64,000 bases of DNA from Dermatophagoides farinae (Eukaryota > Arthropoda > Arachnida > Sarcoptiformes > Pyroglyphidae), in NCBI RefSeq assembly GCF_024713945.1, contig NC_134682.1:1860001-1924000 (forward strand). Reading direction: 5' to 3'. This document shows positions 1-64,000 of the stretch, piece by piece. A program made the position numbers and the translations under genes. The first letter of the stretch is position 1. Each line of letters begins with the position of its first letter. Under the pieces are notes generated by a model that was not told where the DNA came from, did not search any database, and saw only the letters and a list, made by a program, of their open reading frames with translations.

Positions 1-652
1 ATCAAATTTTTTGTTTTGTTTCTTGTTTGATTCCGATCATTGAAATATAACAACAACAACAACAAAACAAAACAACGCTGATGATTTTCAATAGTAAATT
101 GTTCGATTTGGTTAAACCCCGATTTCAAACAAACATTCAAGGACACTGACACTATATATTACATTCGGTCACAATTTGTATAGAGGAATTATATTGATGA
201 TGATGATGTTCCAACAAAAGATTCATTAGAAATTCTTTTTATGTTTCATCATTATTCTTTGATGATGATGATATTACATGTGAATAATAAATATTATCTG
301 CCAAAGAAAATGGATCAACAACAAAAGAAGAGATTCGAGAAACATCAATTCTTTAAAAAAAACTTCTTTTTTTTATCGTCGTCATCATCATTGTTGGTGG
401 GTGCATAATGTTTTTCAATCCCATTGTGTGGCAAAGAATATCTATAGAATCTAACAAGAATCGAAAGAGTAGCTCATTTATCAAAATCGGAATCGACTTC
501 ATGAATAACACAATACTTCTATTTCGGAAAAAAAATCTACTTTGAACACACAAAAATAAGTTTGGGCTTTTTTTCACATTGTGTGAAAACCACAATTGCA
601 TGAGCATTAAATAATTTCGATTTTTCTTTTCTATCCAAAAAAAGAGACGTAC

Positions 653-2070
653 CTGTGATAAACGACAAAATTCGGCTATCGAATTGTTTGAGGATGATAA
701 CGATAAATGATGATAATATTTTGGAAAAAAATGTTTACGTAAAAATTCTACATTTAAAAATAATTCCGATAATGTGGCCGGTTTTCGTAGATTTAATAGG
801 TAATTTTTCAATCGTGCTCTTTGTGTTTTTGGCGGTGCTTTCGGTGGTGGTCCATTACGTGATGGACGTCTTTGCTGTTGATGTTGTGAAGGAATGTTAG
901 CCGATGATGATGATGCGGTAGACGTCGTTGATTTAATGGCCATCGATGTACCGGATGTCATTAATGTTTGTTGCTGTTGCTGTTGTTGTTGAGATAACGT
1001 CATCATAGCAGTATCGGTGAATACCTGACTACTATTATTATTACCCGCCGACTGTTGTGAAGATTTACTGCCTAAATGAGAAAGTAAAAAAAAATTGTGA
1101 AATTTACAGAATAAATTTTTATTAGTCAAACTAAAATCATTTACTTTTCAATGGCGATAATAATATTTTTTCACTATTATTTTTAAATACACGAAAAGCA
1201 CCACCAATAGCTGAACGTGCACCAAATGTGGCTGATGATGATGATGATGATGATGTTGTTTTTTGCTGTTCATATGAATTTGAAGGCTCTATAATACATC
1301 CACCACTATCGGTTGCCGATGATAATGTTGATGATGATGATCCGGAACCGGAATTCAATGTTTGTGTTGTTCCCATTTGTTGTTGTCGTTGTTGTGAATT
1401 ATTAATATTAATGGCAGCATTTTGTTGTTGTTTTTGTTGCTGTTGTTCTTTCAATGTTGTTGAGGATTGTTTAGCCGTTGTTCGACTAACGGATGTTGTT
1501 GATGATGATGTATTCGATGTTCCTGTGGATGTTGATGATGGTGACGATGATGATGATACTGAAAGACCATTAAAACAACGTGACAATTCAGCTGCTGCAC
1601 GTTTAGAAAAACTTGATACTTCTGCCGACATACTACCTATAGTTGATAATGTTGATAAACAACGGCTACAACTACCACCACTATTATATTGGCTACGTCT
1701 AATGGCACGAAATGCGGCCAACAAACAAGCCGTTGCCGAAGTTGGCTGTGCTTTACTAGATGATGATGATGATGTGGATGGTGATGATGTGGATGGTGAT
1801 GATGTGGATGGTAATGGTGATGATGATGATAATATTGTTGTTGGATTTATTCTATGTGGACACCGTTTTTTTTCAATCAAATCTTTATCCTTGTACGATG
1901 ATAATAATGTTGTTTTAGTTGTGGGAATCTTTTTGGCAAAATTTTGTACGTTTTTTTCTGGTTCAATAATTTCTTGAATAAAAATTTCAGATTCAATTGT
2001 ATCACTATCGTTTTGATCACTATTGATGAACGAATCCAGACCCGAAATTGGTTTATAATTTAATATATCT
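653..2070 (-). CDS. Ser/Gln-rich protein of unknown function, two exons, incomplete at both ends
   Basis: I do not recognise this protein. Two exons join cleanly. The upstream exon (about 2070 to 1145) ends at a GTAAAT donor. The downstream exon (1071 to 653) follows a TTTCTCATTTAG acceptor and ends at a consensus donor, CACAG|GTACGT. The frame runs through the join as ...SPLK-S-SKSSQQ. The product is dominated by Ser, Thr and Gln runs. It holds a more ordered stretch (ACLLAAFRAIRRSQYNSGG, then SFSKRAAAELSRCFNGL) and a basic Pro-rich segment (RRPSRNGPPPKAPPKTQRAR) followed by LKNYLLNLRKPATLSELF. No catalytic motif or membrane segment is visible. The upstream acceptor at about 2071 has a poor pyrimidine tract, so that boundary is uncertain. 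Further exons must lie on both sides, beyond 2070 and below 650. The splice evidence makes it probably a real gene, perhaps a disordered scaffold or regulator; that role is inference. Confidence 0.6.
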
Positions 2071-4665
2071 CTTGTTCAAATTCAAATCAGCAATTCTAAG
2101 AAATAGATAAAGAATTGAATTAAAATTCAGACAAATATAATAATATCATTGTTATTGTTATTGAAATGAATTAATTTCATCAGATTTTCTTTGCATGCAT
2201 GTGTGTAAATCGAATGACAATTTGATGAAAAGAAAATAATATTATCATCACTGAATTTGATCAGAATAGTAGAGAAATATTTGGCTGTCAGAATCAATTT
2301 TTGATGAAATTCTTGCCTAATAACAATATGACAAAAACATTACACAATATTCGTTGTGTGTGTGTGTGTGTAAGGAATTGCTTTGTCTTCAGTGATTCAT
2401 CGGTGATATTTCGACATTTTTTTTTCTTTTACATGTCGTATCAGTATAGGGGTAATGGGAACCAAGATTAAATTGCAAATTGTGCTTCTATTCAATCAAA
2501 TATTAGTAGATGATAATACCAGGATTCCAGAATAATTTCCGTTTCATTGTGATAATATTAATGATGAATTTTTTTTTGTTTTCATCACCAACATTCAATT
2601 TATTGCCAAAGTTTTGACATATTTCTCTCAATCTCTATCTTTGTTTTTTTTTATTTTGACATTCTTGGTTATATGATATGTACAAATTTCATAACTGATT
2701 TCATCATAATAATTAATGTTCCAGCACAGGCAACAGACATTCTTCTCTGTTCCAATTATATTCTCTCTCTCACACACAGACACACACATACATTTTTTTT
2801 CATATGATCCAGATTGTCTTAGAATGATGACGTGAGTGAATGATTTTTTTTTTCTCTTCGAAGAAACTCATTATTGTCATTTGAACCAATAAATGAAAAT
2901 TATAACCGATTAATGATCCACAATTCGAATGAATCATCAATATAAAGTTATGGAAAAACACACACACACACACATACACACAATGCCTATAGTTCAATGT
3001 GAATCAAATACAAAGCTCAGCTGGATAGAATTTCATGAATAAAAATAAAGAATCACGTCTTCTCTTTGAGGTTTTTGGAAGAAGAAAAAAGCATCAACTA
3101 TTATGAAATGATCTCATGAGATGATAAAGTTTGGATTACATTTTTATTCCCTATTTGAACATGTGATTTCAAAAAGTTTAGTGATCATCATCATCATCAT
3201 CATCAACAACGATTGTGATAAAAAGATGTGAGAGCGAGACAAAAAAAAAATCTGTTCCAATCTGTTTAAATGAAAGGCTCATCACTTCATTAGAACTGAT
3301 TTTTGTTGGTCTATGTCTATATATATTGATATGTAAATTTTTGAATCACAATCAATTTTTTTTCTTTTTTTTTTGGTTGTTGAATCAAATTAAATTTGAT
3401 TTTGCACACATATTCAATTTTCAATGCAAAATGAGAACGATTCCAACTATTTACAACAGATCAGAGATTCTGAAATTCATAAAATAATAATAATAATAAT
3501 AATAATCAAATTGGTGAATTTCAATTCACAAAATCAAATTTTTTTCAACAACAACAAAAAAAAAAATGAAAAAGTCAAAGCAATTGATGTGATGATTATG
3601 TGTGGTGCCAAAAAAAAAAAAATCAAAATTCAGCTGTAGTTTAAACTATTTTTTAATTTGAATTTTATTAAAAAAAAAAAATTTGTATGATGATAACGAA
3701 TTCTAGAATCGATGCATAGAAGTAAAATGTTTTGAACCAACAAAAATGTTTATGAGCACTATGGCTATTGCCTATCTGTGATGAATCAATGTTTACATAT
3801 TGGATTGGCTGAAACTTTTATTTTTGATTCTGTTGTTTGAAATATTAGTTCCAAACCAAAAAAAAAAAAAAAAAAAACGAACGGTTGAGAATTTTTTCAA
3901 TTTTTTTTTTGTAAAATAAAAAAAAAGTTCCACCATGAATCATAGGTTAAAATGTGTGTGTTTGTTCAATGGACAAAAAAAAAACAAAAAACATACATTT
4001 CTATTTTGTATTTCATAATGGTTTCATAGTTGGTTGAAAAACTTTTTTTTTCTTCACATCTCTTTACTTTTAATTTCGATTTCATCGCTATATGGGTTCA
4101 TTGTTTTTGTTTTTTTGTTTCTTTGATGGGAAACAATGCCCCAAAAAATGCCCTCGTCTTTGATCATAAAGATGATGATGATCACAACATTGAAAAGTTT
4201 AGTTTTTTTTCCAATTCGTATAAGTATTATATCTCCACAAACTACAGTATTGTGTTTGTACAAACAAACAAACAACATGACATTCATATCATGTCAAAAT
4301 AGCTGTCAAAACATCTTTCGCTGTTTGTTTGTTTGTTGTTGTTGTTGATTTTTGGCCAGACAAATAAATTGAATTTGAACGAACAAATTTTTCAATTTTT
4401 TTTTTGAATTTTCACGATCGAACAAACAGGAGAAAAAAAAGTCATGACAGTTGACAGATCGAAATTATGAAATTTTTCTCGATTTTGAGACAAATTTCAA
4501 GATTTAAGACAGAAAAAAAATTGATCCGAAAAAAATAAACGAAAAAAAACAATACTTTTACAATCAACATCGACAATCGACAATCGATCGTTCGAATAAT
4601 GGCCATGGAAATTTTTTTTTTTCACTTTCACGTTAAAATTTTTCTGATCGAATTGGTGTCAATAA

Positions 4666-4681
4666 TCATGAATATTCATGA
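4666..4681. repeat. 16-bp perfect palindrome
   Basis: TCATGAATATTCATGA equals its own reverse complement. Its centre GAATATTC has the GAAnnTTC layout of a heat-shock-element pair. Nothing nearby shows a target gene, so a regulatory role is only a possibility. Confidence 0.6.
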
Positions 4682-7600
4682 GATGTAAAAAAAACTGGAT
4701 GTCCAATATTTGTGACTTAATTTTCGATTTATGAACAACAACAACAACAACAACAGAAAAAACTTTGCTCTTTTCAATCGATCTAATTATTAATTAATTA
4801 ATTAAACAAAAAACCAACTACCATATGAGTAGGAGGTGGAGGAGGAGGAGAAGCAAAAAAAAAAAAATATCGGCTTTTTTTCCCGTGAATCAAATTATCG
4901 AAAAATTCATCGAAAGACGAAAAAAACAGAATGTACATTATAGGAATTTTTTTTTTTTTTTTTTTTTTGGTGGTTCAAAATAAAAATTCATTTCATCATT
5001 GGACATTAATTATTCACATTTTCACAGTGTATATTAACAACTTGTCATTAAAAATGGTGTGTGTGTGTGTGTGTGTGTGCAACAACAACAACAACAACAA
5101 CGATGTGTTTGCATAAGGATCATCATTTTAACATTCACATTAGCAATGAATGAACCAGAAGAAGAATATTCGACCAAATTAATTGGAAAAAATAAAAAAA
5201 ACTAATTATAGATTAATCTATACGAAATGGAAATAAAAGAGGAAATGAAATGAAATGAAATAAACAGAATAAAAAAAAATGTTTTAAAAACATGCAATAA
5301 GAATCAACCGGAATCATGATCATTATTCTTATTTATTTCTAATTGTTTGGATTTTTCTCTACTTTATTTTTACACAGAATATTATTCTTAACGAACGAAC
5401 GAAAAAAAACATGTCATATCCCCCGAATCGAATGAATAAACACAGACCAGTTACAATGACCGAAAACAGCACACCACTGAAACAGAACAACAATGAACAA
5501 CAACAACAAAAAATAGACAATGAAAACCAAACAACCAACTAACAAGAATAACAACGATGAAAAAAAAACACTGAATCCGAATCTAATCTAATTTATTTGA
5601 TCTATATTTGGTTCATGGTACGTGTGTGTGTGTGTCTGTGTTTTGTGTGTGTGTGTGTGTGTGCATGTCCCTCGGTAATATTATCGAAAAACAAATTGTT
5701 TCAAAAACATTTCCAACACAAGTTTACTCAGTTATTCTTATTTACCAACAGTTTTTTGTTTCTGATTCTTAAAGGTCTTTTTAGTTCTCAGGAACAAAAC
5801 ACGAACCAATCCACACAAGACAAACACACACCCACACACACACACACATACATACTTAACCTTTTGTGTACGAAGAAAAAAAAAACCATTTTAATAAAAA
5901 AAAAGCTCAAAGAAAAAAATCCGGAAAAAAAACGACGATGATTCCATACATTTTGTTCCTGTTCCCCATCCAACAACAAGGACCAAAAAGAAAACTAAAA
6001 GCAACAAACTAAATATTCGCCCACACACACACACCATGACAATGGTAGTGTACTAGGAAAAAAAAACCTTTGGCATTTTTTTTACAACTAGGAAACAAGC
6101 AAAAAAAAAAAAATTCTGGCCATTTATTTCAATTCATAATAATGTCTAGAATGTGTGTATGTTATTTCATTAAAATGAAATACATAATAAATAACAAAAA
6201 ATACCAAACAATCAACTACCTACACACACACACACACACAATTCTTTTCTCATCTACAAATTATTTGCATCATCATCATCATTATCATTAAGTGTGTGCT
6301 GTGATATTGAAATTTTTTTTTCTCTGTTTAAAAAATGAATACAAAATTTTTTTTTTCAAATTGTAGATCCCTATCATCATCATCATAATAATGTCAGTTG
6401 GTTATTTTTCATGTTCACAAATTCATTCGGATTTTTTTTTTTTCCCCAAACAATCATAAACAACTGGGATTGTATGAGACCAGATTTTTTTTTTGTTTGT
6501 TTGCAGAAGGTAATCAATTTTTTTTCATTCATTTTATACCTGCCATTTTGGTCCGTTGTTAGTGGATCGGTCGTTCCGGTAGCAGTCAACCATTAATATT
6601 ACCGTTTTATAGGGAAAAAAATGCGTCTCAACAAGAATTCTCAAGTTTAAAGCAGAAAAGAAGCAGAATCAGAAAAAATCATAGAACAACAGCATAGAAT
6701 CTTTTTTTTTCTCAATCAAAAAAAAAGAACAAAATCTATAAAAGAATCGAAAAAAAACGGGCAAAAATGTTAGTTTGTTTGATAATGATGAATGAGGATA
6801 TATGGGCAGTCAACAACAAACGATGACAACAACAACAACAACAACAAGGGATTCTCTATGTGAAAAATAATGTTTGGATTTTTGTTGTTGTTGCTGTTGT
6901 TGTTCATTGTGTATGAATCTTTCATTCTTTTTTTTCAATATATCAATAATGTCGATATTTTCAATGTCCATGTTTTTTTTCCATTCCATTATCAATTCAA
7001 TTTTGAAAATGGAATCATTTTTTTTCTCTCTCTCAATGTTTCGTGACCACAATGGAAACATTATAGATAAATAGAATATTTTTTTTCTCTCTCTCTTTCA
7101 TTGAAAATTCAATCAGAATAAAATAACTTTAAACAAAAATGATAAGAATTTTCGTTTCAAATAAAAAAAAATAGGTAATATTCGAAAGAATCGATTCAAT
7201 TTTATTTTACCCCGAAGCAGGAATCGATTTATGAACAAACTTTTTTTTTATTTTCTTTAACAATTATCACTTTGACAAAGAAAAATATAGTGAACATCCG
7301 GGACAAGAGAAAAAAAAATCCGACAAACTGACTGACCATTTGAAATGGAAGAAAAAATGTCGATAAATTTTATTTTGACAAAAAAAAAACAAGAAATACA
7401 CTGCCGATGCCGATATAAATTGTTGATGATGGCTATAGCCATTAGTTTAGTTTCATGAAAGTAAATGGTTAAATGTAATGTAATGGTGCAGAAAAACTAT
7501 CGATAAATGATTAACAGCGAATCAAAAACGAAAACCAAATGTTATTCGATACAAAAAAGTCGTTTAAAAAAAAAGAATTGAATGGAAAAGGAGATTGACA

Positions 7601-10053
7601 GTTTGTAATTGGCGGTAAGTGTAATGATAATGATATAATGGGGAAAAACACATTAGCAATGAAATTAGCAACAGCGACAACAACAACAACAATGAAACTA
7701 AATTGGATCATGGAACCGGAAAAATAATGGGAAAGGTATAGAGGAATATAAATAAAAAAAAACTAGAATCACATCAACTTGTTTTTATTATGAAAAAAGA
7801 AAGAATAGAATTTCAATACCATTACCTCATCATCAACATGATGATGATGGCCATTATTTTTATTATTGGAAACAAACGAGAAAAAATTCTTCCTTGGGAA
7901 TCATCATCGTCATATCACTTTCAACATCGTATTGTTCGATTGGTTCAATCATTATTCATCATCATCATCATCATCATCAATCGATTCGATTCATTTTGCT
8001 AAACTAAACACAACGGTATACAATCAAGGCCGATCACTATAGTTTAGAAAATGAGAAAAAAAATTTTTCCCATATGGCCCTCCTTCATAAACACACACAC
8101 ACACACACACAATTCAGATGATGAGATGTTGGTGGCGGCAGCAGAAAAAAAATTCCAAAAACTCTAAGAATCTTGAAAAACACACAAATGTTTTTGATTT
8201 TCTTTTTTTTCTTGGTTGATTACTTCAATCTAATAATCATTAGTGTGTAAGAATTTTTTTTCCGTCATCATCATCATCATCATCTTTATTTCAAACTTTG
8301 TAAAACGAGCAAAATTATTATTATTATTATTATTGATTACCAGTCATTGAAAGATGTTGTTGTTGTTGTTACTGGAACAATAGAAATTATTATGATGAAA
8401 CAGAAACAGAATGTTTCTGGAAATTATTCCCTATAGGCAATCATGTGTGTGTGCGTGTAACATTATTCTGGAAATTTGTTTTTTTTCAACTATTTCACAA
8501 GTTGAAAATAGGTGAAAAAATCACATGCCATTTTCAATAAAAATGATGCTCTATTTTTGTGTGTTTTTCTTCATTCAAAAATAAAGCTTGAAATTTTTTT
8601 CTTCTCAACGTACTTAAAATTATGATCATATTGTGTGATGGCAATAAGATTGTATTTCATTTTGCCAATTTCTTCTCTCTATCTCTCTCGCACACACACA
8701 CACACACACACGCACACATTGCTTTATTTTCGGTTGAATGAGTTTTTTTTCTTCGTTTGCAACTTGAGAATTCATGGTGCAATGTAAAGGTAATTTTCTA
8801 ACTCGCCAAAATTTAAAAAGTCCAAAATTCAAGTCAAGCACAAAATAAATGTTTGTGACAAAAAAATTCTCTATAAATTATTTGGCCGATGAAAATTTCG
8901 TATCATATTCTTGGATTGTCTGACATTCGAATTTGTTTTCATTACATTTTTTTAAAAATATAGAATAAAAATAAACGAAAAGAGATGGAAAAAAATTCGT
9001 AAAAATTCTAAGAGAAATAAAGATTTAAAAATTTAAATTCAAAAATTCAAAAGTTATTAGATTTCAAGTATGAAAAGGGCTGGCTAATCTAGGGAAAATA
9101 AACAATCCAGGTTTCAGCATCATAAATTGGAATCAGTTGATGGTAATAAAAAAAAATCCCGTCTTTGTAAAGTTAAGCTGTTAAGAAATTTATTTATAAA
9201 AAAAAACTCGTCCTTCAAACTTTGGAAGAAAAACAATTCTGTCAATTACTGTATACAGTTCATCGGTTGAATGAAAGAGAAATGTGAAACAAAAACCCAA
9301 AAAACATGGGTTGCACACACACAAACACCAATACAATTGACAAAAGTCTTCTTCATTCACATTTACAATGATCATCATCAACGATTGATGATGATAATTG
9401 AAAACTGTCATTATCATTATCATTGCTACGACGCCATCATCATCATCATGATCATCATCATGATATCAATAACAGTTGTAAAAAATTAAGAGAAAGAAAT
9501 TCAATTCAACTATATATCTGACAGCTTAGCTTGTGTGAAAAATCAAAAGAAAATTTAAATTCTTTCAAGTCATCATCATCATCATCATCATCGTGATGAT
9601 CAAATATCATGATAAAAATAGAATTCAAGTGGAAAAAAAATCTGTCTGATGATGATAATCAAGATCGAGATTAAGATTGGTCGAAAATTACTACCTATCT
9701 ATTCTATATGGTAATGAGATAATCAATACCTTCTTTTTTTCAATCAATCAATCTATGATCGATTTTTTTTTGTTTTCATTAACCAAAACAACTGACCAAA
9801 AGAGTTTATAGTGAATTTCAAAAAAAGATATCCGAATAATGAATGACTAGGCAAAATACGGTCACTTACCTCTCTTTTTGTTATCAAGGATTTTTTTTCT
9901 CACTTTTTGAAGTCTGTTCTTTTTTTTTTTTTTTTTTGATTTCGATTTTGATTTGTTATCAATGGCCTCAAAATGGATCAATGAATTATATGATCATTTA
10001 TTATGATGATGATGACGATGACATCCTATTCATTTATTAATCAATGTGTTGAT

Positions 10054-10054
10054 A

Positions 10055-10086
<32 letters not shown>
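10054..10086. repeat. (TG)n microsatellite
   Basis: About 16 uninterrupted TG units. It is one of many TG/CA tracts in the window and is named as a representative long example. Confidence 0.9.
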
Positions 10087-10089
<3 letters not shown>

Positions 10090-11625
10090 AGAGTGGAACA
10101 ATTTTGTTGTTGTTTTGATTGTTTCTTTTCAGATATGAAATGTTTTTCTTTATATTTTTTTCCAGATAGAAAACAAAAAATAAAAGAGATCATTAATCAA
10201 TGGAAAATGGCAAAAACGAAGAAAAACTTTGATGGATGTAAGTAAATTGAAAAAAAAATAAATTATACAATCCTTAAACAACAACACTTTCACATATACA
10301 CACACACAGAGTGGTAATGATGAATTCATTCAACGATTCTGGTCACGCACAATGTTTTTTTTTTCACCACCATCATCATCATCATCATTGATAATTCTTT
10401 TCATTTGTCGGCATTTTTTTGTTTGTTTGTTTCCTAAGAAAAGAATTATCAAATGTGAAATGATAAAGTATGTGAAGAAATAAGTCAAAATTTACCGGAA
10501 TCTTGAATATTGAACAAAGGAAAAAATTTCTGGATACCGGTTATGATGAATTAACCAACGAATTGATCTCTATTTTTTTTTTATTGAATGGAAAGTTGAT
10601 TTTTTTTTATTTTCAGGATCTATAAAATGAATTGTTTGTTTTTTTTTTTTCTTTGAACCACAATAATAATGATTTTGTTGTTGTTGTTGATGATGATGAT
10701 GATGACAATGTTTTGATAATTTTATGGCTGAATTTTGCTTGATTTTCGGGTTAGATTTGTTGTTGCCAATAATAATAATAATAATAATATTTATTATTGT
10801 TTGATAATAGCTCTGACAATGAAGATGATTGTTTTTATTTTGATTCGAGAGTTTCGTTTGATTTTCGGTTTATTATCATCATCATCATTATTATTATTAT
10901 TATTATTAAGCCTGGGATGGTAAACAATAACAACTGCGAAATGAAATGAAACGAAACGTAAAAAGCAAAAAAATCAAATAACAGCAAATATTATTGCAGT
11001 CGTCGTTGTCGTTGTCGTCGTCTTCAAGACCTCATGGATACACAAATACACAGACAACCAGAAAAAAAATCATATAATGAATATTACACAGGGCGCAAGA
11101 TTCAATTGATATTTGAGCCAAGCCAGAAAAAAAAACGAAGTCAGATCTTTGTTGTTTGAACATTCGAAACACACAAACACAAACACACACAGACACACAC
11201 ACATACATTTTGGGTTCGTTCAATGTTTTTTTTTTTTTTTTTGCTTCCTCTGGATGCTACTCCAACAACAAGGATCCACACATCTCACACATCTCAGAAT
11301 CTATACAGTTACATTGGTTGTTATGTTTATGAAAATAATGATGAAAAAAAAGAAAACAAAAACCGGATTCAAACTATACAGATTATATTATTATTATATA
11401 AAATGAAAAATAACGGGACACCATCATGTATACATCATCATATTCGCTTGTATATTATATATTTTGACTCAAATTGGGTCGAATATATACACTACCCTCT
11501 CCTCATTAACCACTACCTTTTTTTTATTTCGTGTATATGTGTGGATTTATACCAGTTTTTTTTATTATTATTCTATTAACATGAAATCTGACCACTACCA
11601 TCCAAATAGTTGGTATGGAACCACT

Positions 11626-11652
11626 ACAGACAGACAGACAGACAGACAGACA
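11626..11652. repeat. (CAGA)n tetranucleotide repeat
   Basis: About seven consecutive CAGA units, directly readable, in non-coding DNA. Confidence 0.9.
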
Positions 11653-13257
11653 TATTTTATAATAATATAATGATGAGAGAATAAAACACACCCTCCACCA
11701 AAAAAAAAAAAAAAAAAAAAGATTCTTGACAGTTGTTATTATTATTAAATGATGAAACGAAACATAACGAACGAAAAAAAAAAATTTAATGGATCGATCC
11801 AAATCCATTTTTTTTCGGGCAAATTGGACGATATTTTTTTTTCGTTTGATGAAATTGTTTGTTATCATCATCATTATTATTATGGAAACATCAATAATGA
11901 GGAGGAGCTAAAATATTATTATAAACAATAAGCAGCTGTCAATTTTTTTTCTGTGTTTTTTTTTTTGTTGCGGCCACATTTGGAATTTATGCAATTTGCA
12001 ATTTTGTTTTTCATCATCATTGATTCATACAATGTCAAGAATGTAAATTATTTTCAATTTTTTTTTCTCTTGGTTTCGAGTGTGTGGGTGTTTCCTGGCC
12101 TAATTTTCTCCGTTGTTGTTTGGTTCATTTTGCCGGCATTTTTATTATTATTATTATTATTCGCTGGTTGTCAAGGTTTTCTATTTTTTTCTATTTTTTT
12201 TGTTGTTTTGGTTGTTTATTCCGGTTTCAAATCATTGTTTTTTTTGTTGTTGTTGTTGTTGTTGTCCGTTGTCAAGTCAATGATTAATATGTAACGATGA
12301 TGATGGTGATAATAATGATCTGTAGTGGAATATATATATAGTTTCTTTGTTCGTAAAGAGGAAAAAAATTTATTTTCAAAAATTTAAAAAAAAAATGGAT
12401 GGATGGATAATAAATGGAAACAAATGTTTCATGTGTAATTTGATTTGATTTGGTTCTATAAATAACCGGAAGTTTTCATTTAATTTTAAATTCAAAAAAA
12501 ATTCAATTACTTTTTAGCGATTATAAACATCAGCAGCAGCAACAACAACAACAACCGAAAGACTAATGTAATGCGATAAACTTTACTTTACAAAATAAAA
12601 AATTCAAAGGTTCATTTCAAATTCCAAATTCTTCATAGCATTAGAATATGGACTGGCAGTGTGTGTGTGTTCTCCTTCACAATTCATTCACGAACCAAAT
12701 GGCAAAGAATTCTTGAATTTGTCTTTGTCATTGAGCATTAAAGATTTTTTTTTTTTACTTTTTCCTCAAAAACATACATATATGTTGCTGTTGTTGTTTT
12801 TTTTCTGGTCATGTTTTTTGTTGTTGTTGTTGTTGTTATTTGGATGATCCATCATTTTGTATCCAAACATAAAACACACACAAACACACACACCAACGCA
12901 TACAACGGAAAGAAACAAATTTCAAATTTCGATTCTTTTTTTTCCTCTATCCATTTAGAATTAATGATAAAGAAGAAAAAAATAAGAAAAAAAAACATTA
13001 CAAGAATTTTACATCAAGAATTATCACAAGTCCACAATATTGACATCGACAATGACAACGACAACGACAACAGAATTTGGATTCTAATGTCTTTTTATTC
13101 ACGCACACACACACACTGAAATGGGTGTGTTTACCTTGGACCAAATCAAGACTGGATTTGATTTTTTTTCCTTGTAGTCTTTTTTCTTTCCTTTGGTCAT
13201 TTATACACCTGGAAATTCAGTGAAAACATTTGGCTTTTTTTTCATCTCTTTTCATCG

Positions 13258-13288
<31 letters not shown>

Positions 13289-15744
13289 TATTGCGTGTAT
13301 GTATCGATTTCAGGAAAGTTTCTCCGGTAGAATTATCATCATCAAATATAATAATCATGAAGTTTTTTTTCCACCACCACCACCACAATCACCACCAACG
13401 ATAATGACGACGACGACGGCAATCAAAATATTTGATTAGATGAAACTATGGTCCTAGTCGTCATCGTTGTCGTCGTTGGTTGCTATGTTGTAATAAATGA
13501 TTGAACAAAAAAAAAAGCTAACAAATGATGATAAGGATCAATGTTTATCATCATCATCATCATCAGCAGCAGCATTATGATTATGATAATGATCATTATT
13601 ATCATCATCATATGATTTTTTTTTCTCAACAAAAAAAAGTTTATCGACATTTGGACACCAACAATATAAATCTCCATTAATGAACAGAATTTTTTTTTGG
13701 CTGTTCTCTTTGAATGAATATTCTTCAATAATAAAAAAAAAAAATTTTCAATACACAAGGTCACAGGACATGAATTCGATCAATCAATCGATTTTTTTTC
13801 TGCTTGTTTTTATTATAAAGCCTTTCCACTAGGAAAGTTCTATTCATCTCTATTATAACAATCGTGAACTGTCAAAATAGCCACACTCAAAATTAATTTC
13901 AAGTTGTTTTTCACATCATTTCCGCCGGATATTGCCATCATTTTGACAATCTTTTCTATCGGATAATAATAATAATAATAATAATAAATCAGACACACAC
14001 ATGAAGTATAAAAATAAATCCATTGATTATATATTGGCTATTAAAGTGAAAAATATCGATACAATATCGATTTCCATTGTCTTTCTTGTCTGTGTGTGTG
14101 TGTGTGTGTGAATTTATTGGAATTTAAAATTTACGAAGCTAAAAAAAATGAAACAAAAAATTGACCTCTCATCGAACACAGCCAATCATTGTGTGTGTGT
14201 GCATGTGAATTTATTGGCGAATCAAAAAAAAAAAAAAAAAAACTAACACCATCCAAGCGATGACATTTAATTTTACAAAATAACAAATATGATGATAAAT
14301 ATGCACTCAACATTTTCTCTTCTTCGTGGCACATATTTGTATGCTTTTTTTCTGTTTTTGAAACAATGTCTATTCGGTTATTAGGATTAGGAAAAAAAAT
14401 TCATTTGTTTGTTTTTCATGTTTCTAAACTACTGGTTTTTTCCATCATCATCATCATCATCATCAAAATGATTTTGGTGATTAACATCAATATTTTATGA
14501 CATAATGATCTATATGTGGATGGGTGTGGGCAGATGATGAAAACAAAACAAAAAAAAATCAGATGCCATTTCACGTTAAAATCTAATCCATATTGGAGAA
14601 AATAATAATAATATGATGATGATGATGACGACGACGATGATAATGGCAAATTATTTTTTCTCTGTGAATGTAATTTGGATTTTTTTTCCATGGAATTAAA
14701 TCCTGAAAAAAAAGCAAATTGAATAGACCAGACATGAATATCTGCTTATATATAGAGCAGAACATTTGGTCAATTTATAAATGGTAAACTTTTGGTTTTC
14801 ATTTCAGGTTTTCTACATATTTATATTCACTGCGACGTCATTGTGACATTTACATTCTCTTTAGAATTCAAAGCGGTAAAAGAAAGTAAAAAAAAAATCA
14901 TCACAAATGTTTCAGTCAAATAATCAGCAATAATGGAAAAGAAAAATCATCATATTCAAAATATGAAAACGTCTGTGTGAATAGTAATTGGGATTCCTGG
15001 AATTCTGTTTTTTTTGTTTTGTTTGAAAAAATTCTAAAAATAATTTTATTTTTTTACAGAATTTCAAAACTATCGACACACATTCGTCATCATCATCATC
15101 ATCATCATCGTCGAAGAATTGTATTGAATTTGAATTTGTCATTACAATGTTTTCCAATGAAAAAAAAACTTTTTTCTTTTCTTGTTGATAAAACGGAAAT
15201 ACATGTACATTTCTCATATGATCATGATGATGAAATGCCGGATATTCCAATGTCGTGCATGTGTGTGTGTGCGTTTTTAAGATTGAAGTGGTAGTTTTTC
15301 TTTTTCGCCTACGGCTGTCTATAAACATCATCATCAATTCGATGATGATGTTGTTGTTGTTGTTGTCGGTTTTATAGATGATGATGGAAAATTTTAATTT
15401 TTCCAAAAAAAAAATATACAGAATTTCAGAGTGATGAGGACAACTGGTTTTTCAAACAAAAAAAAACATCAAATTTTGATTAATCATACAATCGATTGAG
15501 CTAATTCGTTTCATTCATTATAATACACATTGATGATTTCATTTACATTTGGATCGATCAATAATAATTACCTTTGGGATTGGTTTTTCATTCGATGGTT
15601 TGAAACTTTTTTTTTTATTCAGAGCTCAAATGATGATGATGAAAAAAAAACAAACACACGAATAAAATTTGATTTGAAATAAAACTTGATGATTTTATTT
15701 CAGTTTCAGTGGCAAATACAAGTTTATTTGTATTTGTTACAAAC

Positions 15745-15771
15745 AGAGAGAGAGAGAGAGAGAGAGAGAGT
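15745..15771. repeat. (GA)n microsatellite
   Basis: A pure purine run of alternating G and A in non-coding DNA. A similar, less regular GA/GAAA tract lies at about 16735-16770. Confidence 0.85.
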
Positions 15772-16578
15772 AGTGAGAAACAAAAATTCCCTCAAGGCCT
15801 AGGTTGGTGGTAAATGATAAAGTTGGGTTTTCATCATCAACAACAACAACAAAGTTGAAAATCGTTGATAATGATGATGACATTATGGACAGACAAAAAA
15901 AAATTTATCTATAATTTCTGGTAAAACATCATCATCATCATCATCATCGTCAATGTTTGTCTGGTTTTTTTTGCAGAATTCCTTGTGTGTGTGTTTGGAT
16001 TCAAAACACAAAGAGTTACAAATAGAAAAAAAACAACAAGCCGTGAATATGGTGTTAACCAAAAACTATTATTATCTGGTACTTATTTTTATTCATTTCT
16101 TTGGAAAACAAAACAAAACAAAACAAAAAACGAAAAAAAACATTACAAACCAACGCAATTTAAAGGGAAATTTTTTTTTTCTTGTCAAGTTTCTCAAATT
16201 TGAGAATTGAATTACAGAAGAAATAATTTGAAAAATTTTTTTTTTTCACAGCCCCAATTTTCAGTTTTCGTTGGAAACACACAATCACAAACACCAATAC
16301 AGACTTATTTTTCTTCTTTTTGGATGCAAATCTTTTATTCATTTTCCTACTGAGAAAAAACACTCGACATCATCATCATCATTATTTTTTTTTCTATCTA
16401 TCTAATGATCAAGTTGAATGAAGAAGAGTTTTTATCATTTTTCAATAATTGGAGATTTTATTTTTGAATTTATTTTGAATAAAAGCGCCACCTATATATA
16501 ATCATCAAAAATGATAAATTTGATATACCGGTAGTAATAGTATTCTAGGTATAAAGATAAAATTTAACACTATTAGAA

Positions 16579-16696
16579 CTATTCTGGTTTATTTGACAGA
16601 ATGATTTCAAGTTTCAAGTCTTGCTTGCTTGTTTGCATCACATCCTCATAATTGGTGGCTTCCGGCAGTTCAATATAATAGAAAAAATACAAATAG
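16579..16696 (-). CDS. Possible terminal coding exon, unknown protein
   Basis: This is a weak candidate. On the minus strand a frame ends in a non-repetitive, coding-like stretch, IELPEATNYEDVMQ followed by TSKQDLKLEIILSNKPE, then TAG. Ordinary open frames in this region are repeat-derived; this one uses varied codons. Possible acceptors are CAATATAAG just upstream or the AG in CCGGAAG further in, so the 5' edge is uncertain. I found no upstream exon and no family resemblance. It could be the last exon of a minus-strand gene running through the 16.7-20 kb tract, or a chance frame. Confidence 0.25.
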
Positions 16697-19600
16697 CTTA
16701 TATTGGTAGCAAAAACAAAAACAAAAAAGCAAAAAGAGAGAGAGAGAAAGAAAGAAAGAGAGAGAGAGACTGAAAAAAAATTCACATGAATGACGTCAAT
16801 CGGTTATTCGCCATTCAATTTATTTATTATTATCATGGATAGTTCACATTGATCATGGGCAGCAAATATTCAAAAAAAAAAAAATATTCCACTGAGTTTG
16901 TAGATATTTATAGATCATAAAGAATAATATTTCCTCAGAATTACGCTATATATAAATCGTAAAAAAGTTCTAATCTAAAATTAATGTCCATGTGTGCGTG
17001 TATATATGTGTGTGTGTTTATATGCTACAAATCGCTTGACATTTTCATAGTATTGATTATCAATTCATTGATCTATCGATGATGATATTTTTCTATTTTT
17101 TTTATGACAATCATAATGATTGAGATATATTTTTGTTTTTAATACATTTCCAATACAATATTCATACATGATTGTTACTAATTATTTTACTGGTATTACA
17201 CACACAAAAAATGGGAATGAATATGGCAACGACAATTAGATTATCATCATCATCATCATCGTCATCATTATTGAAAACACACATCATCATTATTAATAAT
17301 GAATGAAATTTGTTCATTTGATAATCAAGATTGATTTGATTATCAATTCGATTCGATTGAATTGATTCATTATTATTCTATATTTGAGTATCATCATCAT
17401 CATCATCATCATACACATCATAATCAAATTGAAAACGGCAGACTAAAAAAAGAATTTGTTGTTGTTGTACATTTTTTTTTGGTTCTTGTTATATTCATAA
17501 AATTACAATGAAACTTTTTGCATTATTAAACAAGAAAAAAAATTGCACTTAAAAATGCAAAAAAAAATCAACGAATAGCATCGATCATAAGGTTGAATTT
17601 TAATGTGAAAAGGGGAATTGGATGCAAAACCAGTCAAAATACAGTCAAATGGAATCGAATGGTTTTTTTCAGGAACAGAAACAGAAAATCATGTGATGAT
17701 GATGTCATCCTGATTCGGAAAAAAACCTGCCCATACAGGAAAAAAAGTTCAAAGGAACTTTGAAATTAAATAAAAAAAAATCAAATTCAAGTACACACAC
17801 ACACACCACTTACCACTCGAACGAATGAATCAATGAGAGGAAAAAAAAACTGCTCATCCTGAAAAAAACCATGTTACTGGAAAGATGCACTTATCATCAC
17901 CAATGAATGAATGAATAAACGAAAAAAGTAAATCAAATAATTAATTGGAAATGGACCATAATTTCTATGGCCTATAGAATTGAATAGAATAATTCAAAGT
18001 AAAAAAAAAAGTTTGAAAAAAACAATACGAACCGCGAAAAAAAAATATTGTGAAAATTCTATCCCAAGAGAGTGGGCGCCACAGAAAAAAAAACCAATCG
18101 TGAATCGCGAATCGTGAATAACAAACAACGAAAAACATCGATGTTTAAATCAAATAAATCTTATATTGGAAACAAACAAACGAAAAAAAAACAAAGCTCA
18201 TCAACTGAATATTTGCGTGTGTTATGAGTATTTTTTTTTTATTATATTCTTGAAGAATTGAATGATAATGAAATCAATGATGCCCATAGCTAAAATGATA
18301 AAAAGATAAAATATTACAGTAGCAGTAACAGCAGCAACAGCAGACACACACACGCACAATTCCCTGAGAAAATGCCATGTTCCTGGGAGGATTTCATTAT
18401 CATCATCATGATGATGATGATGATGATAATGGATGGAATAGAAATGAAAATGTAATAAAACATAAAAAACAACAACAACAACAACAACAACGAATTCAAT
18501 TCGGAAGAAATTTGATTTGATGAAAAAATATGTTTGTTTGTCGGTTTTGTTATTCGTTTAACTACATACTACACATACACATCCATCACACATTTATTTT
18601 GGACCATTTTTTTTCCTATTTACTTTTGCAGGTGCAAAATTTCGTTTTTTTTCTGTCGTTGTTGTTGTTGTTGTTGTTGCGTATTCACAATAGAATTCGC
18701 ATTAGAATTTTTCCATTCATTTTATTCATCAAATAGTCATGTGAATTTATTGCCTTTTTTATACAAATTATTATTAATTCATCACATATGTGTGGTATAT
18801 ATGAATTTTTCATTGAAATTCAACGAAAAAAAAAAAATTCGAAATATTTTTTTTCTAAACTAACGCCATCTTTTGGCGAGAAAAAACGAGTTTTTTGAAT
18901 TGAAAATTTTTTTTTTGTTTGGTTTTAATTTCACAAATAATAATAAGATAATTTCAATTTAATAGATCGATAATAATTTGAAAAAAAATTTGATTAATCA
19001 TAATTGAAAAAAAATTAAATTTCAAAAAAAAGAGAGAAAAAATCCATTCATTTCAATACAATAATTAATAATTAATAATAATAATAATGGTGTATAATGT
19101 GAAGAAAAAGAGATGGAAAAATTTGATTTGAGAAAATACAAATTTTATATAAGGTAAAATTATATGAATGTAAAGTAATCAGTCATTCATTGTGTTCGGA
19201 AGAACTTTTTTTTTTTTTTGCTTATCATGACAGAAGATTGCGAGTCGAACAAACCAAAGAAAAAAAAATAAAATAAAATTCACCAGGATTTTTGACACAT
19301 TCATCCAAAAAAAAAAAATTTTTTTCTTCAATAAAAAAAAATTAATTAATTAATTAATTAATCAGTGAATGATGATTATAGTAGAGTAGCAATGTAGAAT
19401 GGATAGGAAAATTAACAATTTTCATTGTTACAGAGCAAAAAAAAACGAACAAACAAACAAACAAACAGAAGAAATGAATGATGAAAATGGACTAACAAAC
19501 AATTTGAGTGTTTGGAAATTTGAAATTTTTTTGAACTTTTTTTTCTTTTTTTTTTTTGGTCAAATTATTATTATTATATTGTTTTGATTCTACCAGCTCT

Positions 19601-21371
19601 TCAACAGAAAGATTCTGGTTATGTATGGTTCATTCTTGATAATTTGATATTGTAAATTCATACAGAATATAGAACTAAATATAACATTATATGTTTTGTT
19701 TTATATTGGGCAGTGTGCTTGGCTTTTGTTTTGTTTTATTATCAATTTGTTGTCAGAATTTTTATCAGAAAAAAGTGTGTGTGTGTGTGTATGTCTTGTA
19801 CTTTGTTTGCAATGATCATGGGATTATAGTGGGCGTATTCGTGTGTATTTGTGTGTGTGTGTGTGAGTGTGTGCAATTCAATAATAGAGCAATATGTCCC
19901 GGCATTCATGTGAAAATAAAAGAAAAAACAGAATAATAGGTAATTTGTTTTTTGGATACAAGAATAAGAAGAAAAAATAAAAATGATAAAAATTTAAAAG
20001 GAACATTGAAAATATACAAAAAATAAAATAAAATAAAATCAATCCAGAATCGGTAAAGAATGTTCAATATATGTGTATATATATAGGGATTGTAAATGTG
20101 TAGAAAAAATAAATAATAAATAAAATGAAAAAAAAAATAAAAAGAAGAACAAGAAGAAGAAGAATATCAATCATATGATGAATGTGTATGTGATGATGAT
20201 GATCGAATAATCAATAATCAATAATCAATGAAAAATAAATAAATAAAAATTATTCTCGTGATGAATAAAATTTGAACAATATGAAATATGAAAAAATAAA
20301 AAAAGATGAAGAAAAAAAAATCTTGTTTTGGGACAATCAATCATTCGATTATCGATTACGATCGAATTCAAATAATAATTAGTATTGCACACAATCGGCC
20401 CTTTTTTTACTTCTTTTTGTTGTTGTTGTTGTTGTTGTAATTATAAGATTGGTGTATTTTGGTGGTGGTGATGAATTGGAACAAAAAAAAATAAATAAAA
20501 ATAATTACAGTGTACCTAATTTGAATATGAAAAAAAAGAGTATTGATCTTCAAAAAAATCTGGCAAAATAAAATTGAATTTGATTGACTCGATAACTCAG
20601 TGTGTGTGTGTGTATGTGTAATCGATTATCAGTTATCGGTCAAGAAAAAAAAATACGAGCTAGTTTGCACCCAAGTAAATTCATCATTTCATGAATTTAC
20701 CGTTTTTTTTGTACGAAAATGTAAGAAATAAATAAAAAAAAATTGAAAATAAAATAAATGTATGTCACTAGGGAAAAAATGTGAAAAATGAAAAAAAAAA
20801 TGATCAGTCAATCAATGAGAAGAAATAAAAAAAATTGAATTAATTAAGGCTTTTTTGGTGGTGAGAGATAAAGAAAAAAAAAGAATTCAGAATCGTTTTA
20901 GAAAAAAGAATTTCCGAAAAAAAAACGCTGATGGTTTTTTTTCATTCATTGTGTTTGGCAGCCTTTTGTTAGCTTTTTTTTCATTCATTCCTATATATAA
21001 TAATAATAATGAAAATTGAAAGTAAAAAAAAAATCTAATTTCGGTTGAAAATAGGCTAAAAATAAATTAATATAATATATAATGCTGGGTGGTAGATATA
21101 TCGATGATTGCAATGATAATAATGATATCAAAGTATTGTGATTCAGGTGTGTTTTGTACTCGAAGATTATTATTGTGGATGAAAGTTGAAAAAATTTGTA
21201 CAGATATTTGAATCAATAATGAATGAAGAACGACGAATGACGAATAATAATTGTGTGTGTGTGTAAACGAACGAAAATTGACTTAGGATAATTATAATTA
21301 AATGATGATGAATTGAGCTTAATAAATGTTGATGATCATGGATTGTGATATAAAATTAAAATTAAATTAAA
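16697..21371. other. Repeat-rich non-coding tract, including probable 3' flank of SINHCAF
   Basis: No gene is recognised. It contains (ATC)n, (TG)n, (CAA)n and (AATT)n tracts, including a TTAA-rich run at 19344-19362, and long A-runs. The part just below 21371 is downstream of the SINHCAF stop codon and is likely its 3' untranslated region and flank; I could not fix the polyadenylation site. Confidence 0.5.
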
Positions 21372-23531
21372 TCAAACAACAGCCAATGATGGTGGTTGAT
21401 TTGAAGCCGATTTCGGTGGTGAATGATGATGATGATGATGATGATGATGATTATGGTGGTGGTGGACATTTGTTTTGTTTATGGTGGTGGTGGTGGTGGC
21501 GGCTGTTTGTTTCATAACAACAACAGTATGTGTAGGAAAATGTGTTTGTTCACTTGATGAACTTTCATTACCATCATCATCATCATCATCATCATCATGA
21601 TCTATTAATGATGATGAAACGGTTGATAAACGATCAGATATGGAATAATAATCATCTTGCATTGATAATGAATCATTTTCATCACAAACAGATGATGATG
21701 TTGGTATATCAGCCATTGATATGACACCTGAACTTTGTTCATCAATTTCATCAACAATGGCTAATTGTCCATTACTTATAATGCTAATTGTTGAGCTATT
21801 ACTATTATCATGATTATTATGATCATCATTATTATTAAATGGTTTAATTAATGACGGTGGTTTTGTTATAGAATTTGTTGTCATTTCATCTTCTTCTTCG
21901 TCATCATATTCGGCTGGAAATTCATCTTCATCATCAATTTCATCTTCATCGTCGTCGTCGTCGTCGTCGTCGTCAACATCTTCATCGTCTTCATCATCAT
22001 CAAAACTATTCATCTTTTCATTATGTTTAATCAATGCTGGAACCGTTGATAATTTACCATCATTTTTATTGCTTGTTTGATCAATTTCCATTTTTGTTGA
22101 TGATGATGTGGTGGTGGTGGAGGATTTTGTTGTTGACATTGTTGCAGTCATTGATCGACAACTACATGGTTGAAATAATTCCGGATAAATCAATACTTCA
22201 TTGTTGGGACCTTTGAAAATGATGCCGCAACAAATTTTCTCTCTAAATAAACAAAATATATTAGTGATATTTGAAATATTGGAAATTTTTCATACCTTTT
22301 CCAAATATTTGCATCTAAAAATGATACAAATTTATCACGATATAAACGATTATGTTTTTCATTTTCCTGTTGTTTATTATTATTCGGTTGTTTTTTGAGC
22401 ATTTGTTGATTATTATTGGATTTATTGGTTGTTGTTGTTGTCGTTGTTGATGTACGATAATGATATGTGGACAATAATAAATCATTATCATCTCCACCAC
22501 CACCACCAACACCGGCTGCTAATCGTGTTGAACGTCTTAATCGACGATTATTATTTGTACTTTTGGCCATATCGACAACATCGTCAAGACAATCGACAAC
22601 AACATCGACCATTTCCATATCAACATCGGATGTTGATTCCGATTCATCTGCCGATGATTCACCACCACTACGTATTGGTGATGATGAATATTTACCAACA
22701 AACGATACTGAAAATGAAAATTTAACACAAAGGAGAAAAAAAAATCAGAATTAATAAAAACGAAAAAAACACAGTTAACGCACTTGATCATCATCAACAG
22801 GTTTTTGTTCAAAATATTTTCAAAAAGGTAAATTCAATTAAATTATCAGGAAACGAAAACAAAAAAAAATCTAGCACAAATCAAAATATTACTAGAAATA
22901 ACACCATTTTAATCCCTTCAGGTTATTTAACCCGTTTAAAACATGGATAATCTTAAACGCTCATGACTAGCAAATCTAGGCTAAATTATGATGATAATTA
23001 ATGTGTTGCGCAAATCATTAAATAGACGAGAAAGAAACAAGTGGATTGCCTTGAAACATTCAGCGAATCGAATCAAATAAAATCAAATCATTCTAAACAC
23101 TTACATTTTGAAGCATTGTTGTTATTGTTGATTTTTGAATTTCTATTCATCGAAGTTGTATTGTCAACATTTGTTGTTGTTGTTGTTGATGATGATGATG
23201 ATGATAATCGATGATGACGACGACGTTTATCATCCATATTTGATGATGATTTTGATGATGATTTAAATGATTTTGTACCTGGTCCAGCACGTGCATCGAC
23301 AACATGATGCCAATTTTTATTTGTACCAGTGGGTAATTTTTTCCATCGTTTCACTAACAATACACAAGCATTACAAATTTCGCCAGTACGTTTTTCATCG
23401 ATACGAAAACATTTTTCAAATTCAGCTTCATATTTTTTACTATCAGTAAAACGTGATGATGATGATTTTGCACGACAAATACAGCAACCAGAATTGGAAC
23501 GATAAATTTTCGGTTTATGAAAGCTAAACAT
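21372..23531 (-). CDS. SINHCAF: SIN3-HDAC complex-associated factor (FAM60A family)
   Basis: SINHCAF is a subunit of the nuclear Sin3-histone deacetylase repressor complex. The coding exons are 23531-23105, 22707-22296 and 22242-21372, joined at GTAAGT and GTATGA donors and TTTTCAG and TTTAG acceptors. Together they give 1710 nt, or 569 residues plus stop. The N-terminus begins MFSFHKPKIYRS and carries the family's cysteine-rich region (GCCICRAKSSSSRFTDS, then ICNACVLLVKRWKKLP and HHVVDARAGP). A second conserved block spans the exon 2/3 junction: SFLDANIWKR then EKICCGIIFKG and EVLIYPELFQPC. The human protein, from memory, is about 221 residues. The excess here is a Ser/Asn/Thr linker and a roughly 270-residue C-terminal tail with a long Asp/Glu tract near residues 350-390 and a His run near 545-555. 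The tail's function is unknown. Family assignment is secure. Confidence 0.93.
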
Positions 23532-26331
23532 TTTTGTTGATTTCTTTTTCCGTTTTTTATCTACTAATTTCAGGATATTTTCGTCGTCTTCGTCTTCGTT
23601 ATTGTATTCTATTGTTAATGTCGCCAGTTCGATTGTAAATAAAAAAAAAATTGAATTTCACTAAAATGAACTAAATTAGAGAGTCAGGAAGAATAAAAAA
23701 AAATTGTATTTGCTGAGATTGAATTTTTGTTTCAATTTAATATCGTGGTCGTCGTCGTCGACGTTGTCGTTATATATGATGATGATACGTTAATTTTTTT
23801 TTTTTTTTTTGGAAAAAAACGAGACAGAGACAAATAGAATAATAATGCAAGTCAGATCCTGTGTGATAAATTAAAATTGCTATAAATGTGGAAAAGAGAG
23901 AGAGAGAGAGAAAAGTGCAAAGAATTAGTAAATTGATAAAGTGTTAAATCAAAAAACAATTAAAAAATGATAGTCGATTGACCAAATGTGAGTCATTATT
24001 CTACATGACACACACACACACAATAATCAAATTGATTGTCAATCAGCTCACATAATACACAGAGAGAAAGAATGCAGTATCACTATGATGATAGCCAAGC
24101 AAAAATTATCATTACATTATCATCATTGAAAAAAAAGAGTGATCAATATCGATTCGATAATGAAAACGACATTGAATCATCACGTAACATTATTGGTAAA
24201 ACAAAATAATAATTCACATTTAAAACGACCGAGAAAAATCAATCAATCGATCAAAGGTTCAAAGATTGAAAATGATTTGATCTTTATGGAAAATCATCGG
24301 GATCATTTTTATTTATTATAACGAGTAATTACAATTGTACGATGGTACATTTTTATGTATACCGGGGTGCAGAAAATTTTTTCTAAAAAAAACGTATATA
24401 TAGAGAGGGTGCACAAGCATATATGCAAGATCCAAAGAGTTTTTTCATTCTAGTTTCATACTGGTTTTAACCAGAAAAACCATTCAGTTATTTCAACATG
24501 AGGATTCAATACACACACACACACACACACACACGAACAACATGTGTGTCGATGATGATGATGATGATGATTTTAACACCAGAACGTAATAATAAAATGA
24601 AACAATCAACCGGAATATAAAGGAGAAAAAAAATTGTTGATAAAATGATGTAATATGAATCATTTCTGATACATTGGTAACAAAAAAAAATGTCATCGCC
24701 TTTGATGGATTATTTCAACAATATTGGCAATAATCTAAAAAAAAACAACAACAAACTGGCATTTCTAAACACAAATACATCATATCAAAGACCAATGACA
24801 TCGAAAATGAATGGAAAAAAAACAAATCAAATAGCAACCTTTTTTTTGGTTATAAATCTGCAAACATAGATAGGGTTACCATTGACAAACAATTGTCTTT
24901 TATTTTTACCCTATATATACACACACATACAAGATATTTAAACAATTATAAAATTCTAATGAAAATTCCATGTGGAATTTGATTATCGACATTTTGTTTT
25001 TCCTGGTGATGACGCCAATATTTGGCAATAATAATAATGTTGTGGATATTTGGATGGCTGGCGTCAACAGAAACAAACAAAAAAAATTATTTAATATATA
25101 TAATTCAATCAAAGAGAAAGTGTACAAAGTGAGAGAGAGAGAGGGAGAGAAACCGGGCGCCACAAATGATGATGATGATGATGACGAAGGCAATGAATGA
25201 TGATGATGATGATGATTGGAAATCGTCATCAATGACAACTACCGCTTCTGCGCAAATTCAATCACAAAAAAAATAAGGATTGAATTTTTTCCAAAAAAAA
25301 AAAAAAAAAAATGATGACGAATATGAACAGACAGCAAACAAACAAAAAAAAAAAAAGAAAAAAAATGTTAAATGGCATGGCCAATTCTCTTGATTTAATG
25401 TCATGATATTATTTTTGGATCAGTTTTTTTTCCATTTTGGTACAACAACGGAATGTTTATACCGGAACCTGAATAGGTGTCTAAAAATAGTAACCACACA
25501 CACACACATTCATACAAAGATATATATAGAATGCGTGAAAGAGAAATAATTTTGAAACATCCACACACACGCACACACACACACACACACAACCGGTGAT
25601 AATATTCAATGGTAATCAAATTACAAAGAAAACAAATGATAATTGAATGTCAATGTCGTGGTTCGATAATGATGACAAAAAATTAAAATGAAAAATTATT
25701 AATCAAAATATGACGGAAGTTTATCCAGGTCAATATCATAAAAAATGTGAGAGATTTGAAACAAAAAAAAAAATAAACCGGAAACAACAAAACTTGACAC
25801 TAATAAAAAAAAGACAAACCTCGGATATATTATCGAAAAGCAGCCGGATATTCACATGGTAGTGGACGTTAATGTTTTTGGAAAAAATTTTAATAAGCAA
25901 ATTTCAATATTGCACACACACACACACACACAAATAATCGACACAAATAAAGTTTATCGATAAAATTAATGATGGATTAAACATTTTTTCAATTACCATC
26001 AACGTCAAAATCAAAAATGATTATGAAAAAAAAAATGTCGGAAAACACACAAGTGAAAGCAAACAAAAGTCAAAAGGCAAAAAAAAAATATATTCAACTG
26101 ATCAAGCGACCGATTAACAATGTGATGGTTATGAACCGAATTTCTTGTTGTGTCGTCGACAACGACCCAGAAGAAGAAGAAGAAGAAAGAAGAAACCATC
26201 TCACATCATTGGCATACTGGCACAGAAATAAAAAATACAAAAAAAAATCTAAAACAGAAGCAGAAACTGTACTAGATAGGCTGAATCTTTTACAACAGTA
26301 AAAAAAAAATGTTTGTGCCAATGTTGTTGAC

Positions 26332-26366
<35 letters not shown>
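26332..26366. repeat. (GAT)n microsatellite
   Basis: About 11-12 consecutive GAT units, one of the longest of the (GAT/ATC)n tracts that recur throughout the window in both coding and non-coding DNA. Confidence 0.9.
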
Positions 26367-26853
26367 CGCCAAAGAGAGGAGAAAATATAAAAAAAAACAC
26401 ACACATTCAATGAGAATAGAGAAAAGAAATTGAATGAATGAATGAATGAAATAAAATATAGTGAAATCACATTGGTTCAAAAAAAAGAGAGTCTCGACAA
26501 TACTTTTTTTTTGGCGTAAAAGATTCTATGCCACCACCACCATCATCATTATCATTAAAATGATGATGGGCTGGCGCCAAGAAAAAGTATCGTCGCAAGC
26601 GCATAGATAAAACGGTATTTCCTCTTCTTTTTTTTCACATTCAGGGAGCCATATTCAACATACATACATACATACATAGTAGGGAAAAAATTTACAGCTT
26701 TTTTTTGTGTTTGAAAAAGAAAAAAAAAGAGAAACGAAATGAAAAAAAATGCAATGTGACTACTAAACACACACACACACTACAACACAAATATATTCCA
26801 CCGGCGTGACCTAGTTTAAGCTATCCATCCATCCATCCATCCACTTATCCAAC

Positions 26854-26885
<32 letters not shown>

Positions 26886-26917
26886 ACAAGAAGAATGATG
26901 ATATGTTTGACTTTTGG

Positions 26918-26948
26918 CTCCCGCTTGTATACAAGACACAAGCGGGAG
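26918..26948. repeat. Inverted repeat, 11-bp stem with 9-nt spacer
   Basis: CTCCCGCTTGT at 26918-26928 and its exact reverse complement ACAAGCGGGAG at 26938-26948 flank a 9-nt spacer. A second, overlapping palindrome (CTTGTATACAAG, 26924-26935) could form instead. The stem is GC-rich in an AT-rich setting. It could be a structured RNA element or a transposon remnant; no gene is attached. Confidence 0.8.
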
Positions 26949-29900
26949 TATGTCGAATATTTATTTTCATTTTCTTTTTTTTTTTTTTTGATTAAAAATT
27001 ACAAACACTCATCCCCCCTCATCACACACTGGTTATTAAGACATTTGACATGACATGTAACAGTAAACACAAATACAATTCCTGAATTCAAAGATAAAAA
27101 AGATCAAAGGGTCAACCCGTGTGTGTGTGTGTGTGCGTTTGTGTCAGACTCGTGTTGGTATGTAAACATATTGCCTGACGCCAGAAAGGTAAATATAGAA
27201 AAAAAAACTGTAACCGGAAACAAAAGATTTCGCCGATCATACACACAAGCTTAATAGTATTGGAACTTTTACTTTTTGTTCCATCTTATAATGGAAAAAA
27301 AACATTGAAATTGATATTAAATATGTGTGTGTGTGGGTGACCGGTTTATACATTGACTAATTAGCGGTATAAACAACACCCACAGGTATAACTTTCAATT
27401 TCATTTTTTTTTTCATTTTATTTTATAAGTATATACTGTACACACTATTTAATGTTTTCTATTTAGGAATTTATTTATCACAACAACATTGTCATTGATG
27501 ACGGTTGAAATTTTCTTTTTCATGGTCTAAAATATGCATACACCGAAGAAACACACACACACACACACGTTTTTAGACTTCGAAAAAAAATAGGCGGAGT
27601 ATAGGCTGTGTCGTTACCATCATCATCATCATCATTATCATCATTGAAAATAAAAGCAACACAAAAAAGATATATCTGTTTCAATGTCATCCACATATAC
27701 ATTTCAATCAAGTAACATTTTATTGATGATGGAAAATGCTTTGGGATTTTTTTTTCTGTTTCAAACAAAAAAAAGAGACATCACACACCAACTACTTCCG
27801 AATCGAGAATTATCAGAGACTAAATAAAAAAAATTCATATCAATCAACAAATCGATATGGAAAAAGGTACAACAAGAAAATAGTGCAAAACAAAACAAAA
27901 AAACATTTTCCGGTTTGCAATAATCAATACCCAAAATAAAAATACGCGTGGCAATACGTGGCGTCAACACGTCGTCGTCTGTTTTTACTTTGATTCTACT
28001 TCTATTACTATCAATTTGGCATTGATAATAATGACATTTTTTTTTATCTGGTGAATGTCATTAGTATAAATGAGTGATGATATCCAAGAGAGATAATAAT
28101 AATCAAAAAAAAAATACCTGATGATGACAATATTATCTATTCTTGAGTACAACTTAAAAAAATTGTCCATAATCGAGATTAAGGCCATTCGTTGATGATT
28201 ATGATGACCATGATGATGATTGTACAAATTCAACAACATTTTTTTCTCCGACATTACATAGTTCCCCCTTCTTCCCAATTCTTCTCTTTTTTTTGAATAC
28301 AATTGAATCGTAATAATGATAATTATGTTATATATATATGAATTATGGCAAGAAAAAAAGCTAAGCTTCAGGTAATCACAAGAGAGAGAGAGCGAAAGAA
28401 AGCAAAAAAAAAATTGTTCCAATTGGAACACTCGACTATCACGCAATACTTATTATTATTATAACTAGTTAACAGGCAAAAAAAATAACTATCTATTGTT
28501 GTTAAAATTGTATGTATCCATCTTTTCATTCAAAAAGATGAAAAGTTTATCGAAAAATCAAAATATTTTTTTTCCTGAATTGTATGTCATCAAAGGGTGA
28601 AAAAAAAAACAAATTTTCAGTCATCATCATCATTTCAACATTTCAAATGATGATGATGATGAGAAAAAAACAAAGATATGGCAATGGATTTAAAATCCAT
28701 ACGTACATAGAGAAACAATGGAGAGAAAAAAAAAAGAAAGCGAATGTTTTTTTGTTTGTCCATCAAAATAACACAACGATAAATGATAGCTCTACTGACC
28801 TCATTTCTCTTTTTATCTCATACACACACAATTATAGAAACCGAAAAAAAGATTGTTTTCTATGCTTTCGCTATGTTTGGGTATTTATTTCTTCAACAAA
28901 ATATCCCATTCTATTCAATAGAGTAACGGAATTCACCACCAGATTTATAGATGTTTTTTTTTTTGATATAATTTCAAGTTAAATATGTCAAACAAAGTTG
29001 TTTCATTTTTTTTTTTTTGGTGTATGTACCAAAACTTGATGTACCCTATTTTTTTTCTCTACAACTTCGATCGATTATTATGGGTGGGTGTGTGTATGAA
29101 AGGGGTGGAAATGGAAAAGGAAAAGATGTTTTTTTTTATCATCATTATATAGCATCAATTTTCGAATCCAGGTCAGGTCATAGGGCGTGACATAGATATG
29201 AAACCATGATATATATGGAGCATGATCAAAGAATATTCTACAAATGACTTTTACAGCCAGCGACATCTATTTGAAATCCATATGTTTTAATGATGATGAT
29301 GATGATGATTTTGTGGTTTTTTTTTTGCATCAAACAACCAACCAAGTAAGCAATCGACCATACCGAAAAAAAATATCTTGAAAAAAATCGATCCGAATTA
29401 AAAAAAAAAAAAAAGATTGGATGAGTCCAATGACTGGATTCAACACACTCACAAACACACAGACAGCCAATCATATATATAAATTTTGTTGAAGCTGTGA
29501 TAAAATGTGTGTGTGTGTGTGTGTGTGTAGTGATTGCCGAAGATGAAGGCGCCCAGTTTAGGTTGCCGACCTTTATCGTTCATTCGAGTAATAAAAACAT
29601 ATAATGAACGAAGAAGACATTGACACTCTCATTGAATTCGTTTTTTTACCATGCCCTCGTTTTGTTCATGTCCTTTCACACACACACACACACACGCACA
29701 TATATATATAGTCCTGACACGCAAACATTTGGATTCAGTAGTTTTTTTTCTTGGGGGTTTTATCATCATCATCATCATAAGCTATATAAATTCAAAAAAA
29801 AACTAGCTTGAATAACGAACTATGAACTCTTCCATTGGTTTGTTTTTTTTCTGGTAGTTAAACAAGTGGCGCCATAAGCGGCAATGATGTTAAAAAACCA

Positions 29901-30213
29901 ATATAAATATGATACCCTATGATTAGATATATAAAAAAAAGGTCATTGTACCCGAGCATCATCAGGATATATATGTGCGTCAATATATAGCTGTAGCATC
30001 ATATTTGCCATGGAAACCAATGGTTTTTTTTTTTGAACTACGCCATACAGAGGTCACATGCTAAAAATGATGAAAATATAACCACAAAACTAAACTTGAG
30101 CTTGCCTGCCTTGACAACCATTGATTCACGGTAGAAAAAAAAAACAAAAACAATGAAAACAAAACAAAAGAAAAGAAAGGAAAAATTAAAATGAAAGTTT
30201 ATAAAAATTAAAA

Positions 30214-30239
30214 ATGCAAATGCAAATGCAAATGCAAAT
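30214..30239. repeat. Tandem ATGCAA hexamer giving overlapping octamer motifs
   Basis: Four to five head-to-tail hexamer units. Each junction reads ATGCAAAT, the classical POU-domain octamer. It may be a plain microsatellite or a homotypic binding-site cluster. Confidence 0.8.
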
Positions 30240-30559
30240 TAAATACAGGTAGTATATAATGTCAATGATGATGACAATGGCATGGCAATATCGATTTTTG
30301 CAAAATTAGGAATTCAGGAAAAGGAACTTACCCTTCATAAAAACAAAAGTTTTTTTGATTCTTACATTTTCACAAATGGTAAATGATGTAACGAAGATAT
30401 AAAATGATTATAAATAAATAATTTCTGTAACCAATGGACAATGAAAAATATAATGATGATGATGATAAATAAATATCACAAAAGTGAAAAAAAACAAAAA
30501 AAAAATTGGATAAAATTGGGTAGTTATCGTTGTTGTTCTAATTCTAATTTGTCCATTCA

Positions 30560-30787
30560 TCAAATGATTATTATCATCATCATCATCTGTCCAGTATCAT
30601 CATTATCATTGCCAACATAGAATGTTTGATTGTAATCATCGTAATAATTTTCCACATTTGATTGATTGAATTTTTCATTATTTAAAAAATTATTATTAGT
30701 TCTTGTAATTGATTTTTGTTGAATAAATTCTTGCTGCCTTCGTTGTTGTGATGAAATGTAAAACGATTTTGATCGAATTTCATACAT
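30560..30787 (-). CDS. Possible small exon or open frame, unknown
   Basis: A 75-codon frame from ATG whose middle is varied and non-repetitive (MYEIRSKSFYISSQQRRQQE, later NNFLNNEKFNQSNVE and YYDDYNQTFYVGNDNDDTGQ) before it runs into Met/Ile repeat codons and a stop. The Gln/Asn-rich make-up resembles the disordered parts of genuine proteins in this window. No splice partner or family is evident. It might belong with the candidate exon at 31054-31208 on the same strand, but no in-frame join was found. Confidence 0.2.
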   Translation of the reverse strand: MYEIRSKSFYISSQQRRQQEFIQQKSITRTNNNFLNNEKFNQSNVENYYDDYNQTFYVGNDNDDTGQMMMMIIII

Positions 30788-31053
30788 GATGATTGAAGTT
30801 AATGTTTTCTATTTTGTTAGTTTTCGTTGTGCGTGTTCCACAGAATTTTGTTTGTGTGTGTGTGTAATGACACACAAACACACACGCTTAAATTGAATTT
30901 GAAAATTCGTTATCAGGAACGCTTTGAATTTGAAAACAAAAATTTTGTTCAACAAGTTCGGTATGGTTTTTTGAGAACACTTTCAAGAATTATTAAGAAA
31001 ATTTTTTTAACGATAAAAATTGATGAAAAATTTTTTTGTTTTCTTGCTGGTTG

Positions 31054-31208
31054 TCAAGTTGTCATCATTTTGTTGTTGTTGTTGTTGGTGGTGGTGGTTG
31101 GTGATGGTTGGTGATGGTTGGTGATGGTTGGTGATGGTTGGTGATGTTGACCGTTCAATGGATCTAAATCAAATGAATGATGATGATGATAAGATGAACA
31201 ATTTTTAA
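31054..31208 (-). CDS. Possible terminal exon with minisatellite-encoded HQPSP repeats
   Basis: A very good acceptor (T-rich tract, ACATTTTAG) directly precedes a single open frame of about 50 codons. It reads KNCSSYHHHHSFDLDPLNGQ, then a repeated HHQPSPTITN unit, an Asn run and a TGA stop. The repeat unit is the complement of the TTGGTGATGG minisatellite on the plus strand. The other two frames close quickly. I found no convincing preceding exon and no recognisable family, so this may be the disordered C-terminus of a minus-strand gene or a chance frame behind a fortuitous acceptor. Confidence 0.3.
31087..31147. repeat. TTGGTGATGG minisatellite
   Basis: About five head-to-tail copies of a 10-11 bp G-rich unit (TTGGTGATGG). 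The paired-G pattern on the plus strand could support a two-tetrad quadruplex. Confidence 0.85.
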
Positions 31209-31433
31209 CTAAAATGTAAAAAAAAAACATGCATACATGTGAATCTGAATGTGCAATGTGATTGGAGGGGTGAATATTTTCGGGTTTTCTGGTTTTAATA
31301 TAGCAGCAAATGTGCATGTGTATATGAAAATAAATGTGTACATGCGCAACCAGGCTGGTTTCGGTTTTGTTTTTTTTCTGGTTTATTTTTTTTCCACAAT
31401 GTTTGAATGATGTATATGCAATATGAACTTGAC

Positions 31434-31476
31434 TTGAATGAATGAATGAATGAATGAATGAATGAATGAATGAATG
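31434..31476. repeat. (AATG)n tetranucleotide repeat
   Basis: About ten consecutive AATG units, directly readable. Confidence 0.9.
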
Positions 31477-34400
31477 TATTCGTCCGAAAAAGTCATTGTC
31501 AGTTCATCGCTCCTTGTTGTGGCTGCTAAAATATACGGGCGGTAATATTATTCGCTTGGCTAGCTGAAATTGACCACACCATTTATAATTGAATTCGAAT
31601 GTATTTTTTTTTTTGTATTGTTTTCATCCATTGAAATCAATTATTATTATTAGATGAATTTAGAGGAATTTTCATAATTTCATAATAAAATTTGTTTTTT
31701 CCTTAATGAAAACGTAAAAGAATCGTGATTTTTAAATAAAATCAATTCCTTCTCGCCAATGACCTTCAAGATTGAAAGTTCATGGTCAAGTTCAAACTAT
31801 AGCCCCATACTCTCATATACAAACAACACGTGATCATCAAGAATAGCTACTCATCATCATCATCATCATCATTATGATGATCAGAACTTATCTGATGTTT
31901 GGTTGTTGGTTACGCAAGCTATGAGGTCATGAACCTTTCTGTGTCTGTTTGTAATGGTGTGTGTGTGTGTGCGAACAAAATTCAGGTGTACGAAAAACGA
32001 AAGCGAAATTGTTCATCTTGTTCAAGCTGGATGGAATATTCTCATCATAGGTTATTATTATGTAATAACAAAAGGAAAATCATTTGCAATCATCATCATC
32101 ATTATCATGGGTCGTAGTTTAGAAGAAAAAAAGGTGTGGCATATATGAAGGTCAGAAAAAAACAACTTACGATTACGTGCAAAATTTTTCTTTGTTCATG
32201 AAAAAATTGTCTTTTTTTAAAATTTCATTTTCTTGTCGTTTATTGACCTTTGACATGATGATGATGATGATGACGATGGTTGTTAGGTAATTTTTTTGTT
32301 TGTTTGTTGATATCTTGTTGACATATTATCGGATGTATGTGACACGTGCCAAAATTCATTTTAATTTATTATGGATCAAGAAAGAAAAACAAGTCTCAAA
32401 AATAATTTATCGATCGATTTTGGGGTGTGTATCTCTCTATAGACGATGGTTGGTGATATTTGAATATGGATGGCCATTACTGAAAACCCAGCCTACCCAT
32501 CATCATCATCATCATTATCATTATGGACGCGGATGGTTGAATGTTTATTATATACAGGTGTCGTCTTTGTACCTGTGCGTGTGTATTGGCGATGTTATCC
32601 ACCTCTACTTTTGGTTATTATCATTGATGAGGGTTATCAAGAATAAAAAAAAAGGATAACAACCGACAATGACATGTTTGGCAATAATAAAAAAAAAAAA
32701 AAAAAATAATGATTATTATTATTGTATGTAGCAACCAAATATTATACATTTTATCAATCATTAAACCGCGGAATATATACAAATTTATTCTGTAGAATAA
32801 ATGATTGTCATCCATCTAACATTATTCAATGGGCATTAAACATCATCGATTCAAGTTAATAAAACTAAATGTGATTGGATACAATTTAGATTTTTTTTAG
32901 TCATTGCCATTGGATTGGAAAAAAATTGATCTAAAGACAGTCCAATCATAACAACAGATCAGTTACCACCTGAAGCGCGTGTTGAAATTTCATTTCATGT
33001 TTGGTAAAAGAAAAAAAAACAAGTATAAATAATTCATCAACAACAATGATGATGATGACATGAAAGTTCATCGTAGGTCAAGAAACTTTATCTAGCAATG
33101 ATGATGATGATGATGACCACAATAAGCCTCGCAACACACACACACACACACATAGATGTCAATATCATCATTACTACAATCAGTTTTATGTACTGTGTGT
33201 GTGTGTGTGTGTATGTGGATGCGGAATTTTAAATGTTTGAATGTTTAAAATTTATTTTTAAATACAAGAAAAAAAAATTTTCAGTTCATAAAATCTCCTA
33301 GTTCATAGAACATTCTTTACAATCAACTGAATGTGGAAATAACTTTCACTTTGATTCTTTTATAACATGAACTTTGACTTGAACTTTGTTTTGAACAAGA
33401 AAAAAAAGAAAAGAAAATCCAGTTTTCTTTCCATTCACAGTTCAAGAATTCACAAGTTCATCAATGCTTTTGTTTAAAAAAAAAAAAAATTCAACAACAA
33501 AAAACTGGAATTTTCATCATTCATTCATTCATTCAGTTAATCATCAAAAATGTTTGTTATCCAAAAGTACATCGAACTTGGAAAAAGAAGAAAACCAAAA
33601 AAAAAAAAAAAAAAATGAGAAAAGAAAACTGGAAATTCATTTCATTCAAAAGTTTTTTTCTTCGGAATTCAATCTATTTCATAACGATCAATTCACTCTC
33701 TCTCTCTCTTATTATCTTACTGATATCGAGCAACGACCTGACGATTTTTGTTGTTGTTGTTGTTGTTTTCATTCGATTCAGATGATGAAGAAAAAAAAAT
33801 CCGGTGTGAATGTACCCTAAATTCTTTAATGGCATGATCCTGGAGCAATGAACGATGAATGGCTGCTACCATTATTTATTTTCTGTGTATTGGAAATAGG
33901 ATATCAAAAATTCACTGCTATGATTATTATATAGAGAACAAGGATACAGAATTCAATGAATCCAGCAGAATTAGTAGCAGCAGCAGCGGCAGGATCCAAC
34001 AGCAATCAATGATTCTATATAGAGAAAACATGATTCAATGTTCAAGATACGGAAATTGATGTTTATGGAAAAAAAACCCGATAAGTATGCGTAGGTCCCG
34101 GCATGAAGAACTTGACTTAGTTTCTTTTTTTATACTATCGCCAATGTATGGATTCTATTATTAGAATCCAGCAAGCGTGGGCGTTTGTATTTGAAGGCCA
34201 GTGTTTGTTTTTTTTTTTTTGGCAAGTAGCCAATGTTCTTGAATAAAATTCAATCAAAACCACAAGAAAATTGAAATACAACTAGAGTGATCGTGACCTA
34301 AAGATTTGTAGAGAGACTATATGACCATGACATGTCCAGGCCATAGGTCCTTTGTAACGGTCAACACACATACACAAAGACAGTGACAGGATGGAAATAC

Positions 34401-34679
34401 AAACAAACTAGTACAGAATGGTACAACATAATAACACAATGACATTGTAATAACGTTAACATCTAATAAATTATCACAATAGACAAGGGTCAATGGTTGA
34501 CACACACATATTTGAAAACAGCAACAAGTGATTAATGTCAACTTTGAAAAAAAGAATGTTTTTTTGTTGTTGTTGTTTCATTTCAAATTCTATAACAACA
34601 ATTCCAACATTGTAAATGAAAATTATCATTCGATTATGATCGATTTAATTTGTTTCTGGCTGGTCATGCCAATCACTCA

Positions 34680-34681
<2 letters not shown>

Positions 34682-34730
<49 letters not shown>

Positions 34731-34735
34731 ACACA
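34682..34735. repeat. Long (CA)n microsatellite
   Basis: The longest CA tract in the window, about 26 units with one interruption near its 3' end. Confidence 0.95.
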
Positions 34736-35142
34736 GGACATAAATCAGTAAAAATATTCAAATGATAAGAATTGGCAAATTCAATTAGAATGATGAATTA
34801 TGAATTGTCGAGTTATCAATAAACACAGGCATATACAGGATAATATTTTTTTTTGTTTTGGTGATATCAAGATTTTTTTAAGCATTTTTTTTTTGTTTGA
34901 TTGGTAAAAAATAAATTTGCATGTTCTGGTGTTCTGTACTGTGATATGACATATACGCCGGATGTCAATCTCATACATAGCGTGTATCTTTTATGTGTGT
35001 GTCTGTGTTTGTTTGTTTGTTTGAATGTTGTGATATTGATAAACAAAACATATTGATCGATTGATGATGATGATGATGATGATGAGGAATTGACATTGAC
35101 AATCATCATCATCATCATCATCATAAAAATGGCATTGTACAA

Positions 35143-35146
<4 letters not shown>

Positions 35147-35178
<32 letters not shown>
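35147..35178. repeat. (TG)n microsatellite
   Basis: About 16 TG units, lying 40 bp from a (CAT)n tract. Confidence 0.9.
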
Positions 35179-36581
35179 GATGTTCGGGTTCGTTGTTCAA
35201 GGTAATTATCACACAAAATAACTAAATGTTATGCTTTCTTGCATATATGAATGCATTGTGTGGTGTGGTGTGGTATGTTGTGATTTAGTGTTCAAATCAA
35301 TTCGATATAATCAACTGGTTGGTTTATTTATTTATTTTTTTTCAAAAAAAAAAAATTATTGTCTATTAAAAAAAAATTTATAGATGAAATTGTTTGACAA
35401 GGTCAGAGTTTGGTTGACAAGGTCACATAAACATACACGACATTTAAAATCAATATATAACTGTGTGTGTGTGTGTGTATGACAATATATGATAAATAAA
35501 TTAATGTTGAAGGATACAACAACACAAACAACAGTGTAATAAATCCTTTCGTTTTTACATTTGATAATAATATTAATGAATTTTAAATGGAATTCAATGA
35601 ATTTCTGAAGTTCGAGGACATTTTGTTTCAACAAGAATGTGTAATTCACACACACACACACACACACTTTGATCATAATCATAATTCCATTCATCATTGA
35701 TGAAGGTTATATTTTTTTTTCCTTTAAAACAAAAAATTGTCACCTTCATCTTGTACGTACATATATCATCATCATTATCAATTAATTAAGTAGTTTATGA
35801 TCCATTAAGAATCAATTGACATGATTCGATTATTCAATGATAACAATCATCAAATATGGCAAAAGATGGTGAAAAAAAGAGATAATAGTTATGAATCATT
35901 ATCTACTATTCTATGACGCTAACGTTTGTGTGTAACTGCAACTTTTACACTCGCCAAGTGCTTGCACTGTGTAATAGCACTGTGTATTAACTTGGCATTT
36001 AATGCGGCGAAGCTGAGCCGGTAATTCCTACTTATTTTCAGTACAAACATAACTATTTAGTATGAGCTACTCAGTGTGTGTGTCTGAGCATGCGGGAAAA
36101 CTTTTGAATGCCGCTGAACAGTTCGTCCAGCTCAGAAGTAGAAGTCGCTTCCAAAGAAACGCATTCTGTGGTATGTAGCTTTGACAAAGCTTTTTTTCAT
36201 TGTTCTAGCTCAGCACACTTTGCTGCAGATTTTGCATCCAATAGATGGTGCAGTCATTCAATAGAACATAGAAAGAGTTAGAATTCGAATTTTTCGAATT
36301 GATTATTGTGATAATACATGTGTCACACGTGATTTTCATTTTGTGTGCCTGTGTGAGTGTGTATTTGATGATGAAATCTTGCCTTGAAGACTGCATTTAT
36401 TGGAATGATTTTTTCTGTTTTTGTTTCCATGATCTATGATCTACTCATCGTTTGGTAAGTTATTTCGGTTATTTAACCTGATTACACCTTAAATACCTGA
36501 TAACTTTTTTCATTTAAAATAAAGAAAATGGAGCATTTACGATATTGCAAAAAGCCACAGCGGTTGACGATTCAATGTTGA

Positions 36582-37064
36582 GTGTCTTCATGCGATGAAC
36601 CCACAAGGTTATCCTATAGAATCTATAGACACAAACTTGGATTAAACATTGGATCGATTATCATGTTCAGTCGCAATATTGAACCACAAAGTGGTTTGCT
36701 AAATGGCATGCGTTTATTTGTAAATAGACGCAGCATTGAAGCTCGAATATTGACAAGGAGGCTATGATTCATTTGGCAGCAAAACGATCGAGATCTTAAG
36801 CTACCATTTAAATTGGTGCGTGGACGATTTCCTGTCGTATTGGCTTTTGCTCTGACAATTAATTAATGTTTTAAGGGAAATCTTTCGATAAAATAAGTGT
36901 GTACCTTCCTACACCAGTATTGCAACATGGAATGATTTATGTGGCTTTTTGCCGCTGCAAAAATCCTAATAATCTGAAGATTTTTGTTTAGGAAATTGAG
37001 GGGAAGATCAACAACGACCACAGTATTTATACCAAAAATATCGTATTTCTTCAACTTATCGATT
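36582..37064 (+). pseudogene. Helitron PIF1-like helicase, C-terminal remnant
   Basis: The first open piece (36582-36767) reads LSYRIYRHKLGLNIGSIIMF then SRNIEPQSGLLNGMRLFVNR and RSIEARIL. This matches the region of Helitron/PIF1 helicases that usually reads GSIIMLLRNL..GLCNGTRLIV. After a stop, the next segment continues with DLKLPFKLVRGRFPVVLAFA and LTIN. Another stop follows, then GKSFDKISVYLPTPVLQHGM and IYVAFCRCKNPNNLKIFV. A frame change is needed to recover GRSTTT and YTKNIVF. The usual KSQGQT element between LTIN and SFDK is missing or scrambled. The N-terminal helicase motifs, including Walker A, and the Rep domain are absent. Several stops and shifts mean it cannot make a working helicase. 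The order, helicase C-terminus then 3' hairpin, is that of Helitrons. Confidence 0.85.
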
Positions 37065-37228
37065 AGCAATAATAAGTATGCTGTTCGGTGTACACAACTT
37101 TTTCAAAGGTATCAGGTGCAATGCACAAGTGATGGCTGACCCTGCGGTACCAAACCGAAGGCCGGAAGAAACACGCCGTGCATAGAAACCCACCGTCAGG
37201 CACGAAGCGTTAAAATTGACACCTTTGG

Positions 37229-37447
37229 CTGGATGCCAAGCAGGGGGGGCGGCGCAGCCGACCCCACCTGCGGGTATCCAGTTATATTGACCGTCAAGGA
37301 TTTATATCTTTGACTGGATACCAAGCAGGGGGGCGGCGCAGCCGCCACCCCTGCGGGTATCCAGCTCTATTGACCTCAAGAAATCATACCTTTGGCTGGG
37401 TACCAAGCAGGGGGGGCGGCGCAGCCGCCACACCTGCGGGTATCCAG
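37229..37447. repeat. Three tandem GC-rich palindromic hairpin units
   Basis: Three copies, about 51-53 nt each, start at 37229, 37314 and 37396, so the period is 82-85 bp. Each is nearly self-complementary: CTGGATACC at one end, GGGTATCCAG at the other, with GCAGGGG.GGCGGC and GCCGCC.CCCCTGC between and a GCA loop. Copies differ by a few bases; copy 1 has GATGCC and GCCGACCCC. Spacers share a TATTGAC/TATTGATT-like part. They lie between the helicase remnant and the terminal hairpin and are the most GC-rich DNA in the window. Confidence 0.9.
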
Positions 37448-37491
37448 CTATATTGATTGTCAGGAGTCAGCCCCGCAGGGCCAGCCTGGGG

Positions 37492-37508
37492 CAGGCGCGA
37501 AGCGCCTG
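37492..37508. other. Helitron 3'-terminal hairpin
   Basis: A 7-bp perfect stem with a GAA loop, followed after 7 nt by CTGG and T. This is the expected terminator arrangement for a Helitron 3' end. Confidence 0.75.
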
Positions 37509-37519
37509 TACCGGGCTGG

Positions 37520-39958
37520 TCATTAATATATGTTTCTACCACCAGCAAGGCAACCAAAAATCAATCTTTTTTTATTGTTTCTTGATTTTTTAAAACCAAA
37601 ATGCGCATTATCCTTGCCCTAGATTTTTCTTCCTATCTCATTCATTCCCGGTTTTTTTTCGGTATTTGGATTGAATGAATGAATAAATCGATTATGACAG
37701 CAAGAGTGTTTTTTTCTGTTCTTGTGTGTAAAACATTCACCCACACTCACACACACACACATATCATCTAAATGTTGTTATAGTATTCCGGATGGTTTGT
37801 TTTGATGAAAAGAATCATTTCCCACTACTACTACAAATCTACTACAACTACTAATGATGCATACCCGGAATTTAGAGAGAATTTAGGATTCCGGGCTTTC
37901 AACAAAATTCTGGGCGTCAATTCGACAAAACAAATACTTAAATAGACAGGAAGAGAATGAAAATAAAAAAAAAAATTCACAATTGAAGTGAATTGAACTT
38001 GCCATAATTGTAATCAGGGCCAGTATGCCAAGTGCAAAACAAAACGAAAAAAAGGAACAAGGCCGAAATTTTTTTTTTGGCATGACTTGATATCGATAAA
38101 AAGTGCATTATGAAATTCAAAATTATCAGCAAAAAAAACATGGAATTTTCTCATCATCATCATCGATGAAATGACAAAAAAAAAATTAGAATCTCAAACA
38201 TTTTTTTTCTTTCTACAAATGAAAAAATCCGATTCAAGCCCAGCAGCGTGTGTATCTAATCACGTCGATCATACACATTTCGTGTGTATATGTGAAAAAA
38301 AAGAGAGAGAGATGGAAAAAAATGAAAATTGGCTAAAGAACTTATAACGGTGGATTGAATTGAAATGAAATGAAATGAAATAAAATAAAATGAATGAAAT
38401 CTAGTCACTACTGGATGTATTTATGTGTGTATGTGTGTGTAAATAATAAGCAACTACAATCATGATGATGAGAAAGGAAGAAAAATAGGTCAAATTCATA
38501 CTTACTATACACACACACATTGATGAATGAATCTCAAAGTTTGAATGAATGTTTTAGCTTTATGGCTCCTTCTTCCCGGTGTCTGTGTGTGTGTGTGTGT
38601 GTGTATGAGTGATTTTCAGTTTTACCGTTATTATTCACTTAATGGAGCTACAATTTATATATATTTTTTTTTTGATGACGATTGTCATGACAATCCTGAT
38701 TATGATGATGATGATGATGACGTTGAATTTTTTTTCCTACTTTTTAAAAATCATTATCGAATTCAAAAAGTGGAAAAATTTTTCAAAAGAATGAAGCGGT
38801 CAATGTCGATATTTTAAAATCTTTCGGATTGCTATTTTATGATGATGATGATGATGAAGATGATGATGATGAAGATGATGATGATGGTAGTCTGGTAGGT
38901 TGTTTGGCTTATGGCCGACATAAATCGGTGGCTATGTCGTTGTTGGGTTTTATCATTTTAAGACGGATCGGATGGAAATTTTCTTTCATTGATGACGCCG
39001 ATGACCCCAATTCCATTTCGAATACAATTTATTAACAAGTCGGAAAAAAATTGTTTTTTTTTCACAGAAACACATCGAGACAGAAAAAAAATTATACAGG
39101 AAGATTGATGAAGAGATTGATGATGATGATGATCAAGAAGTGAAATCCATATGAATTCATTATCCATAAAAAAAAGAATTTCAACTGCATCAATGTTTAA
39201 ATGGAAATTTTCATAATCATCATCATCATCATAGGAATGGTAGTTGAATTTTTCACTAAAATTTTCACTAATTGAAATGGAAAAAATCACTAATGATAGT
39301 GATAGATATAAATGGATAGTATGAATGAATGAATGAACGAATATGATTAACCTGATGACCTCAAAACCAGGATATTAAATATTTGAGTGTTGTCGTCGTC
39401 ATCATCGTCGTCGCTGTTGTTGTTATTATTTGGGTTCAAATCGGATTATTATTATTATAATTATTGAAATCATCATTATAACCAGCCATCATCATGATTG
39501 TCATCTTCATTACAAACAAACGATAATGATAATCATTTCATTGACCACAATAATCGAATTAATATACAATGAAATGAAATTTTCGAAATAAAAAAAAATA
39601 TTAAATCAGAGAAGGATAAAGAAAATCGAATCGAATTTATTTTTTATATACAAAAAAAAATATACCAATAGCGCCATCTGACCACAGTGAATCAAAACAT
39701 ATCGAACATTAAACCTGCATGCAGGTAAACAAGTTATAAACAAAAACAACCGACACGTATTTCTCTCTCTTTCTCATTGTGTTTATATTAAAGGTGAGCC
39801 ACCAGGTGATATTATGTGCAAGTCAACATTTTGTATCTTATTGAAATGGTAAATTTCGTTTGTTTTTGTTGTTTTTGGCTCATCACAATTTCGAAATCAT
39901 TGTGCCTTTCAAATTCAAGACATTCCCGGTAAATTGAATCTGAAAATTTGAATAAATT
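37520..39958. other. Non-coding tract upstream of PDCD10
   Basis: AT-rich DNA with (TG)n, (GAT)n and poly(A) runs and no gene I can support. The last 300 bp contain likely PDCD10 promoter and leader features: AGCGCCATCT at 39670-39679, a 14-bp palindrome at 39713-39726, and a short upstream frame at 39846-39932. Confidence 0.5.
39713..39726. promoter_or_regulatory. 14-bp palindrome upstream of PDCD10
   Basis: ACCTGCATGCAGGT is a perfect palindrome about 230 bp before the PDCD10 ATG. A dimeric-factor binding site is possible; the sequence shows only the symmetry and position. Confidence 0.4.
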
Positions 39959-40921
39959 ATGAATAAAATTGTATCATCAGAACCATCATCATCGTCATCA
40001 TCATCATCGACGGTATCAAATCATCATCATCACCATTATCAACAACAGCAACAATCACCACAAATTTATCGTAATAATAATACCAACAATAATAATATGA
40101 TTGTACATCATCATTCGGGTGTTTTACATCATTCATCATCATCATCATCACCGAATCATACAAATAATAATAATTCGGAACAATCATCATCATCGATACA
40201 ATCAACAACGGTTACACAATATCCACGTTATCCATCCGTTACAGCTGCATTAATATGGCCAATAATAGTACGACCATTATTATGTAAAATACAAAAACAT
40301 AGCCAACAAGCTGCTGTTGTATTATTGAAAGCATTAGGAAAATGTGAACATCGACGTCCCGGTTTCCTATTGGAATTTATAACCGAAATTCTTGCTACAC
40401 GTAATATTATTTCAATGAATATGACTGAAGCATTACTTCGAATGCAATCACAAATACCTGAATTCGAAGAACAACGTTGTCGCCGTCAAGAAGAACCATT
40501 CCAGGAATTGAATCGTCGAACATTTGCATTGAAAAAAATCCTATCACGAATACCGGACGTTCTTTATGATCGTCAAGTATTCCTTGAAACTATAAGAAAA
40601 ATTGCATCTGCAATCAAAAAGCTATTGGATTGTGTTAATGACATTACCGGTTCGAATGGATCATCATCATCCGGTAGTGGATTCATTCAAACCTATCAAG
40701 ATAAACGTTCGGTTGATCAAAGGAAACGGGAATTTATAAAAGATTCAAAAAATTTTAGTCAAACATTAAAAGAATATTTTAAACATGGCGATGGTGGTGC
40801 CGTACTACAAAGTGCAGCACAATTAATTCTTGCAACGAATGCCATACAAAAAACGATAAAAATTTGCTGTGATCCTCGTGATCAGACATCGTCGGCCATT
40901 CAACATTTGAATAGCAAATAA
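39959..40921 (+). CDS. PDCD10: Programmed cell death protein 10 / cerebral cavernous malformation 3
   Basis: PDCD10/CCM3 is a cytoplasmic adaptor that binds germinal-centre kinases and striatin in STRIPAK complexes. This uninterrupted 320-codon frame carries the whole conserved protein. The N-terminal dimerisation region (about residues 90-190) includes NMTEALLRMQSQIPEFEEQ, EEPFQELNRRTFALKKILSR and IPDVLYDRQVFLETIRKIAS. The signature AIKKLLDCVNDI follows, and then a C-terminal focal-adhesion-targeting-like helical bundle with RKREFIKDSKNFSQTLKEYF and LATNAIQKTIK. The human protein is about 212 residues. This one adds roughly 90 residues of Ser/His/Asn/Gln low complexity at the N-terminus and a Gly/Ser insert (GSNGSSSSGSG) between the two domains. 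The first ATG was chosen because it opens the frame just after upstream stops; a later start would lose only the low-complexity part. No introns are present. It is tail-to-tail with BTAF1, about 320 bp away. Confidence 0.93.
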   Translation: MNKIVSSEPSSSSSSSSTVSNHHHHHYQQQQQSPQIYRNNNTNNNNMIVHHHSGVLHHSSSSSSPNHTNNNNSEQSSSSIQSTTVTQYPRYPSVTAALIWPIIVRPLLCKIQKHSQQAAVVLLKALGKCEHRRPGFLLEFITEILATRNIISMNMTEALLRMQSQIPEFEEQRCRRQEEPFQELNRRTFALKKILSRIPDVLYDRQVFLETIRKIASAIKKLLDCVNDITGSNGSSSSGSGFIQTYQDKRSVDQRKREFIKDSKNFSQTLKEYFKHGDGGAVLQSAAQLILATNAIQKTIKICCDPRDQTSSAIQHLNSK

Positions 40922-41244
40922 ATTATCGACACATACACACACACACACACACCGATCCTATCGATCTATTATTTCAACCCCACCGACAAGATAATAATTA
41001 AGTGCCTCATTCAATCAAAAATATTGGGAAACGAAATTTTGTTGGAAAATTTTGACTTATTTATTTATTGATACAAGTATAAATTTTTAATTAATAAAAA
41101 AAAATTCTGATTATTACACATATAAAAGAATGACATATCTTCTTTTCCCTACAAATAGAGGAGGAAAATTTTTGAGTATTTGACGATGATAATGATGTAA
41201 ATTTTACACATTTTTTTTCAATAAAAAAAAACAAACATAAATGT

Positions 41245-47480
<6,236 letters not shown>

Positions 47481-49113
47481 TGTTTTTGTTTTATTCGTTT
47501 GTTGGTTCACTATAAAGAATTTTTTAATGAAAAAAAAAAATTTAGACTTTTAAAATCTCGTTTTCTTTTTTTTTTGATTGAGTTACGTTTACTGTATCAC
47601 AAAAATGAATATGAGAATTTCGTTCGTTTGAATTTTTCCGTATCACATTTATATCTAGATTTTCGGTGTATCAGCTAATTCGGGGATTTTATTTTTATTT
47701 TTTTTTTTATTCCACCAAACAAAACAAAAAAAAATTATATTATCGATCTAAATCGGATATTTAAATGGTGGATGAATGACAACAATGACGACGACGACGA
47801 CGACGAAAAAAAAATTCGAATTTTTTTTTTTATTATTATTATTGTTGTTACTGTTTGCAGATAGTTTGAATTTATCGTGTTGTTATGGTTTCTTCATAAT
47901 TTTCACACAATCAATTTCTTCTTCATCAGAAGATTATCTTATCGAAATTCTTTTGCCATTATCATTTCAAATAAAGAATATATATATATATTGGCCGATT
48001 TATATGATTTGTTTTTTCTTTATATATATTTGGCTGTTTTCAATACAATATATTTGTCTTCTTCAAATATGTCAATGATGATGATGACCATCATCATCCA
48101 TTCTATCATCATATGTTAAATATATATTGATTAATCAATCAATGTTTGTGGTAGAAATTTTTTTTTTCTTCTTTATCTTCATTTGTTGTTGTTTTTGTTT
48201 TTATTGTTGTCGTCGATAGCAGCCGACGCGTCGTCGTTGCACATATACACAGTATACAGTGAGAAGAGAAGAGTGCAGTGTGGAAATTTGTCTAAAATGA
48301 AAAAATGACGAATTTTCGCGAAAATATCAGTGAAAATAAAAAAAAATAAATAAATATCCATTTAATTAAACTATAGTTTTTAACTTTTATCAAATTATTA
48401 TAAACGATATATAAATAGATAAATACCTGAATATGGAATAGAAAAAATAATCAATGAAAAAAAAAATGTAGTGAACAGAAACAGCAAGAAATAAAATACC
48501 GAAAACAAAACAAAAAAATATTCCAAATTCTCGCTATTTTTTTCGCTAAATTATTAAATTCTATACCTTTCATATACAACGTAACTTAATACTTTAAATT
48601 TTTCGAAGTTTAAAAGAATCAAGTTATTTTTTGAATTTTTGTCATTAAAAAAATTATATTAATTTCTGAAAAATGTTTGCTCAAAAATCTTATTGTTTCG
48701 AACTTACGGCTAAACCTCATTATTGACCTAATCATCGTCTTTGACCCGAAGTACAAAAATTGTTGTCAACCTGTATGAATCTAAATTTGCAATATTGAAA
48801 AAAAAGGAAATTAAATAATCTCATCATTGCTATGATTATTGTATGTATGTATCCGGACAATAATGATTATGATTATGATGATGATGATGATTAACAAGAA
48901 GGATGAATGATGATGATGATGATGATGATCATAATTTGTTCAAAAATAATTCTACTTTTGAGAATGAAAAATTCATATCTAATGCTGACATATGTAATAA
49001 TAATATAATGATCATACAAATGATGCGAATGCACGCACGCAATAGAATCGTCGCCTGAATTGTGATGGAGAAAGTAGACGAGGATGAAAAGTAGAAAATA
49101 ATTTCATTTTCTC
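47481..49113. other. BTAF1 5' flank and repeat-rich DNA
   Basis: The first few hundred bases should contain the BTAF1 leader and promoter. A short CpG-bearing patch with the palindrome CGACGCGTCG lies at 48224-48233, followed by purine-rich DNA (48255-48290) that would suit a transcript leader on the plus strand. No coding region is supported. Confidence 0.4.
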
Positions 49114-49342
49114 TCACTCTTGGTGAGGTTTTTTTTCTATTTGTTGATTATTATCCATCACCACAAATGCATCGTCATGGATTGTGATAAATGATTTGTC
49201 GTCATCATCATCGTCGTCGTACAAATTCATTCGTGCATTATCATTCATAATCATTTTCAAATCGGTTTGGGTTTTTTTCGGGTCGACAAAAATGTGTTGT
49301 TGTTGATCATTTTTTTTTTTTTTTGAATCATCTGGGACCACT
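49114..49342 (-). CDS. Possible terminal exon of an unknown minus-strand gene
   Basis: A good acceptor (TGTCATTTTACAG) leads into a frame of 75 codons ending in TGA. It reads VVPDDSKKKKNDQQQHIFVD, PKKTQTDLKMIMNDNARMNL, then an Asp run, KSFITIHDDAFVVMD and NNQQIEKKPHQE. Codons are varied and the hydrophilic, charged character suits a cytoplasmic or disordered C-terminal tail. The same frame also begins with an in-frame ATG (MSFYR) 14 nt upstream, so a stand-alone 80-residue peptide is the alternative. No upstream exon and no family are recognised. This is the most gene-like piece between BTAF1 and VPS45. Confidence 0.4.
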
Positions 49343-52073
49343 CTGTAAAATGACATTTATAGATTTTCTGTATGATAATAATGGTAATAATAATAAAACA
49401 TCAGTTGAATTTTTTTTTAAATCGAAAATAAAATTAAGAAATCAATCAGAAGAAAAAAAAATTTTTGAATTGACTGATTCGAATGTTTGCCCATACAATC
49501 GAAAACAATCGATTGTTATTCTCGATCAAAACATTTTCCGGCAATGTTCGTGATTATTTTTTTTTTCGTTTCCTTTATGGATTTTGATTCGATTTTCTTG
49601 TCATAGTCATTGTTGTTGTTTGAATTATAAAATTGTCGATGTTTTTTTTTCAATTTTAATCCTTTTTTTACGCAAAAAAAATCATCTATCCATTAATCGA
49701 ATTCTATTTATATCGATCGATTGTTGTTGATCGTTTCCCGTTTTCTGTTGTTGTTGTTGTTCGAATCAACCACACACACACACAAACACACGCACACGGA
49801 CATAATATTGTTGAATTTTTCTCAATTTGACAATCATCGACTTTGACGATTACCGATAAATCGATTGATCGAATCACAATTACAATTTATCAAATACAAA
49901 ATAAATAAATAAATAAAAAATTCACCAAATTTCTTGAATTTCATTCATCTTGAAAAAAAAGAAATTTCTGGAAACATTTCCATTATTTCATTCAATGTGA
50001 GCAATTTTATTTTATTTTTCTTTCTTCCCATTATTAATTGTATTTGTCCACCTTCAGGTGTATACCACAAATGTCATTTCAGACAAAATGAATTACCGAG
50101 TAACCACAATATTGTTGTTGTTGTTGTTGTTTTTGTTGACCGTTCTAATTATTTGTGTTTGTGTTTGTGTTTGTTTAGTTTTGTTTTTTTTTCGGCCAAG
50201 CAAAAGAAAAAACAAACAAAAAACTAACTACCAATCGACAATCGAATGGCAAATGTTTAATGATTGTGGAATCAAATTTCTATCCAACTACATTCATAAT
50301 AATAATAATTATTATTATTATCCGAATCATGAATCATTGGTTAATGTGTGTTTGGTTTGCATGATAAAAAAAAAGAAATTGTCTTATATATATAGCTCTG
50401 TATTCAATTCATGATTGTTCTTGTAATGACAATTATCCAGGTAGGTACCTGTATGTATAGAAAACAAAAAAAAAAAAACAATCGTGCCACTTTGAATGGT
50501 ATATAAAACACAATGGACACAAAACACCAAAACAACGAAAAAAGTAAATGCAAAATTTTTCCATTTTATGCATGTCATTGCTTTAATGCAATAATCATCA
50601 TCATCATCATCTGAGCAATGATGAAACTTGAAGAAATCCCGTCAACGTCCTTTTACTTAGTTCCGTTAGTTTATCTTTAACATTCAATTGTTTTTTTTTC
50701 AGTATAATTATTGATGCTTTTTTTTCTCTGATTTGATTGTTTCATCATACATCATAATTTATATTGAATGAAAATGAAAATTTTCAATTGCAATTCATCA
50801 TCATCATCATCATCAGACAACATTCTATGATTCTATCCATTCTAATCCATCTTCATTTTTTATATGTTTTATATATACGACGTATGACGGAAGTTGTTCA
50901 GGTACACAGATACATTTATGGCTATCCATATGATTGACAACACACCAACCAACCAACCAAATGATATAGTATCAGGAAAAAAAATGCCAGAAATTAACCA
51001 GAAATCGAATGTTAATCCGGAAAATGTATGTATGAAAGTGTCGATGTGTTTTTTTCCGATTCCAGACACATATACTGGAATCGATAATATCCAAAAAATA
51101 CCAGAAAAAAATGTCATCATCATCATCATCATTGGCTTTTGGCTTCTGGTTTTCAATTTCACATCCTGACATCAAATAATCATCATCATCATCATAATCA
51201 TAATTATGTGAGAAACAAGAACAAAAAAAAAAAAAATTTTCGATGTAATAATAATCATCAATCGAACGACAATGTAACATCATATCAAATTTCATTTCAT
51301 GTCAAAAACATTAACCCGGCAACAACAACAACAACAACAACAACAACAAAAGTGAAAAACATTCATACATACATCATACAGTCATTTTTATGGTGTGTGT
51401 GTGTGTGTGTGGTTTGAATATTCATTTCAAATTCGTCGACAATTATGAATATATTGGTATTGGTATTGGTATGTTGTATATACTTTTTTTTTCGCAATCG
51501 TCATCATTATTTATTACATATTAATCATTATTGATGTGTGTGTGGTCTAATGTTTATTTTGTTTTTTACTGCTGCCGTTACTGCTGGTTGTTGTTTTTTT
51601 TTTTTTTTTTTGGTTCAATTCAATTTGTGACATTTATATCTCCAACGACGATGGTGATGAATTTAGAATTTTTTTTTCGTTTTTGTTTTGTTTTCAATAG
51701 AATTCATTATTTGAAGAATATTATTGCTTAGTCATTGATGAAAATGCATTTTTTTGCGGTATGTATGTATCTATGTGTGTATATGAGTAAAACTTGTGAA
51801 AATTGAAACTAAATCACATTTTTTTTTTATTGAATTTTAGCTTCAAATAAATGAATCAATCAATGTATATGATATTTTTTGGATTCAGATTCTAAATAAT
51901 CTACCACAAGTAAGTAAATTTTTTTTTTGTTGCAATATTTTCATTCACATTTCATATCATCATCATCATATATATTAATTTCGAATAGCAAAATCATCAT
52001 GGTAAAGCCTGAATAATAAAAGAAAAAAAAGGCCAACAATAAACATCCAAAAACAACGAGAAAAGAGAAAGAT

Positions 52074-52104
<31 letters not shown>

Positions 52105-55100
52105 GAAGTGGAAAATAAAATTGAGAGAAATCGACCGATGATCTGGGCTTACAAGCATATATACATACACACACACACATCCCGAATTGTCATTTTCGCC
52201 ATGTCATTTTCTTTCGTTCAAATTTCACATTCATGATGATGATGATGATGATGGATTCCATAACGAATCAAATCATAAAATGTTTTTTTTTTCGAAAGAG
52301 TCATCATTTGGCCAAGCAATGAAAACAACAACCAAAACGATGACTATAAAAACTCGAACATTTTTGGCAATGATGAATAACAAGAATCATAGATCATGAT
52401 CGTGGTGGTTGTTTGGTTTCAAATTTTTGTTTTCAAGATTTAATCAAGTTCTCCGGTTCAATAATTGAAAATTCTTATCACCATCAAGATCCATCTGGGT
52501 ATTGATTCTGTTTGGGTAAGTTTTTTTTTTTGGATCATATGTTTGTTTTTTGATTTTAACTTTTATTAGTCACACACACCTGTATGATTTTTTTTCCGAA
52601 CAATCAATCAATCAATCAATCATACAACCAATCAATCGATTAATCGATTGAACGCTTCATTTGTTTGAAAGCGGCAACTCTATTTATTTTCTTCTTGAAT
52701 GATTTGACTATCCATTTCTTAAATTATAATTGTAACATGCAAAACAAAAATCTAGGTGATGATAGCCATTGTTATCGATTGTTTCAATCTAGAAATCATT
52801 CAGGTGTTACGACTATAGATAGTGATAATAATAATAATAATGATGATGATCATCATCATCATTGTTATTAACACTATTTTTTTTCCTATTCAACAACAAT
52901 TTGAAATTCAATCTTGAAACATTTCTTTTTTTGTGATTGATGATTCAATGAATCAAATTTTGTTGATTACAGTGTGTGTGTGTGTGTGTAGTTAAACACA
53001 ATTTTTTTAATCGATTCTTTGTCCTGTGACATTTTATAAATATATTGACAAACATCAGGCCAAATGTCCATTCAATGTTTGTGCGCGAATTTTTAGCTAG
53101 AATTGCAATTTATTCAAAAAAAAAAATACAACTACCGATATATCGAAATTGTCTTTTCGTACCGGCTTTCTATTCATAACATAAGTTTTTTCCTTTTCTT
53201 TGTGTTTTTTTGTCGTTGTTGTTGTTGTTGTTGACAAGTTCGACGCAGTAAAAAAAAAACATTTTTTTCTATTCACCCAAATCTCGGTACCATTCGGTAA
53301 CTAGAAAAAAAGATTTTTTTTATCACCATATGATGATAAATTCTTTGAAAAATTTATTTGTCAATTGCCTAAAGATCTATATAACAACCATCAAATGAAT
53401 CAATCGTTTTAATAGATGTAAACGAACAATTTCCGTAAAACTGGCATATTACAGGCTAAATGATTGAAACTCTTTATTATATATCAATAATGATTTAATT
53501 TGATTGTTTAACGAGATAATGATGATGATGATGTTATTGTTTTGTTTTGATGACTAAATCAATTAATCGATCAATCGATTGAATTGCTTATTTCGATTAA
53601 ATTTTTCTTTTGTCATTGTGATTAGACACAATAAATAAGAATATATGAGAGTGAACAAATAAACAAACGACGATGACGACAAAAAAAACATTCAGTCTGA
53701 CCCAATAATTGGCCCCTTTTGTTTTTGTTTTGCTTGTTATTTTTATGAATTTTTTTCTCTCTCTCTCTCTCTCTCTCTTTGTTGCCAATTTATCATGTCT
53801 CTGGGTATTTGAATTTTTTTCTTTCTTGGTGTTTTTTTTTCGTATATCCGGTTTTTTTTGCCGTTCACCTGTATTTGTTGTGTGTTTGTGTGTTTTTAAA
53901 TCTCTTCACACACACACACAATATTGCCCTGTTGTATGTAAGTTTAATGGGGCAAAATGATTGTTATTTTCATTTTCAGCCCCATAAATTTTAATTTTCT
54001 GGCCAAAGTGTTAACCCTTTTTTTCGTTATTTTTCAGTGTATATAAATATTTCTATATATATGTTTGTTTGTTTATTTGACTACTTGTTTGATTGGGCGA
54101 CACATTTATTTATCCTAGTAAGTAGTAGTTGGCCACTAAAGTTCATCAAGTAATTTACATGTGAAAAATTTTTTTTTTTCACTGATTAAAATGGTCAGTC
54201 TCTTTTTCTCATCATCAAGCATTTTTTTTTTTTTTTGGCTATAGTTGAATGTTTTTTTTTCGCATCACCGTTATACCCATGTGTCTAAAATTTTTTCGTA
54301 CTTAATGTTGTTGATACAATTTACACAGTGTGTGTGTGTGTGTAATAATGAAATTAATTTTCAGTTCATCTAATCATCATCAATATTCATATATGTTCGA
54401 TTCATCTGATTGATTGAATTCAGGTCGGTTTGATACGGAAAAGTGTTAGATTAAAATTATCAAAATAACCCCGTTGGTTTGTTAATGACTATGATCCATT
54501 TTGTTTTTTTTTTTGCAACAAAAAGTTCATTGATTTATTTTCTAGATTTTTCTTTTGCTCGTCAGTTTTCAATAAATTCACTACGTACAGAACCATTTTG
54601 TTGTTGTTGTTGTTGTTGCTAGAATACATTTTTTTTTCAATTTCAATCATATAATAACAATGTCATTCGTTATCTTGACGACTACCACAATACAATGATG
54701 ATGATGACGATGATTAAGCTTAATAATAAAATAACACCTGTGTATTCTTGTCAATTTTTGTAAATAGAAACCTCATGTATTTATAATGTTATTCATCATT
54801 GTATTAGGTCATAATTTCAATAATGTATGTGTGTGCGTTTTTTTTGTATGTTGTATCCTGGTACCATGAGATTATGGCTAAAAAAAAAAAAATTTCTTTT
54901 CTCTCTCTTTCTCCTTGTATTTTTTTTTTATTTGCATTACTAATTGTCATTGTAATATGTTGAATGATGCTATATTGTTGAACGCATATATATCAGGTAT
55001 ATATTATGGTTATAATTTTCTCTTCTCTAGATTATATTGCCTATTTTGTGTCTGTGTCTGTGAGTGTGTGTGGTATGGCAATCATCAAACAACGAAAGCT

Positions 55101-58100
55101 AAAAACTACGAAACGAAACAAGAATCAAGCTAAACAAAATGCCAACCAGCCATTCATTCATTGATGATTTTCCTTTAACGAAAAAAATTTGTTTTTTTCC
55201 AAGTTTTTTTTTTTTTTGATTCATTTTTTTTTTACCAGCCAAAATGGTTTAATCAATCTACTTATTGTGGTATGTTGTCAATTTCCGGTTATTGAATTAA
55301 TTTTTCTTATTTCTCATTGGTTTGTCTATACAATTCAAAGTAATAAATTTTCACAAAAAAAAAAAAAAAAAATAGAAATTTTAAATTTTGTCACTACCAG
55401 TGTTTCGCCAATTGATGATGATGATGATTGCCTTGTATTATTATCATCATTCGAATGTCTCTTTTCTAACATTTTTGAAGGTAGAAAACAAAAATGATTA
55501 TGATGATGGTTGATTCTTCTCTACTGCTACACACAGACATTATTGTTTGGTAGAGATTTTCTCTATTTTTTTTTCTCAAATGTTCATACAACAGTTCAAA
55601 CAATTATTATGACGATGATGATGATTTTGCCGGCGTTTTTTTTCCTCATCATCCATAGTGTGTGTATGTATGTCGATGTGTGATGGTGATGGTGATGGTG
55701 GTGGTTCATATACTGGAATCGCAGTGAATTTGAAACTTTAAAAATGATGATGATGATGATGATGATGACTTTAACATCAACAAACAACAATGTCTCTCTC
55801 TCTCTGTTTGGTTGTGTTTAATATTTAGGTAAATTAAAAATCAACATTTTTTTTATACTCCAAAAAAAAAATTCATTTGTTTTCACACGACAAACCACTT
55901 GTTGCTTGTTCAACAGAATGTAGCAGCAGGTAGCAGGTTCTTTTCTTTTTTTTTTTGTTTATGATGGCTGGCCATTTCAAACACCTATTCAAATTAACAA
56001 ATTGATTATCCAATCAATCAATTAAGTTTATTTGGTCATGTTTTTTTCTTCTCACTCACCACCATCATTGCGAAAATAACATTGAAAACAGTCATATAGA
56101 CAAAAAAAAATCGAACACTCACAACTATTATCATCCATTTCCATTTATATGTTTTAATCTGTGTTTGATTATGATGATGATGATGATTATATTAATATCA
56201 CCATCATGTGTGTGTGTAGACGACAACAACGACGATATATGCTTATAACAAAGACAAAAATTATAAATATTAGATGTATATATGATCAAATAGAAATTTT
56301 CTTTTTTCATTTCACTTTTTTTTCTGATCATCATCATCATCATGTTTATTATGTGTGTGTGTGTGTGTGTGGTCGGTTGTGTATATTGGTTGTCGGATCG
56401 TGTTTGTTGATTATATGATTGTGTGTGTGTGTGTTTGGTGGTTTTTTTTTTTGGATTTCCATTTTTGTCGTTGTAAATTTTTTTTTTTTGCTGCTTCTGC
56501 TTAGAATTGATCTTTTTTTTTAGTTTCCATGTTTTTTTTGTCTCTTTCTCACTATGTTTGTGTGTGTGTGTGATTCTAAATCTTTTTTTTAGTGCGTAAG
56601 ATTTTTCTCGTTATCAATTTTCTCGTTACCAATTTGTTTTTTTTCCTGTTGTTCGACTTTTTTTTTATCTTCTCTTAGCTACCAAGTAAATAAATCCCAC
56701 CATGGTTACCACCATATAATAATTACCATTTCTATTTTATTATTATTCTGTTCACACACACACAGACACAATTTTTTTTTTGTTGTCTGGTCAAACGTAT
56801 TTCATATTTAATAATTGGCCCCCCCACCACCGGAAAAAAATCACCGTTGAAATCAAAGGATTTTTTTTTATATTCAAACATAAGGTAAGTCGATTTATTC
56901 ATATATACGTTGTTGTATATTCACAATCAATTTGCGTTTTAATAATTGCAACAAGTTTTTTTTTTTTTTTTTTGGTAGTTACCATTTGAGAATCGCAAAA
57001 CATCATTCGATCCAATAATTCATTTAGCCGTCTGTCTGTCTGGTTTCAATTTTAAAAATAATAATAATATAAATCCAGTTCATTGAGTTCAATTTTTTTT
57101 TCTTTCATTCGCAACAATTTATTGATTCATATGATTATTATCAATTTTGATATTGAACAATATTGATAACCACAAAAATCCATCAACTGTTGATGATGAT
57201 TGAGAGTGGTAGCGTGAAAAAAAAAATTTACAAGAAAAAATTTACCAGAAATTGGAATGAATAAAAAAGTAACAAACAAACAAACCAACAATGATAAACC
57301 AGAACATCGTTCAACAGAGAAAAAAAAACTGATTTCAAATGAATTTCTTGTCATCATCATCATCATCATCGTTATATTGTTCATGTTTGTGGTTTGTAAT
57401 ATGATTTTTTTTTCAGTCTGTCGTCAACACCAAGCAAAAATCCGATGAAATCAATATACATTTTGCTGCTGCTGCTGCTGATGTTGTTGTCTACGAAGAC
57501 TTTGATATCAACAAGTGGAAAAGATGATGATTGTTGTTAAAGTAAGAAAATTGAATTTTTTTTTTCTTTCCATGTTTAATATAACAACGACAACAACAAC
57601 AACAACCAAATGTCCTGTCATTCTGAAATTAAATCGTATATAAATGGAAAAAATGTTATCTGGATCATGTTTGTGAACATCCGTTTCTACTCAGATATTG
57701 CCTACCACAACACACACAAATAACACCGGTTATAATAGTTTTTTTTTGCTCCATCATCATTCATCGTATGCAATGGCTATCGATTTCTATTGATCATGGT
57801 GATTCAAATCATTGGCTGTTTTTCTATCAAATTACTACATAAGATGATTTTTTTTTGTTTTTTTCTTTACCAATACTATATAGGTACCAGATTTTTTTTT
57901 ATGTTTCCGGTTTCCTTCCCAATCATCTATCGTTGAGGGATCAGTTTCTCTTTGGTTATCTAGCTGTATGAGTACCAGACTAAATTGTCTTTTTTTTTTG
58001 ATCTGTTTATTTTAAATGAATAAATATATGATCAATAAAGACTTTTTTGGCCAAATCTGGCTCAATCACATCATAAAGCTAGGTTACCAAAGTTAAACAA

Positions 58101-58259
58101 GATTCCAAATGAGCATCGTGTGTAACCCCACAACAACAACACAAAAATGGATTTTATGGAAAAATTTTTTTAATTTTTTTTAAATAAAATAATTGTATTT
58201 TGATTAAAATATTTTCTCTTTCAATTATTATTATTAAAATTTAATTTTATAATAATCAA
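49343..58259. other. Repeat-rich tract with scattered exon-like pieces
   Basis: Mostly poly(T), (ATC)n, (TG)n and (CT)n DNA, for example (CT)n at about 53754-53779. Pieces with splice-like edges or low stop density are 50050-50414 and 50874-51170 (plus; the latter is also open on minus), 51841-51909 (plus), 52756-52871 (plus) and 57417-57541 (plus). None links to another in a way I can defend. One or more long-intron genes may run through here. Confidence 0.4.
51841..51909 (+). CDS. Possible 23-codon internal exon
   Basis: It is flanked by TGAATTTTAG on the left and a strong CACAA|GTAAGTAAAT donor on the right. The 69-nt interval is open in phase 0 as LQINESINVYDIFWIQILNN then LPQ, a non-repetitive peptide. 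Neighbouring exons were not found and the family is not recognised. A spliced untranslated exon or chance is possible. Confidence 0.28.
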
Positions 58260-60248
58260 CTAAAGATTTTCAATTTTATTTATGACTGATGCCAATGCAC
58301 CGCTATTATTATTACTATGATGATGACTGGTTCCTCCCATGACTATAGTGCCGGTTGTTGTTTCGGAATGATATTGACAAGCACAACGAACTTCATCCAA
58401 AAATGATTTTGAATTATGTACCATTGATCCACCTAATAGGATTTTCGTTCCTTGTAATTGTCGATTAAGATTATAAACAATCAACGATTCTTCATAGGTT
58501 ATACCACCAATAATGAAAATAATTATCTCTTGTGGTCGTTCACGTTGTTGTACACTGCCTAAGAATGGATATACCGTTTCACGTAATCGACAACGATTTA
58601 AATCTTCAACTAGTTCTTTAATAACCGGTGTATGTTGTGTGTAAATATTTTCCACGCCTTTGAATCCTTTGATTACTTTCTTTGTAAACGCTCTCACATG
58701 TTCGGTGGTCAGAATTTCCTGGCTTGATGTTGCACCTTTAGTACCGAAACGTTGTTTTAATCCACAAAATTCCATTAATTGACTAATGATTTTGATGTCA
58801 CCGGGATTCATATTACGACGTTCCAATAGCCTACATAAACTACGTATATCACAATTGGAATTATTCTGGAATGTTATTGCATACAACAATGCCAAACGAA
58901 TAGCATCACAATTTCGTATCTTATCCGATGATATAAGTTGTGATATTCGCTGTAATAAAAATTATGTAAAATTTAGAAAACAAACGAAAAAATCCTTTTT
59001 ACCTTGACCGATTCAGAATGATTACCGGTAGAGATTAATTCTTGTTCAGCTTCAGAAACTTCCAACAATGAATATGCGTTGACTATACGTGAAATTTCAT
59101 CAATCAATGTGACATGTTTTGTAACTGTACCGGACATTTTTCGAAATTGTGGATACGTTTCAATAAATGATTTCATATCGGCTATTGTTTCAATCTTTTT
59201 CTGTTGTTGTGTTTTTTGTTGAAAATCTTCCATCAAACATTTAATATTCGAACATATTTCACCATAGTTAAGAAATAAATTTTTCTGATAAAATTCATCT
59301 TGTTCCTGTGATAGAACAATTTCTTTCAATTCTTTTGCAACACCAGGAACATTAGCCAAACTGACTCGATTGTTTGTAATGGTCATCAATTCATGTAACA
59401 TTGCCTGATAGGTCCATTGATTTAATAAAGGTGTGATTGGATCAAATTTACGATCCAATATCAATAGTATCGGTTGTGATTCAGTCGATGTATTCGAATC
59501 GAATAAAACATTTTCCTTGGCTATTGTTTGACGTATCTGTTCGGCTAAACGTTTGGCCATATCAGATGATGATTGATAACGAATTAGTGGACAACGATTA
59601 AGTGATAAAAGTATGGAAATAATTCCTTGTGTGATACGATGAAATGAAATTGGATTCCAGTTTCGTATATTCTGATAACATGATTTAACATTCAACGAAA
59701 ATGTATGTGAATTGATTGCCAGATAATCGGCATAAAATTCCTGCACATCTTTGACTACTTCAAATTCATCCACTTCAGCCAATGCTTTAATGTCGGTTTT
59801 ACTGATAATATTATTAAAATCTAATTTTTTCCAAAAAAAAATCAATCAATCAAATTTGTTCAAGTTTCTAAAATGAAAAACACATACTGATAAAATACTG
59901 TGAAAAACGTGGATGTTTAAGTTCACGAATTAGATAGGTGATATTCTTTTCGGTTGGTCGAACAAAAACAATACATTTAACAAATTTTAATGATTCTTGT
60001 CGTGGAACATAATTTTCAATAGCTTCGAAAAGATAAACCTCTTTCTGTAGCATATCCGATTGGGCATATACAATACTGATGATACTGATCTATATATGAA
60101 TAATGATGATTATCATTAAAGTTTTTTTTTTCTTAAAATAAACAATCAAACCAACCGTTTCTTTATCCATAAGCAATGCTTTGATGCCAGGACCAGCATC
60201 ATCGACCATTTTGTTGATATACAATTTCATTGCATATATGACGTCCAT
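58260..60248 (-). CDS. VPS45: Vacuolar protein sorting-associated protein 45 (Sec1/Munc18 family)
   Basis: VPS45 is the SM protein that works with Tlg2/syntaxin-16 SNAREs in trans-Golgi and endosome fusion. Exons are 60248-60156, 60089-59888, 59820-59003 and 58949-58260, which sum to 1803 nt, or 600 residues (human about 570). The first exon encodes [20 protein letters not shown] and ends LLMDKET. The joins restore [40 protein letters not shown] and [13 protein letters not shown]. Diagnostic blocks include [60 protein letters not shown] and, in the arrow-shaped domain 3, [20 protein letters not shown] with [20 protein letters not shown]. The first donor is an unusual ACG|GTTGGT, but frame and homology support it. 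The C-terminus is extended by a His/Asn/Ser stretch. It is head-to-head with IRE1. Confidence 0.95.
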
Positions 60249-60664
60249 TTTCAAGATGAAAATATTTATTTCGACAATTATCAAAATCAACAATCAATCA
60301 ATTAATTAATCGATGATTAAACCGTTTCCATATGTTTATTTTGGATAATAATCAATACACATCCAAAAGAATAAATGATGCAATGATGATTCGAGTTTAC
60401 CGCCCGTTCATACAGTACGATACAAATGGATATATGTCAGATGTTCGATATCGATTTAATATTTTTTTTATGTAATAAATATTGAGCCTCATTTGAAGAG
60501 TTCCATTTAATACAAAAAAAAAACGCCTGCAGTATATATTTGTTGTTGTTGTGAAATCGCCTGACATTTAGACGCAAACGCATTGTTAATTAATAATACA
60601 AACACGTTGATTGTGAAAAATTCTTTGTCACGTAAATGATGATGTCAGAAAATGTGACTAAATT
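60249..60664. promoter_or_regulatory. Shared VPS45/IRE1 divergent intergenic region
   Basis: About 416 bp separates the two initiation codons, so both core promoters and leaders must fit here, or upstream leader exons exist. A GTCACGTAA at 60627-60635 resembles bZIP/bHLH half-sites, and AACACGTTG lies at 60601-60609. Start sites cannot be placed from the sequence alone. Confidence 0.5.
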
Positions 60665-63600
60665 ATGGCTCAATTTTTTAATAATCGATTATTATTGTCA
60701 TCTATATTGTTTTTATTGTATATAATTATCATTAGCACAATCATTCATCATGTTCATTCGAATAATACCGTCCAAGAGGCTAAGGTAATGTTGCCCATTT
60801 TGAAGATGATGTAATATTATATTTCATTTGTTTGTTATCGAATTAAAAAAACGCAGGATGTAGCCGTTCGTGATCACCTGCTTTTGATCACAACATTGGA
60901 TGGTTCATTTCATGCCGTATCACAACGAAACGGTCTAATCAAATGGACCATTCCGAATTCACCAATTCTTCAGATGTCACCATTGATTAACATATCTGAT
61001 GATAATAAACAACATCATTTTCTTTTACCGGATCCCAAAGATGGTACATTATATCTATTTAATGGTTTCAGTCATGATAAAAACAAGCACAATCGTCGTA
61101 CAACATTGGAAAAATTACCATTCACCATTAGTGAATTAGTTGCCACATCACCATGTCGAAGCTCGGATGGTATGATTTATGCAAGTAAAAAAATTGATGA
61201 ATGGATTATTGTCGATGTTGAAAGTGGTAACAAAATTGATTCAATCAATGTCGATTCACCGGTTTGTCCAACACCCGAACAACCAATTCCTGATCCATTA
61301 TTACCTGCTACACACAATCTATTACATCTGTTCAAAAGTGAATATCAAATCTCTGTATTTAGTTCACAGAATCGAGAAAAGATATTTAATTTCACCTATA
61401 TCGATTATTCACCATCAATGATCAGTTCAATATCACAAAGTTCATATGAATTTTTACATCTTACTTCTAGTACGAATGGTAAAATTGCCACAATGGATGT
61501 AACGAATGGCCACAATTCTTTCCTATGGTCATTCGAATTTGATTCACCCATTGTATCGATATATCGATTGTCAGAAACAGCCAATTTCCCAATCATACAT
61601 CGTGTTCCATTCTTCACAATTGGTGGTTTTATCAATACAACAAATTTTTTCGGACCAAAACCGAAACTATTTCCATCCGTTTATGTAGGTGAATTAAGCG
61701 AATCAAAATCATTGTATGCATTAAGCGCTTTGGTTGAAACGAATCAAATTCGTAAAGATTCAGATTACCTCATTGAAGGTCCCCTACTACCGGGGAAATT
61801 TGATGATCGATTTGATCTATTGAAATATCTGCTTGGCTATTATGAATATCCGAAAGATTCGGAAATTAAATTTTCAGTCATACCACGAACACAGCTCATA
61901 TCGAATGTAGCCTATTCAGATGGCCGAACACAGGTGATTGATGAACGATTGCAAATTCAAGACTATAGTTCGAATCGAAAAAGTTCTGCAAATAATGATG
62001 CAATTGAATATTATACATTCTGGATGTTTAATTTGATAATTCTGTTGGTATTGCTCGTCATAATGGCCATCTTGGTACCAATTTTGGCTCTGTTCTATCT
62101 GGATAAACGTAATCATATTAATAACGATAAAAAGACATTAATATTATCAACATCAAATGATAGCCAAATTAGTATCGGTAAAATAACATTCAATCTAAGC
62201 GATATAATTGGTCGTGGCTGTGCCGGTACCTGTGTATACAAAGGACTATTCGAAGGTAAACAACAAATTGCTGTTAAACGTATCGTATCCGATTGTTTTC
62301 GATTGGCTAATCGAGAAATTGACCTATTGAGACAATTACAACATCCAAATCTAATTCGTTATTTTGCCACTGAATGTGATGATCAATTCACTTATATTGC
62401 AATCGAATTGGCCGAAATGACATTAGCCGATTATATTGATGAAATGAAAAAAGGCGCCGTTGATTCATCATCACAGCTGGATAAAATAGATGTATTGAAG
62501 CAAGCATGTTCAGGTCTTCATCATCTACATTCATTGGATATTGTACATCGTGATATTAAGCCGGCAAACATATTGATATCATCGATTCAATCTACCAAAA
62601 ATGTTGTTCGACGAAGAAAAATAATGATCACTGATTTTGGTGTATCGAAAATTCTATCTTCAGAATCAATGTCTACGGCTGATAATCGTTCGGCCGGTAC
62701 CGAAGGCTGGATTGCTCCGGAAATATTGATACGGAAAGTAAATGGAGAGTATGAAAAACCATCAAAACCAAACGATATCTTTTCGATGGGATGTTTAATC
62801 TACTATGTCCATACAGATGGTGATCATCCATTTGGCAATCTAATCAATCGACAGACAGCAATATTGAATGGTCAGGCTGATCTAAATCGACTAAATAACG
62901 AAGATGATATATGTCTTCGATCATTGGTCGAACCAATGATTGATCAAAAGGTGGATAATCGTCCACCAATCGATGCTATTGTTAGACATCCATATTTTTG
63001 GAATGAACAACAATCATTGCAATTCATGCAAGATGTTTCTGATCGATTCGAATGTGAACAATCGGATTCAGAATTAATACGTACACTGGAACAAGGTTCA
63101 TTAGATGTATGTCGTGGTGATTGGCGTCGTTGTATTACGATTGAATTACAAGAAGATCTACGAAAATTTCGTTCATATAAAGGACATTCCGTACGAGATC
63201 TATTACGAGCCATACGAAATAAACGTCATCATTATCATGAACTTGATGCCAGTGTACAACGATCACTTGGTTCGATACCGAATGAATTTTCACGTTATTT
63301 TACATGTCGTTTTCCAAGACTCATCATACATTCATACATAGCATTACAATCATGTTCAAATGAAGATGTATTTCGACATTATTATTATACAAACACACAG
63401 CATGATCAAATGAGTAATGTGCATTCATTTCGATTTAAGCCATTATCAAGAGCAACAATTCGTTGGAATGAACGATGGAAAGAAGAAAATGGTATGCATC
63501 CATTTGTTTTTAATCTAAGACAACGTAAAAAACAGCCACCATCATTATCAACAATTCCTTTTTCTCTTCCACAAAAACAACACGAACAACAACAGTCAAT

Positions 63601-63709
63601 ATCTACAACAGCAAAAACAACGATAGATTCAATAAATGAACCAATGGATTCAAACATTGAAACAATAACGACTGATTCCCATTTCTACAATGATGTATTC
63701 AAGATTTAA
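60665..63709 (+). CDS. ERN1: IRE1 ER-stress sensor kinase/endoribonuclease
   Basis: IRE1 senses unfolded protein in the ER lumen and splices XBP1-type mRNA. Exon 1 is 60665-60784 (signal peptide, MAQFFNNRLLLSSILFLLYI onward). Exon 2 is 60857-63709 after an ACGCAG acceptor. The product is 990 residues. The lumenal beta-propeller includes TTLDGSFHAVSQRNG and LVATSPCRSSDGMIYASKK. The membrane segment is at about residues 428-455. Kinase, about 482-750: glycine loop IGRGCAGTCVYKG, ATP-site lysine K514 in IAVKR, catalytic HRDIKPAN (D606), DFG at 633, and an activation loop with Ser/Thr before GTEGWIAPE. KEN RNase, about 751-885: YKGHSVRDLLRAIRNKRHHY keeps the residues matching human Y892, N906 and H910 (here Y814, N828, H832). 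A low-complexity tail follows. The juxtamembrane linker is far shorter than in human. All catalytic residues are present, so it should be active. Confidence 0.97.
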
Positions 63710-63877
63710 TGTGATGTGATTATCAATTATTATATTGGCCTTACATATTAAGAATTTATTTAATTGATTAATTGTTATTATTATTATATTGACCATTTTT
63801 TTATACATTAAAAAATATAATATGATATATGATAATATATGATATAATTATTCCAATTTCAATCATATTAAATTTAT
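63710..63877. other. Short tail-to-tail spacer between IRE1 and RPF1-like gene
   Basis: 168 bp of very AT-rich DNA between the two stop codons. Both 3' untranslated regions must end or overlap here. No plus-strand AATAAA is seen immediately downstream of IRE1. Confidence 0.6.
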
Positions 63878-64000
63878 TTAAAGAAAAAATTTTCTTCGAT
63901 TTACACCCTGTTCATGACGTTGCAATTTCCATTCATATTCTCCGTGTTTAGAATCGAATGTTCCATGTTGTAATGATTGTAATTTCATCGTGAATCTTGG
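63878..64000 (-). CDS. RPF1: Brix-domain ribosome biogenesis protein, probably RPF1 (3' end only)
   Basis: Forty C-terminal codons and TAA are visible, reading [20 protein letters not shown] then [20 protein letters not shown]. This matches my memory of the C-terminus of RPF1, a Brix-domain factor in 60S ribosomal subunit assembly in the nucleolus (..GPRFTL..LQKGTFDSKYGEYEW..RRKF.L). The related IMP4 also ends in an EW..RK.FL pattern but differs in the GTFDSK part. The rest of the gene lies beyond the window. It runs tail-to-tail with IRE1. Confidence 0.65.

Follow-up and report, generated by a model that had tools for sequence, protein, structure and literature searches.

Our data indicate that a tandem array of GC-rich hairpins in Dermatophagoides farinae belongs to a canonical Helitron, of whose right end it is a part. 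The array lies in a 64,000-nucleotide stretch of genomic DNA, referred to here as the window (C6:1860001-1924000 in an assembly of 62.4 Mb and 22 contigs). It is also present in the family copies that carry long RepHel frames, varies between copies by whole units, folds more strongly on the top strand than on the bottom strand, contains compensated changes in its stems, and lies between element bodies and right ends that have been exchanged. We tentatively propose, with a probability of about 0.4 and on sequence comparison, that the array is a right-end module whose hairpins would form on the displaced single strand and help to pause or terminate transposition.

A canonical Helitron with hairpin units before its right end

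The window contains a whole non-autonomous Helitron copy on the + strand (35902..37519; 1618 bp, or 1.6 kb), which starts with TCTACTATTCTATGACGC directly after an A and ends with CCGGGCTGG directly before a T. These bounds are the points where homology among copies begins and stops, and the same A/TC and CTGG/T junctions were found again at unrelated sites in other copies. The left terminal sequence (35902..36003, + strand) is the start that this copy has in common with others, including the short element L067 and the decayed RepHel locus L065/L066. It is followed on the same strand by a decayed remnant of the C-terminal helicase of RepHel (36532..37095, with an approximate right border), by a non-coding left shoulder that is common to the copies compared (37100..37220), by three hairpin units that each have a GCA loop (37229..37281, 37314..37364, and 37396..37447), and by a 54-bp right terminal sequence of type 1 (37466..37519), which is the portion left in the unit-less locus L070. 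Within the right terminal sequence, the terminal hairpin CCAGCCTGGGGCAGGCGC-GAA-GCGCCTGTACCGGGCTGG (37481..37519, + strand) has a stem that extends to the 3'-terminal CTGG, and a gap of 33 bp separates it from the last unit in the window copy.

The ends are consistent across the family. The 5' start is TCTACTAT after an A in 17 fetched array copies, while the 3' end is CGGGCTGG followed by T, with flanks that diverge beyond; among 46 arrays, the base after CTGG is T in 44 and A in one, and one array is without a right end. The hairpin CAGGCGC-GAA-GCGCCTG stops 11 nt short of the 3' end, within the spacing of 10-12 nt seen for canonical Helitrons. We found two diverged terminal types, each with an extended terminal stem. 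With TC and CTRR ends, insertion between A and T (A^T), and a 3' hairpin, the element in the window is a canonical Helitron (Helitron1). Since copies share these ends and a RepHel helicase remnant is present, the array, its left shoulder, and the right end all belong to this canonical Helitron; the element ends thus bear out the preliminary description, which had placed the array within a Helitron 3' region. Two hallmarks of Helentrons and HINEs, the endonuclease and the T-rich target, were absent: a Pfam search at E values up to 0.01 found no endonuclease in the RepHel frame on contig C8, and the target is A^T.

RepHel copies carry the array

We found five genome matches to PF14214. Long open frames hold two of them, and the other three are short or broken pieces, two of which overlap. 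The long RepHel frames, 1244 aa on C7 and 1479 aa on C8, both have an array 3' of RepHel, with two units and a type 1 right end in C7 and three units and a type 2 right end in C8, where the array begins approximately 170 bp past the RepHel stop. The C8 ORF (1474 aa from ATG), searched against Pfam as two protein pieces, matches PF14214 (Helitron_like_N, E 8e-56) and PIF1 (E 3e-48). It contains HAH at residues 552-554 (HUH), Y683 and Y687 (YxxxY), and Walker A at 1025, and the 626 aa of its N-terminal part give a match to Helraiser (7LCC, E 1e-99). The combination that marks a canonical RepHel, that is, HUH, two tyrosines, and a Pif1-like helicase in one ORF, is therefore found in C8, while the window copy retains a remnant only. 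Identity between positions 36532-37533 of the window and the C8 copy is 79% at the DNA level, with the array included in the span.

The C7 and C8 copies are 98.8% alike in DNA sequence, and C7 is frameshifted. They differ by 12 synonymous and nine non-synonymous changes, seven of the latter in codons 33-53, and are identical through a 579-aa stretch (C7:4586097-4587833 and C8:774767-776503). Their upstream sequences are unrelated up to the start codon, and the family left end was not found in the approximately 360 bp examined upstream of the two. A left end does occur together with RepHel pieces at the decayed locus L065/L066.

Composition of the array

As the preliminary description had it, three units of approximately 83 bp run from a first CTGG that starts at 37229 to a last CCAG that ends at 37447. 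TRF reports a single array at 37221-37456 (period 83, 2.8 copies, 87% matches) with a score of 372, the highest among the 54 TRF rows of the window; the repeat spacings are 83 and 83 in one repeat family and 85 and 82 in the other. The description was also right about the GCA loop and about the AT-rich surroundings (24-44% GC in 1-kb bins of the window). Its nearly perfect arms of approximately 25 bp were an overstatement, as there are approximately 21 pairs in 52 nt, interrupted by internal loops and a variable G-run.

The array is not an assembly duplication, as had already been argued, since the unit core occurs 135 times in the assembly at up to two mismatches and a reversed-pattern control has 0 matches. 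Contigs C1-C7 contain the 100 of these 135 places that were listed. The left flanks and the right ends are spread over contigs C1-C10. Contamination is refuted by this spread of unit core, left flanks, and right ends over the assembly. An independent satellite was likewise rejected: for 77 of 79 exact spacer matches, a left flank or right end is no more than 1 kb away, and the remaining two adjoin unit cores. A flank or end is equally near to 91 of the 100 listed unit cores; the other nine are at six places, of which the one that was read is the truncated copy L055. A coding repeat was rejected since 33 of 60 intervals have a period that is not divisible by 3, and for the same reason we take the ORF that runs through the C7 array to be due to chance. 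An Rfam search over 35800-37700 gave no family above its gathering score; the best match on the array, mir-4850, reached 25.6 bits against a gathering score of 93, too low for microRNA membership.

Unit number and right ends across the genome

We counted units by coordinates only, from a left-flank pattern (54 matches) to two right-end patterns (50 and 22 matches). The left-flank pattern, GGCACGAAGCGTTAAAATTGACACCTTTG, lies in the left shoulder, has 0 matches in its control, and extends a few bases into unit 1; it is therefore blind to array-less copies, and the 51 of 54 left flanks with an array are no measure of array retention. Fifty-one left flanks pair with a right end within 1.5 kb and three do not. 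The paired copies (n=51) contain one unit in six cases, two in 27, three in 13, and four in three, while two have longer distances (9.42 units in L022 and 5.63 units in another copy, the latter by coordinates only). The distance is within 0.05 of a whole unit number in 44 of the 51; outside this margin are 1.63, 1.85, 2.73, 2.82, and 3.07 as well as the two longer distances. In L022 (L022:3035-3995), unrelated sequence several hundred bases long splits the first unit. For a cysteine protease at locus L032, the 60 matches listed of 133 were general ones to the papain family. Counts from the arrays that were read (n=46; five with one unit, 25 with two, 13 with three, and three with four) are biased, as the underlying search scored 40 of 90 candidates and favours multi-unit copies; the coordinate count over 51 copies is the better estimate.

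Comparing unit number among copies, as proposed in the preliminary description, confirmed that it differs. A copy with four units (L018) and a copy with three (L010) have identical flanks, and a two-unit copy (L040) is three differences away; one-unit copies with a complete shoulder and right end were also found (L046, L048, and L051). The suggestion of a mini-repeat expanding inside the element fits in part, since copies gain and lose whole units, yet there is no run of more than four units in the arrays read.

Of 72 right ends, 57 have a unit by coordinates: 51 have a left flank, five more a unit core, and one more a spacer. The other 15 comprise four that were read and have no unit and 11 without a unit or spacer match, the latter judged by pattern only. 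Copies lacking the array, which had been named as evidence against its place in the element, are thus a minority; the four right ends that were read with this in mind are all without a unit. Among these four, L067:177-332 (C3:3427800-3428150) is a 156-bp mini-Helitron in which the left end is joined to the right end. With up to three mismatches allowed, the genome contains this junction a single time, and L067 may either have moved without the array or have lost it later. In L069 (C6:2995000-2995350), the left shoulder is joined directly to the terminal hairpin via a shared CGAAGCG; the locus begins after A with an internal TC and is possibly a tiny element produced by template switching. L070 has kept the right end alone. 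L068 (C5:257520-257870) shares only approximately the last 30 bp with the family, a stretch in which CTGG follows one half of the terminal hairpin, and is apparently a different short Helitron-like element.

Helicase remnants compared with C8 at a coverage of at least 0.6 fall into group A (96-99%) and group B (71-81%). Both right-end types occur in each group, type 1 in L012, L013, and L041 and type 2 in L019, L027, L030, and L031 of group A, and type 1 in the window copy, L018, and others and type 2 in L014, L023, L046, L048, and L051 of group B. Since all four combinations are present, bodies and right ends have been exchanged, with the array between them. The mismatch of body and right end in L012, which compared to C8 is 99% identical in its body, 95% in its unit, and 90% in its right end, likewise points to exchange. 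Comparisons of this last kind used the best-matching unit per copy, which favours high identity, while figures over the 46 arrays are means and minima; the mean unit identity to the first unit of C8 is 0.94-0.96 in 28 of the 46 arrays (range 0.88-0.98), compared to 0.71-0.81 for the helicase remnants of group B. Because right ends have been exchanged, unit similarity is weakened as a sign of selection.

Folding of the units and of the terminal hairpin

We found that the array with the terminal hairpin (37221-37520) folds as top-strand DNA with -105.2 kcal/mol; shuffles average -59.5 kcal/mol, and none of 200 is as good (z -12.2). The bottom strand of the same region folds less strongly (z -7.8). 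Folding of the region, a check suggested in the preliminary description, thus gave a structure well beyond that of shuffled sequence. The common unit fold consists of nine pairs, an internal loop, five pairs, an isolated pair between small loops, and a six-pair stem closed by the GCA loop. The terminal hairpin folds as DNA with -19.1 kcal/mol (z -6.7) and has the cap GCGAAGC. A GNA loop is present in 104 of 106 units, which represent 47 distinct sequences: 101 units have GGC-GCA-GCC, two GGC-GAA-GCC, and one GGT-GCA-GCC, and two are without GNA. The cap GC-GNA-GC is thus common to the units and the terminal hairpin. According to the relevant sections of PMC4686876, mini-hairpins with a GNA loop and at least two G-C pairs are extraordinarily stable DNA structures.

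Compensatory changes between copies, which had been put forward as a further check, were found at three stem pairs. In alignment A1 of the 47 distinct units, 99.5% of 835 cells are paired compared to 98.9% after shuffling, and double changes occur at four pairs compared to 0.8 after shuffling, with one shuffle in 500 reaching that number, and slid controls give 0-1; shuffle counts overstate for related sequences and are not probabilities here. One of the four derives from the damaged row L016, which leaves three clean compensated pairs, A-T/G-T/G-C at two and C-G/T-G/T-A at one. The second-site change occurs only on the matching wobble background, with a joint chance of approximately 0.009 by haplotypes and 0.006 by units. 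Templated repair of the palindrome could be an alternative source of these pairs. Stem cells that are not Watson-Crick number 25 G.T, one A.C, and one other among 42 intact haplotypes, after five of the 47 (rows from L011, L016, and L055) were dropped as damaged. An excess of G.T over A.C fits the direction expected if the top strand folds, although it comes from only four pairs versus one. Polymorphic columns make up 9 of 36 paired and 12 of 27 unpaired columns, a difference that is not significant (p 0.12). The background and polymorphism tests used 101 of the 106 units, and the double-change count kept all 47 sequences.

Possible roles of the array

We hypothesized that the module comprises usually one to four tandem hairpin units followed by the right terminal sequence of approximately 54 bp with its terminal hairpin. 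During rolling-circle transposition, RepHel would peel off the top strand, and the units would fold on the displaced single strand and form, together with the terminal hairpin, a platform for pausing or recognition, at which the enzyme would stop and cut at the next CTGG. A small number of units would be enough, and extra units would arise or vanish via slippage or unequal exchange, processes to which hairpins and repeats lend themselves well. A role in pausing or termination, which we infer, fits hairpins that fold on the top strand, have a like cap, lie next to the terminal hairpin, and are present in RepHel copies. In Helraiser, the 3' hairpin is reported to terminate transposition, with more read-through when it is lost (PMC4778049), and cutting and joining in vitro are reported to be precise and to involve the top strand only (PMC5876387). 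Counting against a need for the array are the right ends without a unit (L067, L068, L069, and L070). The single 3' hairpin of Helraiser is described as important yet not essential (PMC4778049). A more composite version seems rather doubtful. Here, the GNA-capped hairpins would be an iterated, strand-specific control region of single-stranded DNA, serving as an iteron-like pausing array for RepHel or as a lagging-strand origin and, in addition, as a switch point for right ends.

Nearly as likely as the pause module is that the array has no function and is a neutral minisatellite that rides in the Helitron. Tandem duplication of a hairpin-prone segment in an ancestor would then have been followed by drift in unit number through slippage or unequal exchange, with exchange between copies homogenising the units. 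Such a course would account for the different unit numbers at the identical flanks of L018 and L010, the shuffling of right-end types between body lineages, the array-less right ends, and the lack of significance in the paired-column test, and tandem repeats are known from non-autonomous Helentrons (PMC7492417, PMC4067079). It sits less well with the finding that both RepHel-frame copies and 57 of 72 right ends have the array, with three compensated pairs on matching backgrounds, and with a GNA cap in 104 of 106 units on a strand that folds more strongly than its complement. That the units are former right ends left behind by read-through, as the preliminary description had suggested, is largely refuted and highly improbable. 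The GNA cap and the CTGG/CCAG stem base are common to the units and the terminal hairpin, but the orientation differs (CTGG...CCAG in the units and CCAG...CTGG at the terminus), the units seen lack the element's right end of approximately 54 bp, and 0 copies end at a unit CTGG followed by T by exact pattern, which misses diverged ends.

Hairpins on the displaced top strand might instead begin its conversion to duplex, as a start for lagging-strand synthesis, which we regard as unlikely. Single-strand origins in rolling-circle plasmids lie just upstream of the nick site, as the array would in a Helitron circle with its nick site at the joined ends. The array is indeed directly before the right end, its hairpins are stronger on the top strand, and its units are redundant; in one model for Helraiser, the displaced strand is where lagging-strand synthesis takes place (PMC5876387). 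However, priming by the host would require no special site, and the sources consulted for Helraiser mention no comparable array in the parts that concern us. Somewhat less likely still, to judge from the sequence, is a role at the RNA level, where hairpins in the transcript might act in stability or 3'-end formation or be a source of small RNAs for silencing. A strong RNA fold (z -12.5) and the position of the array 3' of the RepHel stop (approximately 170 bp beyond it in C8) would agree with this role, whereas the array persists in non-autonomous copies, from which no RepHel is made, has no Rfam match above gathering score, and has a GNA cap that is known as a motif of DNA stability (PMC4686876).

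Relation to known systems

The family addresses the question of how a Helitron recognises its own end and why read-through captures neighbouring DNA. Since related copies have zero to four hairpins and the genome contains an uninterrupted RepHel frame, a dose response to hairpin number is testable, and right ends traded around the hairpin array are a route to new Helitron ends. Like Helraiser/Helibat1, the canonical Helitron1 of bats, the family has a RepHel with HUH, YxxxY, and a Pif1-type helicase, TC...CTRR ends, A^T insertion, and a 3' palindrome. For Helraiser, the description gives a single 19-bp palindrome at a distance of 11 nt from the end (PMC4778049), whereas in the mite family the terminal stem reaches CTGG and usually one to four more hairpins come before it.

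HINE, DINE-1, and Cg_HINE elements have, as here, a short tandem array of varying number between left and right modules and a palindrome in the right module, and copies of Helentrons with tandem repeats include some in a predatory mite, according to the relevant parts of PMC7492417 and PMC4067079. These elements are Helentrons, with subterminal inverted repeats, T-rich targets, and an endonuclease in the autonomous partner. Unlike them, the D. farinae family is a canonical Helitron in which the array is also present in RepHel copies and the units are hairpins; the words hairpin and stem-loop are absent from the text of PMC7492417. Tandem repeats in Helentrons are thus already known, while an array of hairpins at the right end in a canonical Helitron appears to be a new variant, for which a limited literature search found no description.

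FoHeli, a Helitron2 of Fusarium, also has terminal hairpins, some with a GAA loop, but as far as described in the relevant part of PMC5148889 it has at most one hairpin per terminus, inverted repeats, and other termini. Bacterial REP/BIME sequences and TnpA_REP offer a likeness in that an HUH enzyme acts on folded single-strand palindromes after a conserved motif (PMC8266576). The enzyme there is bacterial and the sequences are unrelated, so this likeness may be taken as an analogy only; like the units described here, bacterial REPs occur in arrays, which are composite (PMC8266576, PMC2817692).
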